A DNA stretch of 64,000 nucleotides, from the NCBI GenBank assembly GCA_016870215.1, contig VGCD01000007.1, positions 1 through 64,000 on the forward strand, written 5' to 3'. The notes beneath the pieces are model-generated. The model was given only the letters and a program-made list of their open reading frames with translations, searched no databases and had not been told where the DNA came from. The DNA comes from Actinomycetota bacterium. GTDB lineage: Bacteria > Actinomycetota > Acidimicrobiia > Acidimicrobiales > Ilumatobacteraceae. Position numbers and translations under genes: made by a program. Of this stretch, positions 1-64,000 are shown piece after piece; positions within the stretch are counted from its first letter, which is position 1, and the number at the start of each line of letters is the position of its first letter.

Positions 1-435
1 AACCACGCGGTCGAAGCGTTCTGGTTGCGCAGCTACGAGGCGAAGTCCGACGAGACCACCCCAGTCTTGGCCAAAGAACGTCATGTGCTCGAGATTCAGC
101 ACGTCAAAGATGAGCTCGCTGGTCCATGTGATGTGACGTGCGTAGGAATAGTTGGTGACATCGACCGGCTTGTCTGACTTGCCGAAACCGATGAGATCTG
201 GCGCGACGACGCGGTGACCGGCGTCGAGCAATATAGGGATCATTTTGCGATAGAGGTAACTCCAGGATGGCTCGCCGTGAAGCAACAGCACTGGTGCAGC
301 ATCGCGAGGCCCCTCGTCGAGGTAATGCATTCGCAGGTGCCCTCCCTCGGTGTCAGCAATGTCGGCGTAATGCGCAGCGAACGGGTAGTCGGGGAGGTTG
401 TCAAAACGCTCCTCTGGTGTGCGGACGAATTTCAT
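1..435 (-). CDS. Haloalkane dehalogenase-like alpha/beta hydrolase (C-terminus beyond window)
   Basis: The minus-strand frame is open from the ATG at 435 to the window edge (145 codons). The protein has an alpha/beta-hydrolase core: an HGEPSW oxyanion segment at residues 53-58 and the nucleophile elbow GQDWGG with Asp124 followed by Trp125. In haloalkane dehalogenases of the DhlA/DhmA type these supply the nucleophile and a halide-stabilising Trp, so hydrolytic dehalogenation is the likely reaction, although the catalytic His and acid lie outside the window. A GAAAGGA ribosome site precedes the ATG. It sits 25 nt behind the TetR gene, probably in the same transcript. An epoxide hydrolase is the main alternative. 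Confidence 0.85.
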   Translation of the reverse strand, partial: MKFVRTPEERFDNLPDYPFAAHYADIADTEGGHLRMHYLDEGPRDAAPVLLLHGEPSWSYLYRKMIPILLDAGHRVVAPDLIGFGKSDKPVDVTNYSYARHITWTSELIFDVLNLEHMTFFGQDWGGLVGLRLVAAQPERFDRVV

Positions 436-460
436 TGGATTCCTTTCGGAGAAACGCGGG

Positions 461-1069
461 TCAGTGGGTGAGCACGTGAAGAAGTGCACTAGTCAGACAC
501 GCTTCTATGCGCGCGGGCGACATGGCCTGGTCAAGTCGCAGTTGTTCGACATGTTCAAAGGACAAGAGTGCATCGATTGCAATCTTTGCTGCTTGTGCCG
601 ATTCAGAGGTCATGGCGTTCAGCTCTGGTGCAAACAATCGCTCGTGCTGGCGACGTAGTTCTTTGCGCGATGTTCGCACGTGGGTGGCAACTGTTGTGTT
701 CTTCACTGCGTGCATGCGGGTGATGCGCATGACATTCTGCATGTCGAGATACAGCGTCACGCGCCGCGACACCACATGTTCAACTCGCTTGTGGAGTGGT
801 GCAGTGTCGACAGTCGACACCGTCGTGCGTTCGGCCAGCCGCGACCATTGCACTTCGAATGCGGTATGACAGAGGTCGTCAATGTCATCAAAATGTCGGA
901 AGAGCGAACGCTCAGAGACCCCTGCACGTTCGGCAATTTCGGCAGCGCTGGGGTCGGCATGACCGTCGGCGTACAGCGCAACGAGAGCTTCGACTATTGC
1001 TTCACGGCTCGCGTGTGCTCGCCGCCGCCGTCCGTCGGTGGTTACCAAGTCGTCGTGGGTGAGGGTCAT
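461..1069 (-). CDS. TetR/AcrR-family transcriptional regulator
   Basis: A 202-residue protein with an N-terminal TetR helix-turn-helix: AAEIAERAGVSERSLFRHF lies about 55 residues in, preceded by a basic arm. The C-terminal ligand domain is variable and gives no hint of the inducer. The open frame extends further upstream, but that part overlaps the preceding gene. The ATG at 1069 forms a 4-base ATGA overlap with that gene's stop, which makes it the likely start and indicates translational coupling. Its position between the DUF1330-like gene and the dehalogenase suggests local autoregulation of this three-gene unit. Confidence 0.9.
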   Translation of the reverse strand: MTLTHDDLVTTDGRRRRAHASREAIVEALVALYADGHADPSAAEIAERAGVSERSLFRHFDDIDDLCHTAFEVQWSRLAERTTVSTVDTAPLHKRVEHVVSRRVTLYLDMQNVMRITRMHAVKNTTVATHVRTSRKELRRQHERLFAPELNAMTSESAQAAKIAIDALLSFEHVEQLRLDQAMSPARIEACLTSALLHVLTH

Positions 1070-1824
1070 TGCTGAGTGATCGAATCGAGCGATGCGCGAA
1101 GTGACATGACATACACCGAACCTGGTTCCTCGCTGGCGAGACTGCGGGCGATGCTGTCGACGTCTGCAGTGGAGTCGACCTGCTGAAGCTGAACGATGTC
1201 CCACTCGCGGCCGTCACCAATCACTGTTCCTTCGGCAAGAAGTGTCTGTGCGCTGAGCATCGAAGTGGTCGCGGCTTCACGGTCGGGAGTGCGTCGCACG
1301 ACCATCGCGACTGTTCGTGACTCAATGGGGGTGGGACGGTCTGTGGAATCAAGTGTTGTGTCGACTGGTCGGCAGGCGATGAGCGTGGTGCGCAACATTC
1401 CGGCGGCCTTGTGCACGTGCTTGTCACCAAAATCTTTGCGCGACTGCATTTCTATGAAAGAGCGACGCGTTGCATAGCGGACAATGGCGATGCGGTCCCA
1501 GTCCTCGTCACCGACGTGATTGCTCACGACGTCGGCCACGAACACGATGGATGCCCCGATCTTGTTCAAGATCGACGCTGGGTTGTATTTGTCGTCGGCC
1601 TCACGTCCGCTGATGTTTGAAGCGCCACCAGATGCTTCGTCGTACTCGGCAACTTCGCGGTACTTCATGAGATTCACCATGTAGATCGGCCCGTCTTCTT
1701 CTGGGGCGCGGGTGGCGAGGGAGAGCGCGTAATCCTTGTTGATGATTCCGTAGTTGTGCTTCAACTTCGGCTTGTCGCCTGACGAGGCATTGGAGGATGA
1801 AGTGGAGTCGACCTGATCGGGCAT
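1066..1824 (-). CDS. DUF1330-like dimeric alpha/beta-barrel protein
   Basis: A 252-residue protein whose segments resemble the DUF1330/ferredoxin-like fold: a YMVNLMKYR strand, then a WDRIAIVRY strand and a helix with FIEMQSRKDF. The second half repeats the pattern more weakly (VMVVRRTP, WDIVQLQQ, VYVMSLRAS), so it may be a two-domain pseudo-dimer. The biochemical role is unknown. The open frame reaches 1920, but the ATG at 1824 has an AGGACGG ribosome site 5-6 nt upstream and avoids overlap with the divergent sulfatase. It is the first gene of a minus-strand unit with the TetR and dehalogenase genes. Confidence 0.7.
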   Translation of the reverse strand: MPDQVDSTSSSNASSGDKPKLKHNYGIINKDYALSLATRAPEEDGPIYMVNLMKYREVAEYDEASGGASNISGREADDKYNPASILNKIGASIVFVADVVSNHVGDEDWDRIAIVRYATRRSFIEMQSRKDFGDKHVHKAAGMLRTTLIACRPVDTTLDSTDRPTPIESRTVAMVVRRTPDREAATTSMLSAQTLLAEGTVIGDGREWDIVQLQQVDSTADVDSIARSLASEEPGSVYVMSLRASLDSITQQ

Positions 1825-1918
1825 GTGAACCGTCCTGATAATGTATTGGCAGAGAGTCTGACAAAACTTTGTCATCGAGTCAATTGTCGCTCTCAGCGGC
1901 CAAGTGGAGGGAAGTGTC

Positions 1919-4183
1919 ATGGCGTCGTTCGAGAAGTTTCAAGGGGTCATTGGAAAGACGGTTGCTGAATCGACGCCACATTGGCCAGAGGTGAAGCACC
2001 CACGTGACGGCGCCCCGAACGTCATCATCATCCTCATCGACGATCTTGGCTTTGCTCACTTCAATTGTTTTGGTTCCACGCTCGACACGCCGAACATCGA
2101 CCGCCTTGCTTCAGGTGGGCTTCGGTACACGAACTACCACGTAACTCCGTTGTGTAGCCCGACGAGAGCCGCGCTTCTCACCGGTCGTAACGCGCATGAA
2201 GTCGGTATGCGATCAATTTCGAATTTCAACACTGGGTTCACGAATATGCGCGGCTGTGTCTCGCATCATGCGGCGACCGTTGCTGAGGTGTTGCGCGAAG
2301 AGGGTTACGCGACGTTTGCACTTGGTAAGTGGCACCTCACGCAAATGGAGAACGCCTCTGCTGCAGGTCCGTTTGACCAGTGGCCGCTTGGTCGCGGATT
2401 CGATCGGTTTTACGGCTTCCTTGACGGCGAGACAGACCAGTTCCATCCAGAGCTTGTCTATGACAATCACCATGTACCGCTTCCAAAAACGGTGGAGGAG
2501 GGCTATCACCTCAGCGAGGATCTTGTCGACAAGGGCCTGCACTTCATTCGTGACCTGAAGTCAATACGACCAGACAAACCGTTCTTCACGTACTTGGCGT
2601 TCGGTGCCACACACGCGCCGCACCAGGCACCGAAGTCGTACCTCGACAAGCATCGCGGGCGCTACGACGCAGGTTGGGATGCAGCGCGTGATGAATGGTT
2701 CACCCGTCAACATGAGATGGGCATCATTCCGCCCTCCACGAAGCTTGCACCGCGTAACCCTGGTGTCGAACCATGGGACTCACTTCCTGACAATCAACGA
2801 CGTCTGGCGCTGCGACTGCAAGAAGCTTTTGCAGCCTTTCTCGAGCACACCGATGCGCAGATTGGGCGATTGGTTGCAGAGCTCGAACGATTGGGTGAGC
2901 TCGACAACACTCTCATTTTCGTGCAGTCCGATAACGGTGCAAGCCAAGAAGGCGGCCCGTTCGGAGTCATGCATGAGATGAAGTTCTTCAACATGATCAT
3001 CGAGTCACCCGATGAAGCTGTGTTGCGCATCGACGACATTGGCGGCCCGCATAGCCATGCCAACTATCCGTGGGGTTGGGCACAGGCAGGCAACACGCCG
3101 TTCAAGTGGTACAAGCAGAACACTCATGAAGGCGGCGTGCATGTGCCACTCGTGGTGCATTGGCCGCGAGGAATCAGTGACACAGGAAGCTTGCGCCATC
3201 AGTTCCATGTGGTGAATGACATTGTGCCGACCATCTACGACGTTGTCGGTGTGACACCGCCAGATGTGCACAAGGGTTACGCACAGATGCCGGTGTCAGG
3301 AACATCACTCGCATACAGCTTCAACGACGAGTCGATAGAAAGTCGAAAGACTGTTCAGTACTTCGAAAATATGGGCCACCGTGCCATTTACTCAGACGGG
3401 TGGAAAGCGGTAACGCGCCATCAGCCCGGAGTGGCATACGACGATGACGAATGGGAGTTGTACGACCTTCGAAACGACCGCTCAGAGTGCGACAACTTGG
3501 CAGAGGCTATGCCCGACAAAGTTGCTGAGATGGTGGCGCTGTGGTGGGTCGAGGCCGAGAAGTACAACGTGTTGCCACTCGATGATCGTGGTGTGACGTT
3601 GTTTGGTGCGCGCCTTGGTCCGCACGGTGCACACCGCCCCGATCGCCGTTACAGCTACTTTCCGCCGATCACACGTATTCCCACCGCTGCAAGTGCGTCA
3701 ATCGGAGGCCGGTCGTGGGATTTGCGAGCACACATCACGCGAGATTCAAGTGACAACGGTGTGTTGTACGCAACCGGAACTGAGAATTCTGGGCTCAGCG
3801 TGTTCATTCAAGATGACAAGTTGGTGTTCGATTACAACTACTTCGGGGAGCACTTCATCGCAGAGTCAGACTCGCCGGTGCCCGTGGGAACATCCGTGGT
3901 CGGGGTGAAATTCCGGCGTGCAAAGAAAGATGCTGATGTCGAATTGCTGGTCAACGAGCAGGTTGTCGGCACCATGCACCTTCCGAAGTTCATGCGCATG
4001 ATGTCGAGTGTTGGCGCGAGTGTCGGTTATGACGATGGTTCACCTGTGAGTGAGCGTTACTCGAACGAATTCCACTTCTCGGGGCACATCGAACGGGTCG
4101 ACATCGATGTGATTCCATCAGACAGGGAAGCTGAGCAGGCTGTCAATGACGCTGTGGGACGCAGCATTCAGGCTCGCCAGTAA
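1919..4183 (+). CDS. Formylglycine-dependent sulfatase (arylsulfatase family)
   Basis: A 754-residue type I sulfatase. Metal-binding Asp41-Asp42 lie in the first strand (ILIDDLG), and the modification motif C79-S-P-T-R83 would yield the catalytic formylglycine. GKWHL and a VQSDNG segment match the family's other active-site loops. The last 170 residues form a beta-rich extension after the sulfatase fold. There is no signal peptide, so it may act on intracellular sulfate esters. The ATG at 1919 is preferred over the GTG at 1904 because GGAGGGA lies 6-7 nt before it. The 3' end overlaps the convergent gene by 41 bases. Confidence 0.92.
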   Translation: MASFEKFQGVIGKTVAESTPHWPEVKHPRDGAPNVIIILIDDLGFAHFNCFGSTLDTPNIDRLASGGLRYTNYHVTPLCSPTRAALLTGRNAHEVGMRSISNFNTGFTNMRGCVSHHAATVAEVLREEGYATFALGKWHLTQMENASAAGPFDQWPLGRGFDRFYGFLDGETDQFHPELVYDNHHVPLPKTVEEGYHLSEDLVDKGLHFIRDLKSIRPDKPFFTYLAFGATHAPHQAPKSYLDKHRGRYDAGWDAARDEWFTRQHEMGIIPPSTKLAPRNPGVEPWDSLPDNQRRLALRLQEAFAAFLEHTDAQIGRLVAELERLGELDNTLIFVQSDNGASQEGGPFGVMHEMKFFNMIIESPDEAVLRIDDIGGPHSHANYPWGWAQAGNTPFKWYKQNTHEGGVHVPLVVHWPRGISDTGSLRHQFHVVNDIVPTIYDVVGVTPPDVHKGYAQMPVSGTSLAYSFNDESIESRKTVQYFENMGHRAIYSDGWKAVTRHQPGVAYDDDEWELYDLRNDRSECDNLAEAMPDKVAEMVALWWVEAEKYNVLPLDDRGVTLFGARLGPHGAHRPDRRYSYFPPITRIPTAASASIGGRSWDLRAHITRDSSDNGVLYATGTENSGLSVFIQDDKLVFDYNYFGEHFIAESDSPVPVGTSVVGVKFRRAKKDADVELLVNEQVVGTMHLPKFMRMMSSVGASVGYDDGSPVSERYSNEFHFSGHIERVDIDVIPSDREAEQAVNDAVGRSIQARQ

Positions 4184-4682
4184 CTGACGGCGACACCCAC
4201 TGGCAGTGCGCATCTCGCAAGGATGGGTGCATGCGGGCAACTAATCGATCGGAGACCCGTGGTGCAGTGGTGCGCATCTCGAGAACAGACCTGTCGGTGC
4301 CTGACGGCGCCGCAAAGTTGAATATGACGAGTCGGTTGATGGCGCGCGACAACACTGAATCGTGAAGTGGCTGGGTAGACACACCGAGACGAGCGCCAAG
4401 CTCTGAGATGTCGACTGTGATGCCAATGTGTGACGTGTTGACCTCAGGTTGAGATGTGACCAATCGGGACAAGTGGCGCGCGAGCCACGTGGCCGTCGGC
4501 CCGAGAATGCCGAGCCAGAACTGCTCGAGATACCGGCACTCAGCTAGTGGACATGACCGGGTGATGCTGGCCTGTCGCCACGGCGCGACGGTGACGAGAC
4601 CAGTAGAGGGGAGTAGAAACTCGCACGTGCGCGTTGATGCGCGCCCACTCATTGATTGCTGCTGTGTCTGCATGGAGGTCAT
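4143..4682 (-). CDS. Conserved actinobacterial protein of unknown function, possibly winged-helix
   Basis: A 179-residue protein I cannot assign to a named family. It has a hydrophobic central part (FWLGILGPTATWLARHL) followed by a helix-turn-helix-looking stretch, ISELGARLGV...LSRAINRLVIFNFA. This pattern recalls short actinobacterial proteins with an LxELARxLGL...RTLARLxxFGLA signature, which is from memory and was not searched. The start is uncertain: ATG at 4682 or 4673, neither with a good ribosome site. It is convergent with the sulfatase, overlapping its 3' end by 41 bases, and divergent from the sirtuin, with 27 bp between the starts. Confidence 0.6.
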   Translation of the reverse strand: MTSMQTQQQSMSGRASTRTCEFLLPSTGLVTVAPWRQASITRSCPLAECRYLEQFWLGILGPTATWLARHLSRLVTSQPEVNTSHIGITVDISELGARLGVSTQPLHDSVLSRAINRLVIFNFAAPSGTDRSVLEMRTTAPRVSDRLVARMHPSLRDAHCQWVSPSVTGEPECCVPQRH

Positions 4683-4709
4683 GTGTTCCGCTGCGCAAGA
4701 CTGTCGGCA

Positions 4710-5489
4710 ATGAACGATTCGATATCAATGATGGCGTCGTGGGTGGCGGCAGCCGATCGTGTGGTGGTCGTGACCGGCGCTGGTATCTCAACTGACTCTG
4801 GTATCCCGGACTACCGAGGGCCACAAGGCGTGTGGACGAAGAATCCGAAGGCCGAGAAGATGTCGGACATTTCGTTCTACATTTCTGACCCCGAGGTGCG
4901 TCAACTTGCTTGGCAAAGTCGCATCACTTCACCTGCGTGGACTGCCGTTCCGAATCGAGGTCATCGGGCGATCGTTCGCCTTCATGAAGTCGGAAAGTTG
5001 CACGCTGTGGTGACGCAGAACATCGACGGATTGCATCAGCAGTCGGGGGTGCCAACTGACAAGGTGATCGAAGTGCACGGAACAATTCGCCAATCCGTGT
5101 GTTGGGGGTGTGGCGACAAGCGCGACATGTTGCGCGTGCTCGAACGAGTTCGTGCTGGTGAAATCGATCCACCATGTGACTTGTGCGGGGGAATCCTGAA
5201 AAGCGACACCATCAGTTTCGGTCAGGCACTTGTGTCAGAGGTCATCGATGCTGCAATGCGTGCGAGCGAGCAGGCCGATGTGATGATTGCCATCGGGTCG
5301 ACGTTGTCGGTGAGTCCCGCAAATCAGGTGGTGCCTCGTGCTCGCGCTGCGGGGGCGTTGGTGGGCATCATCAACGGCCAGGAGACGGCCATGGACCATT
5401 TCGCCCAGGCAACTCATGTCGGAGATATTGCAACTGCACTGTGGTCACTGTTGCGCGAGGCAGGACTTGCCGGAGGAGATGAAACCTGA
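4710..5489 (+). CDS. NAD-dependent protein deacylase (sirtuin)
   Basis: A 259-residue Sir2 protein. The NAD-binding GAGIS is at residues 23-27, TQNID at 102-106, catalytic His123 lies in EVHG, and the zinc ribbon is formed by Cys131/Cys134 (CWGC) and Cys156/Cys159 (CDLC). GSTLSV and INGQ follow in the Rossmann part. It removes acyl groups from lysines using NAD+. The Ala-Tyr-Arg pattern typical of class III desuccinylases is not obvious, so substrate preference is open. It is followed 21 nt later by the rhodanese-E1 fusion on the same strand. Confidence 0.93.
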   Translation: MNDSISMMASWVAAADRVVVVTGAGISTDSGIPDYRGPQGVWTKNPKAEKMSDISFYISDPEVRQLAWQSRITSPAWTAVPNRGHRAIVRLHEVGKLHAVVTQNIDGLHQQSGVPTDKVIEVHGTIRQSVCWGCGDKRDMLRVLERVRAGEIDPPCDLCGGILKSDTISFGQALVSEVIDAAMRASEQADVMIAIGSTLSVSPANQVVPRARAAGALVGIINGQETAMDHFAQATHVGDIATALWSLLREAGLAGGDET

Positions 5490-5498
5490 CCAAACCGG

Positions 5499-5504
5499 TA
5501 GGGT
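5499..5504 (+). promoter_or_regulatory. Predicted -10 hexamer of a leaderless transcript
   Basis: TAGGGT lies 6 nt before the ATG at 5511. This spacing would put transcription initiation at or next to the start codon, and there is no ribosome-binding site in front of that ATG. Confidence 0.5.
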
Positions 5505-5510
5505 TTTGGT

Positions 5511-6677
5511 ATGGCCAGTTTTCGAGACCTTCTTGCTGCAGCAAAGTCACGCATCACAGAAATCGACACCAACGCTGCAGCCGACAAGTTGTCTGCCGGT
5601 GGGGTGAGTTTGCTCGATGTGCGCGAACCCGATGAGTACGACCAAGGCGCAATTCCTGGGGCTCTGCACATTCCACGTGGCCACCTAGAGGCACAAGTTG
5701 AAGCAAAGTTGTCTGACAAGAATCAGGCCGTTGTTGTGTATTGCGCAGGCGGAGTGCGCAGTGCATTTGCCGCTGACACATTACAAGCGCTCGGTTACAC
5801 CAACGTTTTGTCGATGGCCGGTGGGTTTGGAAAATGGAAAGACGAAGGCCGCCCCTGGCGCCAACCAGTCACATTGACAGCTGACCAACGCAATCGATAT
5901 CAGCGCCATTTACTTTTGTCGGAAGTCGGCGTTGAAGGGCAAGCAAAATTGCTCGAGAGCAAGGTGCTCATGCTGGGCGCTGGTGGACTTGGTTCGCCAG
6001 CGGCGCTGTATCTCGCAGCTGCCGGCGTTGGAACAATTGGCATTGTGGACATGGACGAGGTCGATGCGTCCAACCTGCAACGTCAGATTCTTCACAACCT
6101 TGATCGTGTGGGCGAGCGCAAGGTCGACTCAGCAAAGAAGACTCTCGTGGGGTTGAACCCCGACGTCAATGTCGTCACCTACGACACACGTCTTGCTGCA
6201 GAGAACATTCTCGACATCATGAGCGGCTATGACGTCATTGTCGACGGTGCCGACAACTTCCCCAGCCGTTACTTGTTGAACGATGCCAGCGTGAAGCTTG
6301 GTATTCCGGTCGTGCACGGCTCAATCTTCCGATTCGAAGGAATGGTGAGTGTGTTCCATCCGTTGCGCGGGCCCACGTATCGCGACATGGTGCCAACCCC
6401 GCCACCAGCGGAGCTTGCACCAAGTTGCGCCGAAGCCGGCGTGCTCGGTGTGCTACCCGGAATCGTCGGTTCGATCCAGGCGCTTGAAACACTGAAAATT
6501 TTGCTCGACCTGGGCGATTCATTGATCGGCCGAATCTTGTCGATCGACACCACGGACATGTCATTCCGAGTGTTCAAGTTGCGTCCACATCCTGAGAACC
6601 AGGTCACATGGGACAACAGAGACCGCATTGAAGTGCGCGACCTCGACGGTCTCTGCGCACCTTGGCTGAGCCACTAG
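5511..6677 (+). CDS. moeZ: Rhodanese-ThiF/MoeB fusion: adenylyltransferase/sulfurtransferase (MoeZ-type)
   Basis: A 388-residue protein with a rhodanese domain at about residues 12-118 (active loop Cys78 in YCAGGVRS) followed by an E1-like ThiF/MoeB domain with GAGGLGS at about 156-162, the DNLQRQ-type segment (ASNLQRQ) and Cys306 in PSCAEAG. It should adenylate the C-terminus of a sulfur-carrier protein (MoaD/ThiS/CysO type) and transfer sulfur to form a thiocarboxylate. In mycobacterial MoeZ the rhodanese is C-terminal; here the order is reversed. No zinc CxxC pairs are visible, as is usual for MoeZ. No carrier protein is encoded nearby. Confidence 0.9.
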   Translation: MASFRDLLAAAKSRITEIDTNAAADKLSAGGVSLLDVREPDEYDQGAIPGALHIPRGHLEAQVEAKLSDKNQAVVVYCAGGVRSAFAADTLQALGYTNVLSMAGGFGKWKDEGRPWRQPVTLTADQRNRYQRHLLLSEVGVEGQAKLLESKVLMLGAGGLGSPAALYLAAAGVGTIGIVDMDEVDASNLQRQILHNLDRVGERKVDSAKKTLVGLNPDVNVVTYDTRLAAENILDIMSGYDVIVDGADNFPSRYLLNDASVKLGIPVVHGSIFRFEGMVSVFHPLRGPTYRDMVPTPPPAELAPSCAEAGVLGVLPGIVGSIQALETLKILLDLGDSLIGRILSIDTTDMSFRVFKLRPHPENQVTWDNRDRIEVRDLDGLCAPWLSH

Positions 6678-6728
6678 CGGTCCGCCACCTAGTGTTAACC
6701 CCGTGCAGACAGTGCGGGGAGCAGTCAC

Positions 6729-7880
6729 ATGAGCGGCTCCGTCGTCATTGTCGGGGCCGGTTTTTCTGGCGCGGTCGTCGCGCGGCAACTTGCTGAAGCC
6801 GGAATCTCCTCCACGGTGTTTGACGGTCGCTCTCATGTGGCCGGAAACGCCCATACCGAGCGTCATTCAAATGGCGTGATGGTGCATGCCTATGGTCCCC
6901 ACATCTTCCACACCCAATGGGATCACGTGTGGCAGTACATCACTCGTTTCGGCGAGATGAAGCCCTACAACCACCGCGTGAAGGCGACAAGCGCAGGTCG
7001 CGTGTACTCGCTACCTGTGAACTTGTTGACAATCAACCAGTTCTTCGGCACCACGCTGTCTCCGAAGGAAGCAGAAGCATTCATCACCGAGCGAGCAGAC
7101 CGCACCATTGATGTGCCGGTGAGCTTCGAAGATCAGGCGCTGAAATTTGTGGGTCGAGAGTTGTACGAAGCGTTCTTCAAGGGATACACACAGAAGCAGT
7201 GGGGCGTGTCGCCGACGGAACTTCCCGCATCGATCTTGGCGCGACTTCCAGTGCGTTTCAACTATGAAGATTCCTATTTCAATCATCCGTATCAGGCCAT
7301 TCCGGCACATGGATACACGGCAATTGTCGAAGCAATTCTCGATCACCCATTGATCACGGTGTCGTTGTCAACCGTCAAGAACCCGACTGAATTGCAAGGT
7401 GCCGACCACGTCTTCTGGTCAGGACCAATCGATGAGTGGTTCGGTGGAGCTCACGGAGCACTCGGATACCGCACACTTGATTTCGAACAGAGCACGGTGA
7501 AGGGCGACTTTCAAGGCTGCCCTGTCATGAACTATTGCGATGTCGATGTGCCTTTTACGCGTATCACTGAGCACAAGCATTTCGCACCATGGGAGCAACA
7601 CGAAGGATCAGTCATCTTTCATGAATTCAGTCGATTATGTGAGAAGGGCGATATTCCGTATTACCCGATTCGCTTGGTGAAGGAAAAGGAGCAACTACTG
7701 CGGTATGTCGACGCTGCGCGCGCTCTTGATGGTGTCACCTTCCTCGGACGCCTCGGCACCTATCGTTACCTTGATATGGATGTGACCATCAAGGAAGCCC
7801 TCGATGTGGCCAGCACCTATCTCGCCTCTGTGAAGAGCGGCGATGCGATGCCGGCATTCGTCGTGGACCCTCTCGGGTGA
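6729..7880 (+). CDS. glf: UDP-galactopyranose mutase
   Basis: A 383-residue flavoprotein with the N-terminal dinucleotide motif GAGFSGAV, the GPHIFHT segment and the conserved FFKGYTQKQWG stretch of UDP-galactopyranose mutases. It converts UDP-Galp to UDP-Galf, the donor for galactofuranose polymers. The ATG follows a GGGGAG ribosome-like site. A possible nine-codon open frame (GTG at 6703, preceded by TAGTGT) ends in a TGA that overlaps this ATG. The next gene starts within its stop codon (GTGA), so the two are co-translated. Confidence 0.95.
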   Translation: MSGSVVIVGAGFSGAVVARQLAEAGISSTVFDGRSHVAGNAHTERHSNGVMVHAYGPHIFHTQWDHVWQYITRFGEMKPYNHRVKATSAGRVYSLPVNLLTINQFFGTTLSPKEAEAFITERADRTIDVPVSFEDQALKFVGRELYEAFFKGYTQKQWGVSPTELPASILARLPVRFNYEDSYFNHPYQAIPAHGYTAIVEAILDHPLITVSLSTVKNPTELQGADHVFWSGPIDEWFGGAHGALGYRTLDFEQSTVKGDFQGCPVMNYCDVDVPFTRITEHKHFAPWEQHEGSVIFHEFSRLCEKGDIPYYPIRLVKEKEQLLRYVDAARALDGVTFLGRLGTYRYLDMDVTIKEALDVASTYLASVKSGDAMPAFVVDPLG

Positions 7881-9655
7881 GCTCTGTGACCGTCAACGTT
7901 CTCGCCCACATCACAGTTCCCGCAGCCGATTTTCCAGAGCCGCTGCTGTACGTCCGGTCAGAGTCGATCACTCGTGATGGGGAAGCCCTGTCACTGTCTG
8001 CAGGTCAGCGCGCAACTTTTGACACGGCATTTGGGTTGTTTCCCGCAGGGCGCTGGCGTCGTTTGACCACGCTTTCAAATGTATCGGCTCGCGTTCATGT
8101 CGAAGGGCGAGCGCGCGTCAATCTGGTCGCCGTCTCTGGTGAGCGAGAAGACATCATCGATTCAGTCGAGGTCGACGGTGGCACGGCAATCGTGTCGCTG
8201 CCGAATCTTGATACGTCGTCGGTTGGCACGTTGTTTGTCACCGTCACAGCAATCGATGGTCGAGTTCTTGTACGCGGGGGAGAGTGGACCACGACCATGG
8301 CCCCCACGCGCAATGTCACTCTCGGAGTAGCAATCACAACGTTCAATCGACAGGAGTACGTGCTGAAGACCATCAGTCGTCTTGTTGAGTTGGAACGAAA
8401 CGTCGCCGAGTTGAGCGGTCGCTTGAAGGTGGTGGTCGTCGACAACGCACAGAATCTCAAGCCAGAGTTGGCTTCGGATGCGCCAGTGACGGTCATTCCA
8501 AACCCGAATCTTGGCGGTGCAGGTGGGTTTGCACGCGGAATCATGACGCTTCGCGACGGTGGCTGGGCAAGCCACATCGTTGTCATGGATGATGACATTC
8601 TCCTCGAGCCAGAGTCGGTAGTTCGGACTGTTTCGTTATTGTCGTATGCACGTTCGGCCGACTTGTGTGTGCACGGGGCGATGATGAGCGAAGAACAGCC
8701 GTGGATGCAGTTCGAAGCCGGAGCGAACTATGAGTTTCGCTCGGTGTATCCGTTGCGTGCGGTGGGTCGTCTCGACGACATGCGCGACCGCGCTGAGGTC
8801 ATCCCTGATGTGGCCGAGATCCCGTTCGATTACACGGCATGGTGGTTCACGGTGTTTCCCGTGCATCTAGCAAAAGAAAATCCGTTGCCGGTGTTCGTTC
8901 GCGGTGATGACGTGGCCTATGGCCTGATGCACACCGGAAAACACACCGTGACACTTCCGGGTGTAGTGGTGTGGCACGCAGATTTTGCGTTGAAGAACAA
9001 TCCGTCGTCGTTGTACTACGAGGTTCGTAATTTCGCACTCATCGACACGCTGGTGTTTGACGAACACAAGTGGTGGCATCTTGCGTGGCGATACCTCGGG
9101 TTCGGATTCCGCAATTTGTACTCACATCGTTATGCAAGTTGCGAATACATGGTGCGCGGCATGGAGCAATTCTTGGCAGGCCCGAAAGAATGGATGAAAA
9201 TCGATCATGCTGCATTGCATGACGATCTCCGTCGCGTGGCTGAAGAGAAGGCAATTCCGTTGACCGACGACCAACTTGCTCTTGGCTTTTCACCTCCTCG
9301 TCCGAAGATCATTCGCCTAGCTGGGTTTTTGCTGGCTGCACCGACCCTTGGGGGAAGCCTCATCCCGTCGTTCTTCCGCGCGCGACGCATGGGAGTGGCT
9401 CAAATTGATGTCCGAGCCGTGGGTCTGGCTATTCGCCACGATGACATTTTGTATCGACACCCGCGTCTGCCCGAGGGCTACATCTGCAGTCGTGACCGCG
9501 AGCGATTCAAACACTTACAAAAGCGTGTGTTCCGCTCAGCATGGGTGCTGATGCGTACATACCGACGTTTGAAGAAGGACTTCCGCGCGATGTACCCCCA
9601 GCTCGTCAGCGACGGGGCATGGCGGGAGCGCTTTGGCGCGACGCCAGGGGTGTAG
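7877..9655 (+). CDS. Galactofuranosyltransferase, GlfT2-like (GT2)
   Basis: A 592-residue glycosyltransferase resembling mycobacterial GlfT2: an N-terminal beta-rich domain (about 1-150), a GT-A domain starting at TLGVAITTFNR, the metal-binding MDDDI motif at about residue 237, the VFVRGDDVAYG acceptor loop, and a basic helical C-terminus. It should transfer Galf from UDP-Galf to a growing galactan. Start GTG 7877 overlaps the glf stop by 4 bases, and the supply of donor by glf supports the assignment. The last eleven codons, including the stop, are the first copy of a 33-bp tandem repeat, so the C-terminus may vary between strains. Confidence 0.88.
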   Translation: MSSVTVNVLAHITVPAADFPEPLLYVRSESITRDGEALSLSAGQRATFDTAFGLFPAGRWRRLTTLSNVSARVHVEGRARVNLVAVSGEREDIIDSVEVDGGTAIVSLPNLDTSSVGTLFVTVTAIDGRVLVRGGEWTTTMAPTRNVTLGVAITTFNRQEYVLKTISRLVELERNVAELSGRLKVVVVDNAQNLKPELASDAPVTVIPNPNLGGAGGFARGIMTLRDGGWASHIVVMDDDILLEPESVVRTVSLLSYARSADLCVHGAMMSEEQPWMQFEAGANYEFRSVYPLRAVGRLDDMRDRAEVIPDVAEIPFDYTAWWFTVFPVHLAKENPLPVFVRGDDVAYGLMHTGKHTVTLPGVVVWHADFALKNNPSSLYYEVRNFALIDTLVFDEHKWWHLAWRYLGFGFRNLYSHRYASCEYMVRGMEQFLAGPKEWMKIDHAALHDDLRRVAEEKAIPLTDDQLALGFSPPRPKIIRLAGFLLAAPTLGGSLIPSFFRARRMGVAQIDVRAVGLAIRHDDILYRHPRLPEGYICSRDRERFKHLQKRVFRSAWVLMRTYRRLKKDFRAMYPQLVSDGAWRERFGATPGV

Positions 9656-9738
9656 CGGGAGCGCTTTGGCGCGACGCCAGGGGTGTAGCGGGAGCGCTTT
9701 GGCGCGACGCCAGGGGTGTAGCGGGAGCGCTTTGGCGC
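9622..9738. repeat. 33-bp tandem repeat, 3.5 copies, between convergent genes
   Basis: Three identical 33-bp units (9622-9654, 9655-9687, 9688-9720) and an 18-bp partial copy (9721-9738). Each unit carries TGGCG-CGA-CGCCA, which can fold into a 5-bp stem. The first copy is the coding end of the galactofuranosyltransferase. Because 33 is divisible by three, each later copy repeats the same C-terminal residues and TAG stop. The partial copy ends at the stop codon of the convergent SpoIID gene. No further copies were noticed in the window. Confidence 0.95.
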
Positions 9739-12108
9739 TTAGGTACGAGCAGCGGTGGCGGTGAGCACTGCCCACGTCGTGCCATCAACCACTCCGGTGA
9801 CTGGCAACTGAGCACGCTGTTGAAAGGTACGCACAAGGGTGGCAGTTGCCTTGGAGTACGAATTGGTTGATGCGACCTTCCGTTTCAACACTTTTGCCAA
9901 AGCCTGGTGAATGGTGCGCACAGATGGATGAACCGATCCTGTTGACAAGGTCGTGGTCTTCGGGTCGGTTGCCAGTCCGAGCAACTCCCACGTCGCCCGA
10001 TCGACTTGGCCTGTCACAGTCCACGAACGTCCGGTCTGTAGCGCTCTGACGGCGCGAATGGTCGCCGCACCATAGACGCCGTCGATGCGGAGCGCTTTCT
10101 TCTTCTTGAGGCCAAGCGTGGCGTTCAGTGAGCGCTGCAGAGACTTCACCATTGTTCCGGCATGACCTTTAGCAAGTGGCAGTCCCGGAAGCAAAGCTGC
10201 GGGTGCTGCAGTGGTGGGAAGTAACCCTTGCTGGCGTAATGAGTCGAGTTGGGTTCGCAACCACCAGACGTATTCGGTTCTGCCAGTTGTCGTGAGGTGG
10301 ACTTTCGACGAATCAAACCAGCGAGTCTTGCTTGCATCGGCACTTGCTGCATTCCAGTCGAGAACTGTCACGTTTGAGTTAGCCGCAGCAACTGCGGTGA
10401 GAACGTCGTTGCTTCGTCGATATGACCTGTTGGTGGAGCGAGTTGACATGTTGACAAACACAATCCTCGGTACACCCTTTGCAACAAGCGCGGACAATAG
10501 CTGTTGAACTTCGGTGTCGTACGTGGCTGGGTCGTCGTTGTATCCAAGCGCGATAAGGGCAATCGCCGGGGTCTCAGATGCATTGACAACTGTGACTCCG
10601 TCAGTGCAGGTGGTGCCGATAATGCCCCGACCCGTGCAAGCCTGGAAGTTCACATTGGGGTACGCGATCGTGATGAGATTGGCGAATTCGGCGGCAATGC
10701 TGAGGCCGGTGGAGTCACTCACGAACAAGATGGATCCGACGATTGGGTCAGTTGGTTCCGCTCCGTACACCGCAGTCGTGTCGAACCACGGCGAATTCAA
10801 GTCCCAGTCACTGTCGAATTGACCAGCGGTGCGCGTGACAACTCCGGCAGTGCCGGTGATGGTGACCTTTGTTGCGTACCCTCCGAAATCACCACCTGCG
10901 CCGTCGTGGTCCGTGGCAATCGCAGTGAAAATTCCGATTGCTGGGTATTTCGCCTGCAACTTCGCTGCCGACAGTGAGCGACTCCAGTCCTTCAGCGTGG
11001 CGTTGGCGGCGATGTCGCCATCGTCGACGCGTGCTGCTATCGGACTTCCCGCAGTACGTCCGCCATTTGATGACGTGTATTCACTGCGAAAAACGGCACC
11101 TTGAGCGGTGCGAAGTATGACGCCGGCCGTCTCGGCAACTGCAAGGTTTGTGTTGTTCTCTTCGATGACTTTCGTGGTGCCGCCAATGTCTCGTAATGCA
11201 GCGCCGCCATACACCTGGCAACTCATCGAGTCGCAAGTCTTTGCGTAGCTGTAGCGGCTCTCTGACAAGCCATAGCTTCGGGCCGCGACTGCTTGCGCTC
11301 GCAGAGCGTTCATGCCCGCCCGATTAGCGGTATCGCCCCAACTTGCTGACATCTCGCGAGGCACGACACCGCGCACATAGCTGTCAATGTCGACTGCATT
11401 GACGGTGCGATTCGACTTCGCAGTGTCGTTTACCGCGCGAATGACCCCTCGGTAGTAACGCACTCGACCCTTCGGATACGAAGTCGACGAAGGTTCACAC
11501 ACTCCGAGTAAGTCGATGGGTGATACTGCTGTCGGTGCGGCAGAATTCGCTGCTCGGAATGTGATGGGGCCGGCAATGTCATTGCCAATGAGTGTGAACC
11601 CACTTGGTTCACCGCTCGCTGATGGACACGTGGCAGTTGTGGAACCCCAGATGTCGTAGATGTTGTCGCCAACCTCGCGAGCAAGGAGCGATGCGTAACT
11701 CTTTGCCGCTGGGTCGGCTTCCCACTGAGCCGTGGAGTTGTCGGACTGAACCGCGGTCTGGCTGTTGTCGAGAGTTTGCAGGCGAACTGTCATGAGGTTC
11801 GAAGGCAAGAGAACTTTGTCTGCATCCGCGATTGTCGACGTCGTGTTGCCAGTGCCGCCGTAATAGAAGTCGAGAATCTCCTGCCAGGTCTTGTTGTAGA
11901 TGCTTGCCCAGCCGTAGGCCCCGTACTGACTCATGCCGCGACCATGACCAAAACCGTGGCCACGAATGATGATGGCGAGTGGCGGAAGAGTCGCTGCTCG
12001 AGTGAAGTCCGGCGTAATTGAAAAGGTGGCGGACACAGCGGCAACCATGAGCATCGCTATGTGTCGCACAATGCGACGTGTACCGGCAGAGCGGGGGGGT
12101 CGCCTCAC
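9739..12108 (-). CDS. Exported SpoIID/LytB-SGNH-peptidoglycan-binding protein
   Basis: A 789-residue secreted protein. A signal peptide (basic start, then AMLMVAAVSATFS) precedes a SpoIID/LytB domain (about residues 45-440; GHGFGHGRGMSQYGA near 50-63). A region at about 458-620 resembles an SGNH hydrolase (SDSTG, GYND, VHLTTTGR), and two PG_binding_1 repeats follow at about 648-710 and 725-787. SpoIID is a lytic transglycosylase on denuded glycan in spore formers; here a wall-remodelling role is inferred. GTG 12108 is chosen because it follows the upstream gene's stop by 10 nt; longer starts would overlap that gene. Confidence 0.85.
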   Translation of the reverse strand: MRRPPRSAGTRRIVRHIAMLMVAAVSATFSITPDFTRAATLPPLAIIIRGHGFGHGRGMSQYGAYGWASIYNKTWQEILDFYYGGTGNTTSTIADADKVLLPSNLMTVRLQTLDNSQTAVQSDNSTAQWEADPAAKSYASLLAREVGDNIYDIWGSTTATCPSASGEPSGFTLIGNDIAGPITFRAANSAAPTAVSPIDLLGVCEPSSTSYPKGRVRYYRGVIRAVNDTAKSNRTVNAVDIDSYVRGVVPREMSASWGDTANRAGMNALRAQAVAARSYGLSESRYSYAKTCDSMSCQVYGGAALRDIGGTTKVIEENNTNLAVAETAGVILRTAQGAVFRSEYTSSNGGRTAGSPIAARVDDGDIAANATLKDWSRSLSAAKLQAKYPAIGIFTAIATDHDGAGGDFGGYATKVTITGTAGVVTRTAGQFDSDWDLNSPWFDTTAVYGAEPTDPIVGSILFVSDSTGLSIAAEFANLITIAYPNVNFQACTGRGIIGTTCTDGVTVVNASETPAIALIALGYNDDPATYDTEVQQLLSALVAKGVPRIVFVNMSTRSTNRSYRRSNDVLTAVAAANSNVTVLDWNAASADASKTRWFDSSKVHLTTTGRTEYVWWLRTQLDSLRQQGLLPTTAAPAALLPGLPLAKGHAGTMVKSLQRSLNATLGLKKKKALRIDGVYGAATIRAVRALQTGRSWTVTGQVDRATWELLGLATDPKTTTLSTGSVHPSVRTIHQALAKVLKRKVASTNSYSKATATLVRTFQQRAQLPVTGVVDGTTWAVLTATAART

Positions 12109-12118
12109 TTCGACAACG

Positions 12119-13009
12119 CTAGGGGGTTTCAGCCACCTTAGGGCGGCGATCGATGACATCGCGTTCCTGAATGGCAACCCCGACAAGCACCAGCACCATT
12201 CCAAGCAAGTCAGTTCGGGTCGGAGTCTGGTCGAGAAATACGAACCCGAACACGGCCGCGGTCACTGGAAGAAGTGACAACATCACGGAAAAACGACGTA
12301 TCGGAATTCGTCGCATCACTGCCTGATCGATGCCGTAACCAATTGCACTTGACGACGCACCAACGAGCACACATGCTGCGAGCAGCCAGGGAGTGGTGAG
12401 GACAGTGCCCGCATCACCCACTCCGAACGGTGCTATCACGAGTGCACCGAACACTAAGCCCACGCCGAGTCCGTTCACTCCACGATCTGTCTGTGCGACG
12501 CGTGATCCGAGAACGATATATCCAGCCCACATCGCTGAGGCAATGAGTAGAAAGAACAGGCCCAGGGGTTCGTCGGCCAATTCCACGCCGCCCAGAACAA
12601 CAACGCCACCTGCAGCCAGTACGAGTGCTGCAAAATTGCGTGCGGTCTTCGTTCGCAATGCAGCAACTGCGATTGGTCCGATGAATTCGATTGTGACACT
12701 CTTGCCAAGTGGCAGTCGGTCAATTGCTAAATAGAACGTCAAGTTCATGAGCGCAGTGGCAATTCCGAAACTTGCAGCTGCATAGACGTCGTGTTTGGTC
12801 CATGGTGAGTGATTGCTTCGCAGCGAGAACAGCATCAGCAGCCCCGCAGCAGATATCACTCGGAACAACGCAATGGTCGGCGGTGATGCATCGTCGAAGA
12901 GTCGAACGGCAACAACGGCGCCCGTGTACTGCGCAGCTGCAGACAGCAGGAAGAAGATCTCGGCAGGCGCAGATTCGATGAATCGGGCCGACCGGGTGTC
13001 GGTGGCCAA
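12119..13009 (-). CDS. EamA/RhtA-type drug/metabolite exporter
   Basis: An integral membrane protein of about 296 residues with ten predicted hydrophobic segments arranged as two EamA repeats. Conserved pieces include GAVVAVRLF, NLTFYLAIDRLPLG and a C-terminal LLPVTAAVFGFVFLDQ, as in RhtA threonine/homoserine exporters. The substrate is unknown. The start is uncertain: TTG at 13009 begins 2 nt after the aldolase stop, whereas the ATG at 13075 would overlap that gene by 64 bases. Neither has a ribosome site. It is probably cotranscribed with the aldolase gene upstream. Confidence 0.85.
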   Translation of the reverse strand: MATDTRSARFIESAPAEIFFLLSAAAQYTGAVVAVRLFDDASPPTIALFRVISAAGLLMLFSLRSNHSPWTKHDVYAAASFGIATALMNLTFYLAIDRLPLGKSVTIEFIGPIAVAALRTKTARNFAALVLAAGGVVVLGGVELADEPLGLFFLLIASAMWAGYIVLGSRVAQTDRGVNGLGVGLVFGALVIAPFGVGDAGTVLTTPWLLAACVLVGASSSAIGYGIDQAVMRRIPIRRFSVMLSLLPVTAAVFGFVFLDQTPTRTDLLGMVLVLVGVAIQERDVIDRRPKVAETP

Positions 13010-13011
13010 CG

Positions 13012-13830
13012 TCAGTCGAACAAGTCGGGGTCGGTGCGGCAGATCTCTTGCCAAAGGGGCTGGAAGTGCAGCCACGAGACAATTGAGTTACCGGCATTTT
13101 CACGCGTGTACTTGGCGGACTCGTGCGGAATCAACTTAGGAGTACCCACTGATTCAGCCAGAATCTGCGCTTGACAGGTGCGTTCCATTGAGATGAAGAG
13201 GAACGCAGCCTCGTCGACAGTCTGACCGCTGGTGAAGATGCCATGGTTTTGGTGAATCGCTGCACGGACGCCAACGAACTTCGATGCCAGTTCCTTGCCC
13301 GCATCGACATCGAACACAACGGCACCGCCTTGCTCGCTGATGACGACATGGTCTTCGTAGAAATAACACGCATCTTGGGTGATGGGGTCAAGTGAGCGAC
13401 CGAGAGATGACCACGCCTTGCCATGAACTGAGTGTGAGTGAGCTGCAGCAATAACGTCAGGTCGGGCTTCGTGAATGGCGGAGTGAATGACAAATGCTGC
13501 GCGGTTGACAGGACGGCGTCCGTAGACGATGTCGCCATGATGGTCGACGAGGATGAGGTCGCTCACCGTCATGTGACGAAACGACAGACCGAGTGGATTC
13601 ACCCAGAACAAGTCAGGGAATTCTGGGTCGCGAACCGTGATGTGTCCGGCGACGCCCTCCGCAAACCCCAGTCGACCAAAAATGCGAAGTGCGCCAGCAA
13701 GTTTTTCTTTCCGGTGCCGACGCTCGTCTTCCACGTTGTCGAAGACGGGAGGGAAAGACCACTCCACTTCTTTCTTGGTGAGTTCGACACCGTCGATAGA
13801 GCGGGTCGGGGCATCAGGTGCGATCGTCAT
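13012..13830 (-). CDS. Class II aldolase/adducin-family protein
   Basis: A 272-residue protein of the class II aldolase/adducin fold. The zinc ligands are likely the histidines in HSHSVHG and in HQNHG, and the glycine-rich GVAGHITVRDP loop is typical of the fold. The acidic catalytic residue and the phosphate-binding site of fuculose-phosphate aldolases are not clearly preserved, so the reaction (aldol cleavage, or decarboxylation/epimerisation) cannot be named. The start ATG 13830 lies 7 nt behind a TAGCGT hexamer, which favours it over the GTG at 13839. Confidence 0.85.
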   Translation of the reverse strand: MTIAPDAPTRSIDGVELTKKEVEWSFPPVFDNVEDERRHRKEKLAGALRIFGRLGFAEGVAGHITVRDPEFPDLFWVNPLGLSFRHMTVSDLILVDHHGDIVYGRRPVNRAAFVIHSAIHEARPDVIAAAHSHSVHGKAWSSLGRSLDPITQDACYFYEDHVVISEQGGAVVFDVDAGKELASKFVGVRAAIHQNHGIFTSGQTVDEAAFLFISMERTCQAQILAESVGTPKLIPHESAKYTRENAGNSIVSWLHFQPLWQEICRTDPDLFD

Positions 13831-13837
13831 GGGAACC

Positions 13838-13843
13838 ACGCTA
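13838..13843 (-). promoter_or_regulatory. Predicted -10 hexamer, class II aldolase gene
   Basis: TAGCGT on the minus strand, 7 nt before the ATG at 13830, fits a leaderless start. It faces the RidA promoter 15 bp away. Confidence 0.45.
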
Positions 13844-13858
13844 GTGGGTGTCCAGACC

Positions 13859-13864
13859 TAGTGT
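13859..13864 (+). promoter_or_regulatory. Predicted -10 hexamer, RidA gene
   Basis: TAGTGT lies 6 nt before the GTG at 13871, with no ribosome-binding site in between. Confidence 0.45.
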
Positions 13865-13870
13865 TGCGGT

Positions 13871-14293
13871 GTGGCCACGTCTAAGAATCAAGCTGTTACG
13901 CGAACGGAATTGTCGCCAGCAACGATGGCGCCACCAGCGGCAAAGTATGCCCACGGTGTGCATGTCGCCGGGGCAAATGATGTGGTGTTTACTTCCGGTG
14001 TGGTGCCGGTGCGACGCGACGGCACTGTTCCTGAGCGCATTGAGGATCAAGCACGACTCGTATGGCAGAACATCTCGGCAATATTGGCGGAGGCAAAGTT
14101 GTCCGTTGCTGACATTGTGAGTGTCACCACATATGTGGTGAGCGCAGACGAACTGAGTGAACAACTCGCCCTTGTGATGGCGGAACGAGACAGAGCATTG
14201 GGCGATGTCCGTGCGGCAAGCACTTTGGTGACAGTTCCAGCCCTGGCTCAGTCGGCATGGAAGGTGGAGATTGCGGTCATCGCTGCACGTTGA
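13871..14293 (+). CDS. RidA (YjgF/YER057c/UK114) family protein
   Basis: A 140-residue single-domain RidA-like protein: an ANDVVFTSGVVPV strand, a central helix (QARLVWQNISAILAEA) and VTTYVV, ending in VPALAQSAWKVEIAVIA. Canonical RidA enzymes deaminate reactive enamines/imines using an Arg in a C-terminal RxxVEV-type motif. Here the equivalent is SAWKVEI with no Arg, so it belongs to a divergent Rid subfamily and the activity is uncertain. The GTG start is supported by the upstream TAGTGT. It is divergent from the aldolase gene. Confidence 0.85.
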   Translation: MATSKNQAVTRTELSPATMAPPAAKYAHGVHVAGANDVVFTSGVVPVRRDGTVPERIEDQARLVWQNISAILAEAKLSVADIVSVTTYVVSADELSEQLALVMAERDRALGDVRAASTLVTVPALAQSAWKVEIAVIAAR

Positions 14294-14326
14294 CGCCTCC
14301 ATTGGGGAACAAGTACGTCTCTCCCT

Positions 14327-14332
14327 TAGCCT
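14327..14332 (+). promoter_or_regulatory. Predicted -10 hexamer, methylmalonyl-CoA mutase gene
   Basis: TAGCCT lies 6 nt before the ATG at 14339, a leaderless arrangement. Confidence 0.45.
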
Positions 14333-14338
14333 TGCCTC

Positions 14339-15919
14339 ATGGCTGACGAGAAGCGAACAGATTCGGGCATACCCATCGCCGAGTTGTACACGGCTGATGC
14401 ACTCACGGGTTGGGATCCGGCGCAGAAGTTAGGTACCCCAGGAATGGCGCCGTACACGCGTGGCGTGTACCCCACGATGTATCGCGGGAAATTGTGGACC
14501 ATGCGCCAATACGCCGGTTTTGGAACTGCTGAATCCACCAATGAACGATTCAAGTTCTTGTTGCAGGCCGGCCAGACCGGTTTGTCGTGCGCCTTCGACC
14601 TTCCCACGCAAATGGGTTACGACAGCGACCACCCGCGGGCCGAAGGCGAAGTTGGAAAGGTCGGTGTGGCAATCGATTCACTCGCCGACATGAGACTGTT
14701 GCTCGCGGATTTACCACTCGACAAAGTGTCGACATCAATGACCATCAACTCGACAGCAGCAATTCTGTTGCTCATGTACGAATTGGTTGCGGAAGAGCAG
14801 GGCGTTCCAGCTTCAGCAATCAGCGGCACCATTCAGAATGACTTGTTGAAGGAATACATCGCGCGTGGCACATACGTGTATCCACCACGGCCCTCCATGC
14901 GAGTCATCACCGATATTTTTGCGTACTGCTCTCAGCACGTTCCGAAGTGGAACACGATTTCAATTTCCGGTTATCACATTCGTGAAGCAGGCTCGACAGC
15001 AGTGCAGGAAATTGCATTCACGCTTGCCAACGCGATTGCGTATGTGCAAGCAGCCATTGATGCTGGCCTCGATGTCGACGACTTCGCTCCACGGTTGTCT
15101 TTCTTCTGGAACGGACACAACAACTTCTTCGAAGAAGTGGCAAAGTTCCGGGCAAGTCGCCGCATGTGGTATCGCATCATGACCGAACGCTTCGGCGCAA
15201 AAAAGGAAGCCAGCAAATTGTTGAGGTTCCACACCCAAACGGGCGGAAGCACCCTCACGGCACAGCAACCACTGAACAATGTGGTTCGCGTGGCGGTGCA
15301 ATCCCTCGCAGCAGTTCTCGGCGGCACTCAAAGCCTTCACACGAACGGCTACGACGAAGCTCTCGGACTACCTACCGAAGAGGCGGCCCGTATCGCTCTT
15401 CGAACCCAGCAAGTCATCGGCTATGAAAGTGGTGTCGCCGACACCCCTGATCCGCTCGCAGGTTCGTACTTCATCGAGTCGTTGACCGACGAAGTCGAGC
15501 GCCTCGCGTGGCAGTACATCGAGCGCATCGACGACATGGGCGGGGCTGTTGAGGCCATCGAAGCTGCGTATCAGATGGACGAGATCGAGCAATCCGCCTA
15601 TGAGTACACCAAGTCAATTGATGATGACGAGCGTGTCATTGTCGGTGTCAACAAGTTCACGGTCGACGATGAGCCAGAACCGAATGTGTTCCCCATTGAC
15701 CCGAGTTTGCAGACCAACCAAATCGCGCGTCTCAAGGCCTACAAGGCGAATCGCGACCAGGCAAAGGTGCAATCAACGCTGGATGATGTGCGAACAGCTG
15801 CACGTGGTACTCAGAACTTGTTGTACCCCATGAAGGAAGCACTTCGTGCAGGTGCGACGCTTGGCGAAGTCAGCGACGCGCTACGCGACGTGTTCGGTAC
15901 GTTCCAGCCAGGACGCTGA
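14339..15919 (+). CDS. Methylmalonyl-CoA mutase family, large (substrate-binding) subunit
   Basis: A 526-residue TIM-barrel domain of B12-dependent acyl-CoA mutases, with no cobalamin-binding domain, so it needs a separate small subunit that is not seen here. Residues that set specificity can be read off. Tyr58 in TMRQYAGF matches Tyr89 of Propionibacterium methylmalonyl-CoA mutase, Arg176 in KEYIARGTY matches Arg207, and His213 in SGYHIREAG matches His244. The spacings (118 and 37) are identical. Isobutyryl-CoA mutase (Phe, Gln) and 2-hydroxyisobutyryl-CoA mutase (Ile) differ at these positions, so methylmalonyl/succinyl-CoA is the predicted pair. Confidence 0.92.
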
Positions 15920-15930
15920 TTCGTCCATAG

Positions 15931-15947
15931 TCACCTTCAAAAGGTGA
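15931..15947. terminator. Hairpin between convergent genes
   Basis: Perfect inverted repeat TCACCTT-CAA-AAGGTGA (7-bp stem, 3-nt loop) in the 31-bp gap between the mutase and nitroreductase stops. Without a U-tract it may be a bidirectional terminator or an RNA-stabilising hairpin. Confidence 0.5.
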
Positions 15948-15950
15948 GTG

Positions 15951-16505
15951 TCAGTCAAACCACGTCAGGGGTGTCGGCGGTCGCACCGGCTGTTCAACTT
16001 CACCGCTCGGGTGTCCGAGGTACACCAAACCGATGACCTCGACATCGTCATCGAATGAGCAGAGTTTGTTGATTGCGTCATTGGCACCGTCTGCGGGTGA
16101 GCCCCACAGGGCGGCAAGGCCATGTGCTTCGGCAAGTAGCAACAGGTTCTGTACGCCAGCCGCGACGGCGTATTGGTTTTCCCGCGTGCGTTGATCTGAG
16201 TCACCTCGGGCGACGCCGACAACAATGATGTGAGGTGCTCGCAGATATTTGCCGCGCGTCTTCTGTACCTTCACTTCGTTTTCGTTCTGCGCTGCCATCA
16301 CGTTTGCGATGGTGTCTCCGAGTGCATGGCGGGACTCGCCGCTCATGATTGCGATACGCGCAGGCCAGGTGCGCTTGTGGTTCGGGGCCCACATGATTGC
16401 GTCGCACAGCTCTTGTAGGACATCACGCGATACAACGCTCGTCGGGTTGATCTGCAGATTGCTACGGCGGCGACGAATATGTGCGGCGAGCTCGAGTGGT
16501 TCCAC
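15951..16505 (-). CDS. Nitroreductase-family flavoprotein
   Basis: A 184-residue nitroreductase-fold protein. An RRRRSNLQINP start would bind the FMN phosphate, WAPNHKRTWPARI matches the family's ApNxxxxxPW-type stretch, and QNLLLLAEAHGLAALWGSP is the hallmark GLGxxW-like segment. It should bind FMN and use NAD(P)H; the substrate is unknown. The GTG at 16505 is chosen because it lies 7 nt behind the dapD stop, whereas the open frame continues far into dapD. It is last in the lysS-dapD transcript. Confidence 0.88.
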   Translation of the reverse strand: MEPLELAAHIRRRRSNLQINPTSVVSRDVLQELCDAIMWAPNHKRTWPARIAIMSGESRHALGDTIANVMAAQNENEVKVQKTRGKYLRAPHIIVVGVARGDSDQRTRENQYAVAAGVQNLLLLAEAHGLAALWGSPADGANDAINKLCSFDDDVEVIGLVYLGHPSGEVEQPVRPPTPLTWFD

Positions 16506-16512
16506 GGTGTGG

Positions 16513-17430
16513 TTAGTTCTTGTGCAAGGCACTGTTGAGGCCGCCCCACGAGCCCGATCGAGCGACTGCTTCGACTGCGCCGGTTTGACTGTTGCGGCGA
16601 AAGAGAAGGCCACTAGCTCCACTCAGTTCGCGTCCCTTGCGCACGACGCCGTCAGGATCTTTCATCAGAGTTCCAGCCGTCACGTACAGACCTGCCTCGA
16701 TAATGCAGTCGTCTCCTAGTGAGATACCGACACCACTGTTGGCGCCGAGCAGACAACGTTCGCCGATGGTGACCACTTCTTTGCCACCACCGGACAAGGT
16801 GCCCATGATCGAAGCGCCACCGCCGATGTCTGAGCCGTCACCAACGATGACCCCGGCAGAAATGCGTCCCTCCACCATCGATGTTCCGAGGGTTCCGGCG
16901 TTGAAATTGCAGAAGCCCTCGTGCATGACCGTCGTGCCAGCAGCAAGATGGGCACCGAGGCGCACACGGCTTGCATCGGCGATGCGAACTCCGCTGGGCA
17001 CCACGTAATCGGTCATGCGTGGGAACTTGTCGACACCATGAACAACGAGATGCTCGCCCCGACGCGCAATATTCCACGACACGCTCTCGAGTGATTCGAG
17101 AGGCACAGGCCCTCGACTGGTCCAGGCAACGTTCGCCAACAACCCGAAGGCACCGTCAAGGTTGACAGTGCGCGGTGCCGCAAGGCGATGTGACAGCAGA
17201 TGAAGCCGCAAGTACACGTCAGCAGCACTACTTGGCGCAGTTGACGTGTCGACAACGAAGCTCACTGGTCGAAGTGCAACGCCACGATCTGGGTCCGTGT
17301 CGATTGCTGTTGTCACAGACGGGGGATCAGTCGGAACTGAATCACCCCAACCCAATGCGCGGAATCGAACATCGAGGACTTCACCCTGAAGCCCGACAGT
17401 GGCAAGGCCAATGCCCCATGCAGCACTCAT
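16513..17430 (-). CDS. dapD: 2,3,4,5-tetrahydropyridine-2,6-dicarboxylate N-succinyltransferase
   Basis: A 305-residue protein of the actinobacterial DapD type: an N-terminal alpha/beta domain, then a left-handed beta-helix of hexapeptide repeats ([52 protein letters not shown]). It transfers succinyl from succinyl-CoA to tetrahydrodipicolinate in the diaminopimelate/lysine pathway. Its ATG overlaps the lysS stop (ATGA), so synthesis of a lysine-pathway enzyme is coupled to that of lysyl-tRNA synthetase. Confidence 0.95.
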
Positions 17431-18938
17431 TGTTCGAACACCTCCGGTCGCAATGTGGGGAACAAGATGACGTCTTTGATGGAAGCTGCACCCGCAAGGA
17501 GAATGGCCACTCGGTCGATGCCGATGCCAAGGCCGCCTGTTGGTGGCATTCCGAATTCGAGCGCGCGTAGGTAGTCCTCGTCAACGGTGCCAGCCTCCAA
17601 GTTGCCAGCCGCCTTCGACTTCTCTTCTTCTTCAAAGCGCTGGCGTTGCTCGACAGGGTCATTCAACTCGCTGTAACCATTTGCCAGTTCACGACCGCCA
17701 ACGAACAATTCGAAACGTTCGGTGAGATGCGCATCATTCCGGTCAACGCGGGCGAGAGGGCTGATCTCCACAGGATGTCCGGTGACGAACGTCGGCTCAC
17801 GCAGCGCAGCTTCTGAAGTGGCTTCGAACAACTCCTCAATGATCTTTCCTGGTCCCCATTGTGCTTCGACTTTCACGCTGTGCCGAGAAGCGAGCTCGAC
17901 CAACTGTGCACGCGGTTGCGAAGGGTGCACCTCGACGCCAGTTGCTTCAGTCACCAGATCAATCATTCGAACGCGACGCCACGGCTTTGCCAAGTCAACG
18001 GGTTTCTCATCGATCATGACCACAGACGACCCGGTTGCGTCGACAGCAGCATTCGTAATGAGGGTCTCGGTGATGGCCATGACATCGCTGTAGTCGGCGA
18101 ATGCTTGGTAGAGCTCTATCATCGTGAATTCCGGATTGTGGCGTGGCGAGATGCCCTCATTGCGAAACACGCGACCGATTTCATACACGCGTTCCATGCC
18201 ACCGACAATGAGGCGCTTCAGGTGCAATTCAAGTGCGATACGCAGAAACAGCTGCATGTCGAGTGCGTTGTGATGCGTGAGGAACGGTCGTGCGTGGGCA
18301 CCGCCGGCCTCGACGTGCAATACAGGCGTTTCAACTTCGATGAAGCCTTGCCCGGCAAGAGTGCGCCTGAAGCTCGCAATGATCTCATGCCGCACAGCAA
18401 ACGCGCGGCGTGACGATTCATTCATGATGAGGTCGGCATAGCGTTGGCGATAGCGGGTATCTGTGTCAGTGAGTCCGTGCCACTTGTCGGGCAGTGGTCG
18501 AACGGCCTTCGAGAGCAACACAACAGCAGTGGTCTTGACTGACAATTCACCTTTGCGTGTGGTCATCACCGTTCCGTGAGCACCGACCCAGTCGCCAAGG
18601 TCAAGTGCTGCAATGTCGTCGAACTGTTCGTCACCGACGACGGCTTTGGACACAAACAACTGCAACTGATTGGTGCGATCTTGGATGGTGAGGAAGATGA
18701 GTTTGCCTTGGTCGCGTTTCAACATGACGCGTCCGGCGAGAGCAACTTGCGCGTCTGTCTCGGTGCCGGCCTCGAGGTGCCCGTGGGCGGAACGCACGTC
18801 TGCAAGGGAGTGCGAGCGGTCGAAGCGGTATGGGTACGGCTCGCTGCCAGATGAACGTCGACGCGCAATGTCGTTCAGGCGGCGTTCCTTCTCTGCTTCG
18901 AGGCCCGTGGCCGAATGGTCGTCGAGTTCCTCGCTCAC
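17427..18938 (-). CDS. lysS: Lysyl-tRNA synthetase, class II
   Basis: A 503-residue class IIb aminoacyl-tRNA synthetase: an OB-fold anticodon domain (about 50-160) and a catalytic domain with motif 1 (FIEVETPVL), motif 2 ([22 protein letters not shown]) and motif 3 ([13 protein letters not shown]). It charges tRNA-Lys. The frame is open 70 codons further, but GTG 18938 begins at the conserved length, with AAGGA just before it and TACGGT upstream. It is the first gene of the lysS-dapD-nitroreductase unit and divergent from the carboxypeptidase gene. Confidence 0.96.
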
Positions 18939-18991
18939 AGTCCTTACACCGTAGTTGTTCGGCCCACCAGAGCAGGAGGTCGATTCAGAAC

Positions 18992-18997
18992 TATCGT
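18992..18997 (+). promoter_or_regulatory. Predicted -10 hexamer, D,D-carboxypeptidase gene
   Basis: TATCGT lies 6 nt before the GTG at 19004 and supports that start over the ATG at 19025. Confidence 0.4.
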
Positions 18998-19003
18998 TTC
19001 CGT

Positions 19004-20470
19004 GTGCGCACGACGGCAAGGCAGATGGCGCGAGGGGCGGTCGTGTTTTCCGTGGTGCTCGCTTCAGTGTCTCCGAACGTTCAGGCGCAAGATCGCGTCT
19101 CGTCATCCGGTTCGCCACGATTCGCCGTATCTGCAATGACCGGCCCAAAACGACTGCTCATCGATTGGATGTCGGTGTCAAGTGGCAAGGGATTTTCCAC
19201 CGCACAAGTCCGAGGTATCCAGCAAATTGCGAAGCGAACCGGTTTCACGGGCTTTGGTGTGCGGTTTCCGACACTGCAGATGCGTGAGCAGCGTCGCGCG
19301 GCCGGTTCACGCATCAGCAAGGGTGCCGGTGCATCGGTGAGTGGTGGATGGGTGGTGCCACTCGCAACGATGGCCATCGATGTGACGTTGGCCCGCGTGA
19401 TCTCAGGTGCTGCGATTGCTGACGTGCTGGCTGACGGCAGGGCGGCAATCGGTGTCACAAGTGCCCGACTGCGAGACGCGCGAGTGGGTGATGTGCTCGT
19501 GGTGAATGACAAGTGGGGCAAACCGTTTGACATCGAGATCGGAGCGATTGTTGACGATGACCACGTCGACAACGGCGATCTCTTGGTGTCTACCGAATTT
19601 GCTGATGACCTGATGGCGACCAAGGTGCACAAGGTGCTCGTGATTGGGGAAGGGGAACCTGCAGTTTTCCAGCGAGAGTTGCGAGGTGGCACATTCCGAA
19701 ACGGTGCGGTGTATCGATTGCGTCGATCATGGGATCCACCCGACCCGGATGCCACTTTGGGAACGGCGAAATTCAAGGAATTGCTCGGAGAATTTCGAGT
19801 GAAAGATGCAGGAAACGGTCGACTTCACATCAGCAACGACTGGCGTGGTGTGAGCATCAAGTGGCTCCACACGTTCAAGGACATCCCTATTCGCGCTAAC
19901 TGTCACAAGGAAATTGTCGGACCGCTACAGGGTGCACTCACAGAAGTCTTCAAGGCCGGTCTTGCTAAGGCAATTGATGTGCGCAACACGAATCGGTACG
20001 GAGGCTGTTTTCAGGGGCGCATTAGTCGACTCGCCGATGATTTCGGAAATATCTCGCGACATTCTTGGGGTGGCGCACTTGACATCAACACTTCGACGAA
20101 CGGTCAGGGCATGCGGCCGACGTTGAATTGTCAGGTCGTGCGCATCTTTCGCAAATGGGGTTTTGCGTGGGGAGGAAACTTTGCTGTTGCTGACGGTATG
20201 CACTTCGAATTCGTAGGCGAACCACGTCACGATTGGGGCTTCAACTCGCAGTTCTGTCCGAATGAGGCCCCTGTGCCGACCACCTCAATTCCGCGCATGA
20301 GACTCACGCCTCGAACCACGCTCGAATCAACGACGACTACAACTGCGCCCGCCACAACTTCAGTCATATCTGATGCGGCATCGACGACCACTTCAACGGC
20401 AACAACAACATCGACATCCGTTGCAACGACTGTGACAACTTTGCCGTATGTGTCGACGTCGACAACATGA
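19004..20470 (+). CDS. Secreted M15-family D,D-carboxypeptidase-like protein
   Basis: A 488-residue exported protein. A signal peptide (basic start, AVVFSVVLASVSPNVQA) is followed by a region of unknown fold (about 30-290) and an M15/VanY-type peptidase domain. The zinc site is visible as RHSWGGALDIN (SxHxxGxAxD type) and DGMHFEF. The last 60 residues are almost all Thr, Ser, Ala and Val, a flexible or surface-exposed tail. It probably trims D-Ala from peptidoglycan stems. GTG 19004 is chosen from the -10 hexamer; ATG 19025 is the alternative. Confidence 0.88.
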   Translation: MRTTARQMARGAVVFSVVLASVSPNVQAQDRVSSSGSPRFAVSAMTGPKRLLIDWMSVSSGKGFSTAQVRGIQQIAKRTGFTGFGVRFPTLQMREQRRAAGSRISKGAGASVSGGWVVPLATMAIDVTLARVISGAAIADVLADGRAAIGVTSARLRDARVGDVLVVNDKWGKPFDIEIGAIVDDDHVDNGDLLVSTEFADDLMATKVHKVLVIGEGEPAVFQRELRGGTFRNGAVYRLRRSWDPPDPDATLGTAKFKELLGEFRVKDAGNGRLHISNDWRGVSIKWLHTFKDIPIRANCHKEIVGPLQGALTEVFKAGLAKAIDVRNTNRYGGCFQGRISRLADDFGNISRHSWGGALDINTSTNGQGMRPTLNCQVVRIFRKWGFAWGGNFAVADGMHFEFVGEPRHDWGFNSQFCPNEAPVPTTSIPRMRLTPRTTLESTTTTTAPATTSVISDAASTTTSTATTTSTSVATTVTTLPYVSTSTT

Positions 20471-20477
20471 CCAGCAG

Positions 20478-20483
20478 TAGCGT
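20478..20483 (+). promoter_or_regulatory. Predicted -10 hexamer, LpdA-like gene
   Basis: TAGCGT lies 8 nt before the ATG at 20492, with no ribosome site, which fits an almost leaderless message. Confidence 0.35.
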
Positions 20484-20491
20484 TTGACACT

Positions 20492-21853
20492 ATGACGAAG
20501 CGATTCGTGATCATCGGTGGTGGTCCGGCCGGCAATGCTGCAGCAAGCACCGCTGCCCGACTGGGCGCCGAGGTCACCATCGTCGAACGGGACATCATCG
20601 GTGGGGCGGCACATCTGCTTGATTGCGTGCCTTCCAAGGCAATGATCGCTACTGGTGGTGCGCTCACCATGACTCAACGTTTCGCCGGCATGGGTGTCGA
20701 GCAGCACGACGTAGAAGTTGACGTTGACACCTTGTCCGAGCGCATCTCCAACATTACTGAGCGCCTGAAGGCAACTACCACCGATTTGCTCATGAGCCAA
20801 GGTGTTCGCATCATGAGAGGCGTCGCAACGTTCGTCGATGACCGACACGTGCGCGTCGAGGGCGCCGACGGGCAAGAAGTGCTCGAGGCCGATGCGGTAC
20901 TGGTGTCGACAGGTTCGCGACCACGAATTCCAGGCTGGGTCGAACCAGACGGAACCAGAATTCTCACCACGCGTGACTGTTATCCGCCCAAAGTGTTCCC
21001 AAAGAGCATTGTGGTCATCGGATCTGGCGTCACCGGTGTTGAATTCGTCCACATGTTCACTTCATTCGGTGCCGACGTCACCCTTGTGGTCAGTCGGCAA
21101 CAGGTGCTCCCAGGAAAAGATCCTGAAGCAGCTGCAGCTCTTGAAGACAGTTTCCTGGCGCGCGGTGTGAAGCTGTTGAAAGGGGCTCGCGCTCAGTCCA
21201 TTGATGTGGTTGGCGACGAAGTGGTCGTGAGGTGTGACGACGGTCGTGAAGTGCGAGCCACGCATGCAGTGTTGGCCATCGGATCTGAGCCAAACGTAGA
21301 AGGGCTCAACCTTGAGGGGGCGGGCGTTGCACTTGATTCTCGGGGTTATATCGATATTGATCAATGGTGTCGCACCAACGTGCCGCATGTGTACGCGGCA
21401 GGCGACGTGAGTGGAAAATTGCCGCTGTCATCTGTCGCCACCATGCAGGGACGCAAGATCGCAGAACATCTCATGGGGGTCATTCGCGACGATCATCGTC
21501 ACCTCGCGTACGACAAGGCAGCATCAGCAATTTTCACCAAACCTGAGATCGCCGATGTTGGTCTGGCCGAAGCAGAGGCGTTTGCGCTCGGTCGCAAGAT
21601 TCGAGTCACCAAGGTGCCATTCTCGTCAACCGCAAAGGCCCTTATTCACAATGATCCGACTGGTTTTGTGAAGCTCATTTCAGATCCGAATACCGGAGTC
21701 GTGCTTGGTGGCACCATCGTCGGACGTCACGCTGGCGAGCTCATCAGCATGATTGCCCTCGCAGTCACTGCACATCTCAAAGTGGTCGACATTCTCGACA
21801 CGCTTCTCGTGCATCCGTCGCTAGCTGAAGCAGTGACTGAATCCGCCGAATGA
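20492..21853 (+). CDS. LpdA-like FAD/NAD(P)H dehydrogenase (disulfide reductase fold)
   Basis: A 453-residue flavoprotein of the pyridine-nucleotide disulfide oxidoreductase fold: FAD motif GGGPAGNAAA, NAD(P) motif GSGVTGVEF, and VYAAGDVSG near the flavin ring. The redox CxxxxC of dihydrolipoamide dehydrogenase is absent; the equivalent segment reads GGAAHLLDCVPSK with one Cys. The C-terminal HxHPT-type dyad is only partly kept (VHPSLAEAV). This matches mycobacterial LpdA (Rv3303c), an NAD(P)H:quinone-type reductase, better than a true Lpd. Substrate assignment is by family resemblance. Confidence 0.85.
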   Translation: MTKRFVIIGGGPAGNAAASTAARLGAEVTIVERDIIGGAAHLLDCVPSKAMIATGGALTMTQRFAGMGVEQHDVEVDVDTLSERISNITERLKATTTDLLMSQGVRIMRGVATFVDDRHVRVEGADGQEVLEADAVLVSTGSRPRIPGWVEPDGTRILTTRDCYPPKVFPKSIVVIGSGVTGVEFVHMFTSFGADVTLVVSRQQVLPGKDPEAAAALEDSFLARGVKLLKGARAQSIDVVGDEVVVRCDDGREVRATHAVLAIGSEPNVEGLNLEGAGVALDSRGYIDIDQWCRTNVPHVYAAGDVSGKLPLSSVATMQGRKIAEHLMGVIRDDHRHLAYDKAASAIFTKPEIADVGLAEAEAFALGRKIRVTKVPFSSTAKALIHNDPTGFVKLISDPNTGVVLGGTIVGRHAGELISMIALAVTAHLKVVDILDTLLVHPSLAEAVTESAE

Positions 21854-21867
21854 CCTTTATGAGGTCA
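21851..21867. terminator. Hairpin at convergent stop
   Basis: TGACCT-TTATG-AGGTCA is a perfect 6-bp stem with a 5-nt loop. It includes the TGA of the flavoprotein gene and lies 19 bp before the convergent PQ-loop stop. Confidence 0.45.
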
Positions 21868-21885
21868 GGTCAACAATCTCCGCCG

Positions 21886-22500
21886 TCAGGCTGAAACGAG
21901 TGCTCGGCCCGTCAGAGCGAGTCCATTGGCGAGGCGCCAGCGCGTCGCGCGCACCAAGATGAAGATCATCATCGGAATCGTGATGTAGTTCACGACCGAC
22001 ATCACCGGGTCATTAATCACCCATCCAAATGCCATCCAACTCGACGCTGAGATGATGGTGACCACCCACGATGCGAGTGATATCGCGTGCATATTTTCCG
22101 CGCGAGCAACGTGAACTGCCTGCGGCACGAGAGACGACGCACTCACGACAGTGGCGGTCCAGCCAAAAGCGGTTGAGGGAAGTGGTAACAACACCACGAG
22201 CACGACGGCAAAGAGAGCGGCAAAGCGGGTGAGCATCACGCGTGGCACGCGGCCGTGTCGCCACATCACCGTGATGATGATCGACTGCGCGACAATGAAC
22301 GAAGCGTTTGAGAACCAGATTGCAGTGTTTTCTGCGCCAAGTCCGTAGGCGAACCACAAACCGGCGCCCACCACTCCGTAGACAGCTGCGAAGGCCGACA
22401 ATCCTTGAGTGCTGTCATGTCGCACGGTGCGCCAGACCTGAGGCCAGATGAACGAGAGACTCAACACGGTGCACCACGCCGCGAAGAACGATTCCATCAT
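21886..22500 (-). CDS. PQ-loop (SWEET/MtN3-like) membrane protein
   Basis: A 204-residue membrane protein with about six to seven hydrophobic helices and two PQ motifs, FIWPQVWRT near residue 20 and SLVPQAVHV near 125, spaced as in duplicated three-helix PQ-loop repeats. Family members carry sugars or amino acids by facilitated transport; the substrate here is unknown. Tandem ATG codons sit at the start. It follows the carboxylase gene by 27 nt on the same strand and is probably cotranscribed. Confidence 0.85.
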   Translation of the reverse strand: MMESFFAAWCTVLSLSFIWPQVWRTVRHDSTQGLSAFAAVYGVVGAGLWFAYGLGAENTAIWFSNASFIVAQSIIITVMWRHGRVPRVMLTRFAALFAVVLVVLLPLPSTAFGWTATVVSASSLVPQAVHVARAENMHAISLASWVVTIISASSWMAFGWVINDPVMSVVNYITIPMMIFILVRATRWRLANGLALTGRALVSA

Positions 22501-22527
22501 CAGATTGTCAACGACAAAGCGCGAGCC

Positions 22528-24291
22528 TTATTCGATGACGACCACCACATCGCCAGCACCGACTGTGTCGCCTGGCTTCACGTTGATGGCCTTCACTGTG
22601 CCGGCCTTGTCGGCCTCGATCTGGTTTTCCATCTTCATCGCCTCGAGCACCACCACGCTCTGACCCGACTGCACTTGTTGACCTATTTCGACAAGCACTT
22701 TGACGATGGTTCCCTGCATGGGGACGGCGACTTGGCCGCTTCCTCCACCGGACCCGCCGCCACTTCCAGAACCAGCGCGTGCCGGTTTCTTTGCCTTCGA
22801 TGTTGCTGCAACAGTGCCGACAGTCTCAGGAACCCACAACTTCACATCGAAGCGTCGCCCGTTGACCTCCACTGTCGTCGAACGTTGCACGAGCGGTGTT
22901 CCATCGTCGTCTGGTGCCGTTGCGGGTGATGCGTCAACTCCGGACAAATCGAGTCGCTCTTCAACCCACTTTGTGGAGTGGGTGAACGACTTGAAGTCAG
23001 GATGTTCCAGAATTGCGATATCTGCAGGGATGGTGGTGGCGATACCTTCGACCACCATCTCTTTCAGTGCGCGGATGGTGCGAGCAATCGCCGTGTCACG
23101 ATCCTTGCCCCACACGATGAGCTTGCCGACGAGGTTGTCGTAGTACTGGCTAATCGAATCGCCGGCCTCATAACCCGAGTCGAAGCGCACTCCGAATCCG
23201 TCAGATGTCACCAACTTGGTAATCGGACCAGGGGAGGGAAGAAACTTCCCGCCTGCCGGGTTCTCAGCGTTGATGCGCACTTCGATGGCGTGTCCACGGC
23301 GAGTTGCAAGTACTTGCTTCTGATTCATCGGCAACTTTTCGCCCGATGCGACACGAATCTGCCATTCGACGAGATCGATACCAGTGATGGCCTCGGTGAC
23401 AGGGTGTTCAACTTGTAGGCGAGTGTTCATCTCGAGGAAGAAGAAGTCGCCATCCTGATAGATGAATTCAACGGTTCCTGCGTTGAAGTAGCCAACAGCT
23501 TTCGCTGCCTTGACTGCTGCTTCGCCCATCGCCTCTTCGACACCATCGGGTAACGCTGTTGCCGGAGCCTCTTCGATGAGTTTCTGGTGACGACGCTGTG
23601 CAGAACAGTCACGCGTGCTGACCCACACCACATTTCCGTGTGTATCGCCAACCAACTGCACCTCGATGTGGCGTGGCCAAGTGAGGTATCGCTCGACGTA
23701 AATCTCGTCACGACCGAAAAAGTTCTTGGCCTCACGCTGGGCTGAGTCCATGGCGTCTTGCACCTGGTCTGCTGAGTGCACCACTTTCATGCCTCGACCG
23801 CCGCCACCAAATGCAGCCTTGATTGCGATTGGCCATCCGAATTCATTTCCGAAGTCGGTGATCTCCTTCGCAGTGGTGACGAATTCGGTGGTGCCCGGAA
23901 CAATTGGTGCACCTCCGCGAAGTGCGGCCTTGCGGCTCGACACCTTGTCGCCCATCTCTTCAATTGCTTCGGGTGGAGGTCCGATGAAAGCCACGCCCTG
24001 TGACGTGATTGCTCGCGCAAAGTCGGCGTTCTCGCTGAAGAACCCGTAACCGGGGTGCACGCCATCGGCGCCACTCACTTTGATGGCATTCAGAATTGCT
24101 TCAGTGTTGAGGTAGCTCTCTGCTGCGGTTTGTCCGCCGAGTGCGTAGGCCTCATCGGCAAGTCGCACGTGCAACGCATTTCGATCGAGCTCGGAGTACA
24201 CCGCGACGGTCGCGATTCCCATCTCTCGCGCAGCACGAATGACGCGCACGGCTATCTCGCCACGGTTTGCAATCAGGATCTTGTTCAACAC
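22528..24291 (-). CDS. Acetyl/propionyl-CoA carboxylase alpha chain (biotin carboxylase + BCCP)
   Basis: A 587-residue protein: a biotin carboxylase ATP-grasp domain (about 1-450; GGGGRGMK loop, EMNTRLQVEHPVTE, RHIEVQ), a Gly-Ser linker (about 507-520), and a C-terminal biotinyl domain with EAMKMEN, Lys553 being the biotin site. It carboxylates biotin with ATP and bicarbonate for a separate carboxyltransferase that is not in this window. The substrate acyl-CoA is set by that partner; propionyl-CoA would suit the mutase encoded nearby. GTG start, divergent from the biotin ligase with only 19 bp between start codons. Confidence 0.95.
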   Translation of the reverse strand: MLNKILIANRGEIAVRVIRAAREMGIATVAVYSELDRNALHVRLADEAYALGGQTAAESYLNTEAILNAIKVSGADGVHPGYGFFSENADFARAITSQGVAFIGPPPEAIEEMGDKVSSRKAALRGGAPIVPGTTEFVTTAKEITDFGNEFGWPIAIKAAFGGGGRGMKVVHSADQVQDAMDSAQREAKNFFGRDEIYVERYLTWPRHIEVQLVGDTHGNVVWVSTRDCSAQRRHQKLIEEAPATALPDGVEEAMGEAAVKAAKAVGYFNAGTVEFIYQDGDFFFLEMNTRLQVEHPVTEAITGIDLVEWQIRVASGEKLPMNQKQVLATRRGHAIEVRINAENPAGGKFLPSPGPITKLVTSDGFGVRFDSGYEAGDSISQYYDNLVGKLIVWGKDRDTAIARTIRALKEMVVEGIATTIPADIAILEHPDFKSFTHSTKWVEERLDLSGVDASPATAPDDDGTPLVQRSTTVEVNGRRFDVKLWVPETVGTVAATSKAKKPARAGSGSGGGSGGGSGQVAVPMQGTIVKVLVEIGQQVQSGQSVVVLEAMKMENQIEADKAGTVKAINVKPGDTVGAGDVVVVIE

Positions 24292-24298
24292 AAGTGAC

Positions 24299-24304
24299 TA
24301 GTTT
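24299..24304 (+). promoter_or_regulatory. Predicted -10 hexamer of birA within a 19-bp divergent gap
   Basis: TAGTTT lies 6 nt before the birA ATG. The centre ACTAGT (24297-24302) is palindromic, so on the other strand TAGTCA sits 6 nt before the carboxylase GTG as a weaker candidate. Confidence 0.45.
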
Positions 24305-24310
24305 GGTGCG

Positions 24311-25066
24311 ATGGACAGGGCAAATGCGAACCAATCGGACCGCTGGACCCTAAAAGAGGTGGCTGAAACGGGCAGCACGAACGCAGACCTAGTCCGAGAG
24401 GCGGAAAATGGGGCTCCGGACCGCTGCGTGCTGCGGACTGACTTCCAAAGTGCTGGTAAGGGTCGACTCGACCGCAGGTGGGAAGCCCCAGCAGGCGTCA
24501 ATGTCCTCGCCTCGTTTCTCTTTCGAGAGGTACCCGAGCACCCACATGTCCTCATGCAAGTGGTGGCGTTGGCAGTCGTGCAATCATCGGTTGAATTGTT
24601 CAGGTGTGATGTGAAGTTGAAGTGGCCGAATGACTTGATGCTCAATGACACAAAAGTTGCGGGAGTGCTTGCGCAGTCTGGGTCGATCGATGCTGCGAGT
24701 GGTCGTCCCTCGTTTGTTGTTGTCGGAATTGGCATCAACATCGGCTGGGCACCTGAGGGTGCAGCTGCATTGAGTGCTGGAAGCAGTGTCGAACAACTTC
24801 GTGGATTAGGTCAGTCGCCATCTCACATGGTCAGGAACATGTGTCCGTACATTGACGACTTGCTCGATCTCGACCGGAAGACCTTGCATGAGCGTTATCG
24901 AGCACATCTCGCGACAATTGGCCGAGAGGTGCACGTGTCACTTCTTGGAGGTGAATTGCTCGCTGGTCGTGCAATCGACGTGGAAACTGATGGTCGACTT
25001 GTCGTCGTTGATGAATGTGCGATTACCCATCGATTCGACACGGCGGATGTCATACATCTGCGGTGA
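24311..25066 (+). CDS. birA: Biotin-[acyl-CoA-carboxylase] ligase
   Basis: A 251-residue monofunctional biotin protein ligase: GSTNADL substrate loop, GKGRLDRRW biotinyl-AMP loop (usual GRGRRGRxW), the KWPNDLM motif, GIGINIG, and a C-terminal SH3-like domain. There is no N-terminal winged helix, so it cannot act as the DNA-binding repressor known from E. coli BirA. It attaches biotin to the EAMKM lysine of carboxylases, one of which is the divergently transcribed neighbour. Confidence 0.94.
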   Translation: MDRANANQSDRWTLKEVAETGSTNADLVREAENGAPDRCVLRTDFQSAGKGRLDRRWEAPAGVNVLASFLFREVPEHPHVLMQVVALAVVQSSVELFRCDVKLKWPNDLMLNDTKVAGVLAQSGSIDAASGRPSFVVVGIGINIGWAPEGAAALSAGSSVEQLRGLGQSPSHMVRNMCPYIDDLLDLDRKTLHERYRAHLATIGREVHVSLLGGELLAGRAIDVETDGRLVVVDECAITHRFDTADVIHLR

Positions 25067-25080
25067 CATCCGACGAGTGA

Positions 25081-25099
25081 CCACACCTGGCCAGGGTGG
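25081..25099. repeat. Imperfect palindrome between birA and the LCP gene
   Basis: CCTGGCCAGG is a perfect 10-bp palindrome at 25086-25095, flanked by CCA...TGG arms with one mismatched step. It could be the birA terminator or an operator for the next gene, whose -10 lies 9 bp downstream. Confidence 0.35.
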
Positions 25100-25104
25100 T
25101 TGAT

Positions 25105-25110
25105 TAGCGT
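25105..25110 (+). promoter_or_regulatory. Predicted -10 hexamer, LCP gene
   Basis: TAGCGT lies 6 nt before the GTG at 25117, with no ribosome site. Confidence 0.45.
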
Positions 25111-25116
25111 TGGTCC

Positions 25117-26100
25117 GTGTCGACCAAGTCTTGGACCTCGCGCTGGGTGGCGCCAGTTGTCATTGCAATCGTGGTCGCTGGTTTCGGTGCAAGTGGTCTC
25201 GTGCGGGCGACCAAGGCCCACCTCTCAGGGGTCAATCGCATTCCCTCGCTTGCCGCAGTTTTGTCGCCGCCATCTGACGTTGTCGAGAACTATCTGCTTG
25301 TTGGCTCAGATTCGCGTGCCAACGCCGATCCGAGCGACGCCGACTATAAGGCGATTGCTGGCACATCAGTGAGTGGTCAAAGATCAGATTCGATCATGGT
25401 GCTGCGGCATGACAAGGCCGACGGTTCTGCAAGCATCCTTTCGGTACCTCGCGACTTGTGGGTGAAAATTGGTGACGGAAGCAAAGCGCAGCGAATGAAC
25501 ACTGCATTTTCGCAAGGACCCGAAGTGCTGGTTCGCACACTTCAGCGCAATCTGAACATCCCTGTTCATCATTATTTGGAAGTCGACTTCGCCGGTTTCA
25601 AGGACATCGTCGACTCGATTGGCGGCGTGCTCGTGTGTCTCCCAGGTCCGGCACGCGACAAGTATTCAGGTCTGTACATCCCTCGTGGCGGCTGCAACAT
25701 GTTGAATGGCCAGAAGGCGCTCGCATATGTCCGTAGTCGCCACTTTCAATTGAAAATCGATGGCGATTGGAAGCTCGATGGTTCGTCAGATCACGGTCGT
25801 ACCGCGCGTCAACGAGACTTCATCTCCTCGCTCATCACCTCTGCGGTCAAACACGTTGCCAAGCATCCACTCGCCGCGGGTGATGTTCTGGCTGGTTTCG
25901 CCTCGGAACTGAGCGCAGACCCAGCGCTCGACATGGCCGACATGATCAAGAAGTTGCGACCTGTTGCTGACTCTGGTGCAAAGTCCTATGCGTTGTCGAC
26001 CACTGGCGACAATGTCGGCGGTGCTTCAGTGCTGCGCCTCACGCAAGAGTCAGATGCCGTGCTTGCTTACTTCGCCGGAACAGGACCGATTCCGGCCTGA
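25117..26100 (+). CDS. LytR-CpsA-Psr (LCP) family cell-envelope ligase
   Basis: A 327-residue protein with one N-terminal membrane anchor (about 11-30) and an extracellular LCP domain: YLLVGSDSR, RSDSIMVLRHD, ILSVPRDLWV, FSQGPEVLVRTLQ, DFAGFKDIVDSIGGV and YVRSRH. LCP proteins move glycopolymers from lipid carriers onto peptidoglycan (Lcp1 attaches arabinogalactan in mycobacteria). With galactofuranose genes in the same window, a galactan-like polymer is a reasonable substrate guess. The 3' end overlaps the convergent GGDEF-EAL gene by 34 bases. Confidence 0.93.
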   Translation: MSTKSWTSRWVAPVVIAIVVAGFGASGLVRATKAHLSGVNRIPSLAAVLSPPSDVVENYLLVGSDSRANADPSDADYKAIAGTSVSGQRSDSIMVLRHDKADGSASILSVPRDLWVKIGDGSKAQRMNTAFSQGPEVLVRTLQRNLNIPVHHYLEVDFAGFKDIVDSIGGVLVCLPGPARDKYSGLYIPRGGCNMLNGQKALAYVRSRHFQLKIDGDWKLDGSSDHGRTARQRDFISSLITSAVKHVAKHPLAAGDVLAGFASELSADPALDMADMIKKLRPVADSGAKSYALSTTGDNVGGASVLRLTQESDAVLAYFAGTGPIPA

Positions 26101-28028
26101 TAGCGCTGTGCGACCTGCTCTGTTGTGAGCGGCTTGCACACCAAGTTCCCCTGCAGTTGGTCGCAACCAAGCACCTTCAGGCGTTGCAGCTGATCGTCGG
26201 TGCTGACCCATTCTGCGATGACCGTGAGATCAAGTGAGTGCGCAAGCTGAATGAGTGACCGAACAATGGGGTCGTCGCCGCCATCACTACGTCCGACATC
26301 GCGCACGACGGTTCCATCGAGCTTCAGGCAATCAGCAGGGAAAGTTCGAAGGGCTGACAACGACGAGTAGCCGGCGCCAAAGTCGTCAACTGCGATGCGC
26401 ACGCCGTGTCGCTTGAGAGTGGTAATGCTACGAAGAATTGCTGGATTGTTGTCGACAAGCGATGCCTCGGAGGTTTCGACGACTAACTGTGCACAGTCAA
26501 GGCCAACTTCACGAAGAATCGTGATGGTGCGATCAACGAATGTCGTGTCGGCAAGTTGTCGGCGTGTCGCATTGACATGGAGGGCAGTCTGTTTGCTCAC
26601 CATGCCCGAGTCGATCCATGAGCGAAGACTCGTGCCGGCAGCGCCAAGTATCCAGTCGCCAATCGGGCCAATGAGTCCGGACTCGTCGGCCAATTCGAGG
26701 AAATCTGCAGGGCTCAGTTCGCCACGAGTGGGATGGGCCCAGCGAAGTAATGCTTCAAACGCCACGGTATGTCGCGCTTGAGAATGTTCTATCGGTTGGT
26801 ACATCACGAAGAATTGGTCTGCAGCGAGTGCTTGTTCAAGTTGACCTGCAAGAACCACGCGTTCGCGCGCAGCACGATGCATGTCGTCGCTGTACAACTC
26901 GCTTCGACCGCGGCCGCGTTGTTTGGCTCGGTACATCGCTGTGTCGGCGCAACGCAACATAGTGACCGCGAGGTCTTCGGGTGCTTGTTGCGAGAGTTGC
27001 TCGCTGGTCGACATGGCTACGCCCACGCTGGCTCCGGAGTCGATTTCAACACCTTGAAGGACGAGTGGGCCAGTGATTGAGTGACGGATGCGCTCAGCAA
27101 CGTCCATGGCGACGTGCTCGTCGAGCAGACCCTCGCACAAGACCACGAATTCATCGCCACCGATACGTGCCACAAGATCACTTGGGCGAGTGGCAGCCAT
27201 CAGGCGCTTGGCGATTGACACAATCAGTTGGTCACCAACGACGTGTCCGATGGTGTCGTTGACATGTTTCAACTTGTCGAGGTCGATGAAGAGCACAGTG
27301 ACCTGATTCTTTGTGGTCTTGCTGCGCTCAAGTGCTTCAGCTGTCTTGCGCAAGAAAAGCACACGATTCGGAAGTCCGGTAAGAGCGTCGTGGGTCGCCA
27401 ATCGACCCAGTTCTCGTTGTTGGTTGCGCTCGTCGGTGATGTCTCGAGCGATGGTTGACCAATGGTCGAGGACTCCCTCGCGCGTACGGACTGATTGCAC
27501 AACAACGGCGAGTGTGCGCGAGAGTCCTTCTGGTGAGCGGAATGCGACCTCTCCTTCCCAACGTCGTTGCGGTGTGCCTCCGGCATCAGGTGAGATGACG
27601 TCGCGTGGCAATTGGTCTCGCACGGCCTGCATGAACGTACGGGCGGCTATGTCGTTTCCTGTGTCGCTGTGTTCCTCGATGCCAAGCATGGTGCGAGCAA
27701 TGTCATTGCAGAACGTCATCGCGCCGACTCTGTCGAACACCACGATGGCGTCACCAGATGCATCAAGAAGACCGACGAGTTGATCTGACAGTCGACGTTG
27801 CTCGACTGCTGTCGTGCAGTCAAGTGCAGTGCCGACGTACCCAGTGATGTCGCCACTGTCGCGAATTGGTTGCGTGGCGACTTGCACCCACATGGTCTCG
27901 CCGTTTGGTGTGCCGATTCGAAACTCGACAACGAATGGCGCAGATGTTTCTCTTGCTTGTTTCCACGCCCGTTCGCATGCTTGACGTTCATGGGGTTGAG
28001 CATTCACCCACGGTGCAGTTCCCGGCAC
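26067..28028 (-). CDS. PAS-GGDEF-EAL cyclic-di-GMP protein, start codon unresolved
   Basis: 653 residues from the first usual start (GTG 28028): the rest of a PAS domain, a second PAS (about 80-200), GGDEF (GGDEF 290-294, with I-site RPSD 281-284) and EAL (EALLRW 425-430, DDFGAGYSS near 548). The cyclase site is intact. The EAL part is degenerate in wording (AEWVS for AEGVE, QGNLV for QGYL) but keeps most acidic ligands. The same frame is open upstream to a TAA near 28218 and encodes a convincing PAS beginning (LPIGIFETD..LRSGNDAF) without ATG, GTG or TTG. The true start may therefore be a rare codon, or the gene is 5'-truncated. Confidence 0.88.
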   Translation of the reverse strand: MPGTAPWVNAQPHERQACERAWKQARETSAPFVVEFRIGTPNGETMWVQVATQPIRDSGDITGYVGTALDCTTAVEQRRLSDQLVGLLDASGDAIVVFDRVGAMTFCNDIARTMLGIEEHSDTGNDIAARTFMQAVRDQLPRDVISPDAGGTPQRRWEGEVAFRSPEGLSRTLAVVVQSVRTREGVLDHWSTIARDITDERNQQRELGRLATHDALTGLPNRVLFLRKTAEALERSKTTKNQVTVLFIDLDKLKHVNDTIGHVVGDQLIVSIAKRLMAATRPSDLVARIGGDEFVVLCEGLLDEHVAMDVAERIRHSITGPLVLQGVEIDSGASVGVAMSTSEQLSQQAPEDLAVTMLRCADTAMYRAKQRGRGRSELYSDDMHRAARERVVLAGQLEQALAADQFFVMYQPIEHSQARHTVAFEALLRWAHPTRGELSPADFLELADESGLIGPIGDWILGAAGTSLRSWIDSGMVSKQTALHVNATRRQLADTTFVDRTITILREVGLDCAQLVVETSEASLVDNNPAILRSITTLKRHGVRIAVDDFGAGYSSLSALRTFPADCLKLDGTVVRDVGRSDGGDDPIVRSLIQLAHSLDLTVIAEWVSTDDQLQRLKVLGCDQLQGNLVCKPLTTEQVAQRYQAGIGPVPAK

Positions 28029-28214
28029 GACCGCTGCGCCACCAAGAACGAGAGTTCGAAATGCATCGTTGCCACTGCGGAGACGACAGTCAGTGTCAGT
28101 CTCGAAAATGCCAATCGGCAGGGCAGAGGCTGATGTGTCGATGGCTTCAGTTTCGCAGGTTCCCCACGCTGGGCGGTGGAATGACTTCGCTCGGTGACAG
28201 ATGCCGGCTGTTCT

Positions 28215-28856
28215 TTACGCGCCTTTCGCGACGAACTCGGTGCTCGTGGCATCGAGCGCTGCGCTCTCCATCGCAGCCAGCACGGTCGTTGTGTCATCGC
28301 CCGTTCCCGCTTCGATCACCTGGTCTAGTGCGTACAACGTGAGCAGATAGGAGGTTCCCTCTGCAGAGTCGGGGCAGGGAGCTGCGTAGCCAATGTCGCC
28401 ACGGGAGTTCTTCGCTACGACCGCTGTCGCTGGCAGCGGCTCACCTTCGGCGATGCCGGTGAGTGTCGGTTCAAGATTGGTAACGACCCACAACACGTTG
28501 TTTGGGTCATCAGACTCGCTGAGCACAAATCCGAGAGATTTTGTTCCGGTGCCAATGCCGGCCCAGGACAGAGCTGGAGTCACGCCGCTGCCGGCACAGG
28601 TGTGCTTGGCCGCAATCACACCGCCCTCTTCCCAGGATCCTGAGACAGACAAGAACGTCGCGGGTTCAGTCACCGCATCTTGGGTTGGGTCGACAGTGGT
28701 GGCAACGGTGGTTTGCGTGATGGTGTCTGTCTGGTCATCGCGCGGAGGAGACATGTCGCGACCGTCGTTGGTGGAACAACCTGCGAGCATGATCGCCACA
28801 GTCGCAAGGAGCGTGACTCTCGTGATTCGAGAACGCATTGTTGGGCGACGTGTCAC
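28215..28856 (-). CDS. PEBP-family (YbhB/YbcL-like) lipoprotein
   Basis: A 213-residue protein. An export signal with lipobox LAGC is followed by a Thr-rich spacer and a phosphatidylethanolamine-binding-protein domain: HTCAGSGVTPALSWAG (usual CDGxDxSPPLxW), LWVVTNLEP, and YAAPCPDSAEGTSYLLTLYALD. Bacterial members are thought to bind ligands or inhibit enzymes; the role here is unknown. GTG 28856 is chosen because TAGGCT lies 6 nt before it; ATG 28838 is the alternative. The start region of the GGDEF-EAL gene lies directly downstream. Confidence 0.88.
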   Translation of the reverse strand: MTRRPTMRSRITRVTLLATVAIMLAGCSTNDGRDMSPPRDDQTDTITQTTVATTVDPTQDAVTEPATFLSVSGSWEEGGVIAAKHTCAGSGVTPALSWAGIGTGTKSLGFVLSESDDPNNVLWVVTNLEPTLTGIAEGEPLPATAVVAKNSRGDIGYAAPCPDSAEGTSYLLTLYALDQVIEAGTGDDTTTVLAAMESAALDATSTEFVAKGA

Positions 28857-28862
28857 ACGCTC

Positions 28863-28868
28863 AGCCTA
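28863..28868 (-). promoter_or_regulatory. Predicted -10 hexamer, PEBP lipoprotein gene
   Basis: TAGGCT on the minus strand lies 6 nt before the GTG at 28856. Confidence 0.4.
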
Positions 28869-28911
28869 ATGATTGATGTGTCATGACGGGCCGTCGGCAA
28901 GCACGTCTCAC

Positions 28912-28917
28912 TAGCAT
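28912..28917 (+). promoter_or_regulatory. Predicted -10 hexamer, mca
   Basis: TAGCAT lies 7 nt before the ATG at 28925 and supports that start over 28883 or 28916. Confidence 0.35.
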
Positions 28918-28924
28918 GACGATG

Positions 28925-29845
28925 ATGTCGACGCGAGACGTTTCACCACAGGACACGTCGCGGTTGTCGCTGCTCGCAGTGCATGCACACCCCGATGACG
29001 AGGCTTCAAAGGGTGCCCCGACCGTCGCAAAGTATGCAGCGCAGGGCGTTCACACTGTGCTTGTGTGCTGCACGGGTGGCGAAGAAGGTGACTTGCAGAA
29101 CCCTTCGCTTCGTGAACCCGGACAGCCGTTTCATGGTCTCTCGCCAGAAGAAGAACGCCAAGTACTGGCGGATCTTCGACCACAAGAGTTGAAGCTCGCC
29201 ACTGACATCATCGGTTACCACTCTGTGCACATGTTGGGGTATCGCGACAGCGGCATGGCTGATTCAGATTCGAACAACAATCCTGCGTGTTTTCACATAG
29301 CCGATCTCGACGAGGCAACCGAGCGCCTGGTGCGCATCATTAGAGCAGAGAAGCCACACGTCATCCTCACCTACAACGACGACCAAACTGGTTATCCGCA
29401 TCCCGACCACCTTCGTGTTCACGATGTGAGTGTTCTCGCGTTCCAGCGTGCAGGTGATCCGTTTTGGTACGCCGATGCCGGCGAACCATGGCAGCCACTC
29501 AAGATGTATTACACACTGTGGTCGAAGAAACGAATTGTCACCATTCACGAGGCCATGATCAAGAAAACGGGGACATCGCCTTACAACGACGAGTGGCTGA
29601 ATCGACCGTCACAAGACCATCGCATCACGACACGTATCGACGTTGGTCAGTACCTGTGGGCCCGAAGTGGCGCGCTTCGTGCACACGCCACGCAGGTCGA
29701 CCCCAATGAGTCGTGGTGGTTTGGTCTTGATGATGCAGAACTTGCTCATGTGTACCCATGGGAGGAGTGGGTGCTGGCGGTTTCCGCTGTTGGCGGAACA
29801 GAAGACGGCACCTTTGAAGATGACTTGTTTCGAGGTGTTGTGTGA
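28925..29845 (+). CDS. mca: Mycothiol S-conjugate amidase (PIG-L/LmbE family)
   Basis: A 306-residue zinc amidase with HAHPDDEASKG near the N-terminus and HPDHLRVHD in the middle supplying the metal ligands (HxDD...HxxH). The length and the segments TGGEEGDLQNP and LGYRDSGMADS fit mycothiol conjugate amidase rather than the shorter MshB deacetylase. It cleaves mycothiol S-conjugates for detoxification, implying that the cell makes mycothiol. ATG 28925 is chosen from the -10 hexamer. It overlaps the next gene by 4 bases. Confidence 0.92.
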   Translation: MSTRDVSPQDTSRLSLLAVHAHPDDEASKGAPTVAKYAAQGVHTVLVCCTGGEEGDLQNPSLREPGQPFHGLSPEEERQVLADLRPQELKLATDIIGYHSVHMLGYRDSGMADSDSNNNPACFHIADLDEATERLVRIIRAEKPHVILTYNDDQTGYPHPDHLRVHDVSVLAFQRAGDPFWYADAGEPWQPLKMYYTLWSKKRIVTIHEAMIKKTGTSPYNDEWLNRPSQDHRITTRIDVGQYLWARSGALRAHATQVDPNESWWFGLDDAELAHVYPWEEWVLAVSAVGGTEDGTFEDDLFRGVV

Positions 29846-30093
29846 GTTCGAAGAAGAAAGATGACGTGGTGGTTCAGTACCGTGTGCAATTCGGCAAGGG
29901 CGATGAAGCAATCTCAGGGCCCGATGATGCAGATGTAGTTGTGCGTGTTGTATCGAAAGATGCTGCAGCTGACCCGAGCTTGGCTTTCATGCAAGGCAAG
30001 TTGAAGGCCGAAGGAAGCACCGGCGCACTGTTCAAAGTGTTGATGTCAGGCGAAGCCGCCAGCGAAATCAGTCGGCTCGCATCGCGTCCCTGA
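29842..30093 (+). CDS. Short SCP2-like protein
   Basis: An 83-residue protein starting at GTG 29842 in a GTGA overlap with mca, so translationally coupled. DADVVVRVVSKD...LAFMQGKLKAEGSTGALFKVLM matches the second half of SCP2 sterol-carrier domains (usually 100-130 residues). The first strands are shortened. It could bind a small hydrophobic ligand or a mycothiol-conjugate side group; both are inference. The 3' end overlaps the convergent deacetylase by 26 bases. Confidence 0.75.
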   Translation: MSSKKKDDVVVQYRVQFGKGDEAISGPDDADVVVRVVSKDAAADPSLAFMQGKLKAEGSTGALFKVLMSGEAASEISRLASRP

Positions 30094-30919
30094 GGGCGCG
30101 GTAACCAATCAACACTGCGCCGCTCTTTGCGACGACGTCCGCAAAACCAGTGTCGGTGGTGACGAGAGCAAGGTCATCAACCCAACCAGAGGCGGTTGGC
30201 CCCAGTGCGTGAACTTCCGGCGTGTCGATGGCTGGTTGCACGTGAATTTCGGTGACACCCGGCTGCAATGAATTAATTGCGGCGATGACACGGTCGCGGC
30301 TTCCTGCACGCCAATCATGATCAAAGTGGTCGGGGAAGATCACGCCTTCATCTGCTGCTAGCGCACGGAATGGGAAACCGGCTTGTGTCTGATCGATGGT
30401 CGAGGGCAGCCGTACGGGAAGACGAAACTCAACGGCAAGTTCGAGATAGATGTCGAAGAACTCGGGGCGCAGCGTGATGGCACTGAGATGTGGCGCGAGA
30501 TGTGTGACGTCGATGCCCCACGCGATGGCGCGTTCGATTTGGGCTCGGCATTCGCGTAACACTTCGCTCGGGTCAGCGTGCTCCCACAAATCGTCGATGG
30601 ACCGAGGGAAGCCACCTTCACCGGACAACAACGACGGAGCATGGGTGAGTGGGCCCCACCTGTAGCTCAGATGTTCTGCATTCAGCGTGAGGTGCACGCC
30701 GATGTCGTCTCCGTTGTACATGTCGGCCGCATGTCTGGCCCATGGGGCAGGGACCATGATGGAGGCACACGTTGCCAGGCCGTCTCGGATTGCCGTGTAC
30801 ACGCCGATGTTGGCCGCGTGACACGACCCAAGGTCATCGCAACTGAGGATGACGAGTTTGGTGTCGGGTGAGTACCCAAGTCGTTCGGCCAGAGTTGACT
30901 GGGCGGACTGCGAGGTCAT
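30068..30919 (-). CDS. ChbG/YdjC-like carbohydrate deacetylase
   Basis: A 283-residue protein of the YdjC/ChbG fold: LVILSCDDLGSCHAANIGV (catalytic Asp pair), GVHLTLNAEH and THLAPHLSAI (metal-binding histidines), and TEIHVQPAID near the end. Characterised members remove N-acetyl groups from chitooligosaccharides with a divalent metal. The real substrate here is unknown, but N-acetylglucosamine-containing compounds are expected. TAGCGT lies 6 nt before the ATG. Confidence 0.88.
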   Translation of the reverse strand: MTSQSAQSTLAERLGYSPDTKLVILSCDDLGSCHAANIGVYTAIRDGLATCASIMVPAPWARHAADMYNGDDIGVHLTLNAEHLSYRWGPLTHAPSLLSGEGGFPRSIDDLWEHADPSEVLRECRAQIERAIAWGIDVTHLAPHLSAITLRPEFFDIYLELAVEFRLPVRLPSTIDQTQAGFPFRALAADEGVIFPDHFDHDWRAGSRDRVIAAINSLQPGVTEIHVQPAIDTPEVHALGPTASGWVDDLALVTTDTGFADVVAKSGAVLIGYRALRDAMRAD

Positions 30920-30925
30920 GCTGTG

Positions 30926-30931
30926 ACGCTA
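30926..30931 (-). promoter_or_regulatory. Predicted -10 hexamer, ChbG-like gene
   Basis: TAGCGT on the minus strand lies 6 nt before the ATG at 30919, leaderless type. Confidence 0.45.
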
Positions 30932-30940
30932 TCTGTGCAA

Positions 30941-31465
30941 TTAGTCGTCGCACACGGCCCACAGACCAAGTTGTGCGGCGCGTGCTTGCTCGGCGGCGCG
31001 CGCGAAGTCGTCTGCATATGCGATGTTTGGCTCGATTCGTAGCGGCGTGGCGAAGCCATCGATGACCAACGATTTATTCACGAATAATCCGTCGTCGACG
31101 CGGCGCAGGTAGGCGAGCAGTCGTCCGTATCGATCACGCGCCTCGATGTCGCGTTCAACTCGAACCTTTGTTCCTGCGGGCAGCAATGTCTTCGTACGCT
31201 CTGAGGCTTCAGGGCCAAAGCATTCCACCGGTGAGTTTGGCTTCACTGTCTCGGGTGTATCGATGCCGATGAGTCGCACCGTTTCCTCGGTGTTTGTAAA
31301 GGCGAGCGCAACCGTGTCTCCGTCGACGACGCGTGTCACCGATGCAACGTCGGGAGAAGAGTTGTCGGACGACGTACATGCCGACAATGCGACAAAAATG
31401 GCAGTTGCTACGAGGAGTCGACCACCAATTTTCACACTGCGCGCCGTTGGCTTCGAGATGGTCAC
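30941..31465 (-). CDS. Thermonuclease-like (SNase) lipoprotein
   Basis: A 174-residue protein with an export signal ending in lipobox LSAC, then a staphylococcal-nuclease domain: VDGDTV (Ca2+ Asp), RLIGIDTPE (catalytic Arg and Glu) and DRYGRLLAYL (second Arg). It should cleave DNA or RNA at the cell surface, for nutrient scavenging or breakdown of incoming DNA. GTG 31465 is chosen because it gives a compact signal peptide and begins 25 nt behind the thiolase stop. The longer open frame into the thiolase gene is not used. Confidence 0.88.
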   Translation of the reverse strand: MTISKPTARSVKIGGRLLVATAIFVALSACTSSDNSSPDVASVTRVVDGDTVALAFTNTEETVRLIGIDTPETVKPNSPVECFGPEASERTKTLLPAGTKVRVERDIEARDRYGRLLAYLRRVDDGLFVNKSLVIDGFATPLRIEPNIAYADDFARAAEQARAAQLGLWAVCDD

Positions 31466-31490
31466 GCCACGATGTGTGACGTGACGCGCG

Positions 31491-32678
31491 TCAGAGACGC
31501 TCGATGAGTGTTCCGGTTCCGAGGCCACCGCCGCAGCACATCGAGATAAGTCCGTAACGACCACCGGTGCGCTCAAGCTCGTTCACGGCTTTGGTCATGA
31601 GGAAGGCACCAGTGCAGCCGAGCGGATGTCCGAGCGCGATTGCTCCGCCATTCGGATTCGTCTTTTCCAAATCTGCTCCGGTTGCACGCGCCCATGACAA
31701 CACGACGGAAGCAAACGCTTCGTTGATTTCGAACGTGTCGATGTCACTGATCTTCAGGTTGTTACGAGCGAGCAGTCGTTCTGTTGAGTCGATCGGACCC
31801 GTCAGCATGAGAACCGGGTCGACGCCCACGAGGCACGTGTCAACGACTCGCGCACGCGGCTTCAAGTTCAGCTCCTTGGCCTTCTCTTCCGTCATCATCA
31901 ACATCGCTGCTGCGCCATCGGAAATCTGTGATGAGTTGCCTGCGGTATGCACGCCATTTTCACGAGCAACGGGCTTCAGACCAGCCAGTGCCTCGCGGTT
32001 GGTCTCACGGATGCCTTCGTCGCGCTGCACTTTGTGTGTCGTGCCGGTGGGCTTTCCTTCTTCATCGACATCTGGTGCGTCGATAGGAATCGACTGGCCG
32101 TCAAAGCGACCCTCTGCCCATGCACGCGCACCACGTTGTTGTGATGACAATGCGAATGCGTCGGCATCGTCACGAGTGACGCCGTACTTGTCGGCTATGC
32201 GTTCTGCACCTTCGAATTGTGATGTGAATTCATAGCGACCGAAATAGGTCTTTGGAATCGGAACGCCAAGACCCAATTTCTTCGACGAGTTGATGCCGAT
32301 GGGGATGCGACTCATCACTTCGACACCACACGCGACAGCGATGTCAACAACACCGGAAGCCACCAGTGAAGTGGCGACGTTGGTGGCCTGCTGCGACGAA
32401 CCGCACTGCGTGTCAACTGTGGTGGCGGCTGTGGTCATGGGAAGGCCAGAGGCCAACCATGCGATGCGAGTGACGTTGAAGCTCTGTTCGCCGACCTGGC
32501 TCACGCATCCACCGACGACTTGTTCAACGAGTGCCGGGTCGATGCCGACGCGGTCCATGAGACCCTTCTGGACGGCACCGAGAAGATCGGCGGGGTGCAT
32601 GGTGGCGAGACCGCCACCGCGGCGTCCAATAGGGGTGCGGAGGGCGTCGACGATGACAACGGAACGTGGTGATGACAT
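31491..32678 (-). CDS. Thiolase (acetyl-CoA acyltransferase)
   Basis: A 395-residue thiolase: nucleophile Cys92 in DTQCGSSQQA, NEAFASV, GHPLGCTGA, and the C-terminal CCGGGLGTG with the second catalytic Cys. It cleaves 3-oxoacyl-CoA to acetyl-CoA and a shortened acyl-CoA, or runs in reverse. The sequence style is of the FadA5/FadA6 group active on steroid or branched acyl-CoAs in actinobacteria, which is a guess from overall similarity. TAGATT lies 6 nt before the ATG. Confidence 0.93.
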   Translation of the reverse strand: MSSPRSVVIVDALRTPIGRRGGGLATMHPADLLGAVQKGLMDRVGIDPALVEQVVGGCVSQVGEQSFNVTRIAWLASGLPMTTAATTVDTQCGSSQQATNVATSLVASGVVDIAVACGVEVMSRIPIGINSSKKLGLGVPIPKTYFGRYEFTSQFEGAERIADKYGVTRDDADAFALSSQQRGARAWAEGRFDGQSIPIDAPDVDEEGKPTGTTHKVQRDEGIRETNREALAGLKPVARENGVHTAGNSSQISDGAAAMLMMTEEKAKELNLKPRARVVDTCLVGVDPVLMLTGPIDSTERLLARNNLKISDIDTFEINEAFASVVLSWARATGADLEKTNPNGGAIALGHPLGCTGAFLMTKAVNELERTGGRYGLISMCCGGGLGTGTLIERL

Positions 32679-32684
32679 GCCTCG

Positions 32685-32690
32685 AATCTA
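32685..32690 (-). promoter_or_regulatory. Predicted -10 hexamer, thiolase gene
   Basis: TAGATT on the minus strand lies 6 nt before the ATG at 32678. Confidence 0.45.
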
Positions 32691-32768
32691 GTTTGCGAGG
32701 GCTTCGGTCGGCGAGTGCGGTAATCAGCGCGGCGCAGTGACAACTAGTCGTCCGGCAAAGTTGCTGGA

Positions 32769-32774
32769 TACGGT
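32769..32774 (+). promoter_or_regulatory. Predicted -10 hexamer, LLM oxidoreductase gene
   Basis: TACGGT lies 6 nt before the ATG at 32781. The spacer contains GAGGA, so a leadered alternative cannot be excluded. Confidence 0.35.
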
Positions 32775-32780
32775 GAGGAC

Positions 32781-33689
32781 ATGCCGTCTGCATCGCGAAC
32801 CACTGCAATCAGTCTTGGAAAAGTGGGTCTCTGGGCCTTTGACCTCGACACCATTCCGATGTCGCAGGCGTGTGACATCGCCGGTGATATCGAAGCAATG
32901 GGTTTCCGTGCACTCTGGGTACCAGAGGCTGTTGGTCGCGAACCTTTTGCAAGTTGTTCTGCCTTGTTGTCGGCGACGTCGAAGTTGGTGATGGCAACTG
33001 GCATTGCAAGTTTGCATGCGCGAACAGCACAGACGATGCAAGCCGGGTGGAAGACATTGAGCGAGGCCTTTCCAGAGCGATTTCTGCTCGGCATCGGAGT
33101 CAGTCATCAGCCAATGGTGGAAGGCGCACACGGCAAGAACTATTCAAAGCCGTACACGACGATGGTCGAATATCTCGACGCGATGGACCGTGGTCTCTTC
33201 TTCGCAGCTCCACCAACTGTCGCGCCTCGTCGTGTGCTTGCTGCACTGGGGCCGAAGATGCTCGCGTTGGCTGCAGAACGCACAGAAGGAGCGCATCCAT
33301 ATTTCACTCCTGTCGAACACACAGCTGAAGCCCGCGCGATCATGGGCCCCGATGCGTTGCTTGCACCAGAAGTGGCCGTCGTGTTCGAAACAGACCCCTC
33401 ACGTGCTCGTGAGGTCGCTCGCCAGTACATGGCGATGTACTTGGCATTGCCCAATTATGCGAACAACCTGAAGAGGCTTGGCTGGGATGAGTTGGATATC
33501 ACCGGTGCTTCGGATGCGATCGTCGATGCCATCGTGGGTTGGGGTAGCACTGATGAAGTGCTGGCGCGCGTCAAAGCGCATCTTGATGCAGGCGCTGACC
33601 ATGTGTGTGTTCAAGTTCTGGGTGCCGCTCCAGGCTCGGTGCCCGTCGATCAGTGGCGCGAACTTGCTGCTGCAACCAAGGACTGGTGA
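32781..33689 (+). CDS. LLM-class F420-dependent oxidoreductase (MSMEG_4141-like)
   Basis: A 302-residue luciferase-like TIM-barrel protein: a short N-terminal GLWAFDLD strand, ALWVPEAVGREPFASCSALL, ATGIASLHARTAQTM, and a LLGIGVSHQ loop. The pattern and length fit the TIGR03620-type subfamily of probable F420-dependent enzymes; F420 use is inferred from the family. The substrate is unknown. Its TGA overlaps the next gene's ATG (TGATG), so the two are cotranslated. Confidence 0.88.
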   Translation: MPSASRTTAISLGKVGLWAFDLDTIPMSQACDIAGDIEAMGFRALWVPEAVGREPFASCSALLSATSKLVMATGIASLHARTAQTMQAGWKTLSEAFPERFLLGIGVSHQPMVEGAHGKNYSKPYTTMVEYLDAMDRGLFFAAPPTVAPRRVLAALGPKMLALAAERTEGAHPYFTPVEHTAEARAIMGPDALLAPEVAVVFETDPSRAREVARQYMAMYLALPNYANNLKRLGWDELDITGASDAIVDAIVGWGSTDEVLARVKAHLDAGADHVCVQVLGAAPGSVPVDQWRELAAATKDW

Positions 33690-34417
33690 TGATGCTCGAG
33701 ACGAATCAGTACCTTGCGAGTCTTCGTGACTCGGTTGACCTCATCGCAAAGGTGGCTCATGGCAACCTGGCGCGACCCGTGCCGTCATGTCCGAATTGGA
33801 CGATGTCACACCTTGTGTGGCACTGCACACGAGTTCACAATGCAATCGTTCAAATCGTCGTTGACAAAGTTCAAGGTTTCGACAAGTTGCGCCCGTACAA
33901 ACGAGTTGATGATGACGTGCTTATCGACACGTTCGTCGACGGTGCGACTTCACTGATTGATGTGTTCAAGTCGACTCCACCCGACACCGAAATTTGGTCA
34001 TGGGTGGGTCCTGCCCCGCTCACGTGGGCGATTCGGCGAATGACGCAAGAAACCATGGTGCATGCCTGGGACGCAGCCACCGCAATTGGCCCAGCCCCGA
34101 CGATGCCTGGTGACATGGCAAGCGACGGAATAGACGAATTTCTTCACAATTTTCTTCGCCTTCAGCGCGAGTCGATGCCGGCACCAGGCGGGTCGGTGCA
34201 TATCCATTGCACCGACGTGCACGGTGAATGGTTTATCGATGAGCCCGAAGTGGGGAGCATTGTCATCACGCGAGAGCATGCAAAGGGCACATGTGCCATT
34301 CGTGGCGAAGCGAGTCAGTTGTTGTTGGTGTTGTGGCGGCGCCAGCCACTGTCAACGGTCGAAGTCATCGGTGCACAAGATGTCGCTGAGCGTTTCGTCG
34401 AACGCACAGCTCTGTAA
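33689..34417 (+). CDS. Maleylpyruvate isomerase/DinB-fold mycothiol-dependent-type protein
   Basis: A 242-residue protein of the TIGR03083-like group. Metal-ligand histidines are visible in HLVWHCTRVH (about residue 40-50) and in ETMVHAWDAA (about 140), as in mycothiol-dependent maleylpyruvate isomerase, and a C-terminal SCP2-like half (CAIRGEASQLLLVLWRR) is also typical of the group. It may use mycothiol as cofactor; the substrate is unknown. Start ATG 33689 overlaps the upstream stop; ATG 33692 is equivalent. Confidence 0.85.
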   Translation: MMLETNQYLASLRDSVDLIAKVAHGNLARPVPSCPNWTMSHLVWHCTRVHNAIVQIVVDKVQGFDKLRPYKRVDDDVLIDTFVDGATSLIDVFKSTPPDTEIWSWVGPAPLTWAIRRMTQETMVHAWDAATAIGPAPTMPGDMASDGIDEFLHNFLRLQRESMPAPGGSVHIHCTDVHGEWFIDEPEVGSIVITREHAKGTCAIRGEASQLLLVLWRRQPLSTVEVIGAQDVAERFVERTAL

Positions 34418-34457
34418 AACCAGAACCTTTGTCGCTTGTTCGGCGCTGCAGGGTTTC

Positions 34458-35483
34458 TTATTCGGCGATGCCGACGGGTGAGCCGTCGATGATTTGGTCG
34501 AGATACTCACTCAACCCGTAACCCACGAGACCGGCAGCCTTCCCAGACGTCAGAGTCCAACGAGTCATGCCTTCGCTGATGCGGGTGTGTAGCCAGTTGC
34601 CCTCGGGGTCTTGTCGACGGTTGCGGAGAGGAATGAGGTTCATGACCTCTCCCTCGAATGTCCATTCCTTGCCACTTCGTGATGAGCGAAGAGTTCCTCT
34701 GACTTTCGAGTGATATTTGTCCTCGCCGATGAACTCGGTGCTGACAGTGCAGTCGTCGCACACGTGGATGCGGCCGTCCTCCCAGACGAACCCTCCACGC
34801 GTACCGGCAGCGTTCTTTTTCGCCACACGACTCGTCATGAAGCCGAAGTCGCGTCCAAAGTTCGCGGTGAGCCATCGGTAGTACCACGGTGCTTGCCAGT
34901 AGCGCGGGCCCCATGAGTGATCTCTCAGACCGTGCCCAGTGATCGCCCATTCTTCGTCGCCTACACGAATCGTTCCATTTGCTGCTACGAGCTGCTCGTA
35001 GTGACCGCGGGCGAACTCTTCGCCGGGAGTTTCGTGTGGCGTGTCTGGTTCTCCACCGAACATGGATTCACGACCACCACCTGTGAAGGTGATGTGAACT
35101 TCGCCCTCTGCGTAGGGGTTCTTGGTGAACGCTTGCTTGGGGTCGGCCATCTCGAGTGGATCAGTGAGCACGCACAGTTTTCCGCGATAGTCGATACGCA
35201 ACTCTTCGAATGGTTTCACCATGGTCCATGTCAAACCACCTGCATCAAGCGCATCGTTGCTCGAAATCGATGGTCGTTTGAAGATGAATGCGACTCGACC
35301 GTCTGGCAAGTAGATGCAGATGGTCATCTCGGCGTAACCCTCGTTCGCGCGATTGCCCATGCGGAACCATCCGCCCACGCCTTGCTTCGGGTCAAAGCAA
35401 TTCACGTACATGCTTTCGTTGAAGTTGGGTTCTGGTCCCAACTCGTGCATGAATTCATCAGCAGGTTCGAGGCGCACTCCCAT
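34458..35483 (-). CDS. Two-domain lipocalin-like (DUF7064/DUF7065-type) protein
   Basis: A 341-residue protein made of beta-rich halves. GGWFRMGNRANEGYAEMT opens the first, and ITGHGLRDHSWGPRYWQAP with YYRWLTANFG begins the second; the HGxRDHSWGxR element is the family's hallmark. The fold should resemble CrtC/AttH lipocalin-like enzymes. The function is not established; in actinobacteria such genes often lie among lipid or steroid metabolism genes, as here. TAGGGT lies 6 nt before the ATG, giving it its own promoter behind the SDR gene. Confidence 0.8.
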   Translation of the reverse strand: MGVRLEPADEFMHELGPEPNFNESMYVNCFDPKQGVGGWFRMGNRANEGYAEMTICIYLPDGRVAFIFKRPSISSNDALDAGGLTWTMVKPFEELRIDYRGKLCVLTDPLEMADPKQAFTKNPYAEGEVHITFTGGGRESMFGGEPDTPHETPGEEFARGHYEQLVAANGTIRVGDEEWAITGHGLRDHSWGPRYWQAPWYYRWLTANFGRDFGFMTSRVAKKNAAGTRGGFVWEDGRIHVCDDCTVSTEFIGEDKYHSKVRGTLRSSRSGKEWTFEGEVMNLIPLRNRRQDPEGNWLHTRISEGMTRWTLTSGKAAGLVGYGLSEYLDQIIDGSPVGIAE

Positions 35484-35489
35484 GGCCGA

Positions 35490-35495
35490 ACCCTA
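35490..35495 (-). promoter_or_regulatory. Predicted -10 hexamer, lipocalin-like gene
   Basis: TAGGGT on the minus strand lies 6 nt before the ATG at 35483, inside the 34-bp gap behind the SDR stop. Confidence 0.45.
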
Positions 35496-35517
35496 AGTCA
35501 TGGCTGGCGGGTCGTTG

Positions 35518-36333
35518 TCAGCCGGCGCCGAAGATACGCCGTTGCAGCTTTCGCATGCCCGCCAGCCATTTCTCGCGATCTGCGGTGCGATTCTGCTCGT
35601 ACATCGCCACTTCGGGATGAGGCAGGATGAGGAAACGCTCGTTTCGAATTGCATCAGCGACGATGTCGGCGACCTGCTCAGGTTCGAGAACTGCGCCAGC
35701 AGCCCGCACCACGTCGCCACCGCGCACGTCAGTGCCGTGAGAGTCAGGAGGGTTCAACATATTGGTGTTCACGCCCTGGGGGCACAGGCAACTCACCTTC
35801 AAGCCGCGGTCGCCGTAGGTGATGGACAACCATTCGGCAAAAGCCACGGCTGCGTGCTTGGTGACCGAATACGGCGCAGATCCGATTTGCGCGAGAAGTC
35901 CGGCTGCAGAAGCAGTGGAGCAGAAGTAACCATCACCGTGGGCCACCCAGTCATCGATGAGATGTTTCGCAGCCCATCGATGTGCGTGAATGTTGATGTC
36001 GAAAGATGTCGTCCATGCAGATTCTTCGGTGTGTTCGAGGTCTGTGCCGAAGGCAACGCCAGCATTCGCGAAAAACAAGTGAATGCGACCGAACTTATGA
36101 CGCGCACTGTCGATGAGTGCTTTGTTTCCGAACTCGGTACCGATGTCGGCAAGCACAGCATGGGCAGAGCCGGGACGACGCGTGTTTAGTTCGCGCTCCA
36201 ACTCACCAAGCGGAATCTCTGTTCGGTCCGCAAGCACCACTGATGCACCGTCAGCATGAAAGCGGCGAGCCAATGCGCGGCCAATTCCACTGGCAGCGCC
36301 GGTGACCACGACTGTCTTCCCATTCACATCCAT
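35518..36333 (-). CDS. Short-chain dehydrogenase/reductase
   Basis: A 271-residue classical SDR: TGAASGIG coenzyme motif, VLADIG, FFANAGVA (NAG), STASAAG with the catalytic Ser, and YSVTK with Tyr and Lys. An acidic residue after the second strand (LADRTE) suggests NAD preference. The substrate is unknown. TACAGT lies 8 nt before the ATG, a possible promoter. It precedes the lipocalin-like gene on the same strand. Confidence 0.9.
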   Translation of the reverse strand: MDVNGKTVVVTGAASGIGRALARRFHADGASVVLADRTEIPLGELERELNTRRPGSAHAVLADIGTEFGNKALIDSARHKFGRIHLFFANAGVAFGTDLEHTEESAWTTSFDINIHAHRWAAKHLIDDWVAHGDGYFCSTASAAGLLAQIGSAPYSVTKHAAVAFAEWLSITYGDRGLKVSCLCPQGVNTNMLNPPDSHGTDVRGGDVVRAAGAVLEPEQVADIVADAIRNERFLILPHPEVAMYEQNRTADREKWLAGMRKLQRRIFGAG

Positions 36334-36412
36334 GAGTTGAGACTGTAGGGCGCTGTGTCAACTCTGGACGGCAGGTGACCAATTGCCACCCGCGTGACGA
36401 ACGACCTCACTA

Positions 36413-36482
36413 CGATGCGCATCGGGGGGAAGCGGACCGATACCGTACTGGTTACCAGACCAGAGCGGCTCGAGCCGATCGG
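36413..36482. repeat. Cluster of four perfect palindromes in a 163-bp leader
   Basis: CGATGCGCATCG (36413-36424), CTGGTTACCAG (36448-36458), CGGCTCGAGCCG (36466-36477) and CCGATCGG (36475-36482) occur within 70 bases in the longest intergenic gap of the window, between divergent genes. The last ends 14 bases before the start of the 68-residue gene. They could be regulator binding sites, or, if transcribed, stems of a structured leader. A TACGAT hexamer overlaps the first palindrome and is a possible -10. Confidence 0.6.
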
Positions 36483-36496
36483 AAGGGAAAGACGAC

Positions 36497-36703
36497 ATGA
36501 CCAACACGACGCAAGAAGAGGCACCGAAGGTGTCAGTTTCACAGGGCATCGACTCCATGGTCATCACCGACGCGCTCGGTGTCATCGACAAGGCCCTTGC
36601 CGAAATGTTGCGCCGTGAATTGGTGTCGTCTGATGAAGTGGCCGACTTGCTGCTTGATGTGCGCACGCTTCTCACCGCGAGCGCCGCCACCACCGCTTCT
36701 TAG
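36497..36703 (+). CDS. 68-residue conserved-looking protein of unknown function
   Basis: A small acidic protein I cannot assign. After a disordered N-terminus (about 12 residues) it should form two amphipathic helices: SMVITDALGVIDKALAEMLRR and SSDEVADLLLDVRTLL. An AAGGGA ribosome site lies 6-9 nt before the ATG, unlike most genes here that look leaderless. Its long palindrome-rich leader suggests regulation. The 3' end overlaps the convergent wax-ester synthase gene by 32 bases. The helix pair might be a dimerisation or partner-binding module; this is inference. Confidence 0.7.
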   Translation: MTNTTQEEAPKVSVSQGIDSMVITDALGVIDKALAEMLRRELVSSDEVADLLLDVRTLLTASAATTAS

Positions 36704-38162
36704 TCGTCTGGTTCTTCTCCGACGTTGCCGGCTCTGAAAGAGCAGGTGCACTTGGCACGGTTTCTGCCGGTGTCGGGTCGCGTTTCACAATCTGAGTGAA
36801 TGCCTTCACTAGTTCGTCTCGCAGCAACGCTGGTTCAGCAATTGCCGCTGCATCCATGTTGAGCCCCATGTCCATGCTTCCGTTGTATGACAGCAAAGTC
36901 AGGTTGAAAGCCGTACCCGCAAGCGGTCCCAGGGGGTAGTTCTCAAGTACCAAGGCTCCGGCGATGTAGAGCGGAATTCCTGCGGCACGAACATTCGACG
37001 TGGCGAAGTCGACGGTTTCGCCTTGGACACGCGCGAAGCGGGTGATGACCGATGTCGGCAACAGGGATGCAACCGATGACGCGGACGCCAGGGCGTCGCT
37101 GCCAGAGTTCGTTCGAGATGCCTGGACGATTTCGTTGATTGCCGAGAAGCGTTCGTCGATTGACATCTCGCCAGTTGGTACGAGGAACCTGATGAGAGAA
37201 AACGCATTGCCACCCTCACCGGTGTCGTTGGTGCGAGTACTGATCGCCATCGATGTGCGCAGCTCTTCAATCGGTGTGCCAAGGGCTCGGTGATACTCGC
37301 TTGCAGCTGTGGCGGCAACAGTGATGAATGCAGTGTTCAGCGTGCCACCGAGGTGTTTGCTGGCCGCGCGAAGTTGTTTGTACGGGGCGCGAATCACTTC
37401 GACTTGTCGACGAAGTGAGCGTTCGGTCCACAATGGAGATCGAGCAGGGTCAATCGTCGTCACTTCGTTCATGACACTGCGCACTGTTTGAAGAGTCTCA
37501 GGCCCAAGTGAGCCGAGAAGTTTTGGATCAGAAATGACGTCGCGCACTTGGCGCAGCATGCCGAGTGGAATACGCAAGCTGTCTGACATTGCACCACGCA
37601 ACATCTCAACCTGTGGAGTTTGTCTGCTCTCTTCCTCGACGCGTGCGATGAGATCGGGATCAAGTGGTGGCGGTGGCGCGGGATTTCGTTCGAGGTCGAT
37701 GAAGTTGAGCGACAGCTCAACACCACCTTGACCATCAGTGACGGTGTGATGGAGTTTTTGGATGAGCGCTCCACGTCCACCGATGAGACCGTCGACGATG
37801 AAGAATTGCCACAGCGGACGAGATCTGTCGAATGGGTCAGCAACAGTGAGTGTTGCCAAATCAAGTAGTTGGCGAAGTGTGCCGGGCTCTGGCAACGAAA
37901 TGTGCCGAACGTGGTAGCGGATGTCGAATGACGTGTCGTCAACCCACAGCGGAGCACCAAAATTTCCGGGCACTGGCTGCACCTTGCGTCGAAGGCGTGG
38001 AAAAACGAATGACGTGCGTTCGAGTCGAGCAAGTAGGGCGTCAGAGTTCAACGGCCGGTCGAGCACCGTGATGTTGGCGAAGGTCGAGGCGAGATACGGA
38101 TCTTTCTCGAGGCGCCACATGAGGGCCTCGGTGTCGCTCATGCGACGCGCCTGATTGGACAT
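36672..38162 (-). CDS. WS/DGAT acyltransferase (wax ester synthase/triacylglycerol synthase)
   Basis: A 496-residue member of the WS/DGAT family. The catalytic HHxxxDG motif is His138-His139...Asp143-Gly144 (KLHHTVTDGQGG), and the C-terminal condensation-like half includes NAFSLIRFLVPTGE. It joins acyl-CoA to diacylglycerol or a fatty alcohol, making storage lipids. The last 40 residues are Pro/Thr-rich and basic (KKRWWRRSR), perhaps for membrane association. TAGTTT lies 6 nt before the ATG, inside the end of the preceding gene, so it has its own promoter. Confidence 0.93.
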   Translation of the reverse strand: MSNQARRMSDTEALMWRLEKDPYLASTFANITVLDRPLNSDALLARLERTSFVFPRLRRKVQPVPGNFGAPLWVDDTSFDIRYHVRHISLPEPGTLRQLLDLATLTVADPFDRSRPLWQFFIVDGLIGGRGALIQKLHHTVTDGQGGVELSLNFIDLERNPAPPPPLDPDLIARVEEESRQTPQVEMLRGAMSDSLRIPLGMLRQVRDVISDPKLLGSLGPETLQTVRSVMNEVTTIDPARSPLWTERSLRRQVEVIRAPYKQLRAASKHLGGTLNTAFITVAATAASEYHRALGTPIEELRTSMAISTRTNDTGEGGNAFSLIRFLVPTGEMSIDERFSAINEIVQASRTNSGSDALASASSVASLLPTSVITRFARVQGETVDFATSNVRAAGIPLYIAGALVLENYPLGPLAGTAFNLTLLSYNGSMDMGLNMDAAAIAEPALLRDELVKAFTQIVKRDPTPAETVPSAPALSEPATSEKNQTTKKRWWRRSR

Positions 38163-38168
38163 GAGTTG

Positions 38169-38174
38169 AAACTA
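38169..38174 (-). promoter_or_regulatory. Predicted -10 hexamer, WS/DGAT gene
   Basis: TAGTTT on the minus strand lies 6 nt before the ATG at 38162 and overlaps the stop codon of the DsbA-like gene. Confidence 0.45.
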
Positions 38175-38789
38175 GTTCGGGATGCGCGTGTGCTTGAACT
38201 CGTTCATCTCAGGCCATGTGACGTAATCAAGGATGCGATTGATGGTGGTGGTGGCCACGGTGGCATCACCGAAGGATGGTTTCATGAGCCGCACGAACAC
38301 GGCAGCGTCACCCATGACAAAAGTGGGGACGCCCCATACTCCGTGGCTTTCTGCAAATGACGTGTGCTCCACCTTGATGACCTGAAGGGGTCGTCCTGAC
38401 TCAACATCTGAAGTTGCTGCATCAGCATCGCCGCCCGCCTCTGAGATGAATGAGGTGAGGATGCGACGATCGCGCAGGCTTCCACCGCCTGCATGGCGGT
38501 GCTCATACAGACGATGATGGAAGTCGAGAAAGACGCTTGGTTGATTGTCGCGCAATGAAATCGAGAACTGCAGCGCGTCGATGCCCGTGTCTGACTGAGG
38601 TGCATCCCACACGTCCGGCATGCCCTCTTCGACGTGGGTCTGACCGAGGCAGAAAGGGAGAAAGGTGACGTCCCAGTCGGCACCGGCACGCAGCCCAGTG
38701 ACGACGTGATCGTGCATGATGCGTCCGAAGGGGCATCGGTAGTCGTACGTGAGAGCGAAGTGGCGGGGCATGGTCGGCTCAACACCCAT
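38172..38789 (-). CDS. DsbA/FrnE-family thioredoxin-fold protein
   Basis: A protein of about 205 residues with a DsbA-type thioredoxin fold. The usual CxxC appears as CPFG in YDYRCPFGR, so only one Cys remains. A cis-Pro loop is visible as GVWGVPTFVM. The substrate could be a glutathione/mycothiol-dependent isomerisation, as in hydroxychromene carboxylate isomerases, rather than disulfide formation. There is no signal peptide. The start is ATG 38789 or 38771. It is part of the long minus-strand series from the acyl-CoA ligase. Confidence 0.8.
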   Translation of the reverse strand: MGVEPTMPRHFALTYDYRCPFGRIMHDHVVTGLRAGADWDVTFLPFCLGQTHVEEGMPDVWDAPQSDTGIDALQFSISLRDNQPSVFLDFHHRLYEHRHAGGGSLRDRRILTSFISEAGGDADAATSDVESGRPLQVIKVEHTSFAESHGVWGVPTFVMGDAAVFVRLMKPSFGDATVATTTINRILDYVTWPEMNEFKHTRIPN

Positions 38790-38831
38790 ATTGACGGCGC
38801 TATTCCCGAATCGGGACAAGTCGACGAATTG

Positions 38832-39359
38832 TCAGACGAGCGCGACGATGGGAAGTGCCAGCACTCCGAGTAGACCGCCGACGACGACACCACCAATGAC
38901 ATCGGTGAAGTGATGAATACGCACCACAACTCGGCTGGTAGCCACAACAATGGCAATGAGACACCAGATTGCCGCAAACGGCCAGCCAGTGAACGATGTG
39001 AGAACAATTGCAGCGAACGTTGCCGACGATGCATGACCACTTGGAAAGCTCGAGGTTCGCGGTTTCCGCACACGTGTGCGGTCGTCACCATTCCACGTTG
39101 GTCGGTCGCGTTTGAACAGTCGCTTGACTCCTTGGTTCACCACCAGGCTCTCGATGCCAAGAGCAGCAGAAAGTGTGAGCGCTTGTTTCAGTCGCTCGAT
39201 ACTGCCGATGGCATACAGAAATGCGGTCACATGCCACACCAAGCTGAAGTCTCCGACATGACTAGCCAGAGTGAAGACACGAGCCACGATGCGCGATTGT
39301 CGTAGAGGCTCGAGAGCTTTGTCGACAGAGTTATCGACGGTTGCGCCTAGTTGTTTCAC
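38832..39359 (-). CDS. PAP2-family membrane phosphatase
   Basis: A 175-residue membrane protein with the three phosphatase signatures: KRDRPT (KxxxxxxRP type), PSGHASS, and a third motif RVVVRIHHFTDV (SRxxxxxHxxxD type). Several hydrophobic helices surround them. It probably dephosphorylates a lipid phosphate such as phosphatidate or a polyprenyl diphosphate. With WS/DGAT two genes downstream, a phosphatidate phosphatase feeding triacylglycerol is attractive but unproven. The GTG start lies in the second half of an 11-bp duplication. Confidence 0.88.
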   Translation of the reverse strand: MKQLGATVDNSVDKALEPLRQSRIVARVFTLASHVGDFSLVWHVTAFLYAIGSIERLKQALTLSAALGIESLVVNQGVKRLFKRDRPTWNGDDRTRVRKPRTSSFPSGHASSATFAAIVLTSFTGWPFAAIWCLIAIVVATSRVVVRIHHFTDVIGGVVVGGLLGVLALPIVALV

Positions 39360-39371
39360 TGTTGTTTCACT
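39350..39371. repeat. 11-bp tandem duplication at a stop/start junction
   Basis: GTTGTTTCACT occurs twice without a gap (39350-39360 and 39361-39371). On the minus strand the first copy read holds the TGA of the RecB-like gene and the second holds the GTG start of the PAP2 gene. Confidence 0.8.
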
Positions 39372-40200
39372 TTGGCTTCACGCCTATCACGACTGGTGCT
39401 TCCTGCGCCGCTCTTGCTGGATCGCCACCGAATTCAGGACACCACCGTTGATAGTCGCAGTAATTGCACAACGGCCCCTTCTTAGTTCCGAAGTGACCGG
39501 TCTCACACGAACGTTTGATGGCACCGTAAATGGCTTTCACGCGCTGAAGTTGAAAATCAACCTTGTTCTGAAGCGGTCTGGTCTCGACTGCTTTTCCATC
39601 TTTCAGAAACAGCAGTCGCAGTGCCGCCGGGCTCGAGCCCTTTTCCTGTTTGCAGAGCCACGCGTACAGCATCATTGCTTTCATCTTGTCTTCGACGAAG
39701 TTGGGTGCCGGGCTCTTGCCTGTCTTGTAGTCGACGATCACAAAGTTTCCATCTTCATCACGCTCAAGGCGGTCGATGATTCCTGTCAGCTTGAAATCTC
39801 CCATCGAATGTTCGACGCGCAATTCCATTGCTTCTGGTTTGACGACGGTGGGATCTTCCATAGAGAAGTACGTGTCCACCAATTTGCGCACATCAACCCA
39901 GAACGGATGGTTTGCATCTGAGGTCAACTCGAGATAAGAGAAGTCCTCGTCGTTCGGCGCTGTGTACTGCACAGTGTCGAACAGATGCCGCGCCATCTCG
40001 GAGGTACGTTCGGCACTGTCTTCCTTGAGCAACAACTCGAGAATGCGATGAACAATTGTTCCCTTGTATTTCTCGATTGTTGGTGGGTCTGGAAGCTTCT
40101 CGATGTTCACAAAGCGAAACTTCAGGGGGCACGACTCGAAAGCGCCGATGCGCGATGGTGACAGAGACAGTGGTGTGGGAAATGTCGGCGAAGATGTCAC
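39367..40200 (-). CDS. Stand-alone RecB-family (PD-(D/E)XK) nuclease with Fe-S-type cysteines
   Basis: A 277-residue protein of the RecB/Cas4/AddB nuclease-domain family. The N-terminal Cys in FESCPLKFRF, the nuclease motif GIIDRLERDEDGNFVIVDYKTGK (GxIDR, D-x-K), and the C-terminal CNYCDYQRWC together form the four-cysteine iron-sulfur pattern of AddB/Cas4-type nucleases. No helicase domain is attached and no CRISPR genes are near. It should cut DNA ends or single strands; partners are unknown. GTG start 14 nt behind the hydrolase gene. Confidence 0.87.
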   Translation of the reverse strand: MTSSPTFPTPLSLSPSRIGAFESCPLKFRFVNIEKLPDPPTIEKYKGTIVHRILELLLKEDSAERTSEMARHLFDTVQYTAPNDEDFSYLELTSDANHPFWVDVRKLVDTYFSMEDPTVVKPEAMELRVEHSMGDFKLTGIIDRLERDEDGNFVIVDYKTGKSPAPNFVEDKMKAMMLYAWLCKQEKGSSPAALRLLFLKDGKAVETRPLQNKVDFQLQRVKAIYGAIKRSCETGHFGTKKGPLCNYCDYQRWCPEFGGDPARAAQEAPVVIGVKPK

Positions 40201-40214
40201 GGCATGATTCTTGA

Positions 40215-41108
40215 CTATGGGAGCGTGCGCACAGTGCGACCAATGAAGCCGGCAATGGCTTCGGGGTGAGTGAGCGGGCCGAAGTGGCCCATTTCATCCC
40301 ATTGCACGTAGGTGCAGTTGCCCAATTGTTCGGCCACTGAAGCAGCGAATCGAGACGGTTGAAATGGTTCAGGCTTTCCACACAAGACCCAGGTGGGCAC
40401 ATTGATGGTGGGCAACTCGTGCCATTCCGGGGCGATGCCGCCAGTTTCGTAGGTGCGCGCCTCGTGCTCTGGGGCACATTTGAGCTCCACCATGCCGTCT
40501 GGCTGTTCGGCAAATCCGTGACGAACATACGACTCACGAGCAACAGGATGAAAAGCATTCATCGGTGGTTTGCTCGCAAAGTTCTCGAGTGCCGCGTCAA
40601 AACTGTCGAACCGGCTTCGACGTTTGCGTGCACCATCAGCAAGGAAGTTCGACGGAGTCTCGCCTCCGGTATTGGCAGGCATCGGTGGGAACACAATCGG
40701 TTCGAAGATGAAGAGTGCACGAAACAACGATGACTCGGCATGAGCAGCCATCAAGAGTGTGGCACCACCCATGGAGTGACCAACGCCGATGAGAGAACGA
40801 CCGCCATGTCGAGCAGAGGTAGCACGCGCTGCAGCCAATGCATCGTCTCCGTATTGCGACCATGTGAGATCGGCTGGATCAATTTTCTGAGAATCACCGA
40901 ATCCGCGATGGTCGATAGCCACGCAGTGCATGTGTTCTTCGAGCACGTCAACCATTGGTTGCCAACAATGGGCATGAAAACCTGTCGCATGGGAGAACAG
41001 CACCACGGGTGCGTCAACATTCGACGGCTCAGTTTTCGACAAGTTGTGCAACGCAAGCTTGGTTCCGTCGGCACTCGTGATGCTCACTGCATCACTACAC
41101 TTTGCCAT
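40215..41108 (-). CDS. Alpha/beta hydrolase
   Basis: A 297-residue alpha/beta hydrolase: HATGFHAHCW oxyanion region, DHRGFGDS, nucleophile elbow GHSMGG, and the late His in DEMGHFGPL. Esterase, lactonase or thioesterase activity is possible; the substrate cannot be named. It lies 30 nt behind the SDR gene and is probably cotranscribed with it and the acyl-CoA ligase, hinting at release or processing of an acyl intermediate. Confidence 0.88.
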   Translation of the reverse strand: MAKCSDAVSITSADGTKLALHNLSKTEPSNVDAPVVLFSHATGFHAHCWQPMVDVLEEHMHCVAIDHRGFGDSQKIDPADLTWSQYGDDALAAARATSARHGGRSLIGVGHSMGGATLLMAAHAESSLFRALFIFEPIVFPPMPANTGGETPSNFLADGARKRRSRFDSFDAALENFASKPPMNAFHPVARESYVRHGFAEQPDGMVELKCAPEHEARTYETGGIAPEWHELPTINVPTWVLCGKPEPFQPSRFAASVAEQLGNCTYVQWDEMGHFGPLTHPEAIAGFIGRTVRTLP

Positions 41109-41138
41109 GCGTTGCTCTGCGATCTGTTCTAGCGAAAC

Positions 41139-42035
41139 TCAGCTCTTCAGAGCGTTGATGAACATCTTGGTTTCATCAGGAACGCCTGCAGGAATGATGT
41201 ATCCCTCTGGGTCACGAATCTTGTCCCAGTTATCGCGCACATCTTCGAGCGTGAGGTTCTTGTTGAAGTACCCCTTTCCCTCACCGATGAAAACTCGGGC
41301 AACACGACCGCCACCGACTGAGTACACCTCACCACTGACATCGCAGTCTTCGTGTGACAACCACGCAACAATGGGGGAGATGTACTCGGGCTGAAGACTC
41401 TGACCGAGATTTCCGAGTAGCGCTTCGGTCATACGAGTAAGTGCGAGCGGAGCGATGGCATTTGCCTTGATGTTGTACTTGGCTCCTTCTTGCGCGAGTA
41501 CGCGAGTGAGACCGACAAGTCCCATTTTCGCGGCGCCATAGTTCGCCTGTCCGAAGTTGCCGAAGATGCCGGCAGCCGACGAAGTGGACACGATACGGCC
41601 GTAACCCTGCTCGCGCATGTGGACCCAAGCTGGTCGCGTGACGTTGAACGCACCCTTCAAGTGCACATCAATCACTGCGTCGACAAGGTCGGGTGTCATG
41701 TTGTGGAACGACTTGTCGCGCAAAATTCCGGCATTGTTGATGACGATGTCGACGCGCCCGAATGTGTCGATGGCGGTCTTGACGATTGACTCGCCGCCTT
41801 CCGGAGTGCTCACGCTGTCGTAGTTCGCGACGGCTTCACCACCGGCGGCCTTGATTTCATCGACCACTTTTTGTGCTGCAGATGTGCTTGACCCTGTGCC
41901 GTCCACTGAGCCACCGAGGTCGTTGACAACCACGAGCGCACCGCGGCTCGCGAGTAAGAGCGCATGTTGGCGCCCGAGTCCGCCACCTGCTCCGGTGATG
42001 ACCGCTACTTTTCCGTCGTATCCGAGCTTGCTCAT
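41139..42035 (-). CDS. SDR, MFE-2/HSD17B4-type 3-hydroxyacyl-CoA dehydrogenase
   Basis: A 298-residue SDR: TGAGGGLGRQHA coenzyme loop, VVNDLGG followed by GTGSSTSAAQKVVDEI (the insertion seen in peroxisomal multifunctional enzyme type 2), NNAGILRD, catalytic Ser in STSSAAG and YGAAK. In MFE-2 this domain oxidises (3R)-hydroxyacyl-CoA with NAD+. AAAGGA is a clear ribosome site before the ATG. A paralogue lies at 55821. It is 52 nt behind the acyl-CoA ligase gene in one likely operon. Confidence 0.9.
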   Translation of the reverse strand: MSKLGYDGKVAVITGAGGGLGRQHALLLASRGALVVVNDLGGSVDGTGSSTSAAQKVVDEIKAAGGEAVANYDSVSTPEGGESIVKTAIDTFGRVDIVINNAGILRDKSFHNMTPDLVDAVIDVHLKGAFNVTRPAWVHMREQGYGRIVSTSSAAGIFGNFGQANYGAAKMGLVGLTRVLAQEGAKYNIKANAIAPLALTRMTEALLGNLGQSLQPEYISPIVAWLSHEDCDVSGEVYSVGGGRVARVFIGEGKGYFNKNLTLEDVRDNWDKIRDPEGYIIPAGVPDETKMFINALKS

Positions 42036-42087
42036 GGAGGGGTCCTTTCGTGTGGCGCAGGTGCGCCGCGAGTTGTTCAGCGACCGG

Positions 42088-43728
42088 TCACGCTAGCCCG
42101 AGGCGCTCTAGGGCCTCTGACTTGAGCCTCTTGTAATCGAGTTTTCCGTTGGGGGCGCGACCGATCGAAGAAATCTCAAGCACGCGCTTGGGGGCCTTGT
42201 AGGTGGCGAGAGCGGACTTCACGTGTGCAATGAGGGCTGCTTCGTCAACCGTGTGACCAGAGTGAGCTTCGACAAGTGCGGTGATGGCTTCGCCGAATCG
42301 TTCATCGGGAACTCCGACGACGGCTGCATCAGCCACCGAGGGGTGCCCCTTGAGAGCTTCCTCGACTTCTTCTGGGTACACCTTTTCGCCACCGGTGTTG
42401 ATGCATTGGCTTCCACGACCGAGCAGTTTCACGGAACCGTCAGACTCAACTTCAGCCCAGTCACCGGGAATGGTGTAGCGAACACCGTCCACCAAGATGA
42501 AAGTCGATGCGGTCTTTGCTTCGTCTTTGTAATAGCCAACTGATGTGCGACCACGTAATGCCACGCGCCCGCGTTCACCTGAGCCCGGAACAACCTCTCG
42601 TCCGTCCTCGGTGATGACCTTGGTGTTGGGTGACAGTTTGAATTTCGCAGTTGTCACCTTGTCTTGCGCGGTTGTGGTGGACGAGGCCATGCCGACCGCT
42701 TCCGACGAACCCAGGCTGTCGACCATGATGAGTCGCTCATTGTGATGAAGCAGTCCTGCTTTTGTTTCAGCCGACCACATGACACCACTCGAGATGATGA
42801 CGCGAAGGCTGGAGATGTCCCACTTGCCGGGGTTCTCATCAAGTGCTTTCAGAATTGGTTTGGCGAATGCGTCGCCGACAATCGACACGCCATTCACCTT
42901 GTGCTGTTGCACAGTGTCGAGTAATTCCTTCGGGTCGAAACTGCGCGACGGCATGGTGCATACAGATCCGGCAAGAGCCAAGTTCCACATCGCATTGAAT
43001 GCGCCGGTGCCGTGCATGAGTGGAGCCGCGGGAAGATTCACCGGTCCGGGCCTTGCAACTTTCTCGTCATAGGCGTTCCAGTCGACAAACGTCGGAAGTG
43101 GGTTCTTCGATGCGCCGTCGAGTGAAGCGACCATGTCGTCTTGAAGCCACATGACACCCTTCGGCATGCCAGTGGTGCCACCGGTGTACAGGAAGTACAT
43201 GTCGTCTCCACTGCGACCCCAGGGAGCAACGACTCGATCGGAATGTGACTGAGCAGCAACGTCGTACGAAATGGCAAAAGCCGGGCATGGTTGTGTGCCG
43301 TCATTAACCCAAATCCATGTCTTCACATTCGGTAGACGGTCTTTCACGTTGGTGCACTTGTCTGCAAATGAACCGTGGAAGATGACTGCGACAGCATCTG
43401 AGTTGTCACAGATGTACACGAGTTCATCCTCGTTGTATCTGTAGTTGATGTTGACCGGCACGAGACCGACTTTGAAGAGTCCGAACATTGACTCGAGGTA
43501 CTCGGGACAGTTGGTCATGTACTGGGCAACTTTGTCCTGATGGGTGACCCCAGCATCGAGCAGGGTCTTGGCTATTCCGTTTGCGTGCCGATCCATATCG
43601 GCCCACTTCACTGTCTTGTCGCCGTGAATGAGCGCCTGTGCGGCTGGAAATCGTCCGGCGACGCGCTCCCAGATGTCGGCGAAGTTCCAGCCAGCGTTGT
43701 CAGAGGAGGGAGATGAAGGAGATGCCAC
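42088..43728 (-). CDS. AMP-dependent acyl-CoA synthetase (FadD-like)
   Basis: A 546-residue ANL-family ligase: P-loop-like YTGGTTGMPKGV, DSLGSSEAVG (A5), PGDWAEVESDGSVKLLGRGS (A7/A8), and PNGKLDYKRLK with the catalytic Lys. It activates a carboxylic acid to acyl-AMP and then acyl-CoA. The style resembles FadD enzymes of actinobacterial lipid or sterol side-chain degradation; the exact acid is unknown. GTG 43728 has TATCCT 6 nt before it and no ribosome site. It heads the six- or seven-gene minus-strand series down to WS/DGAT. Confidence 0.92.
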   Translation of the reverse strand: MASPSSPSSDNAGWNFADIWERVAGRFPAAQALIHGDKTVKWADMDRHANGIAKTLLDAGVTHQDKVAQYMTNCPEYLESMFGLFKVGLVPVNINYRYNEDELVYICDNSDAVAVIFHGSFADKCTNVKDRLPNVKTWIWVNDGTQPCPAFAISYDVAAQSHSDRVVAPWGRSGDDMYFLYTGGTTGMPKGVMWLQDDMVASLDGASKNPLPTFVDWNAYDEKVARPGPVNLPAAPLMHGTGAFNAMWNLALAGSVCTMPSRSFDPKELLDTVQQHKVNGVSIVGDAFAKPILKALDENPGKWDISSLRVIISSGVMWSAETKAGLLHHNERLIMVDSLGSSEAVGMASSTTTAQDKVTTAKFKLSPNTKVITEDGREVVPGSGERGRVALRGRTSVGYYKDEAKTASTFILVDGVRYTIPGDWAEVESDGSVKLLGRGSQCINTGGEKVYPEEVEEALKGHPSVADAAVVGVPDERFGEAITALVEAHSGHTVDEAALIAHVKSALATYKAPKRVLEISSIGRAPNGKLDYKRLKSEALERLGLA

Positions 43729-43734
43729 TTGTCA

Positions 43735-43740
43735 AGGATA
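43735..43740 (-). promoter_or_regulatory. Predicted -10 hexamer, acyl-CoA synthetase gene
   Basis: TATCCT on the minus strand lies 6 nt before the GTG at 43728. Confidence 0.45.
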
Positions 43741-43773
43741 CGAGAGCCACCCGTGAGAGTGAAAACGACCTAA

Positions 43774-43779
43774 TACTGT
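43774..43779 (+). promoter_or_regulatory. Predicted -10 hexamer, acyl-CoA dehydrogenase gene
   Basis: TACTGT lies 6 nt before the second of two tandem GTG codons (43786). An overlapping TAATAC at 43771 would serve the first GTG (43783). Confidence 0.4.
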
Positions 43780-43785
43780 GGCGTG

Positions 43786-44958
43786 GTGCTAGAGGTGTCG
43801 ATGTCTGTGTTGCCAGGCGATGACGACCCGCGTCGTCTGTCGATCCGTGAATGGCTCGCGACGCACCCAAAGGCCACGGCTCGCGAACTCGCCGAGTCCG
43901 GATATGTCGCCCCGCACTGGCCAGAGCCGTACGGAGTGAATGCAGACCCGCTTTTGCAACTCATCGTTGATGACGAATTCAAGCGGGCTGGTGTGGCTCG
44001 TCCCTCTAATCCGATTGGTATCGGATGGGCGGGACCAACACTTTTGTTCGCTGGGACAGAAGCACAAAAGAAGAGATATCTGCTTCCAATGCTCGCTGCA
44101 GAGGAGATCTGGTGTCAGCTCTTCAGCGAACCACAAAGTGGAAGCGATTTGGCCAGCCTCGGCACGAAGGCCGTTTGCGATGGTGACGAGTGGGTCATCA
44201 ATGGTCAGAAGATCTGGACATCAGGTGCGCACGAGTCGCAATTCGGAATATTGATTGCTCGCACCGACTCGTCGATGCCGAAACATCGTGGCATCACATA
44301 TTTCATTTGCCCGATGGACTTGCCTGGCATCGACATTCGTGGAATCACCTCGATGGCGGGGGCGGCGTCGTTCAACGAAGTGTTCTTCACCGATGTGCGC
44401 ATTCCGCATGAAAACGTCGTGGGTGAGGTGAACGACGGATGGCGGCTCGCAAAAGTGACGCTCGGAAACGAGCGCGTGAGTTTGTCGTCTGGCGGGGTGT
44501 TGTGGGGCATGGGTCCTTCGGCTGCCGACCTTGTATCAATCGTGCGACGCGAAGGAGGTGTGCGTGATGCCGCAATGCGACAACGTGTTGCTTCGCTATA
44601 CACCGAGCACGTCATACTCGAATTGATTCGTGCGCGCACGCTGACCGCACGTTTGCGAGGTGAACAACCCGGACCTGAGGCGAGTATTCGGAAAATCATC
44701 GCCGATGAACACGGTCAACGAACGATGATGCTTGCACGTGATCTCATCGGCGCTGATGCGATGTTGGTGGGGCATCAGCAAGACTCGTCAACATTGAACA
44801 CGCGTTCGTGGTACAGCGGGTTCCTTTTCTCTCGAGCGCTGACTATTGGTGGGGGCACAGGCGAAGTGCAGCGCAACATCATCGGCGAGAAGGTTCTGGG
44901 ACTACCTGCTGAACCAGATTCAACGGTTGGTGTGCCATTTTCACCTGTAGTGCGCTGA
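43786..44958 (+). CDS. Acyl-CoA dehydrogenase
   Basis: A 390-residue flavoprotein: CQLFSEPQSGSDLASL (FAD/substrate loop), KIWTSGAHES, and GGGTGEVQRNIIGEKVLGLP at the C-terminus. It forms the 2,3-double bond of an acyl-CoA, passing electrons to ETF. The usual general-base Glu near residue 240-250 of the GNERV segment or the C-terminal loop cannot be placed surely by eye. GTG 43786 or 43783 is the start. It is divergent from the acyl-CoA ligase, which suggests a shared degradation pathway. Confidence 0.92.
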   Translation: MLEVSMSVLPGDDDPRRLSIREWLATHPKATARELAESGYVAPHWPEPYGVNADPLLQLIVDDEFKRAGVARPSNPIGIGWAGPTLLFAGTEAQKKRYLLPMLAAEEIWCQLFSEPQSGSDLASLGTKAVCDGDEWVINGQKIWTSGAHESQFGILIARTDSSMPKHRGITYFICPMDLPGIDIRGITSMAGAASFNEVFFTDVRIPHENVVGEVNDGWRLAKVTLGNERVSLSSGGVLWGMGPSAADLVSIVRREGGVRDAAMRQRVASLYTEHVILELIRARTLTARLRGEQPGPEASIRKIIADEHGQRTMMLARDLIGADAMLVGHQQDSSTLNTRSWYSGFLFSRALTIGGGTGEVQRNIIGEKVLGLPAEPDSTVGVPFSPVVR

Positions 44959-45002
44959 CTAGCGAAGTAGCTCACCGTGACGACATCAGCAAGATTTACG
45001 CA

Positions 45003-45008
45003 TACACT
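45003..45008 (+). promoter_or_regulatory. Predicted -10 hexamer, metal ABC transporter operon
   Basis: TACACT lies 6 nt before the ATG at 45015. The spacer GAGGTA could also act as a ribosome site. No Zur-like palindrome was recognised here. Confidence 0.35.
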
Positions 45009-45014
45009 GAGGTA

Positions 45015-46124
45015 ATGCACACTCCTTTAACTTCTCCTTGTCGTTTGCTGCGTTCGACTATCGCACTGTCATGCGCACTGATTCTTGTCTCGTGTTCGTC
45101 ATCGGGAGGCTCGACTCCAACGTCAGAGTCGTCGGCCGCAAGTGGGTCTGGCCAGGCAGCGACTCATGAGAAGGCAAAAGCTGAATGCATGGGTGGTGCC
45201 GAAGTCACTGGGGATGCATTGAACATAGCGACGACGGTGGCGCCCATCACCAACCTGGTGGCACTTGTCGTCGGAGACTCTCCGGCAACTGTGACCGGCA
45301 TTGTCCCTGAGGGAACCAATTCACACACATTTGAGCCGCCACCGAGTGTTGCAGCGACGCTGTCGAAGGCCGACGTTGTGTTCATCAACGGTCTCGTGCT
45401 CGAAGAGCCCACGAGAGATCTCGCTGTCGCCAATATGAAAGACGGAGCAGTGGTGTGCGAATTGGGAACCGCAGTGCTTCCCGAAAGTGACTACGTGTAC
45501 GACTTTTCCTTTCCTAAGGAAGGTGGCAAGCCGAATCCCCATTTGTGGACTGACCCGCCGCTTGCCCGAGAGTATGTGAGCCTCATTAGGGACGTGCTTG
45601 TGTCGCGGGACCCGGCGAACGAGGCGACATACGCAGCGAATCATGACAAGGTCGTGGCAATGATTGACCGACTCGACGCAGCGATGGTGGAAGCAACTGC
45701 AACATTGCCTGCCGAGCAACGGAAGCTGCTGACCTATCACGATGCGTATGCCTATTTTGCCAAGACATACGACTGGCAAGTGGTGGGGGCGATCCAGCCG
45801 TCATCATTCGAGGAGCCGACGCCAAAAGACATCGCCGAGCTCATCGACCAAGTTCGAGCAGAGAATGTGAAGGCAGTGTTTGGAAGTGAAGTATTTCCCT
45901 CGCCCGTACTTGAACAGATTGGTAGGGAGGCCGGAGTTGCCTATGTTGATGTCTTGCGTGACGACGATCTGCCCGGTGAGCCTGGTGCCGCCGACCATTC
46001 ATGGGCCGGGCTCATGCGTTTCGATTACGTCACCATGGTCGAAGCATTGGGCGGCGATGCCAGCGTCTTGAAGGGCGTTGATATCACGGTGGACTCGGCC
46101 GATAAGGCGTACTACCCACAGTGA
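45015..46124 (+). CDS. Zinc/manganese-type ABC transporter substrate-binding lipoprotein
   Basis: A 369-residue cluster-9 solute-binding protein. An export signal with lipobox LVSC and a Ser/Gly linker precede the metal-binding lobes. Ligand histidines are visible in GTNSHTFEP, PNPHLWTDP and LTYHDAYAYF, with an acidic ligand probably in the DDDLPGEPG region. Three His plus one acidic residue fit Zn2+ or Mn2+; there is no His-rich loop. It is first in a three-gene importer operon, overlapping the ATPase gene by 4 bases. Confidence 0.93.
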   Translation: MHTPLTSPCRLLRSTIALSCALILVSCSSSGGSTPTSESSAASGSGQAATHEKAKAECMGGAEVTGDALNIATTVAPITNLVALVVGDSPATVTGIVPEGTNSHTFEPPPSVAATLSKADVVFINGLVLEEPTRDLAVANMKDGAVVCELGTAVLPESDYVYDFSFPKEGGKPNPHLWTDPPLAREYVSLIRDVLVSRDPANEATYAANHDKVVAMIDRLDAAMVEATATLPAEQRKLLTYHDAYAYFAKTYDWQVVGAIQPSSFEEPTPKDIAELIDQVRAENVKAVFGSEVFPSPVLEQIGREAGVAYVDVLRDDDLPGEPGAADHSWAGLMRFDYVTMVEALGGDASVLKGVDITVDSADKAYYPQ

Positions 46125-46918
46125 ACTCTCTCGCGATTCCCCAAGCACTCATTGAGTGTCATGAACTGACGTGCGCGTACGACGGTGCAGTCGCAGTTGA
46201 TGACGTGTCGATGGCAGTGCGTCGCGGGGACTTCGTCGGAGTTGTGGGTCCATCTGGTTCGGGCAAGACCACGCTGCTCAAAGCAATTCTCGGGTCGGTT
46301 CAACCAGCGAGCGGTCATGTGCACAGGCTGCAGAACCTGAAGATGGCCTATGTCCCCCAAGTGGAGAGTGTTGACTGGAACTTTCCGGTGACCGTTCTCG
46401 AGACCGTAGTGATGACGCGCACTCGCAACGGATGGTGGTCGCGTATGGCGAAGGAAGAACGTGATCAGGCTGAACGCGTCTTGCATCGACTTGGTCTTGT
46501 CGATGTTTCTGCACGTCACATTCGCGAACTCTCCGGCGGCCAGCAGCAGCGCGTGTTCATCGCCAGGGCACTTTTCCATCGGCCCGAGTTGCTCGTTCTG
46601 GATGAACCCACATCTGGTGTCGATGTGCGTACGCGACACGAAGTATTGCACCTGTTGGCCGACCTGCATGACGAGGGCCTATCAATCGTGCTCACCACCC
46701 ACGACCTCAACGGGTTGGCGGCCCATCTTCCACGAGTGGTGTGTATCAATCGTCGCATCGTGGCCGATGGTTCACCACGTGACGTGCTCACGCCCGTTGT
46801 TCTCGAGCAAACATACGGTGCTGCCATGGAAGTTCTCATCCACGGTGGAATGCCGGTGGTCTTAGAGAGTGGTGCCGACCACGTTGCACGACGACTGTCC
46901 AAGTTGACGACTTCCTGA
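46121..46918 (+). CDS. Metal ABC transporter ATP-binding protein
   Basis: A 265-residue ABC ATPase: Walker A GPSGSGKTT, Q-loop VPQVES, signature LSGGQQQR, Walker B LLVLDEP, and switch His in TTHD. The VDWNFPVTVLE segment is typical of the zinc/manganese importer ATPases. The GTG start overlaps the binding-protein stop by 4 bases (GTGA). It powers uptake through the permease encoded next. Confidence 0.94.
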   Translation: MNSLAIPQALIECHELTCAYDGAVAVDDVSMAVRRGDFVGVVGPSGSGKTTLLKAILGSVQPASGHVHRLQNLKMAYVPQVESVDWNFPVTVLETVVMTRTRNGWWSRMAKEERDQAERVLHRLGLVDVSARHIRELSGGQQQRVFIARALFHRPELLVLDEPTSGVDVRTRHEVLHLLADLHDEGLSIVLTTHDLNGLAAHLPRVVCINRRIVADGSPRDVLTPVVLEQTYGAAMEVLIHGGMPVVLESGADHVARRLSKLTTS

Positions 46919-46935
46919 CGCGAGATCACGTAGTC

Positions 46936-47781
46936 ATGCTCGCGACACTTTTCGAACCATTCGGCTATTCGTTCTTCAACAACGGATTGGCGGTTGCGAC
47001 CCTTGCCGGCGCGCTGTGCGGCCTGCTGGGTGTGTTCGTGGTGTTGCGAGGTATGAGCTATATCGGGCACGGACTGTCACATGCAGTATTTGGCGGAGCG
47101 GCGGCATCCGCAGTTGTCGGTATCAATTACTTCGTCGGAGCCGGAATCTGGGCAGTGGTGTCAGGTGTGCTCATCGGTCGCATTGCGCGGCGGCGCATCA
47201 TCGGTGCCGATGCCGCAATTGGCGTGGTGACCACAGCTTCATTTGCTATTGGTCTCGCACTTCTCAATCGATATGGACAGGCAAAAAAGAGCATCGAAGC
47301 TGTGTTGTTCGGCTCTGTCCTCGGAGTGGAACGGGCTGACATCTGGGCAGTGTCAATTGTTGCGTTACTTGTCGCAGTTTTCATTGTCGCGTTTTATCGT
47401 CGATTGTTGTTTGCCACATTTGATCCTGATGTTGCACAGGTGACGGGCGTGAGAGTTGCTTGGGTGGAAGCGATGGTCATGATGATGCTGTCACTCACAA
47501 TTCTCGTGACCATGCGCGTGATCGGGACACTGCTCATCTCTGCGTTGCTGGTCATTCCCGCAGCAACATCACGAATGTTGACAAACTCATTCGCACGCAT
47601 GTTGTGGATTTCGCCGGTGCTCGGCGCGATCGCAGGTTTTGTCGGCATGAACGCGGCGTACCATCTCGACACCTCCGCCAGTGCAACCGTGATTCTCGCA
47701 GCTGCCATCGGTTTTGTGGCGGTGTATGCCGCAACCGGCATACGTGGACGTGTCCGCGTGGCACACGTTCACCACATCTAA
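46936..47781 (+). CDS. Metal ABC transporter permease (ZnuB/MntB family)
   Basis: A 281-residue ABC-3 family permease with about eight hydrophobic segments: GLLGVFVVLRGMSYIGHGLSHAV near the N-terminus, DPDVAQVTGV and TLLISALLVIPAATSRML in the second half, as in ZnuB. The C-terminus ends in histidines (HVHHI), which might help metal release inside the cell. Its stop is 2 bp from the convergent gene's stop, inside the palindrome CTAACGTTAG. Confidence 0.93.
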   Translation: MLATLFEPFGYSFFNNGLAVATLAGALCGLLGVFVVLRGMSYIGHGLSHAVFGGAAASAVVGINYFVGAGIWAVVSGVLIGRIARRRIIGADAAIGVVTTASFAIGLALLNRYGQAKKSIEAVLFGSVLGVERADIWAVSIVALLVAVFIVAFYRRLLFATFDPDVAQVTGVRVAWVEAMVMMMLSLTILVTMRVIGTLLISALLVIPAATSRMLTNSFARMLWISPVLGAIAGFVGMNAAYHLDTSASATVILAAAIGFVAVYAATGIRGRVRVAHVHHI

Positions 47782-47783
47782 CG

Positions 47784-49061
47784 TTAGTCTCGCAATTGCC
47801 ATTCCACGCCAGACGGCGTGTCTCGAACTTCGACTCCGATGTCGGCAAAAGTGTCACGAATGGTGTCGGAAAGATCAAAGCGCTTCTCGGCGCGAACCGT
47901 TGCGCGAAGTGACAGCAAGGCTTCGACAAACGGAGCGACCACCTCACGGGGGTCGCGCGCACCACTGACCGCAAGGTCTCCGAGGCTGCTGATCATTGCC
48001 CGAAGTGAGGCCCTTGCACGGTCGGCATCTTCGCTTTGCAGAGAATCGGCAGACCATTCATGAATCGCTTGTTCCAGCTCGAGTGCCGCGCGTGCTGCTG
48101 CGATTGGGTCACGTGCGTCAAGTGCCTCGTTGAATCGCTCGGTACAAGTAGTGGCCACTTGACCAAGAGAAGTCACTGTGTTGTTTGTTATCGACCGCTG
48201 ATTGTCACCCGTGGCCACTGCCTTGGCGGACATCTTTCCTGAAGTGTGTTGAGTAGTCGGGTTGCGCAGCACATCGAGTGAGAACACGTCACCAGTTTCA
48301 AAGATTCGTGATGAGCCTTTGTGCCGTACGGTCACTGTTCCGTTTCCGGCAACTGTGCATGAGTCTGCGTCGAGGTCGATGACGACTGCAGTGTGCTCGT
48401 CGACACCTAGCACGAAAGTGTCTTCATCAAGCATCGATTCGAGCAACGTGAGTCGGGTGTCTCCGAGATAGCAGTACCTCGTGTCGTGATTCCCGCCTTC
48501 AGCGTTGTCATAGTGAGGTATGACAACGGCATTAACCCCGATGTCGCCGAGCACGTTCAGGCCATCAACGAGTCGGACATCTTCTCCGACCTTGTATATC
48601 TCGTACACGGGGACCGTGTACTTGCCGAGCGTCAGCGCAGCTGCTGATGCGAAGGTGACGATGCCACCGTTTTGCACCTTCGAGCGCAGCACATCAGCAA
48701 ATCTGCTGCCGGCCCATTGCCGCAGTGCGTACGTGGGCGAGCCAGGCCCGGCAAACAGATACGTGGCCGAGTCGACAAGGCGAAGACCTCGCTCAACCGA
48801 TACGGGGTCTGCCGCAATGTGTGTGTCGTGAAGTCGCACGAGCCCTGCAACCTTTGTATCAATGTTGACACTGACTTTGAAGTAGTCGATGGCCCGGGAA
48901 GCCAGCTCGGGTGCGTTTTCCTGAAAACCAAATGGAGTGTCGACGATGACCGCATCGACCGGTGCCGGCAATGTTGCGACGAGTTTTCGGTGAGTGCTGA
49001 CCATTGTTGGTGCGGTCTCGCCAGACCCCATGATGGTGAGAATGCGCGGCAATGTGCTCAT
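47784..49061 (-). CDS. Peptidase-S51/cyanophycinase-like domain fused to a CysS/YqeB-type C-terminal domain
   Basis: A 425-residue two-part protein. Residues 1-265 resemble the S51 peptidase/class-I glutamine-amidotransferase-like fold: LTIMGSGE, FAGPGSPTY, TFASAAAL with the candidate nucleophile Ser139, a PHYDN...H segment and GVDEHTAVVID as in cyanophycinases. Residues about 300-425 are helical and end in a sequence closely resembling the tail of cysteinyl-tRNA synthetase (LLSLRATVRAEKRFDLSDTI, then IGVEVRDTPSG.EW). No synthetase core is present. The activity is unknown. It overlaps the next gene by 4 bases (ATGA order hydrolase to fusion). Confidence 0.8.
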   Translation of the reverse strand: MSTLPRILTIMGSGETAPTMVSTHRKLVATLPAPVDAVIVDTPFGFQENAPELASRAIDYFKVSVNIDTKVAGLVRLHDTHIAADPVSVERGLRLVDSATYLFAGPGSPTYALRQWAGSRFADVLRSKVQNGGIVTFASAAALTLGKYTVPVYEIYKVGEDVRLVDGLNVLGDIGVNAVVIPHYDNAEGGNHDTRYCYLGDTRLTLLESMLDEDTFVLGVDEHTAVVIDLDADSCTVAGNGTVTVRHKGSSRIFETGDVFSLDVLRNPTTQHTSGKMSAKAVATGDNQRSITNNTVTSLGQVATTCTERFNEALDARDPIAAARAALELEQAIHEWSADSLQSEDADRARASLRAMISSLGDLAVSGARDPREVVAPFVEALLSLRATVRAEKRFDLSDTIRDTFADIGVEVRDTPSGVEWQLRD

Positions 49062-49924
49062 GCGAAGAAACCTTCTGTGATGGCGTCGTGGATGACATCG
49101 GCGAATCGCCGTGGGTGTTGGGCGTGAAGATCATGGTCGGCACCAATGAATGGCACAACTTTGCAGCGACGAATGTGTTGTTCGGCGACATCAAGTGCGC
49201 TGCGTTTCCGATTCGAGAAATCTGAGTTGTCAATTGCGGGGGTGAACATCACGGGCACAGAGATCTGCGAAAACTGATCATGAGGGCTGTGTTCCCAGAG
49301 GCCGCGAAGAATCTTCATATGACGCTCACGTGTCAACCACGGACGCACCGTTCCGTCCGGTAGGTGTTCCATGTTTGCCAACGTCGCATCAACGGCGTCG
49401 TCAGACCAATCGGGGTGTGTTGCTTTGATGGCTGCCCACAGACGGTCATAACGCGTGCCAGCGATGTGTGGCGGAGCCAATTGCTGCGCGCAGTCATCCC
49501 AGTGAGGGAATGCAGACTTCAAATCGATGGTGCCGCCATCAACGGCGCACACGCCCCGCACTCTGTATGGATGGCGCGCTGCCAAGTGAATGACGACATT
49601 GCCTCCCCATGACTGACCAACCACAAGAGGTCGCGTCCACGATGCGTCACGTTGCGCGAGGATGTCGAGCAATGTTGCGAGGTCATCAGTAACGGTGTCC
49701 ATGTCGTAGCCGTCATCGGGTTTGTCGCTGGTGCCGTGACCGCGCTGGTCAAGTGCAATGACACCGTGGCCGTGCGTCGTGAGGTGTCGAGCGGAGCCGT
49801 CCCACAGCTGGGCGTTCGATGCCAAGCCATGAACCATGACTATGGGAATTCCGTGCTCAGAGGGGGAACCCCACACTCGACATGAGAGTTGAAGATCATC
49901 AGCGAGTCGGACTCGTTCGATCAT
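49058..49924 (-). CDS. Alpha/beta hydrolase
   Basis: A 288-residue alpha/beta hydrolase: VHGLASNAQLWD, DQRGHGTSDKP, nucleophile elbow GQSWGG and late His in GADHDLHAQHP. The Trp after the nucleophile recalls hydrolases of the haloperoxidase/dehalogenase side, but Ser as nucleophile points to an esterase or C-C hydrolase. The start is set at ATG 49924 where homology begins; a GTG at 49984 would add 20 residues of poor composition. It precedes and is coupled to the S51-CysS fusion gene, which suggests a joint task. Confidence 0.87.
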   Translation of the reverse strand: MIERVRLADDLQLSCRVWGSPSEHGIPIVMVHGLASNAQLWDGSARHLTTHGHGVIALDQRGHGTSDKPDDGYDMDTVTDDLATLLDILAQRDASWTRPLVVGQSWGGNVVIHLAARHPYRVRGVCAVDGGTIDLKSAFPHWDDCAQQLAPPHIAGTRYDRLWAAIKATHPDWSDDAVDATLANMEHLPDGTVRPWLTRERHMKILRGLWEHSPHDQFSQISVPVMFTPAIDNSDFSNRKRSALDVAEQHIRRCKVVPFIGADHDLHAQHPRRFADVIHDAITEGFFA

Positions 49925-50066
49925 CGGCGACGATGTGTCCTTGTCCGGCGAGTGATGCACCTTCGCATTGTCGCAGGGTGGCACATGAAAACCACCGACG
50001 AGCGAGCACGTGTTCAGGGAAAGACTGTCAAGAACCTAGGGTGAAGCGACCAATATGGAGGTGCCC

Positions 50067-51122
50067 ATGAAGTTGGCGATGATGCTGAATTACGCCGGTG
50101 GTTTCAAAGAGTCCGTCGACCAGGTTGTCGAGTTGGAAAAAGCCGGACTCGATCAGGTGTGGGTGCCGGAGGCGTACAGTTTCGATGCCATCTCGCAAGT
50201 CGGGTATCTCGCAGCACGCACTGAACGAGTGGAGATTGCAACAGGCATTCTGAATGTGTATTCGCGAACGGCCACACTCATGGCCATGACTGCTGCAGGT
50301 TGTGACTACGTCAGCAATGGTCGCTTCATCCTTGGGCTTGGTGCATCCGGACCACAAGTGATTGAGGGTTTCCACGGTGTGTCATATGAAAAGCCGATGC
50401 AACGTATCAAGGAGTACATCGATGTGTGTCGTGAGGTGTGGAAGCGCGAAGCACCTCTCAATTACGACGGCAAGACGGTGAAAGTTCCCTTGCCAGCAGG
50501 CCAGGGAACCGGACTTGGAAAACCACTGAAGATCATCAACCATCCGGTTCGCAAGACGATTCCCATTTGGTGGGCGTCGCTCAAGGACAAGAGCATCGAA
50601 GCCACGGCAGCACATGCAGACGGTTGGTTGCCAATCATGTTCATTCCAGAAAAGTACGAACAAGTGTGGGGTGCATCGCTCAAATTGGGTCTCGCCAAAC
50701 GCGATGCAACGCTTGGAAAACTCGAGATAGCTGCAGGCGGAATGCTCGCAATCGACGACTCGCTCACCGGTGATACCAAGAACAAGATTCTCGATTTCGG
50801 TCGTCCCGGTGTCGCCCTGTACGTGGGTGGCATGGGTGCGCGCGGCAAGAACTTCTACAACGACATCGCTGTTGCGTACGGATATGTCGACGAAGCACGC
50901 CAGATTCAAGACCTCTACCTTGATGGCAAGAAAGAAGAGGCTGCCAGCCATGTTCCGGCGGAATGGCTCGACTTGTCCAACTTGGTCGGACCCCGATCAT
51001 TCATCAAGGAACGTGTCGCGGCATTCAAAGCAGCAGGAGTGACGGTGTTGAATGTGAACCCCATCGGTCCGAATGCGACAAAGACCATTGAGACATTGCG
51101 CTCGATTGTTGATGAGGCCTGA
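50067..51122 (+). CDS. LLM-class F420-dependent oxidoreductase (Rv3520c-like)
   Basis: A 351-residue luciferase-like monooxygenase fold: MKLAMMLNYAGGF, DQVWVPEAYSFDAIS, ATGILNVYSRTATLMAM, and RFILGLGASGPQVIEG. The match is to the TIGR03559-like group (Rv3520c), inferred to use coenzyme F420. The substrate is unknown. GGAGGTG at 50057-50063 lies 3-4 nt before ATG 50067 and decides the start against an ATG at 50055. TAGGGT at 50037 is a likely -10 giving a short leader. Confidence 0.9.
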   Translation: MKLAMMLNYAGGFKESVDQVVELEKAGLDQVWVPEAYSFDAISQVGYLAARTERVEIATGILNVYSRTATLMAMTAAGCDYVSNGRFILGLGASGPQVIEGFHGVSYEKPMQRIKEYIDVCREVWKREAPLNYDGKTVKVPLPAGQGTGLGKPLKIINHPVRKTIPIWWASLKDKSIEATAAHADGWLPIMFIPEKYEQVWGASLKLGLAKRDATLGKLEIAAGGMLAIDDSLTGDTKNKILDFGRPGVALYVGGMGARGKNFYNDIAVAYGYVDEARQIQDLYLDGKKEEAASHVPAEWLDLSNLVGPRSFIKERVAAFKAAGVTVLNVNPIGPNATKTIETLRSIVDEA

Positions 51123-51129
51123 GGCAATC

Positions 51130-52308
51130 GTGACTACTCCATTCAGTGGAACTCTCGCCGCAGGGTGGGAGTCCGTACGCGAGGTGTTCGCCGACAACTT
51201 TGCATCGCAAGGTGAAGTGGGAGCCGCAGTCAGCATTTTTCACCGGGGCAAGTGCGTGGTGGACCTCATCGGTGGCTTCACAGACAAGACCGATTCCATT
51301 CCCTATTCGAAGGACACACTGCAGTTGGTGTTCAGCACCACAAAGGGCATCGCCGCCATCGCACTTGCGATGCTCGTCGACCGGGGCCTGGTGGATTACG
51401 ACGACCTTGTGGTCGAGCATTGGCCAGAGTTCGGCCAGCACGGAAAGGACGAAGCAACAATTGCGCAACTGGTGTCGCACCAGTGTGGCTTGTACGCAGT
51501 TGACGGCCCACTGACAATCGAGGAAGCACTTGATTGGAACACCATCACTGCTCGTCTTGCGGCCACCGCACCGCGTTGGCCAATTGGTACGGCGCACGGC
51601 TATCACGCACTCACGTACGGATGGCTCATTGGTGAGGTCATTCGACGTGTCGACGGTCGTTCCCCAGGACGTTTCGTTCAAGAAGAGATTGCAGAACCAC
51701 TTGGAGTTGAGATGTACATCGGGTTGCCGGCCGAGCAGGAGCCCCGCGTATCTGACGTCACTACGCAGCGGTCGACGAAGAAGGAATCAAAAGTCGATCC
51801 GAAAATCGCAGCAATGATTGAAAAGTTCATGGGACCTGGCACACCAGCACATGACGCATTGTCGCTCGGGGGAGTGTTCGGCGACGGCGCCTTCAATCAG
51901 CCGCGAGTGCGTGCTGCTGAAATTCCGGCCGCAAACGGCATTTCGAATGCTCGTTCGCTTGCGACCATTTATGCAGCGACAATGCAAGAGGTAAACGGTA
52001 CGCAATTGTTGTCATCAGCCGTTCGTGAACGAGCCGCGCGGACGGTCACGCCCGAGAATGAACCAGACAAGTGTTTGGTGTTGGGAACAACATTTGGCAT
52101 GGGCTTCATGACCAGCGGACCATTCGTGCCAATGGCTGGACCCGGAAGTTTCGGTCACCCAGGTGCCGGCGGCTCTGTCGCGTTTGCGCAACCGTCGCGC
52201 GAGTTGGCCTTTGCGTATGTGATGAATGCGATGTCAGCGAATCTTGCTGGCGACCTCAGGTCGCAAGCGCTCATCAAGGCTGCGTCGACGGTTGCAGATT
52301 CGCTCTGA
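51130..52308 (+). CDS. Serine hydrolase of the beta-lactamase/EstB family
   Basis: A 392-residue class-C beta-lactamase-fold hydrolase. The nucleophile motif SxxK is Ser69-Thr-Thr-Lys72 (FSTTKG), the YxN-like element is YHA in HGYHALTYGW, and GHPGAGGS near the end takes the KTG position. Such proteins are esterases or D-peptidases; there is no signal peptide, so a cytoplasmic esterase is likely. GTG 51130 follows the preceding stop by 7 nt with CTGAGG upstream. The 3' end overlaps the convergent MFS gene by 35 bases. Confidence 0.9.
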   Translation: MTTPFSGTLAAGWESVREVFADNFASQGEVGAAVSIFHRGKCVVDLIGGFTDKTDSIPYSKDTLQLVFSTTKGIAAIALAMLVDRGLVDYDDLVVEHWPEFGQHGKDEATIAQLVSHQCGLYAVDGPLTIEEALDWNTITARLAATAPRWPIGTAHGYHALTYGWLIGEVIRRVDGRSPGRFVQEEIAEPLGVEMYIGLPAEQEPRVSDVTTQRSTKKESKVDPKIAAMIEKFMGPGTPAHDALSLGGVFGDGAFNQPRVRAAEIPAANGISNARSLATIYAATMQEVNGTQLLSSAVRERAARTVTPENEPDKCLVLGTTFGMGFMTSGPFVPMAGPGSFGHPGAGGSVAFAQPSRELAFAYVMNAMSANLAGDLRSQALIKAASTVADSL

Positions 52309-53506
52309 GCGTGCGAGTGAACATCAGATAGGTGATGCTCGCTGCAGCCGCTGCAGCAGCAAAAATTACGATTGTTGGCCGTACGCCGATGGCGTCAGAA
52401 GTGATACCGGCAAGAATGCTGGTGACGCTCAGCATCAATGTGACGAGGGCAAAGTCGCCGGCCATCACGCGCCCACGAAGTGCATCTGGCGATTCCATTT
52501 GAAGTCCATAGGTGGACAACGTCCACTGAGCACCGCCACCTAAGTGGGCGAGAGCCACTGCAACTCCGGCGATGATGATGGACGGTGATACCGCTGCTCC
52601 GACGTAACAAATGGAAAACACCAAGCCCGAGATGCCACAGATGTGCAGAATGCGTCGCATGTCACCGCCCGCCATCCGTGCGGCAATGATTGGCCCAAGA
52701 CCGCTGCCGATACCGCGCGCACCAAAAAGCAGTCCGCGACCAGTGTCACCTGCGTTGAATGCACTCGATGCGAGCACGGGTATCTGGCTAACGATGCCAG
52801 CGCCAACAGCAAACGTGAGCTTTGAACACATCAGCGCAAAGATCACTTTGTCCTGGCGAGCAAGTTGCACTGCTTCTTTCGTGTCGCGCATCGGTCGCAT
52901 CTTGCGTGATGCCTGCTCGGGTGAGCGCTCCTCCTGCATCTTTCCCCGCACGAGTGCGACCGCACCTGCTGCGACAAAGAAGGTGATGGAGTCAGTCACA
53001 AATGAAGCGGTGCGCCCGAAGATGTCGGCATAGACCCCACCAAGTGCAGCGCCAACCGCGAGCATGACTCCCCATGTGCTGCCGAACAGCGAATTGGCAA
53101 GGCGCAGGTCGTCCTCGTTGTCGACCAAGTTCGGTACCGCTGCTTCTGTCGCTGGTCGCACGAAAGCAGCGAGACCCGAGATGATGCACTGGGCAAGAAA
53201 TGCGACCCAGACACCAACTGAGTCGGTCAAGAGCAAGGCAAGTGCGGCGATACCTTGACCAAGCGACACCAGCACGAGAATTGTCTTTCGATCAAACCGG
53301 TCTGCTGCAGCTCCTGCAACTGGAGACATGAGGAACGATGGCAAGGTGAGCGAGACCAACACCAGTGACACGAGAAACTTCGACCCAGTGAGATCTTCCA
53401 CGAGGCCGGCCAGCGCGACGAACGTAAACCAATCACCGAGGTACGAAACAACTTGGGCGAAGAACAAGTTGCGGACATCGCCATTGCGACGAAGAAGCGA
53501 GAACAT
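52274..53506 (-). CDS. MFS transporter (EntS/MFS_3-like)
   Basis: A 410-residue transporter with about twelve hydrophobic segments. FAQVVSYLGDWFTFVALAGL at the start and GAAADRFDRKTILV after TM2 mark the MFS_3 (enterobactin exporter-like) group. Efflux of a small molecule is expected; the substrate is unknown. The ATG begins 1 nt after the nitronate monooxygenase stop, in one minus-strand unit with that gene and the geranylgeranyl-reductase-like gene. Confidence 0.9.
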   Translation of the reverse strand: MFSLLRRNGDVRNLFFAQVVSYLGDWFTFVALAGLVEDLTGSKFLVSLVLVSLTLPSFLMSPVAGAAADRFDRKTILVLVSLGQGIAALALLLTDSVGVWVAFLAQCIISGLAAFVRPATEAAVPNLVDNEDDLRLANSLFGSTWGVMLAVGAALGGVYADIFGRTASFVTDSITFFVAAGAVALVRGKMQEERSPEQASRKMRPMRDTKEAVQLARQDKVIFALMCSKLTFAVGAGIVSQIPVLASSAFNAGDTGRGLLFGARGIGSGLGPIIAARMAGGDMRRILHICGISGLVFSICYVGAAVSPSIIIAGVAVALAHLGGGAQWTLSTYGLQMESPDALRGRVMAGDFALVTLMLSVTSILAGITSDAIGVRPTIVIFAAAAAAASITYLMFTRTLRANLQPSTQP

Positions 53507-53507
53507 G

Positions 53508-54473
53508 TCAGCGCACGTGTCGCGAAGCGTGTGACAGAGCCTGCTCTGCTTCTTTCACAATCGTGTGAACCAATTCACCTGCAGGAACCAACGAAGTGAT
53601 CGCGCCAGCACCTTGACCTGCTGGCATGAACTCTCTCTTCGGGTCGGCAACGACACCGTCTGATGGTCCCAGGTGATTAACGCCTGCGCGGCTGGAGATA
53701 ATGAATTGTTCGGGGAAGGACTTCAGCTCTTCCGGATGCTCATCGAAGTGTTGTGTCCATTCGGTGCGCACGACGCGACAGGTCTTGCCCGTATAGGCGC
53801 GGGACACAACGGTGTCGTCTTCGGCTATGGAGAGCAGCATCTCTTTGTAACCATTTGCTGTGCGAGCTTCGGGTGTCGCGATGAAACGAGTGCCCATCCA
53901 CACTCCGTCAGCGCCGAGAGTGAGGGCAGCGGCAAGGCCGCGCCCGTCGAACAGTCCGCCTGCGGCCACGACCGGAACCTTGTCGCCGACCGCATCGACA
54001 ACTTGTGGCACGAGTGCCATCGTCGCAACTGTGCCTGTGTGTCCACCGGCTTCGGTGCCCTGTGCCACCACGAAGTCACAACCAGTTGTGACGGCTGCAA
54101 CCGCGTGGCGAACTTTGCCGCACATCGAGCCAACCAAGATGTTGTGTTTGTGTAGTTCAGTGATGACATCGCGTGGCACACCCAGTCCTGCAACGTAGAT
54201 ACGAGCCCCACCAGCAATGATCTCGCGCACGCCATCTTCGACATGTTGGGGCGATGCAGTGAGTAGGTCAACACCAAAGGGCTTTGCCGTGAGCTTCTTC
54301 ACTTCAGCAATTTCGTTGCGAAGCGTCGCCATGTCCATTGTCGATGCGCCCAATGTTCCGATGCCACCTGCTTCAGAGACCGCGGCAGCCAAGTGGTGGT
54401 AAGAGACGCCACCCATGCCGGCGAGCATCACCGGTAGTTCGATGTCGAGGAGTTCGGTGAGTCGTGTGCGCAT
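53508..54473 (-). CDS. Nitronate monooxygenase (2-nitropropane dioxygenase family)
   Basis: A 321-residue FMN TIM-barrel protein: PVMLAGMGGVSYHHLAAAVSEAGG, PFGVDLL, CDFVVAQGTEAGGHTG (FMN phosphate and substrate loop) and VPVVAAGGLFDGRG, GADGVWMGTRF. It should oxidise nitronates such as propionate-3-nitronate to remove toxic nitro compounds; some relatives act as enoyl reductases. ATG 54473 starts right at the conserved region, 25 nt behind the upstream stop; TACGGT lies 8 nt before it. Confidence 0.92.
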   Translation of the reverse strand: MRTRLTELLDIELPVMLAGMGGVSYHHLAAAVSEAGGIGTLGASTMDMATLRNEIAEVKKLTAKPFGVDLLTASPQHVEDGVREIIAGGARIYVAGLGVPRDVITELHKHNILVGSMCGKVRHAVAAVTTGCDFVVAQGTEAGGHTGTVATMALVPQVVDAVGDKVPVVAAGGLFDGRGLAAALTLGADGVWMGTRFIATPEARTANGYKEMLLSIAEDDTVVSRAYTGKTCRVVRTEWTQHFDEHPEELKSFPEQFIISSRAGVNHLGPSDGVVADPKREFMPAGQGAGAITSLVPAGELVHTIVKEAEQALSHASRHVR

Positions 54474-54498
54474 GAACGACAACCGTAGTGCGCTGACT

Positions 54499-55716
54499 TC
54501 AGTCGATGAATGCCCCGGGTCGTTTAAGAAAGCCTTTGTGCCATCGGTCTGGGGTGAATAATGCAGCGCGTGGCTCGTCCTCGAACATCCACCGAGCAAA
54601 ATTTCGGCGAGTCCATGAATTCATGTTGACGATTCGAAGTGCACCCTCTGCGCCACGGCGGCGCGCGAGAACCTTCCCGAGCAGTGTTGACATGCGATGG
54701 TCTGCGTAGAAGTGGTGACTCATCGATTTCTCGTATGCGCTGCACACCTCCGCCGCACTATTGCCGTGGTTGTGGATTGCTTCGGCAGCTACTTGGCCAG
54801 TCAACAGTGCTTGACCGATGCCTTCGCCCGTCAGCGAGTCAGTCGCGCACACTGCATCACCGACGAAGAGCACACGTCCGAGCGTCTTTGTTGCGTCATT
54901 GACTCGGGCAGGAATGGGCCACGCTGTATGGCGGTCCTCAAACACCGCATCGGGCCCGAGGGCTGCGATCACGTGCTCACGTTGCTTCAAGTCGTTCCAT
55001 GCATTCTTCATGAATTGCACGCTGTGTCCGGCGTTGCGCAACACCCCAAAACCGATGTTGGCTCGATTGCCCGGTAACGGGAATGACCACGCATATCCAG
55101 GGAGCAGATCTGGTTCGAACCAGACGATGAGTTTGGTGCGTGCATCACCTGTGACGTTGCTGACGTATTGGCGGAACGCGTGCCACTCACCGAGGTAACT
55201 GTCGATGCCAACACCGAGGAATTTGCGAACTGGTGACCACATGCCGTCTGCTGCGATGAGGTAGTCAGATTCAAAGGTGACTGTCGCACCCTGGGCATCG
55301 ATGCATGAGATGCGCACACAGTCATCGTTGCGATCTACGGAGGTGAATGTTGTTCCCTCATGAACAACGGCATCTGCATCTCTTGCTTGATTCAACAATG
55401 CTTGGTCCAACTGTTGTCGTGGGGCGATGGCGGCGAAGAGCCCTTGTGAGGTCGGAAGATCTAGCGAGACTCTTCGACCAGACGGTGTGCGAAGTTCGAT
55501 CTCGTGACACGGCTGCCAGTCGGCGACTCGCGACCGGTCGAACCCGAGCTCGTCGAGGATGCGCAGAGCACCGGTGGTGAGGCCGTCGCCGCAACACTTG
55601 TCGCGCGGGAAGGTCGCCTTGTCGATGATGGTCACGCGGTGACCAGTCCGAGTCAGTGAAATCGCGGCTGCACTTCCTGCGGGGCCGCCGCCGACGATGG
55701 TGACTGTGAGGGGCAC
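54499..55716 (-). CDS. FAD-dependent oxidoreductase, geranylgeranyl reductase family
   Basis: A 405-residue flavoprotein: VTIVGGGPAGSAAAISL (FAD), FPRDKCCGDGLTTGAL (the family's PRxKxCGG-like motif), YLIAADGMWSPVR (DG) and VLFVGDAVCATDSLTGEGIGQAL (GD). Members reduce prenyl double bonds, for example in menaquinone or lipid side chains, or hydroxylate small molecules. The CCGDG variant and missing context leave the substrate open. GTG 55716 lies 8 nt behind a TAACCT hexamer. It is divergent from the SDR at 55821. Confidence 0.9.
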   Translation of the reverse strand: MPLTVTIVGGGPAGSAAAISLTRTGHRVTIIDKATFPRDKCCGDGLTTGALRILDELGFDRSRVADWQPCHEIELRTPSGRRVSLDLPTSQGLFAAIAPRQQLDQALLNQARDADAVVHEGTTFTSVDRNDDCVRISCIDAQGATVTFESDYLIAADGMWSPVRKFLGVGIDSYLGEWHAFRQYVSNVTGDARTKLIVWFEPDLLPGYAWSFPLPGNRANIGFGVLRNAGHSVQFMKNAWNDLKQREHVIAALGPDAVFEDRHTAWPIPARVNDATKTLGRVLFVGDAVCATDSLTGEGIGQALLTGQVAAEAIHNHGNSAAEVCSAYEKSMSHHFYADHRMSTLLGKVLARRRGAEGALRIVNMNSWTRRNFARWMFEDEPRAALFTPDRWHKGFLKRPGAFID

Positions 55717-55724
55717 GACGCAAG

Positions 55725-55730
55725 AGGTTA
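55725..55730 (-). promoter_or_regulatory. Predicted -10 hexamer, geranylgeranyl-reductase-like gene
   Basis: TAACCT on the minus strand lies 8 nt before the GTG at 55716. Confidence 0.4.
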
Positions 55731-55820
55731 GGTCTGTGTCGTCGATAAGTCCCGTTGGAGCAGTCGTTCCTATGATGAAAGCCGGATTGCACTCACGCTC
55801 CAAGACGGGAGAGAAGAACA

Positions 55821-56738
55821 ATGGCTCGATTGTGTGAAGGACGTGTCGCGGTTGTCACTGGCGGCGCGCGCGGAATCGGACGCGAACACTCGTTGAGCCT
55901 CGCGCGTCACGGTGCCAAGGTCGTGGTGAATGACCTCGGTGGAAATATGGACGGTACCGGGGACGACAAGTCACCCGCCCAGCAGGTAGTCGATGAAATC
56001 ACCGCAATGGGTGGTGAAGCGGTTGCTAACGGTGATGACGTCTCGTCATGGGATGGCGCCAAGCGACTGATCGACACCGCAGTCGACGCTTTCGGTGATC
56101 TCCATGTTGTCATCAACAACGCCGGCATCCTGCGCGACCGAATGTTGACCAACATGACTGAAGAGGAATGGGACGCGGTCATCAAGGTGCACTTGAAGGG
56201 CACGTTTGCTCCGGCACGTCATGCCGCTGCGTATTGGCGTGAGCAACACAAAGCCGGGAAACCGGTGAGCGGTCGCATCATCAACACCACTTCGGTGTCA
56301 GGTATTTATGGAAATCCCGGACAGACCAACTACGGCGCAGCCAAGGCGGGTATCGCTTCGTTCACCGTCATCGCTGCGCTCGAGCTTGCGCGTTACAACG
56401 TCACAGTCAACGCCGTTGCACCGGTGGCGCTCACGCGAATGACAGAGAACTTGAGCGCTGCCCCTGCAAACGATGCTGAGCGTGACATGCGCTCTCCTCG
56501 ATGGATTGCTCCGATTGCAACGTGGCTCGCATCACCTGAGGCAGCCCATGTCACCGGCCGTGTATTCGAGGCAAGTGGGCAGGTGCTTGCAATCGCGGAA
56601 GGTTGGCACCGAGGTCCACGCGTCAAGCCGGTTGACGATGCTGAAGCACTCGGCCCGATTGTTGAAGAACTGTTGTCAAAGGCTCGCAAGAACGCCGGCA
56701 TGAACGGCGAAGACGGCCACCCGCCTCAGCCCGCCTGA
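55821..56738 (+). CDS. SDR, MFE-2/HSD17B4-type 3-hydroxyacyl-CoA dehydrogenase
   Basis: A 305-residue SDR, a paralogue of the one at 41139: TGGARGIGREHS, VVNDLGGNMDGTGDDKSPAQQVV, NNAGILRDRML, TTSVSGIYGNPGQTNYGAAK. GGGAGAGAAG just before the ATG is a usable ribosome site. In eukaryotic MFE-2 this domain is fused to the MaoC-type hydratase. Here the hydratase is the next gene, 70 bp downstream, which supports (3R)-hydroxyacyl-CoA oxidation in beta-oxidation. Confidence 0.92.
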   Translation: MARLCEGRVAVVTGGARGIGREHSLSLARHGAKVVVNDLGGNMDGTGDDKSPAQQVVDEITAMGGEAVANGDDVSSWDGAKRLIDTAVDAFGDLHVVINNAGILRDRMLTNMTEEEWDAVIKVHLKGTFAPARHAAAYWREQHKAGKPVSGRIINTTSVSGIYGNPGQTNYGAAKAGIASFTVIAALELARYNVTVNAVAPVALTRMTENLSAAPANDAERDMRSPRWIAPIATWLASPEAAHVTGRVFEASGQVLAIAEGWHRGPRVKPVDDAEALGPIVEELLSKARKNAGMNGEDGHPPQPA

Positions 56739-56770
56739 TTCTGACAGCAACACACCCAAATACATATCGC

Positions 56771-56790
56771 ACAACATCACACAACATCAC
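56771..56790. repeat. 10-bp direct repeat before the MaoC-type hydratase gene
   Basis: ACAACATCAC occurs twice in tandem, followed by ACAC, in an AC-rich, G-poor stretch just before the GGAGAT ribosome site of the next gene. Such a stretch would be unstructured RNA and may favour ribosome loading. Confidence 0.6.
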
Positions 56791-56808
56791 ACACGGAGAT
56801 ACACGAAC

Positions 56809-57651
56809 ATGCCACTTAATCCTGATGCAGTCGGTTCAGTAGGTGAACCAGGCGAAGCCACATGGACCAGCAAGGACGCATTGCTTTATGCAGTGAGTGT
56901 CGGTGCCGGAACAGAGGAACTTCAGTACACGACAGAGAACACGAAAGATGTGTCGCAGAAAGTGTTGCCAACATTCCCGGTTGTCGTGACATCAGGCGGA
57001 ATGGGCGCCATGTCGAAGATCGGAACCTTCAACCCAGCGATGTTGGTTCATGGTCAGCAGGCCGTGACATTGCATCGACCGATTCCGGTGTCCGGAACTG
57101 CGGTGCTCACCGGACGCATCGTGGCGATGCACGACAAAGGAAAGGCTGCCGTCGTGGTCACGGCTACGGATGCAGTCGACAAGGCTGACGGAAAGACCTT
57201 GTGGACGTCGACGAACTCGCTGTTCATTCGTGGGGAAGGCGGATGGGGTGGCGACCGTGGTCCCAGTGGTCCCCAGAACGTTCCACCAGATCGTGCTCCT
57301 GATTTCGAAGTGACGTATCAGACGACCAAAGACCAGGCATTGGTGTATCGCTTGAACGGCGACCGGAACCCTCTGCACAGCGACCCTTCATTCGCAAAGA
57401 TGGGCGGGTTTGATCAGCCGATTCTTCACGGACTCTGCACCTACGGATTCACCGGTCGCGCACTTCTTCATTCACTGTGCGGCGGCGACTCAGACAAGTT
57501 CCGTCATATCGAAGGTCGTTTTGCTTCCCCCGTACTTCCTGGTGAAGCACTGACGGTTCGCATCTGGAAAACAGAAGCCGGACAAGCCGTGTTCACGACA
57601 TCAGTTGGCGATCGAGTGGTTCTCGACCAAGGACTCGTTCGCTTCGACTAA
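56809..57651 (+). CDS. MaoC-type enoyl-CoA hydratase 2
   Basis: A 280-residue double hot-dog protein like the hydratase part of MFE-2: N-terminal YAVSVGAGTEELQYTTEN, and the C-terminal catalytic segment YRLNGDRNPLHSDP (Asp and His dyad) with GFDQPILHGLCTYG. It hydrates trans-2-enoyl-CoA to (3R)-hydroxyacyl-CoA, the substrate of the SDR encoded upstream. GGAGAT lies 10 nt before the ATG. Its stop overlaps the convergent gene's stop by 4 bases. Confidence 0.93.
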   Translation: MPLNPDAVGSVGEPGEATWTSKDALLYAVSVGAGTEELQYTTENTKDVSQKVLPTFPVVVTSGGMGAMSKIGTFNPAMLVHGQQAVTLHRPIPVSGTAVLTGRIVAMHDKGKAAVVVTATDAVDKADGKTLWTSTNSLFIRGEGGWGGDRGPSGPQNVPPDRAPDFEVTYQTTKDQALVYRLNGDRNPLHSDPSFAKMGGFDQPILHGLCTYGFTGRALLHSLCGGDSDKFRHIEGRFASPVLPGEALTVRIWKTEAGQAVFTTSVGDRVVLDQGLVRFD

Positions 57652-58625
57652 GCGAGAAGCGGCTTCAACTTGGTTGCAATGGTCTGCACATGACGCATGA
57701 CCATGTCCTCAGGCATGCCTGCAATAGACGCCCACAAGAACATGGTGTCAACGGGGGCATCCGCTGCTGTTTGTTTCATGTGGTCAGCAATCACGTCGGC
57801 TATTCCATACGCAAACGACGACATCGATGAGCTCTCAGGTTTGTTGAGCAGTCGTTCAGGGTCAACTGGGCGAGGTGTGGGGTAGTCGGTGCCTTCGACA
57901 CCTGCTGCCTTGTACGTGTCGAACATGTGTCGAACATGCTCACGCACGACGGGCCAATCACGATCTGGGTCGTCGGACACGAAACCTTGAATGGAACCTC
58001 CCATGCGCGCTATCGACACGTCGTGGCCGGCCTCTTCAAGACCAGCTTTGTAGTGCGGCCACATCTCACCCTTTGGTGTGAGCAATCCTTCTCCGAGAAT
58101 TCCTGCACGGCGTGCGCCTTGTGGTCCTCCGTATCCCATCCAAATGGGAATGTGCTGCTGCACAGGTTTTGGGGTGACTGGCGATTCGGGGGACCACATC
58201 GCACGTATCTGTTTCGCGCGATCATCGTTGGTTGAGTAGCGAGTCTTCAGGTTGGCGCCGTACAGATCGAATTCAGGCACTCGGTAGCCGGCTCCGAGCC
58301 CAAGTTCGAGCCGACCATTGCTGAGAATGTCAACGATGGCCGCATCTTCGGCGAGAGCTGCAGCCGGTTGTAGTGGGCCCAAAAGGATCGCTGTTCCGAT
58401 ACGTATGGACTTTGTGCGCGCAGCGACTGCAGCGGCCATTGTGAGAGGTCGGGGTAGGTATCCGTCGGCAAAGAGATGATGTTCTGAGAACCACACAGAG
58501 TCGATGCCGAGGTGCTCAGCTTCTTGACAGACTTCGATTGCAAAGTCATAGACGCGGTTGATCGGTCGATGGAATTGTTCCGGATTGCGCAAGTCGAATT
58601 GAAGACCAATTTTCACGTTTGCCAT
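57648..58625 (-). CDS. LLM-class F420-dependent oxidoreductase
   Basis: A 325-residue luciferase-like protein: ANVKIGLQFDLRNP, DSVWFSEHHLF (EHH loop), IGTAILLGPLQPAAALAEDAA, GRLELGLGAGY. This is the bacterial-luciferase-like arrangement shared by F420- and FMN-dependent enzymes; F420 is likely in this genome. The substrate is unknown. The open frame runs 68 codons upstream into nucS, but ATG 58625 is at the conserved start, 4 nt behind the nucS stop. Confidence 0.9.
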   Translation of the reverse strand: MANVKIGLQFDLRNPEQFHRPINRVYDFAIEVCQEAEHLGIDSVWFSEHHLFADGYLPRPLTMAAAVAARTKSIRIGTAILLGPLQPAAALAEDAAIVDILSNGRLELGLGAGYRVPEFDLYGANLKTRYSTNDDRAKQIRAMWSPESPVTPKPVQQHIPIWMGYGGPQGARRAGILGEGLLTPKGEMWPHYKAGLEEAGHDVSIARMGGSIQGFVSDDPDRDWPVVREHVRHMFDTYKAAGVEGTDYPTPRPVDPERLLNKPESSSMSSFAYGIADVIADHMKQTAADAPVDTMFLWASIAGMPEDMVMRHVQTIATKLKPLLA

Positions 58626-58629
58626 CTTG

Positions 58630-59289
58630 TCAGAAGAGGGTGAGATCTGCCGGCTTGTTACCGCGAAGCACGTCGTAGTCCACTTCAACGCATGCGATGT
58701 CGCGAGATTCGGCGAGTGTGCGAGCTTGTGGCTTGATGCTTTGGGCAACGAAGATGCCGCGAACCAACCCCAGAGCGGGGTCGCGGCGCAAGTATTCGAG
58801 ATAGCGAGCCAACTGTTCGACGCCATCAATGTCGCCCCGGCGCTTCACTTCAATCGCGACGGTGTCGCCTTGTTCGTCGCGACAGAGCAAGTCAACAGGT
58901 CCGATTGCCGTTTGGTATTCCCGTCGTACGAGGCGCAGTCCACTTTCAATATGTTCCGGTAACGCAGCCAAGAGCTCTTGTAGATGAGCTTCGACACCGT
59001 CTTTCGACAAGCCAGGGTCCTCGCCAAGCTCATGTGCCGAATCGCTGAGTACTTCGCGAAGAAAGATCGTGAGGGTCTCACCCTTGGTGTTCGTCACTTC
59101 CCATCGATCACCGAATTCGGTGATTGTGTTGGGGGCGTTCATCCAATTGAGTGGTTTGTATGCACCACCGTCAGCGTGAATAGCAACGCAACCATCAGCC
59201 TTCACCATGATGAGACGGTTCGCCTCTGGCAATGTTGACTCGAGACGACCGGCGTAAGACACTGAACATCGAGCAATAACCAGCCTCAT
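58630..59289 (-). CDS. nucS: Mismatch-specific endonuclease NucS
   Basis: A 219-residue protein matching NucS/Endo[18 protein letters not shown] start, [24 protein letters not shown]-binding part, and nuclease domain [23 protein letters not shown] (D...ExK) followed by QLARYLEYL. The C-terminus ADLTLF resembles the beta-clamp-binding tail of mycobacterial NucS. It starts MutS/MutL-independent mismatch repair in actinobacteria and archaea. GGAGGA lies 7-8 nt before ATG 59289 and decides the start. Confidence 0.95.
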
Positions 59290-59306
59290 GTTCGCGTCCT
59301 CCTCGT

Positions 59307-59323
59307 GCACGGCGACCCCGTGC
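59307..59323. terminator. Hairpin between the UbiB kinase gene and nucS
   Basis: GCACGG-CGACC-CCGTGC is a perfect 6-bp stem with a 5-nt loop, downstream of the UbiB stop on the minus strand and just before the nucS ribosome site. It could attenuate read-through or mask initiation. There is no U-tract. Confidence 0.35.
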
Positions 59324-59346
59324 TCGTCTCAAATGTAGAGAGACTG

Positions 59347-61020
59347 TCAGGAGACGACGTAATCGCGCATGCGCTTCTGAATGAGCTCGCGACGCTTCTG
59401 CAATTCGCGGTAGGTGAGCGAGTTAGTCGCGACATCGACTCCAAGGCTCGCTTTGACACTGTCGAAATTGAATTCGACGGCAGTCGGGTCGATGCCCAAT
59501 TCCTTGCCAAGTCGCTCACCGTGTCGTTGAGTGAAGACGAGGGTGATGTTGGCGACCTCAGCCAAGAGGTCAAGGTCGGGGGCGAGCCGTGCGATTGCGC
59601 CGTCGAGAAACACCATGTTCTTCACGTACAGCATGAGTTCTTTTGGCAACTTTGCGCCGTAGGCGAGCAACGACTTCACCACGCGCTGAACTTCCTTCAC
59701 CAACTCTTCACCCGACAATGTCGTCGGGTCGATTGGTTCTGCGAGTCGCAGGTCGATGATGACGTCATCGATGACGGTGTCGAGGGGTAAGGCGCCGAGA
59801 TCGCGAAGTGCTGCCACTTGGCCACGAAGATCATTCGTGGTTGCAGCGAGCATGAGTTTGAGAAAAGCGAGACGCCGTACGTCGCTCAGGCGGCCCACAA
59901 TGCCGTAGTCGAGCAATGCCGTGCGTCCATCGGCCATGACGAACAAGTTGCCGCCGTGAAGGTCGCCATGGAATACGCCGCGGATGAGCGCACCCTCCAT
60001 GAACGCGATCATTCCGGTTCTGATGACGGCTTCAGTATCGATGCCGGCGTTGTGCATACCAGCCACATCGTCGAAGTTGAAGCCTTCGAGACGCTCCATC
60101 ACCAGAACTCGTTTCGTGACAAGTTCAGGATGTGGTCGCGGCACGACATATCCGTTCTGGTCCAACTCACGCAGCATCGTTGCAACGTCAACCATGTTCG
60201 CTGCCTCCATCCGGAAGTCCAGCTCTTCAACGATGGTCTCGGCGAACAACTCCACCAACGCGGGTGGATTTGCAAGCGCAGCCACAGGAATGCGGCCAAT
60301 CATCAGAGGTGCAATCCACGACATGACTTTGAGGTCTTCACGCACTCGGTCAGACACCGTGGGGCGCTGTACCTTCACAACCACGTCTTCGCCGGTTCGC
60401 AGAGTTGCTCGATGTACCTGCGCAATCGAGGCCGCTGCGAGTGGCGTGGTGTCGAAAGTCGCGAACACATCAGACAGGCGAGCCCCCAAGTCACGTTCGA
60501 CAGTGCGCAACACATCAGCGAAAGTCTCGGCCGGCACTTGGTCGCGACATTTCTTGAACTCACCCACGAGTTCTTCTGGAAACAAGCCTTCACCACTACT
60601 GATGATCTGAGCAAGCTTGATGTAGGTAGCGCCGAGTTTCTCGATGGCCATGCGAAGTCGACGCGAGAGATCGGCACGTGACTCTTCTGGAGTGTCGAAT
60701 GTTGAGAACCACAAGACGCCGCGTCGACGCAAATACCAGGGCGCAATGGCACGTCCGAGTCGATACACGACGACGACCAAGCGGCGAAGGGGAGGCAGGA
60801 CACGACGCTTTGTCAAGGTGGGAACTTCACGTTGTGCTGCAGAGCGAAGATCGATGGCGACCTCTGTCCACGCTGACCCAGCAGGGTCGAGAATCCACGG
60901 TGGTTGATCAGAGAATGCGCCGAAGGCCAAATCAGCCGCCGGAGCGTGGGGAGTAACGCTCACCTCTGAAGTCTGCCCGTTTGCGTCTGACGGCGTCTCG
61001 TCGTGAGGACGATTGCTCAT
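59347..61020 (-). CDS. AarF/UbiB (ABC1/ADCK) family atypical kinase
   Basis: A 557-residue UbiB-family protein. The usual KxGQ motif reads KLAQ (EKLGATYIKLAQIISS), the Ala-rich nucleotide loop is PLAAASIAQVHRA, catalytic Asp is in FHGDLHGGNLF, and the metal-binding motif is DYG (LLDYGIVG). Two C-terminal hydrophobic segments seen in many members are not obvious. UbiB proteins support quinone or lipid biosynthesis through ATPase activity; here menaquinone or isoprenoid handling is possible. ATG 61020 is chosen because longer starts overlap the divergent gene. Confidence 0.9.
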   Translation of the reverse strand: MSNRPHDETPSDANGQTSEVSVTPHAPAADLAFGAFSDQPPWILDPAGSAWTEVAIDLRSAAQREVPTLTKRRVLPPLRRLVVVVYRLGRAIAPWYLRRRGVLWFSTFDTPEESRADLSRRLRMAIEKLGATYIKLAQIISSGEGLFPEELVGEFKKCRDQVPAETFADVLRTVERDLGARLSDVFATFDTTPLAAASIAQVHRATLRTGEDVVVKVQRPTVSDRVREDLKVMSWIAPLMIGRIPVAALANPPALVELFAETIVEELDFRMEAANMVDVATMLRELDQNGYVVPRPHPELVTKRVLVMERLEGFNFDDVAGMHNAGIDTEAVIRTGMIAFMEGALIRGVFHGDLHGGNLFVMADGRTALLDYGIVGRLSDVRRLAFLKLMLAATTNDLRGQVAALRDLGALPLDTVIDDVIIDLRLAEPIDPTTLSGEELVKEVQRVVKSLLAYGAKLPKELMLYVKNMVFLDGAIARLAPDLDLLAEVANITLVFTQRHGERLGKELGIDPTAVEFNFDSVKASLGVDVATNSLTYRELQKRRELIQKRMRDYVVS

Positions 61021-61031
61021 GTGACGAGGGT

Positions 61032-61037
61032 TATTGT
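61032..61037 (+). promoter_or_regulatory. Predicted -10 hexamer, CaiB-family gene
   Basis: TATTGT lies 7 nt before the ATG at 61045 in the 24-bp gap between divergent start codons. Confidence 0.4.
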
Positions 61038-61044
61038 CACGCGA

Positions 61045-62214
61045 ATGAGCAAAGACCATGATGAAAAGCGCACGCCTGGTCCGTTGGCAGGTGTGCGCGT
61101 CGTCGAACTTGGTGTGATGGTTGCGGGCCCCGCTGCTGGTGGCGTCATGGCCGATTGGGGTGCTGATGTCATCAAGGTCGAGTCACCAACGGGCGATCCA
61201 CTTCGGCACATTTTTGCCGCACTAGGCACTGTTGGCGACTTACCGACGCCGCCCTTTGAAATGGACAACCGCGGCAAGCGTTCCGTTGTGCTCGATGTGG
61301 CGAACGAAGACGATCGCAGCACGCTGTTGTCGCTCATCAAAGACGCTGATGTCTTTCTCACCAACATCCGTTTGCCATCGCTCGCACGCTTGGGGCTTGA
61401 CCCCGAAACGTTGACCGAGAAGTTCCCCAACCTCATTTATGCGTTGCTCACTGGCTACGGGCAAAGCGGCCCCGATGCTGCTCGCGCTGGTTATGACGTT
61501 GGTGCGTTTTGGGCTCGATCCGGATTGGCACAGAACACGGTGCCATTAGATGCGTATCCGTCGATGCTCGGAGGTGGGGTGGGCGATCACGTCACAGCAA
61601 TCACGTTGGTGTCTGGCATCGCTGCCGCATTGTTCGACCGCACTCGTACCGGTCGTGGACGCTTGGTGCACACCAGCCTCTTGCGTGCAGGTGTGTATGC
61701 GAACAGTTGGACTCTTGGTGTGCACCTTCGCTTCGGGCGAGTTGAGAGTGCACGACATCGAGAAGACAGTCGAACGCCACTCATCAACCCGTATCGCACG
61801 GGTGATGGGCGAGGGCTCTGGTTGCTCGGGCTTGAAGCTGACCGACATTGGCCAAACGTTGTTCGTGCCATCGGACGTGAAGATCTCTTCGACGATCCTC
61901 GTTTCGCAACGGCTAGGAGTCGCAAAGAAAATGGAGGAGCGATCGTGGCGCTGCTCGATGAAGTTTTTGCTCGCTACACGCGCGACGAACTGACGAAGAT
62001 TCTCGACGCCCACGATGTGTGGTGGGCGCCGATCAACACCATCGGCGACACCTTGGAAGACCCGCAAGTGATTCTCAATGAAGGCCTTGTCGACATGACA
62101 CCGCGAGAGGGAGATGAACCGTTCCGCGCAGCGAACAGTCCGATCGACTTTGGTGGTTACATGGTGCGTCCGCGAGCCGTGCCAACTCTTGGCGAGCATG
62201 AGCCGCGTTGGTGA
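61045..62214 (+). CDS. CaiB/BaiF-family (class III) CoA-transferase
   Basis: A 389-residue class III CoA-transferase: GVRVVELGVMVAGPAAGGVMADWGADVIKVESP, NRGKRSVVLDV, GYGQSGPDAARAGYD containing the catalytic Asp region, and GRGRLVHTSLLRAGVY. It moves CoA between carboxylic acids, or racemises 2-methylacyl-CoA as Mcr/AMACR does. The latter would suit branched-chain or sterol beta-oxidation but cannot be told apart by eye. ATG 61045 is preferred over the 14-codon extension because of the upstream TATTGT. Confidence 0.92.
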   Translation: MSKDHDEKRTPGPLAGVRVVELGVMVAGPAAGGVMADWGADVIKVESPTGDPLRHIFAALGTVGDLPTPPFEMDNRGKRSVVLDVANEDDRSTLLSLIKDADVFLTNIRLPSLARLGLDPETLTEKFPNLIYALLTGYGQSGPDAARAGYDVGAFWARSGLAQNTVPLDAYPSMLGGGVGDHVTAITLVSGIAAALFDRTRTGRGRLVHTSLLRAGVYANSWTLGVHLRFGRVESARHREDSRTPLINPYRTGDGRGLWLLGLEADRHWPNVVRAIGREDLFDDPRFATARSRKENGGAIVALLDEVFARYTRDELTKILDAHDVWWAPINTIGDTLEDPQVILNEGLVDMTPREGDEPFRAANSPIDFGGYMVRPRAVPTLGEHEPRW

Positions 62215-62233
62215 CTCGCAGCAGCTCGAAGTG

Positions 62234-63022
62234 TCATCGACTCCGTTTGCCCCAGAGGGACTCGAGTACGGGTTCTGCAAGTTCCTTGCGACACACCAAC
62301 AAGTCGGGAAGCCACGTGTCGCGATCGTTGTAGATGAGCGGCGTGCCGTCGATTCGACTGACGTGTAGTCCTGCGGCAGCAGCAACGGCAGCAGGGGCAG
62401 CTGAATCCCACTGATGCATGCCGCCGTCATGAAGATAAATGTCGGCCTCGTTCATGACGATTGACATCGCCTTCGCACCCGCGCTACCAAGGCGAAGCGC
62501 TTCACAGTTCAAGTCTTCGGCCACGATGACAGCGCAATACGGTGCCCGATTGCGAGACGTCACGAGTCGCGGTCGTTCTGACTCTCTAGCACCAACAGTG
62601 GGAGCCGGGTCAGTGCAGAACACCTCGTCGATTGCAGGCAATGACACTGCGCCTGCGGTGAGTTGGCCTTGCTCCCACAACGCAACGTGAACGGCCCAGT
62701 CGGCACGTCCCTCGCCGTATTCGTTCGTTCCGTCGAGCGGGTCGATGATCCACACTCGATCGGCTGAGAGACGTCGTGCGTCGTCGGCGCCTTCTTCCGA
62801 CAACACGGCATCATTGGGGCGAGCTTCGCGAAGACCAGTCATCAAGAAACGATGGCCGAGCATGTCGCCGGTGTCTTTGAGCGTCCACATGGTGGTGCCT
62901 TTGGCAACGAGAGATGTGCGGTGGGCGAGAAGCTGGCGACCTGCCTCACGCGCAAGCGTTTTCGCTAATTCATGGTCGTTCAAGTTCCGCCACAGCGACA
63001 TATCAATTGCTTCGTCGGTCAC
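62234..63022 (-). CDS. Inositol monophosphatase-family phosphatase (CysQ-like)
   Basis: A 262-residue protein with the Li+-sensitive phosphatase signatures: LSEEGADD, WIIDPLDGTNEYGEG (metal-binding DPLDGT) and MHQWDSAAPAAVAAAAG. The order and NEY variant point to 3'(2'),5'-bisphosphate nucleotidase/CysQ rather than inositol-1-phosphatase. CysQ clears pAp and so supports sulfate assimilation, which may relate to the sulfatase elsewhere in the window. GTG 63022 overlaps the preceding stop by 4 bases. Confidence 0.9.
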   Translation of the reverse strand: MTDEAIDMSLWRNLNDHELAKTLAREAGRQLLAHRTSLVAKGTTMWTLKDTGDMLGHRFLMTGLREARPNDAVLSEEGADDARRLSADRVWIIDPLDGTNEYGEGRADWAVHVALWEQGQLTAGAVSLPAIDEVFCTDPAPTVGARESERPRLVTSRNRAPYCAVIVAEDLNCEALRLGSAGAKAMSIVMNEADIYLHDGGMHQWDSAAPAAVAAAAGLHVSRIDGTPLIYNDRDTWLPDLLVCRKELAEPVLESLWGKRSR

Positions 63023-63324
63023 TGCACACCGCGCACCAATGAGATGGTGTCTTTCACCAGTTGGCGCGCTGTTTCTTCGTCAGCTCCTTGTGCCACGAGT
63101 TCGGCGATACGTGCCTCGATGCGTTCGGCAAGTGCATCACTGAACACATCAACACGTTGCGTGCGCGTGACGGCAGTGGCCGCAAGCAATACGACCGCAG
63201 CGAGCGCAGTTGTGCCACCGAAAGTGAGCACCCAGCCCTCATTGTTGCCGGCAATCGACGACACGATCATGCCGGCGATTCCGCCCACGAAGATAATCGC
63301 GCACAGCAGTCGGAGTGACTTCAC
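63019..63324 (-). CDS. Small two-helix membrane protein of unknown function
   Basis: A 101-residue protein with two transmembrane helices (about 4-24 and 33-52) and an acidic, helical cytoplasmic tail (VFSDALAERIEARIAELVAQGADEETARQLVKDTISLV). No family recognised. The GTG start lies 11 nt behind the EttA gene's stop, and its own stop overlaps the CysQ-like gene's start, so it sits between ettA and the phosphatase in one transcript. Confidence 0.7.
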   Translation of the reverse strand: MKSLRLLCAIIFVGGIAGMIVSSIAGNNEGWVLTFGGTTALAAVVLLAATAVTRTQRVDVFSDALAERIEARIAELVAQGADEETARQLVKDTISLVRGVQ

Positions 63325-63335
63325 GGCTCGGCCGA

Positions 63336-64000
63336 TTACCTAGCGAGAGGCTTGTACTTGATGCGGTGAGGTTGCTCTGCGGCAGAGCCAAGTTCCTTGC
63401 GACGCCACGATTCGTACTCACTGAAGTTGCCTTCGAACCAACGCACTTGGCTGTCGCCTTCGAAAGCAAGGACGTGTGTAGCGATTCTGTCGAGGAACCA
63501 GCGATCGTGACTGATGACAACTGCGCAACCGGGGAACGATTCAAGGGCATCTTCAAGTGCACGCAATGTGTCGACGTCGAGGTCGTTTGTTGGTTCGTCG
63601 AGAAGAAGCACGTTTCCGCCACGCTTCAACAGTTTGGCGAGGTGTACGCGGTTGCGTTCTCCACCAGACAAGTCACCAACACGCTTTTGTTGGTCGCTGC
63701 CCTTGAAGTTGAAACTGGCCACATACGCACGGCCGTGAATTTCGCGTCCACCGACTTTCATGTGTTCGACGCCACCGGTTATCTCTTCATAGACCGATGC
63801 GTCGTCGTTCAATGAGTCGCGACTTTGGTCGACGTAACTGAGCACCACCGTGTCACCGACCGTGATGCTTCCCGATGTCGGAGCTTCTTGACCAGTGAGC
63901 ATGCGGAACAGCGTGGTCTTACCTGCTCCGTTCGGGCCGATGATGCCGACGATGCCAGCTGGTGGAAGAGAAAAGGAAAGATCTTCGATGAGTAGTCGGT
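63336..64000 (-). CDS. ettA: EttA, ABC-F translation factor (C-terminal NBD; N-terminus beyond window)
   Basis: The last 221 codons of an ABC-F protein. The second nucleotide-binding domain has Walker [12 protein letters not shown], signature [15 protein letters not shown], Walker [16 protein letters not shown] and [30 protein letters not shown]. The C-terminus [10 protein letters not shown] is typical of EttA, the energy-dependent translational throttle that binds the ribosomal E site. No membrane domain is expected. The frame is open to the window edge. Confidence 0.93.

Follow-up and report, generated by a model that had tools for sequence, protein, structure and literature searches.

Mycobacterial MIRUs were reportedly described by Supply et al in 1997 as intergenic elements, some of them in tandem, lying near the ends of neighboring genes. 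MIRUs are units of 40–100 bp that are scattered at 41 places in H37Rv (PMC2734929). The same source describes VNTR3239 (ETR-F) of M. tuberculosis, located at the rnc-fpg1 junction, which has a 37-bp repeat and a length of 279–358 bp, against 1–54 in relatives. The repeated region reaches from 40 bp past the rnc stop to the start codon of fpg1, its repeat pattern varies among isolates, and its length has been linked to expression (PMC2734929). REP and BIME elements are short palindromic extragenic repeats, for which roles in transcription termination and mRNA stabilization have been hypothesized (PMC3733652, PMC2817692). In E. coli, inverted repeats are enriched downstream of stop codons and at mRNA ends, and of the long ones around gene ends, 74% belong to intrinsic terminators (PMC6060812).

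Here, we analyzed a tandem array at the 3' end of a gene for a GlfT2-type galactofuranosyltransferase (glfT2), located in a 64,000-nt stretch of DNA (hereafter, the window) from a draft genome of 55 contigs and 2,007,417 bases. As in VNTR3239, lineage-specific tandem repeats fill a junction that is short in relatives; unlike VNTR3239, which begins after the stop codon, the glfT2 array includes the last codons and the stop itself (PMC2734929). VNTR3239 is the closest published case among those compared. MIRUs differ in occupying 41 places in H37Rv, whereas the glfT2 unit was found at one (PMC2734929), and REPs form high-copy families of one sequence, whereas the glfT2 unit is confined to a single locus. 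Unlike the gene-end inverted repeats of E. coli, the glfT2 array lacks a U-tract and consists of tandem copies (PMC6060812). No stop-spanning, locus-born hairpin array was recognized among the matches listed in open-licence PMC text.

The array at the glfT2-SpoIID junction

The glfT2 gene (7877–9655, forward strand, 592 aa) is an open reading frame with Pfam matches to GlfT2_N and GlfT2_domain3, and it ends with a TAG at 9653–9655. It overlaps by 4 nt with its upstream partner, the gene for UDP-galactopyranose mutase (6729–7880, forward strand, open reading frame and Pfam match). Facing it on the reverse strand is a convergent SpoIID gene with a peptidoglycan-binding PG_binding_1 domain (9739–12204, open reading frame and Pfam match), whose stop at 9739–9741 reads TTA on the forward strand, i.e. 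TAA on its own strand. Tandem Repeats Finder (TRF) placed the array at 9622–9738, with a period of 33 bp, 3.5 copies, 100% matches, no indels and a score of 234. This bears out the original prediction of an in-frame 33-bp repeat that carries the TAG stop and ends at the SpoIID stop, which the last base of the array directly adjoins. It was the sole array with a TRF score of at least 50 in the window and, with head-to-tail copies of a unit within 10–100 bp, it has the structure of a minisatellite.

Copy 1 (9622–9654, forward strand, as for all copies) holds the last codons of glfT2. Copy 2 (9655–9687), whose first base is the G of the TAG stop, and copy 3 (9688–9720) are untranslated, and partial copy 4 spans 9721–9738. 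The bases before the unit are TG for copy 1, giving a TGG (Trp) codon, versus TA for the later copies, giving TAG; the 33-bp units are otherwise identical. In-frame TAG codons hence recur at 9686–9688 and 9719–9721, and every full copy re-encodes RERFGATPGV followed by a stop, as had been claimed. Read in frame with the bases that follow it, the last half-copy gives CGG GAG CGC TTT GGC GCT TAG (RERFGA and a stop). This TAG, at 9740–9742 on the forward strand, overlaps the SpoIID stop and is presumed to be the ancestral stop of glfT2. A search for the sequence of 9600–9760 found no second place in the own assembly, which is 91.8% complete, and a DNA query with the full array against 200 genomes of the family matched the own genome only, in a search that is insensitive to an array of 1.6 copies.

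A relative of glfT2 was present in 36 of 61 genomes, and 30 loci, own genome included, were compared. Outside the close clade formed with two sister species (G009 and G030), both stops were readable in 26 loci, one locus (L006) not being readable. In all 26, glfT2 and SpoIID abut or overlap tail to tail, with gaps of −50 to +19 bp, and the gap is negative, i.e. an overlap, in 13. The two largest overlaps are those of L029 and L031, from other genera, the former relying on a weaker SpoIID match, and L021 has an ordinary junction with the same 4-nt overlap of the two stops. Translations inspected by eye showed that glfT2 ends 2–4 residues after a conserved R/K-F/C in 23 same-genus relatives outside the clade; copy 1 ends six residues after R-F, and the last half-copy would end two residues after it. 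Since the half-copy matches the relatives in this respect, it is best read as the original end of glfT2, and the units upstream of it as in-frame duplications in which a stop was acquired inside the unit.

Other stop-spanning arrays in the same genome

The own-genome sample comprised 858,129 bases (window included) of the 2.0-Mb genome. Genes were called with a codon-usage script rather than a published gene finder, and array-bearing genes were named from Pfam. In this sample, 11 TRF rows with a score of at least 50 were not wholly inside a predicted gene, and six of them span a stop codon. Besides glfT2, these are the ends of an RNase J gene (L092:4231-4354, G000:C18, 34 bp × 3.6 copies, 100% matches), where FtsK is next and the TAA stop lies inside the loop of a 7-bp hairpin; an ABC transporter gene convergent with MetH (L096:2220-2276, G000:C1, 28 bp × 2.0 copies); a PALP enzyme gene (L102:10541-10645, G000:C1, 22 bp × 4.8 copies), where the last copy holds TTAG at the stop of a convergent reverse-strand reading frame (10644–11261); a gene with no Pfam match (L099, 3896–3942, 17 bp × 2.8 copies); and a WhiB gene (L098:11235-11284, 18 bp × 2.8 copies). 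The reading frame facing the PALP gene presumably encodes a carbonic anhydrase. A further array of 50 bp × 4.6 copies (93% matches) was observed in another genome at L127:17361-17591 (G001:C1), outside predicted genes and about 110 bp past a predicted gene end.

A scan for direct repeats centered on stop codons (score of at least 14, the same 858 kb) returned 6 of 729 stops, 1 of 754 mid-gene points and 0 of 724 starts. With these small counts, Fisher tests gave p = 0.016 for stops versus starts and p = 0.057 for stops versus mid-gene points. The same scan returned 0/326 stops in G001, 0/160 in G021, 0/91 in G009 and 0/128 in G030, where gaps hide arrays. In G003 it returned 3/183; two of these rows report a single 15-bp duplication at a convergent junction, once from each side, and the third is a 12-bp period where a repetitive coding sequence ends. 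Short stop-spanning duplications arose independently elsewhere, with 13 bp in L010/L011 (compared with L016) and the 15 bp in G003, and these suggest that stop-spanning duplication would be a general process whose products grew longer in this clade. Enrichment of the arrays at convergent junctions was considered and dropped: two of the six lie at such junctions by the gene calls (p = 0.73, computed for this count), and three of six with the neighbor in L102 corrected by hand.

The six units measure 33, 34, 28, 22, 18 and 17 bp, and their common feature is that a stop codon is included. These lengths bear on the original prediction's suggestion that a unit that is a multiple of three is the point of the element. 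Because the sibling units are 34, 28, 22, 18 and 17 bp long, that suggestion is not supported, and the keeping of frame by the 33-bp unit appears incidental. The same holds for the proposal that suppression of the TAG adds RERFGATPGV modules and thereby tunes the enzyme. A unit of exactly 11 codons would suit such read-through, but sibling units of 34, 28, 22 and 17 bp do not keep the frame as a rule, and the added residues would lie beyond the GlfT2_domain3 match, which stops at residue 586 of 592 and leaves residues 587–592 (GATPGV) outside. We regard read-through modules as highly improbable.

Sequence likeness between the units bears on a dispersed origin, in which a mobile or REP/MIRU-like repeat family had inserted at the gene end. 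The units resemble such families in being palindromic, extragenic, tandem and close to stops, and the RNase J and PALP units have a short stretch in common (3 of 200 shuffles reach their score). However, in the other 14 of the 15 pairs among the six arrays the units are no closer than expected from shuffling (their scores are reached by 26 to 194 of 200 shuffles), and the window unit occupies one place only in the assembly, which is 91.8% complete. Moreover, the unit starts as the last codons of the gene itself, W-x-x-R-F, which are kept in relatives, and not as a foreign unit of the REP or MIRU kind. A dispersed family hence seems a most improbable source of the array.

The arrays in sister species and their proposed origin

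Only two genomes of the genus, the sisters G009 and G030, have enzymes with about 88% identity to the GlfT2 of the window. Against the 3.5 copies in the window genome, the G009 junction has about 1.6 copies of the 33-bp unit, with a different in-unit stop (CCG-TAG). In G030, an assembly gap of 250 N extends from inside copy 1 to inside the last copy, which makes copies uncountable; apart from the last four bases, no second copy is visible there, only the gap. A scan for stop-spanning repeats at glfT2 (29 of 30 loci readable) gave scores of at least 14 only in the window genome (84) and G009 (14), both with period 33, and at most 6 elsewhere. The predicted growth by duplication thus finds support in the different copy numbers of the window genome and G009, in the gap in G030 and in the lack of the array from the 26 readable distant relatives.

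Three of the other arrays had a similar distribution. At the RNase J locus (29 of 30 readable), only the window genome (90), G030 (21) and G009 (16) scored, all with period 34, and the remaining 26 readable loci reached at most 8. At the PALP locus (29 of 30 readable), only the window genome (61), G009 (19) and G030 (18) scored, all with period 22, the remaining 26 readable loci reaching at most 9. At the ABC locus (27 of 30 readable), the window genome (29) and G009 (14) scored, both with period 28, and the 24 readable loci outside the clade were at most 6. The low G030 scores at glfT2 and ABC come from loci that are gapped there, and at ABC parts of two copies flank the gap. Neither sister species has the L099 array, whose unit lacks a hairpin.

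Based on 178,779 bases of G030, N-runs number 16 in total, with four at the four compared arrays and 12 elsewhere (one of them cut by the end of a locus). Rough arithmetic puts the chance of gaps at all four arrays at the order of 1e-8, so the arrays in G030 are probably long or polymorphic and for that reason difficult to assemble. The length of the 250-N gap was dropped as an estimate of copy number; other gaps on that contig are 108–344 long.

These comparisons also bear on the possibility that the assembler misread a single unit, or another locus, as several copies. The genome is a draft, and by our reasoning short-read assemblers come close to their limit with perfect arrays of 117 and 124 bp, such that the true copy number may be higher than the assembled one. 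Against an artefact stand the diverged copies that G009 has, with the same period, at all four loci, the two visible copies or copy parts in G030 at three loci together with a gap at all four, and the base before the unit, which is not the same for copy 1 as for the later ones. We therefore consider an assembly artefact very improbable.

With some confidence, we favor reading the array as a minisatellite born at this locus and enlarged by replication slippage at the gene end. Ancestral glfT2 would have ended in WRERFGA, with its TAG overlapping the TAA of convergent SpoIID by 4 nt. The last codons would then have been duplicated in frame, placing a 33-bp copy upstream of this ancestral end. 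With an in-unit stop (TGG to TAG in the window species, CCG-TAG in G009), the protein would have been closed after copy 1, so that any further copies became untranslated spacer. Later slippage may have given 3.5 copies here and, judging from the assembly gap, perhaps more in G030. Because the array sits between two stops, changes in copy number would alter neither protein and would therefore be tolerated, which agrees with the earlier claim that slippage has no effect on the protein. The quasi-palindromic units could fold within and between copies, which would probably favor slippage, and they might also mark where the two transcripts have their 3' ends. The order of events, the promotion of slippage by hairpins and the neutrality are our inferences, and this history does not fully account for the sister lineages having two different stops inside the unit.

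Hairpins, transcript ends and implications

A hairpin with a 5-bp stem, TGGCG-CGA-CGCCA, lies at 9634–9646 and again at 9667–9679 and 9700–9712. The original prediction had placed one in each copy; the three full copies have it, while the last half-copy lacks the 3' arm. One interpretation is that such hairpins make the array a selected bidirectional 3'-end element, in which they stop or stabilize both convergent transcripts and extra copies improve the effect. A role as terminator or 3' protector would explain retention in three species, and the four loci with a unit hairpin keep the repeat or a gap in both sisters, whereas L099, without a unit hairpin, is free of an array in both. Folding of the whole glfT2 array is stronger than that of shuffles on both strands (z −4.1 and −3.5), the RNase J array folds well on both strands and the PALP array on one, although these scores are inflated because shuffling destroys repeats. 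The single RNase J unit, TGTCGGC-GTAA-GCCGACA, folds better than each of 200 shuffles. On neither strand, however, does the ABC array region outperform shuffles, and the glfT2 junction of G009 does not stand out (18 and 48 of 200 shuffles are as good). The single glfT2 unit is matched by 26 of 200 shuffles, making its hairpin unexceptional for its composition, and the PALP, ABC and L099 units are matched by 51, 29 and 166 of 200, respectively. The L098 array has no notable hairpin, and the hairpin at L099 lies upstream of the repeat, outside the unit.

Perfect inverted repeats are stronger at the six array stops than at the other 723 (p = 0.0008), and folding energy is lower (p = 0.006); the energy comparison is to some extent circular, since part of a second copy can fall within the fold window. 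The stems themselves gave mixed signals across species, after two pattern matches that do not belong to these hairpins were set aside. One compensated stem pair each was found in glfT2 (T-A to C-G in G009) and in ABC (C-G to G-C in G009 copy 2 and in G030). Against selection on the stems, pairs are broken in G009 (3/6 in ABC copy 1, 1/6 in ABC copy 2 and 1/7 in RNase J copy 1) and in G030 (1/6 in ABC). In G009, the last half-copy at glfT2 (L004, reverse complement, 3273–3288) is a perfect 16-bp palindrome, GCAGGAGCGCTCCTGC, with two substitutions relative to copy 1, which looks like quasi-palindrome correction or selection.

No U-tract, as expected of an intrinsic (Rho-independent) terminator, follows the glfT2 hairpin on either strand, the bases that come next being GGGGTGTAGC on the forward strand and AAGCGCTCCC on the reverse strand. 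Runs of at least five T within 60 nt of the stop occur at 27 of the 729 stops of the genome sample, and this scarcity counts in favor of a selected 3'-end element. Taken together, a role of the array as bidirectional terminator or mRNA protector is weakly suggested, and we regard a selected element of this kind as possible but doubtful.

Two wider explanations were tried and rejected. Hairpins with the stop in their loop are not a genome-wide architecture: across 1559 stops in six sampled genomes there was no peak at the stop, and long stems showed a weak rise about 15–25 nt past it. Inspection by eye did reveal a stop codon in a hairpin loop in other species of the genus, at RNase J ends (L144, L152, L146) and ABC ends (L198, L200). 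Loss of the hairpin nuclease SbcCD was considered as a clade-specific cause. SbcD exceeded the cut-off in none of the 32 genomes of the genus, three of which had weak partial matches, and in 8 of 14 controls; being under the cut-off in all 32, its loss therefore does not set the clade apart. NucS was present in 25 of the 32, including all three members of the clade, and a NucS domain is encoded in the window at 58636–58995 on the reverse strand.

A more far-reaching proposal is that in this clade of the genus UBA2093, hairpin-bearing gene ends repeatedly became stop-containing arrays that act as tunable, protein-invisible terminators, varying the number of 3'-end hairpins. We consider this unlikely as it stands. 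If it were true, termination and read-through into the neighboring gene would be varied without touching the protein, in a genome that rarely has T-runs after its stops. The minisatellite reading that we favor suggests a simpler rule that would apply to any genome: a tandem duplication spanning a stop codon is invisible to proteins, best of all where two convergent stops overlap, so gene ends could bear and grow minisatellites. The loci in the three sister species, which are at different stages, may thus offer a system for studying hairpin-promoted slippage and the effect of copy number on transcription ends.

Follow-up and report, generated by a model that had tools for sequence, protein, structure and literature searches.

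A single gene in the 64,000-nucleotide stretch of actinobacterial DNA analyzed here (the window) encodes an S51-like serine hydrolase fused to the C-terminal tail of cysteinyl-tRNA synthetase (CysRS, or CysS), which is a new domain architecture. The fusion has orthologues throughout its class and in further actinobacterial families, its candidate catalytic residues are invariant, and it forms a two-gene unit with an alpha/beta hydrolase. Furthermore, the tail retains its anticodon-contact residues beyond what its fold needs. We give about an even chance to the reading that the protein is a serine hydrolase tethered to tRNA-Cys and that it and its partner share a substrate that is either linked to tRNA-Cys or gated by it. 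No publication on this architecture was found in our literature search. Two papers on synthetases, examined for CysRS paralogues, mention MshC and a CysRS without the anticodon domain, and the S51 fusion is absent from both.

Two known folds in one protein

The fusion gene begins with ATG on the minus strand, and the same frame on the plus strand is interrupted by stops (Table 1). An earlier note, made from the sequence alone, had described the product as an S51-like domain joined to the CysS tail, with the class I synthetase core absent. When the window protein was searched as a single sequence, positions 338 to 464 of the CysS profile TIGR00435 matched fusion residues 298 to 422 (E 5.5e-6); the match therefore begins only at position 338 of 466, in agreement with a missing core. 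The CysS_C family (PF23493) was matched at E 3.6e-4 and 21 bits, 2 bits short of its cut-off of 23, and Peptidase_S51 (PF03575) at E 3e-3 and 17.7 bits against a cut-off of 23.9. Because these single-sequence scores are weak, a family alignment of 67 sequences (A2) was built. At E<=0.01, PF23493 matches 55 of the 67 members (best 2.6e-9) and Peptidase_S51 matches 27 (best 4.8e-6). Compared with structures, the 67-member profile matched CysRS entries with E values from 2.3e-10 to 1.3e-4, and it matched 6nqc, an S51 structure, at 4.4e-7.

Table 1. Coordinates of the fusion gene, its parts, and the adjoining hydrolase gene in the window
Feature	Position	Strand	Basis
Whole fusion gene (425 aa), S51-like serine hydrolase joined to the helical and anticodon-binding tail of CysRS	47784..49061	minus	Profiles, AlphaFold2, Foldseek
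S51/GATase-1-like hydrolase domain, residues about 1-266	48264..49061	minus	Foldseek (6nqc, 1fy2, 3en0, 7uqw), conservation
Flexible linker, residues about 267-296	48174..48263	minus	pLDDT <50 over 273-295; length varies among orthologues
CysRS-tail helical-bundle part, residues about 297-378	47928..48173	minus	TIGR00435 match; model helices
CysS_C anticodon-binding module, residues 379-423	47793..47927	minus	PF23493; alignment to E. coli CysRS
Upstream gene for the alpha/beta hydrolase (308 aa)	49058..49984	minus	ATGA overlap with fusion start

The AlphaFold2 model computed from the same alignment has a mean pLDDT of 86.1 and a pTM of 0.69, with residues 273 to 295 of the linker disordered. 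A Foldseek search of the PDB ranked S51 structures first (6nqc, E 2.7e-14, target TM 0.81, followed by dipeptidase E and cyanophycinase), and after these CysRS bound to tRNA-Cys (1u0b_B; probability 1.00, E 5e-3, 130 columns, 24% identity). The predicted structure is two known folds joined, rather than the single unrelated fold that would have spoken against the earlier note, and both halves named there were recovered independently by profile and by structure. A pseudogene or chance ORF is ruled out by full-length orthologues with 40-84% identity.

The hallmarks of S51 enzymes include a GxSAG nucleophile motif and a GG loop (PMC11078827). In the aligned fusion members, GxSAG is replaced by FASAA (FSSAA in some) and the GG loop by GPGSP, and the domain thus belongs to a separate S51-like clade instead of being a classical S51 member. 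Ser139, previously picked out as the candidate nucleophile, is invariant in 119 of 119 diverse members, as are Glu154, His183, Asp221, and Glu222, and the model places it at the junction of a strand and a helix. On alignment to 6nqc, Ser139, His183, and the GxDE motif fall on their counterparts in that S51 structure. Candidates for a full triad are therefore present in every member. Because the third triad member varies among S51 enzymes (PMC11078827), we leave the acid as Glu154 or Asp221/Glu222. The domain likely has hydrolase activity. To describe this half as a cyanophycinase goes too far: the TIGR02069 score of 22.2 bits is about 100 bits short of the equivalog cut-off of 126.6, and with the nucleophile motif also changed, a cyanophycinase role was rejected.

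A conserved pair with an alpha/beta hydrolase

The phyletic survey suggested by the earlier note found strong fusion matches in 63 of the 100 listed relatives, and full-length orthologues are widespread across the class and occur in other actinobacterial families. Many of the source genomes are metagenome-assembled; repeated synteny and the existence of single-contig fusion genomes (e.g., G470, G568) argue against an assembly artefact. A shorter fusion is kept in genomes of about 1 Mb and 31% GC (L187, L188), possibly Actinomarinales. Cyanophycin degradation was inferred for Actinomarinales from a “cyanophycinase” (PMC7771536). No protein reached the cyanophycinase cut-off in 14 genomes, 10 of them from this roughly 1-Mb, 31% GC group. 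The fusion is a warning against taking S51-like genes in these organisms as evidence for cyanophycin degradation.

The adjoining alpha/beta hydrolase has conserved Ser125, His284, and Asp149. Its homologue lies directly upstream of the fusion in 83 of the 104 loci with enough sequence, mostly with an overlap of 4-13 bases (fusion starts were estimated from alignments). When the 100 relatives were scored for the hydrolase at E<=1e-40 (count from two tables), it occurred in 54 of the 63 genomes with the fusion versus none of the 37 genomes without it. For some of the nine fusion genomes that lack the hydrolase, the fusion is at a contig end or the genome is incomplete. Two genomes, G068 and G090, carry the hydrolase on a contig other than that of the fusion. 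The translational coupling noted earlier corresponds to the ATGA overlap in the window, and the proposed two-gene unit is backed by both this synteny and the co-occurrence survey.

Other neighbors, named from reading the sequences, differ by lineage and include metal ABC transporter, LLM-type, beta-lactamase-like, Gfo/Idh/MocA-like oxidoreductase, and ClpS/DUF2017-like genes. The neighborhood survey yielded no pathway clue beyond the alpha/beta hydrolase. In several lineages (L149, L153, L156, L144) two genes for Gfo/Idh/MocA-like oxidoreductases immediately precede the hydrolase and fusion genes, perhaps in one operon with them. In the window, a convergent znuABC/mntABC-like metal ABC transporter (45015-47781), whose binding protein, ATPase, and permease were named by reading translations, ends 2 bases from the fusion gene end. 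A phage or defence function was rejected, as the fusion has no PHROGs match and neither gene of the pair has a PADLOC match.

The tail and its likely tRNA

The base G34 is the first anticodon base of tRNA-Cys. In the E. coli CysRS complex, it is contacted by Arg427 and Asp436 through hydrogen bonds, by Trp432 through stacking, and by Arg423 through a water network (PMC12684709). An alignment of the fusion with E. coli CysRS and 30 CysRS proteins from the same order equates R386, R390, F395, and D399 of the fusion with R423, R427, W432, and D436, and likewise R402, D414, and W421 with R439, D451, and W458. Among 119 fusion members, R386 and D399 are kept in all, R390 in 118 (Lys in the remaining one), and position 395 is always aromatic (F, Y, or W); D414 and W421 are also kept in all 119. 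The anticodon residues are conserved at least as strictly in the fusions as in CysRS of the same order. Other tail positions conserved in CysRS (D349, T352, P353, N367, D431, and E450) are lost in the fusions, so the retention of tail residues is selective. The model has helices at 299-315, 319-337, and 344-366. Lineages with 31% GC and genomes of about 1 Mb lack a large portion of this helical part, yet they retain the anticodon residues.

The CysS_C module is also found on other actinobacterial proteins. YqeB-like proteins, which combine bPH_10 with CysS_C, occur in large actinobacterial genomes (L219-L227). All four that were aligned keep the equivalent of R386, have Leu in place of R390, and lack the aromatic residue at 395 and D399. 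A CysS_C domain can therefore exist without these residues, and their conservation in the fusions is not just for folding. A second group consists of glycosyltransferase family 2 proteins that have CysS_C at the N terminus. Of 198 genomes sampled from the phylum, 27 encode this family, and the complete aligned modules keep R, R, aromatic, and D. These proteins come from other actinobacterial families (L229-L255, e.g., L229 in G396 contig 66, 24115-25056). As judged from the alignments, the module appears to be mobile, with its anticodon-reading residues kept in two enzyme contexts. The residue comparison, which draws on one tRNA complex and four aligned YqeB-like sequences, indicates that the fusion probably binds tRNA-Cys. 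The retained G34-contact residues favor the RNA-directed function raised in the earlier note.

The thiol side of that proposal, which pointed to the mycothiol paralogue MshC, fared differently. A complete CysS scoring 406 bits is encoded elsewhere in the source genome, on a different contig, so the fusion tail does not compensate for a missing synthetase. The MshC-like match of this genome spans CysS positions 1-317 only, and those of relatives extend to about position 320 only (about 375 in a few); a complete CysS and a tail-less MshC-like gene are both present in nearly all sampled relatives. MshC therefore cannot be where the fusion tail belongs. In the neighborhood survey, no thiol gene recurred next to the fusion, and the MshC-like genes are not linked to it, which led us to set aside a mycothiol connection. 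Several relatives (G062, G071, G072, G083, G084, and G086) carry, besides CysS and the MshC-like gene, a third CysS-like match in which the C-terminal tail is again missing.

Possible roles and relation to known systems

In a tRNA-Cys-tethered hydrolase, the C-terminal CysRS module would dock on the anticodon arm of tRNA-Cys and read G34, and the S51-like domain on its flexible linker would use Ser139, His183, and the acid to cleave an ester or amide. The likely target would be a group carried on or delivered by tRNA-Cys (aminoacyl, modified aminoacyl, or peptidyl), which would be removed or transferred, with the alpha/beta hydrolase contributing either to that step or to the one after it. We put somewhat less than an even chance on the substrate being attached to tRNA-Cys as opposed to merely gated by it. 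About 75 A lie between a tRNA's acceptor end and its anticodon, so the 3' end would have to be reached by way of the linker or through another contact with the tRNA. Furthermore, CysRS selects cysteine without editing, and a classical mischarging substrate is therefore not obvious. The change from GxSAG to FASAA means that catalysis could be altered.

Relatives in family S51 are peptidases that release Asp-X or beta-Asp-Arg (PMC11078827, PMC10206079). This activity, together with the same residue-level evidence for tRNA binding (R386, R390, F395, and D399) and the flexible linker in the model, would also fit a protein for which tRNA-Cys is a sensor. The charged or uncharged form of the tRNA would gate an S51 dipeptidase or amidase, cysteine or translation status would thereby control peptide or amide breakdown, and the hydrolase would handle the product. 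We regard such a sensor as rather unlikely, given that the neighborhood survey found no recurrent peptide-transport or amino-acid genes adjoining the pair and that the S51 motifs near the nucleophile are altered. Slightly less probable again is an ordinary S51-like peptidase whose tail has lost tRNA binding and serves as a module for structure or protein interaction in general. The presence of CysS_C on the unrelated YqeB-like PH and glycosyltransferase family 2 proteins and the loss of the helical part in some lineages are in its favor, but YqeB-like proteins tolerate the loss of R390, aromatic 395, and D399, which the fusions keep in 118-119 of 119 members.

Aminoacyl-tRNAs can feed metabolism, as they do with cyclodipeptide synthases, which are ping-pong enzymes, and with peptide aminoacyl-tRNA ligases. 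On these established precedents, a tRNA-Cys module on an enzyme with a Ser nucleophile in a two-enzyme operon might be a biosynthetic aminoacyl transferase. Ser139 would take an acyl group, Cys or a different one, from Cys-tRNA-Cys and pass it by a ping-pong route to an acceptor to give a cysteine-containing metabolite processed by the hydrolase. This is improbable because no biosynthetic cluster surrounds the pair in the neighborhood survey and because the fusion is kept in streamlined genomes of about 1 Mb, which are less likely to maintain dispensable metabolites.

Returning to the tethered hydrolase, we tentatively propose a new class of tRNA-Cys-guided serine hydrolases or acyl transferases with the S51 fold that might recruit (aminoacyl-)tRNA-Cys by means of an anticodon module transplanted from a synthetase and act on the attached group with a hydrolase partner; taken with the glycosyltransferase fusions, CysS_C may be a mobile tRNA-Cys tether in Actinomycetota. 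The fusion, usually accompanied by the hydrolase gene, is carried by many actinobacteria that are uncultured or streamlined, which suggests an enzyme, so far undescribed, that is guided or gated by tRNA. Should the protein bind tRNA-Cys, an anticodon reader for one particular tRNA would be at work in an enzyme that is neither a synthetase nor a translation factor, and even bacteria with genomes of about 1 Mb would have kept it. What leaves or joins tRNA-Cys, and why these bacteria need the fusion, become testable questions.

Several known systems resemble the fusion in part. With peptidase family S51 (dipeptidase E and cyanophycinase; 6nqc, 1fy2, 3en0), it shares the fold, the position of the nucleophilic Ser, the His and acid candidates, and the GxDE motif, here GVDEHTA. 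It differs from that family in having FASAA, GPGSP, and a C-terminal CysRS module, and the window protein scores below the Pfam S51 cut-off and far below that for cyanophycinase. The CysRS C-terminal domain (PF23493, 1u0b) has the same helices and beta hairpin, and the fusion keeps equivalents of R423, R427, W432, D436, R439, D451, and G455. Unlike CysRS, which is encoded complete and separately in the genome, the fusion has no catalytic core and hence no aminoacylation, and it has lost other tail residues that CysRS conserves. MshC, the Cys ligase of mycothiol synthesis, is likewise a CysRS-derived actinobacterial protein, but it keeps the synthetase core and is without the tail, the reverse of the fusion. 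YqeB-like proteins also carry CysS_C on a protein that is not a synthetase; however, their partner is a PH-like domain with hydrophobic segments and no enzyme, and three of the four G34-contact residues are gone. The glycosyltransferase family 2 proteins, by comparison, join CysS_C with R, R, aromatic, and D to an unrelated enzyme, although that enzyme is a different one, the module is N-terminal, and the helical part is absent.
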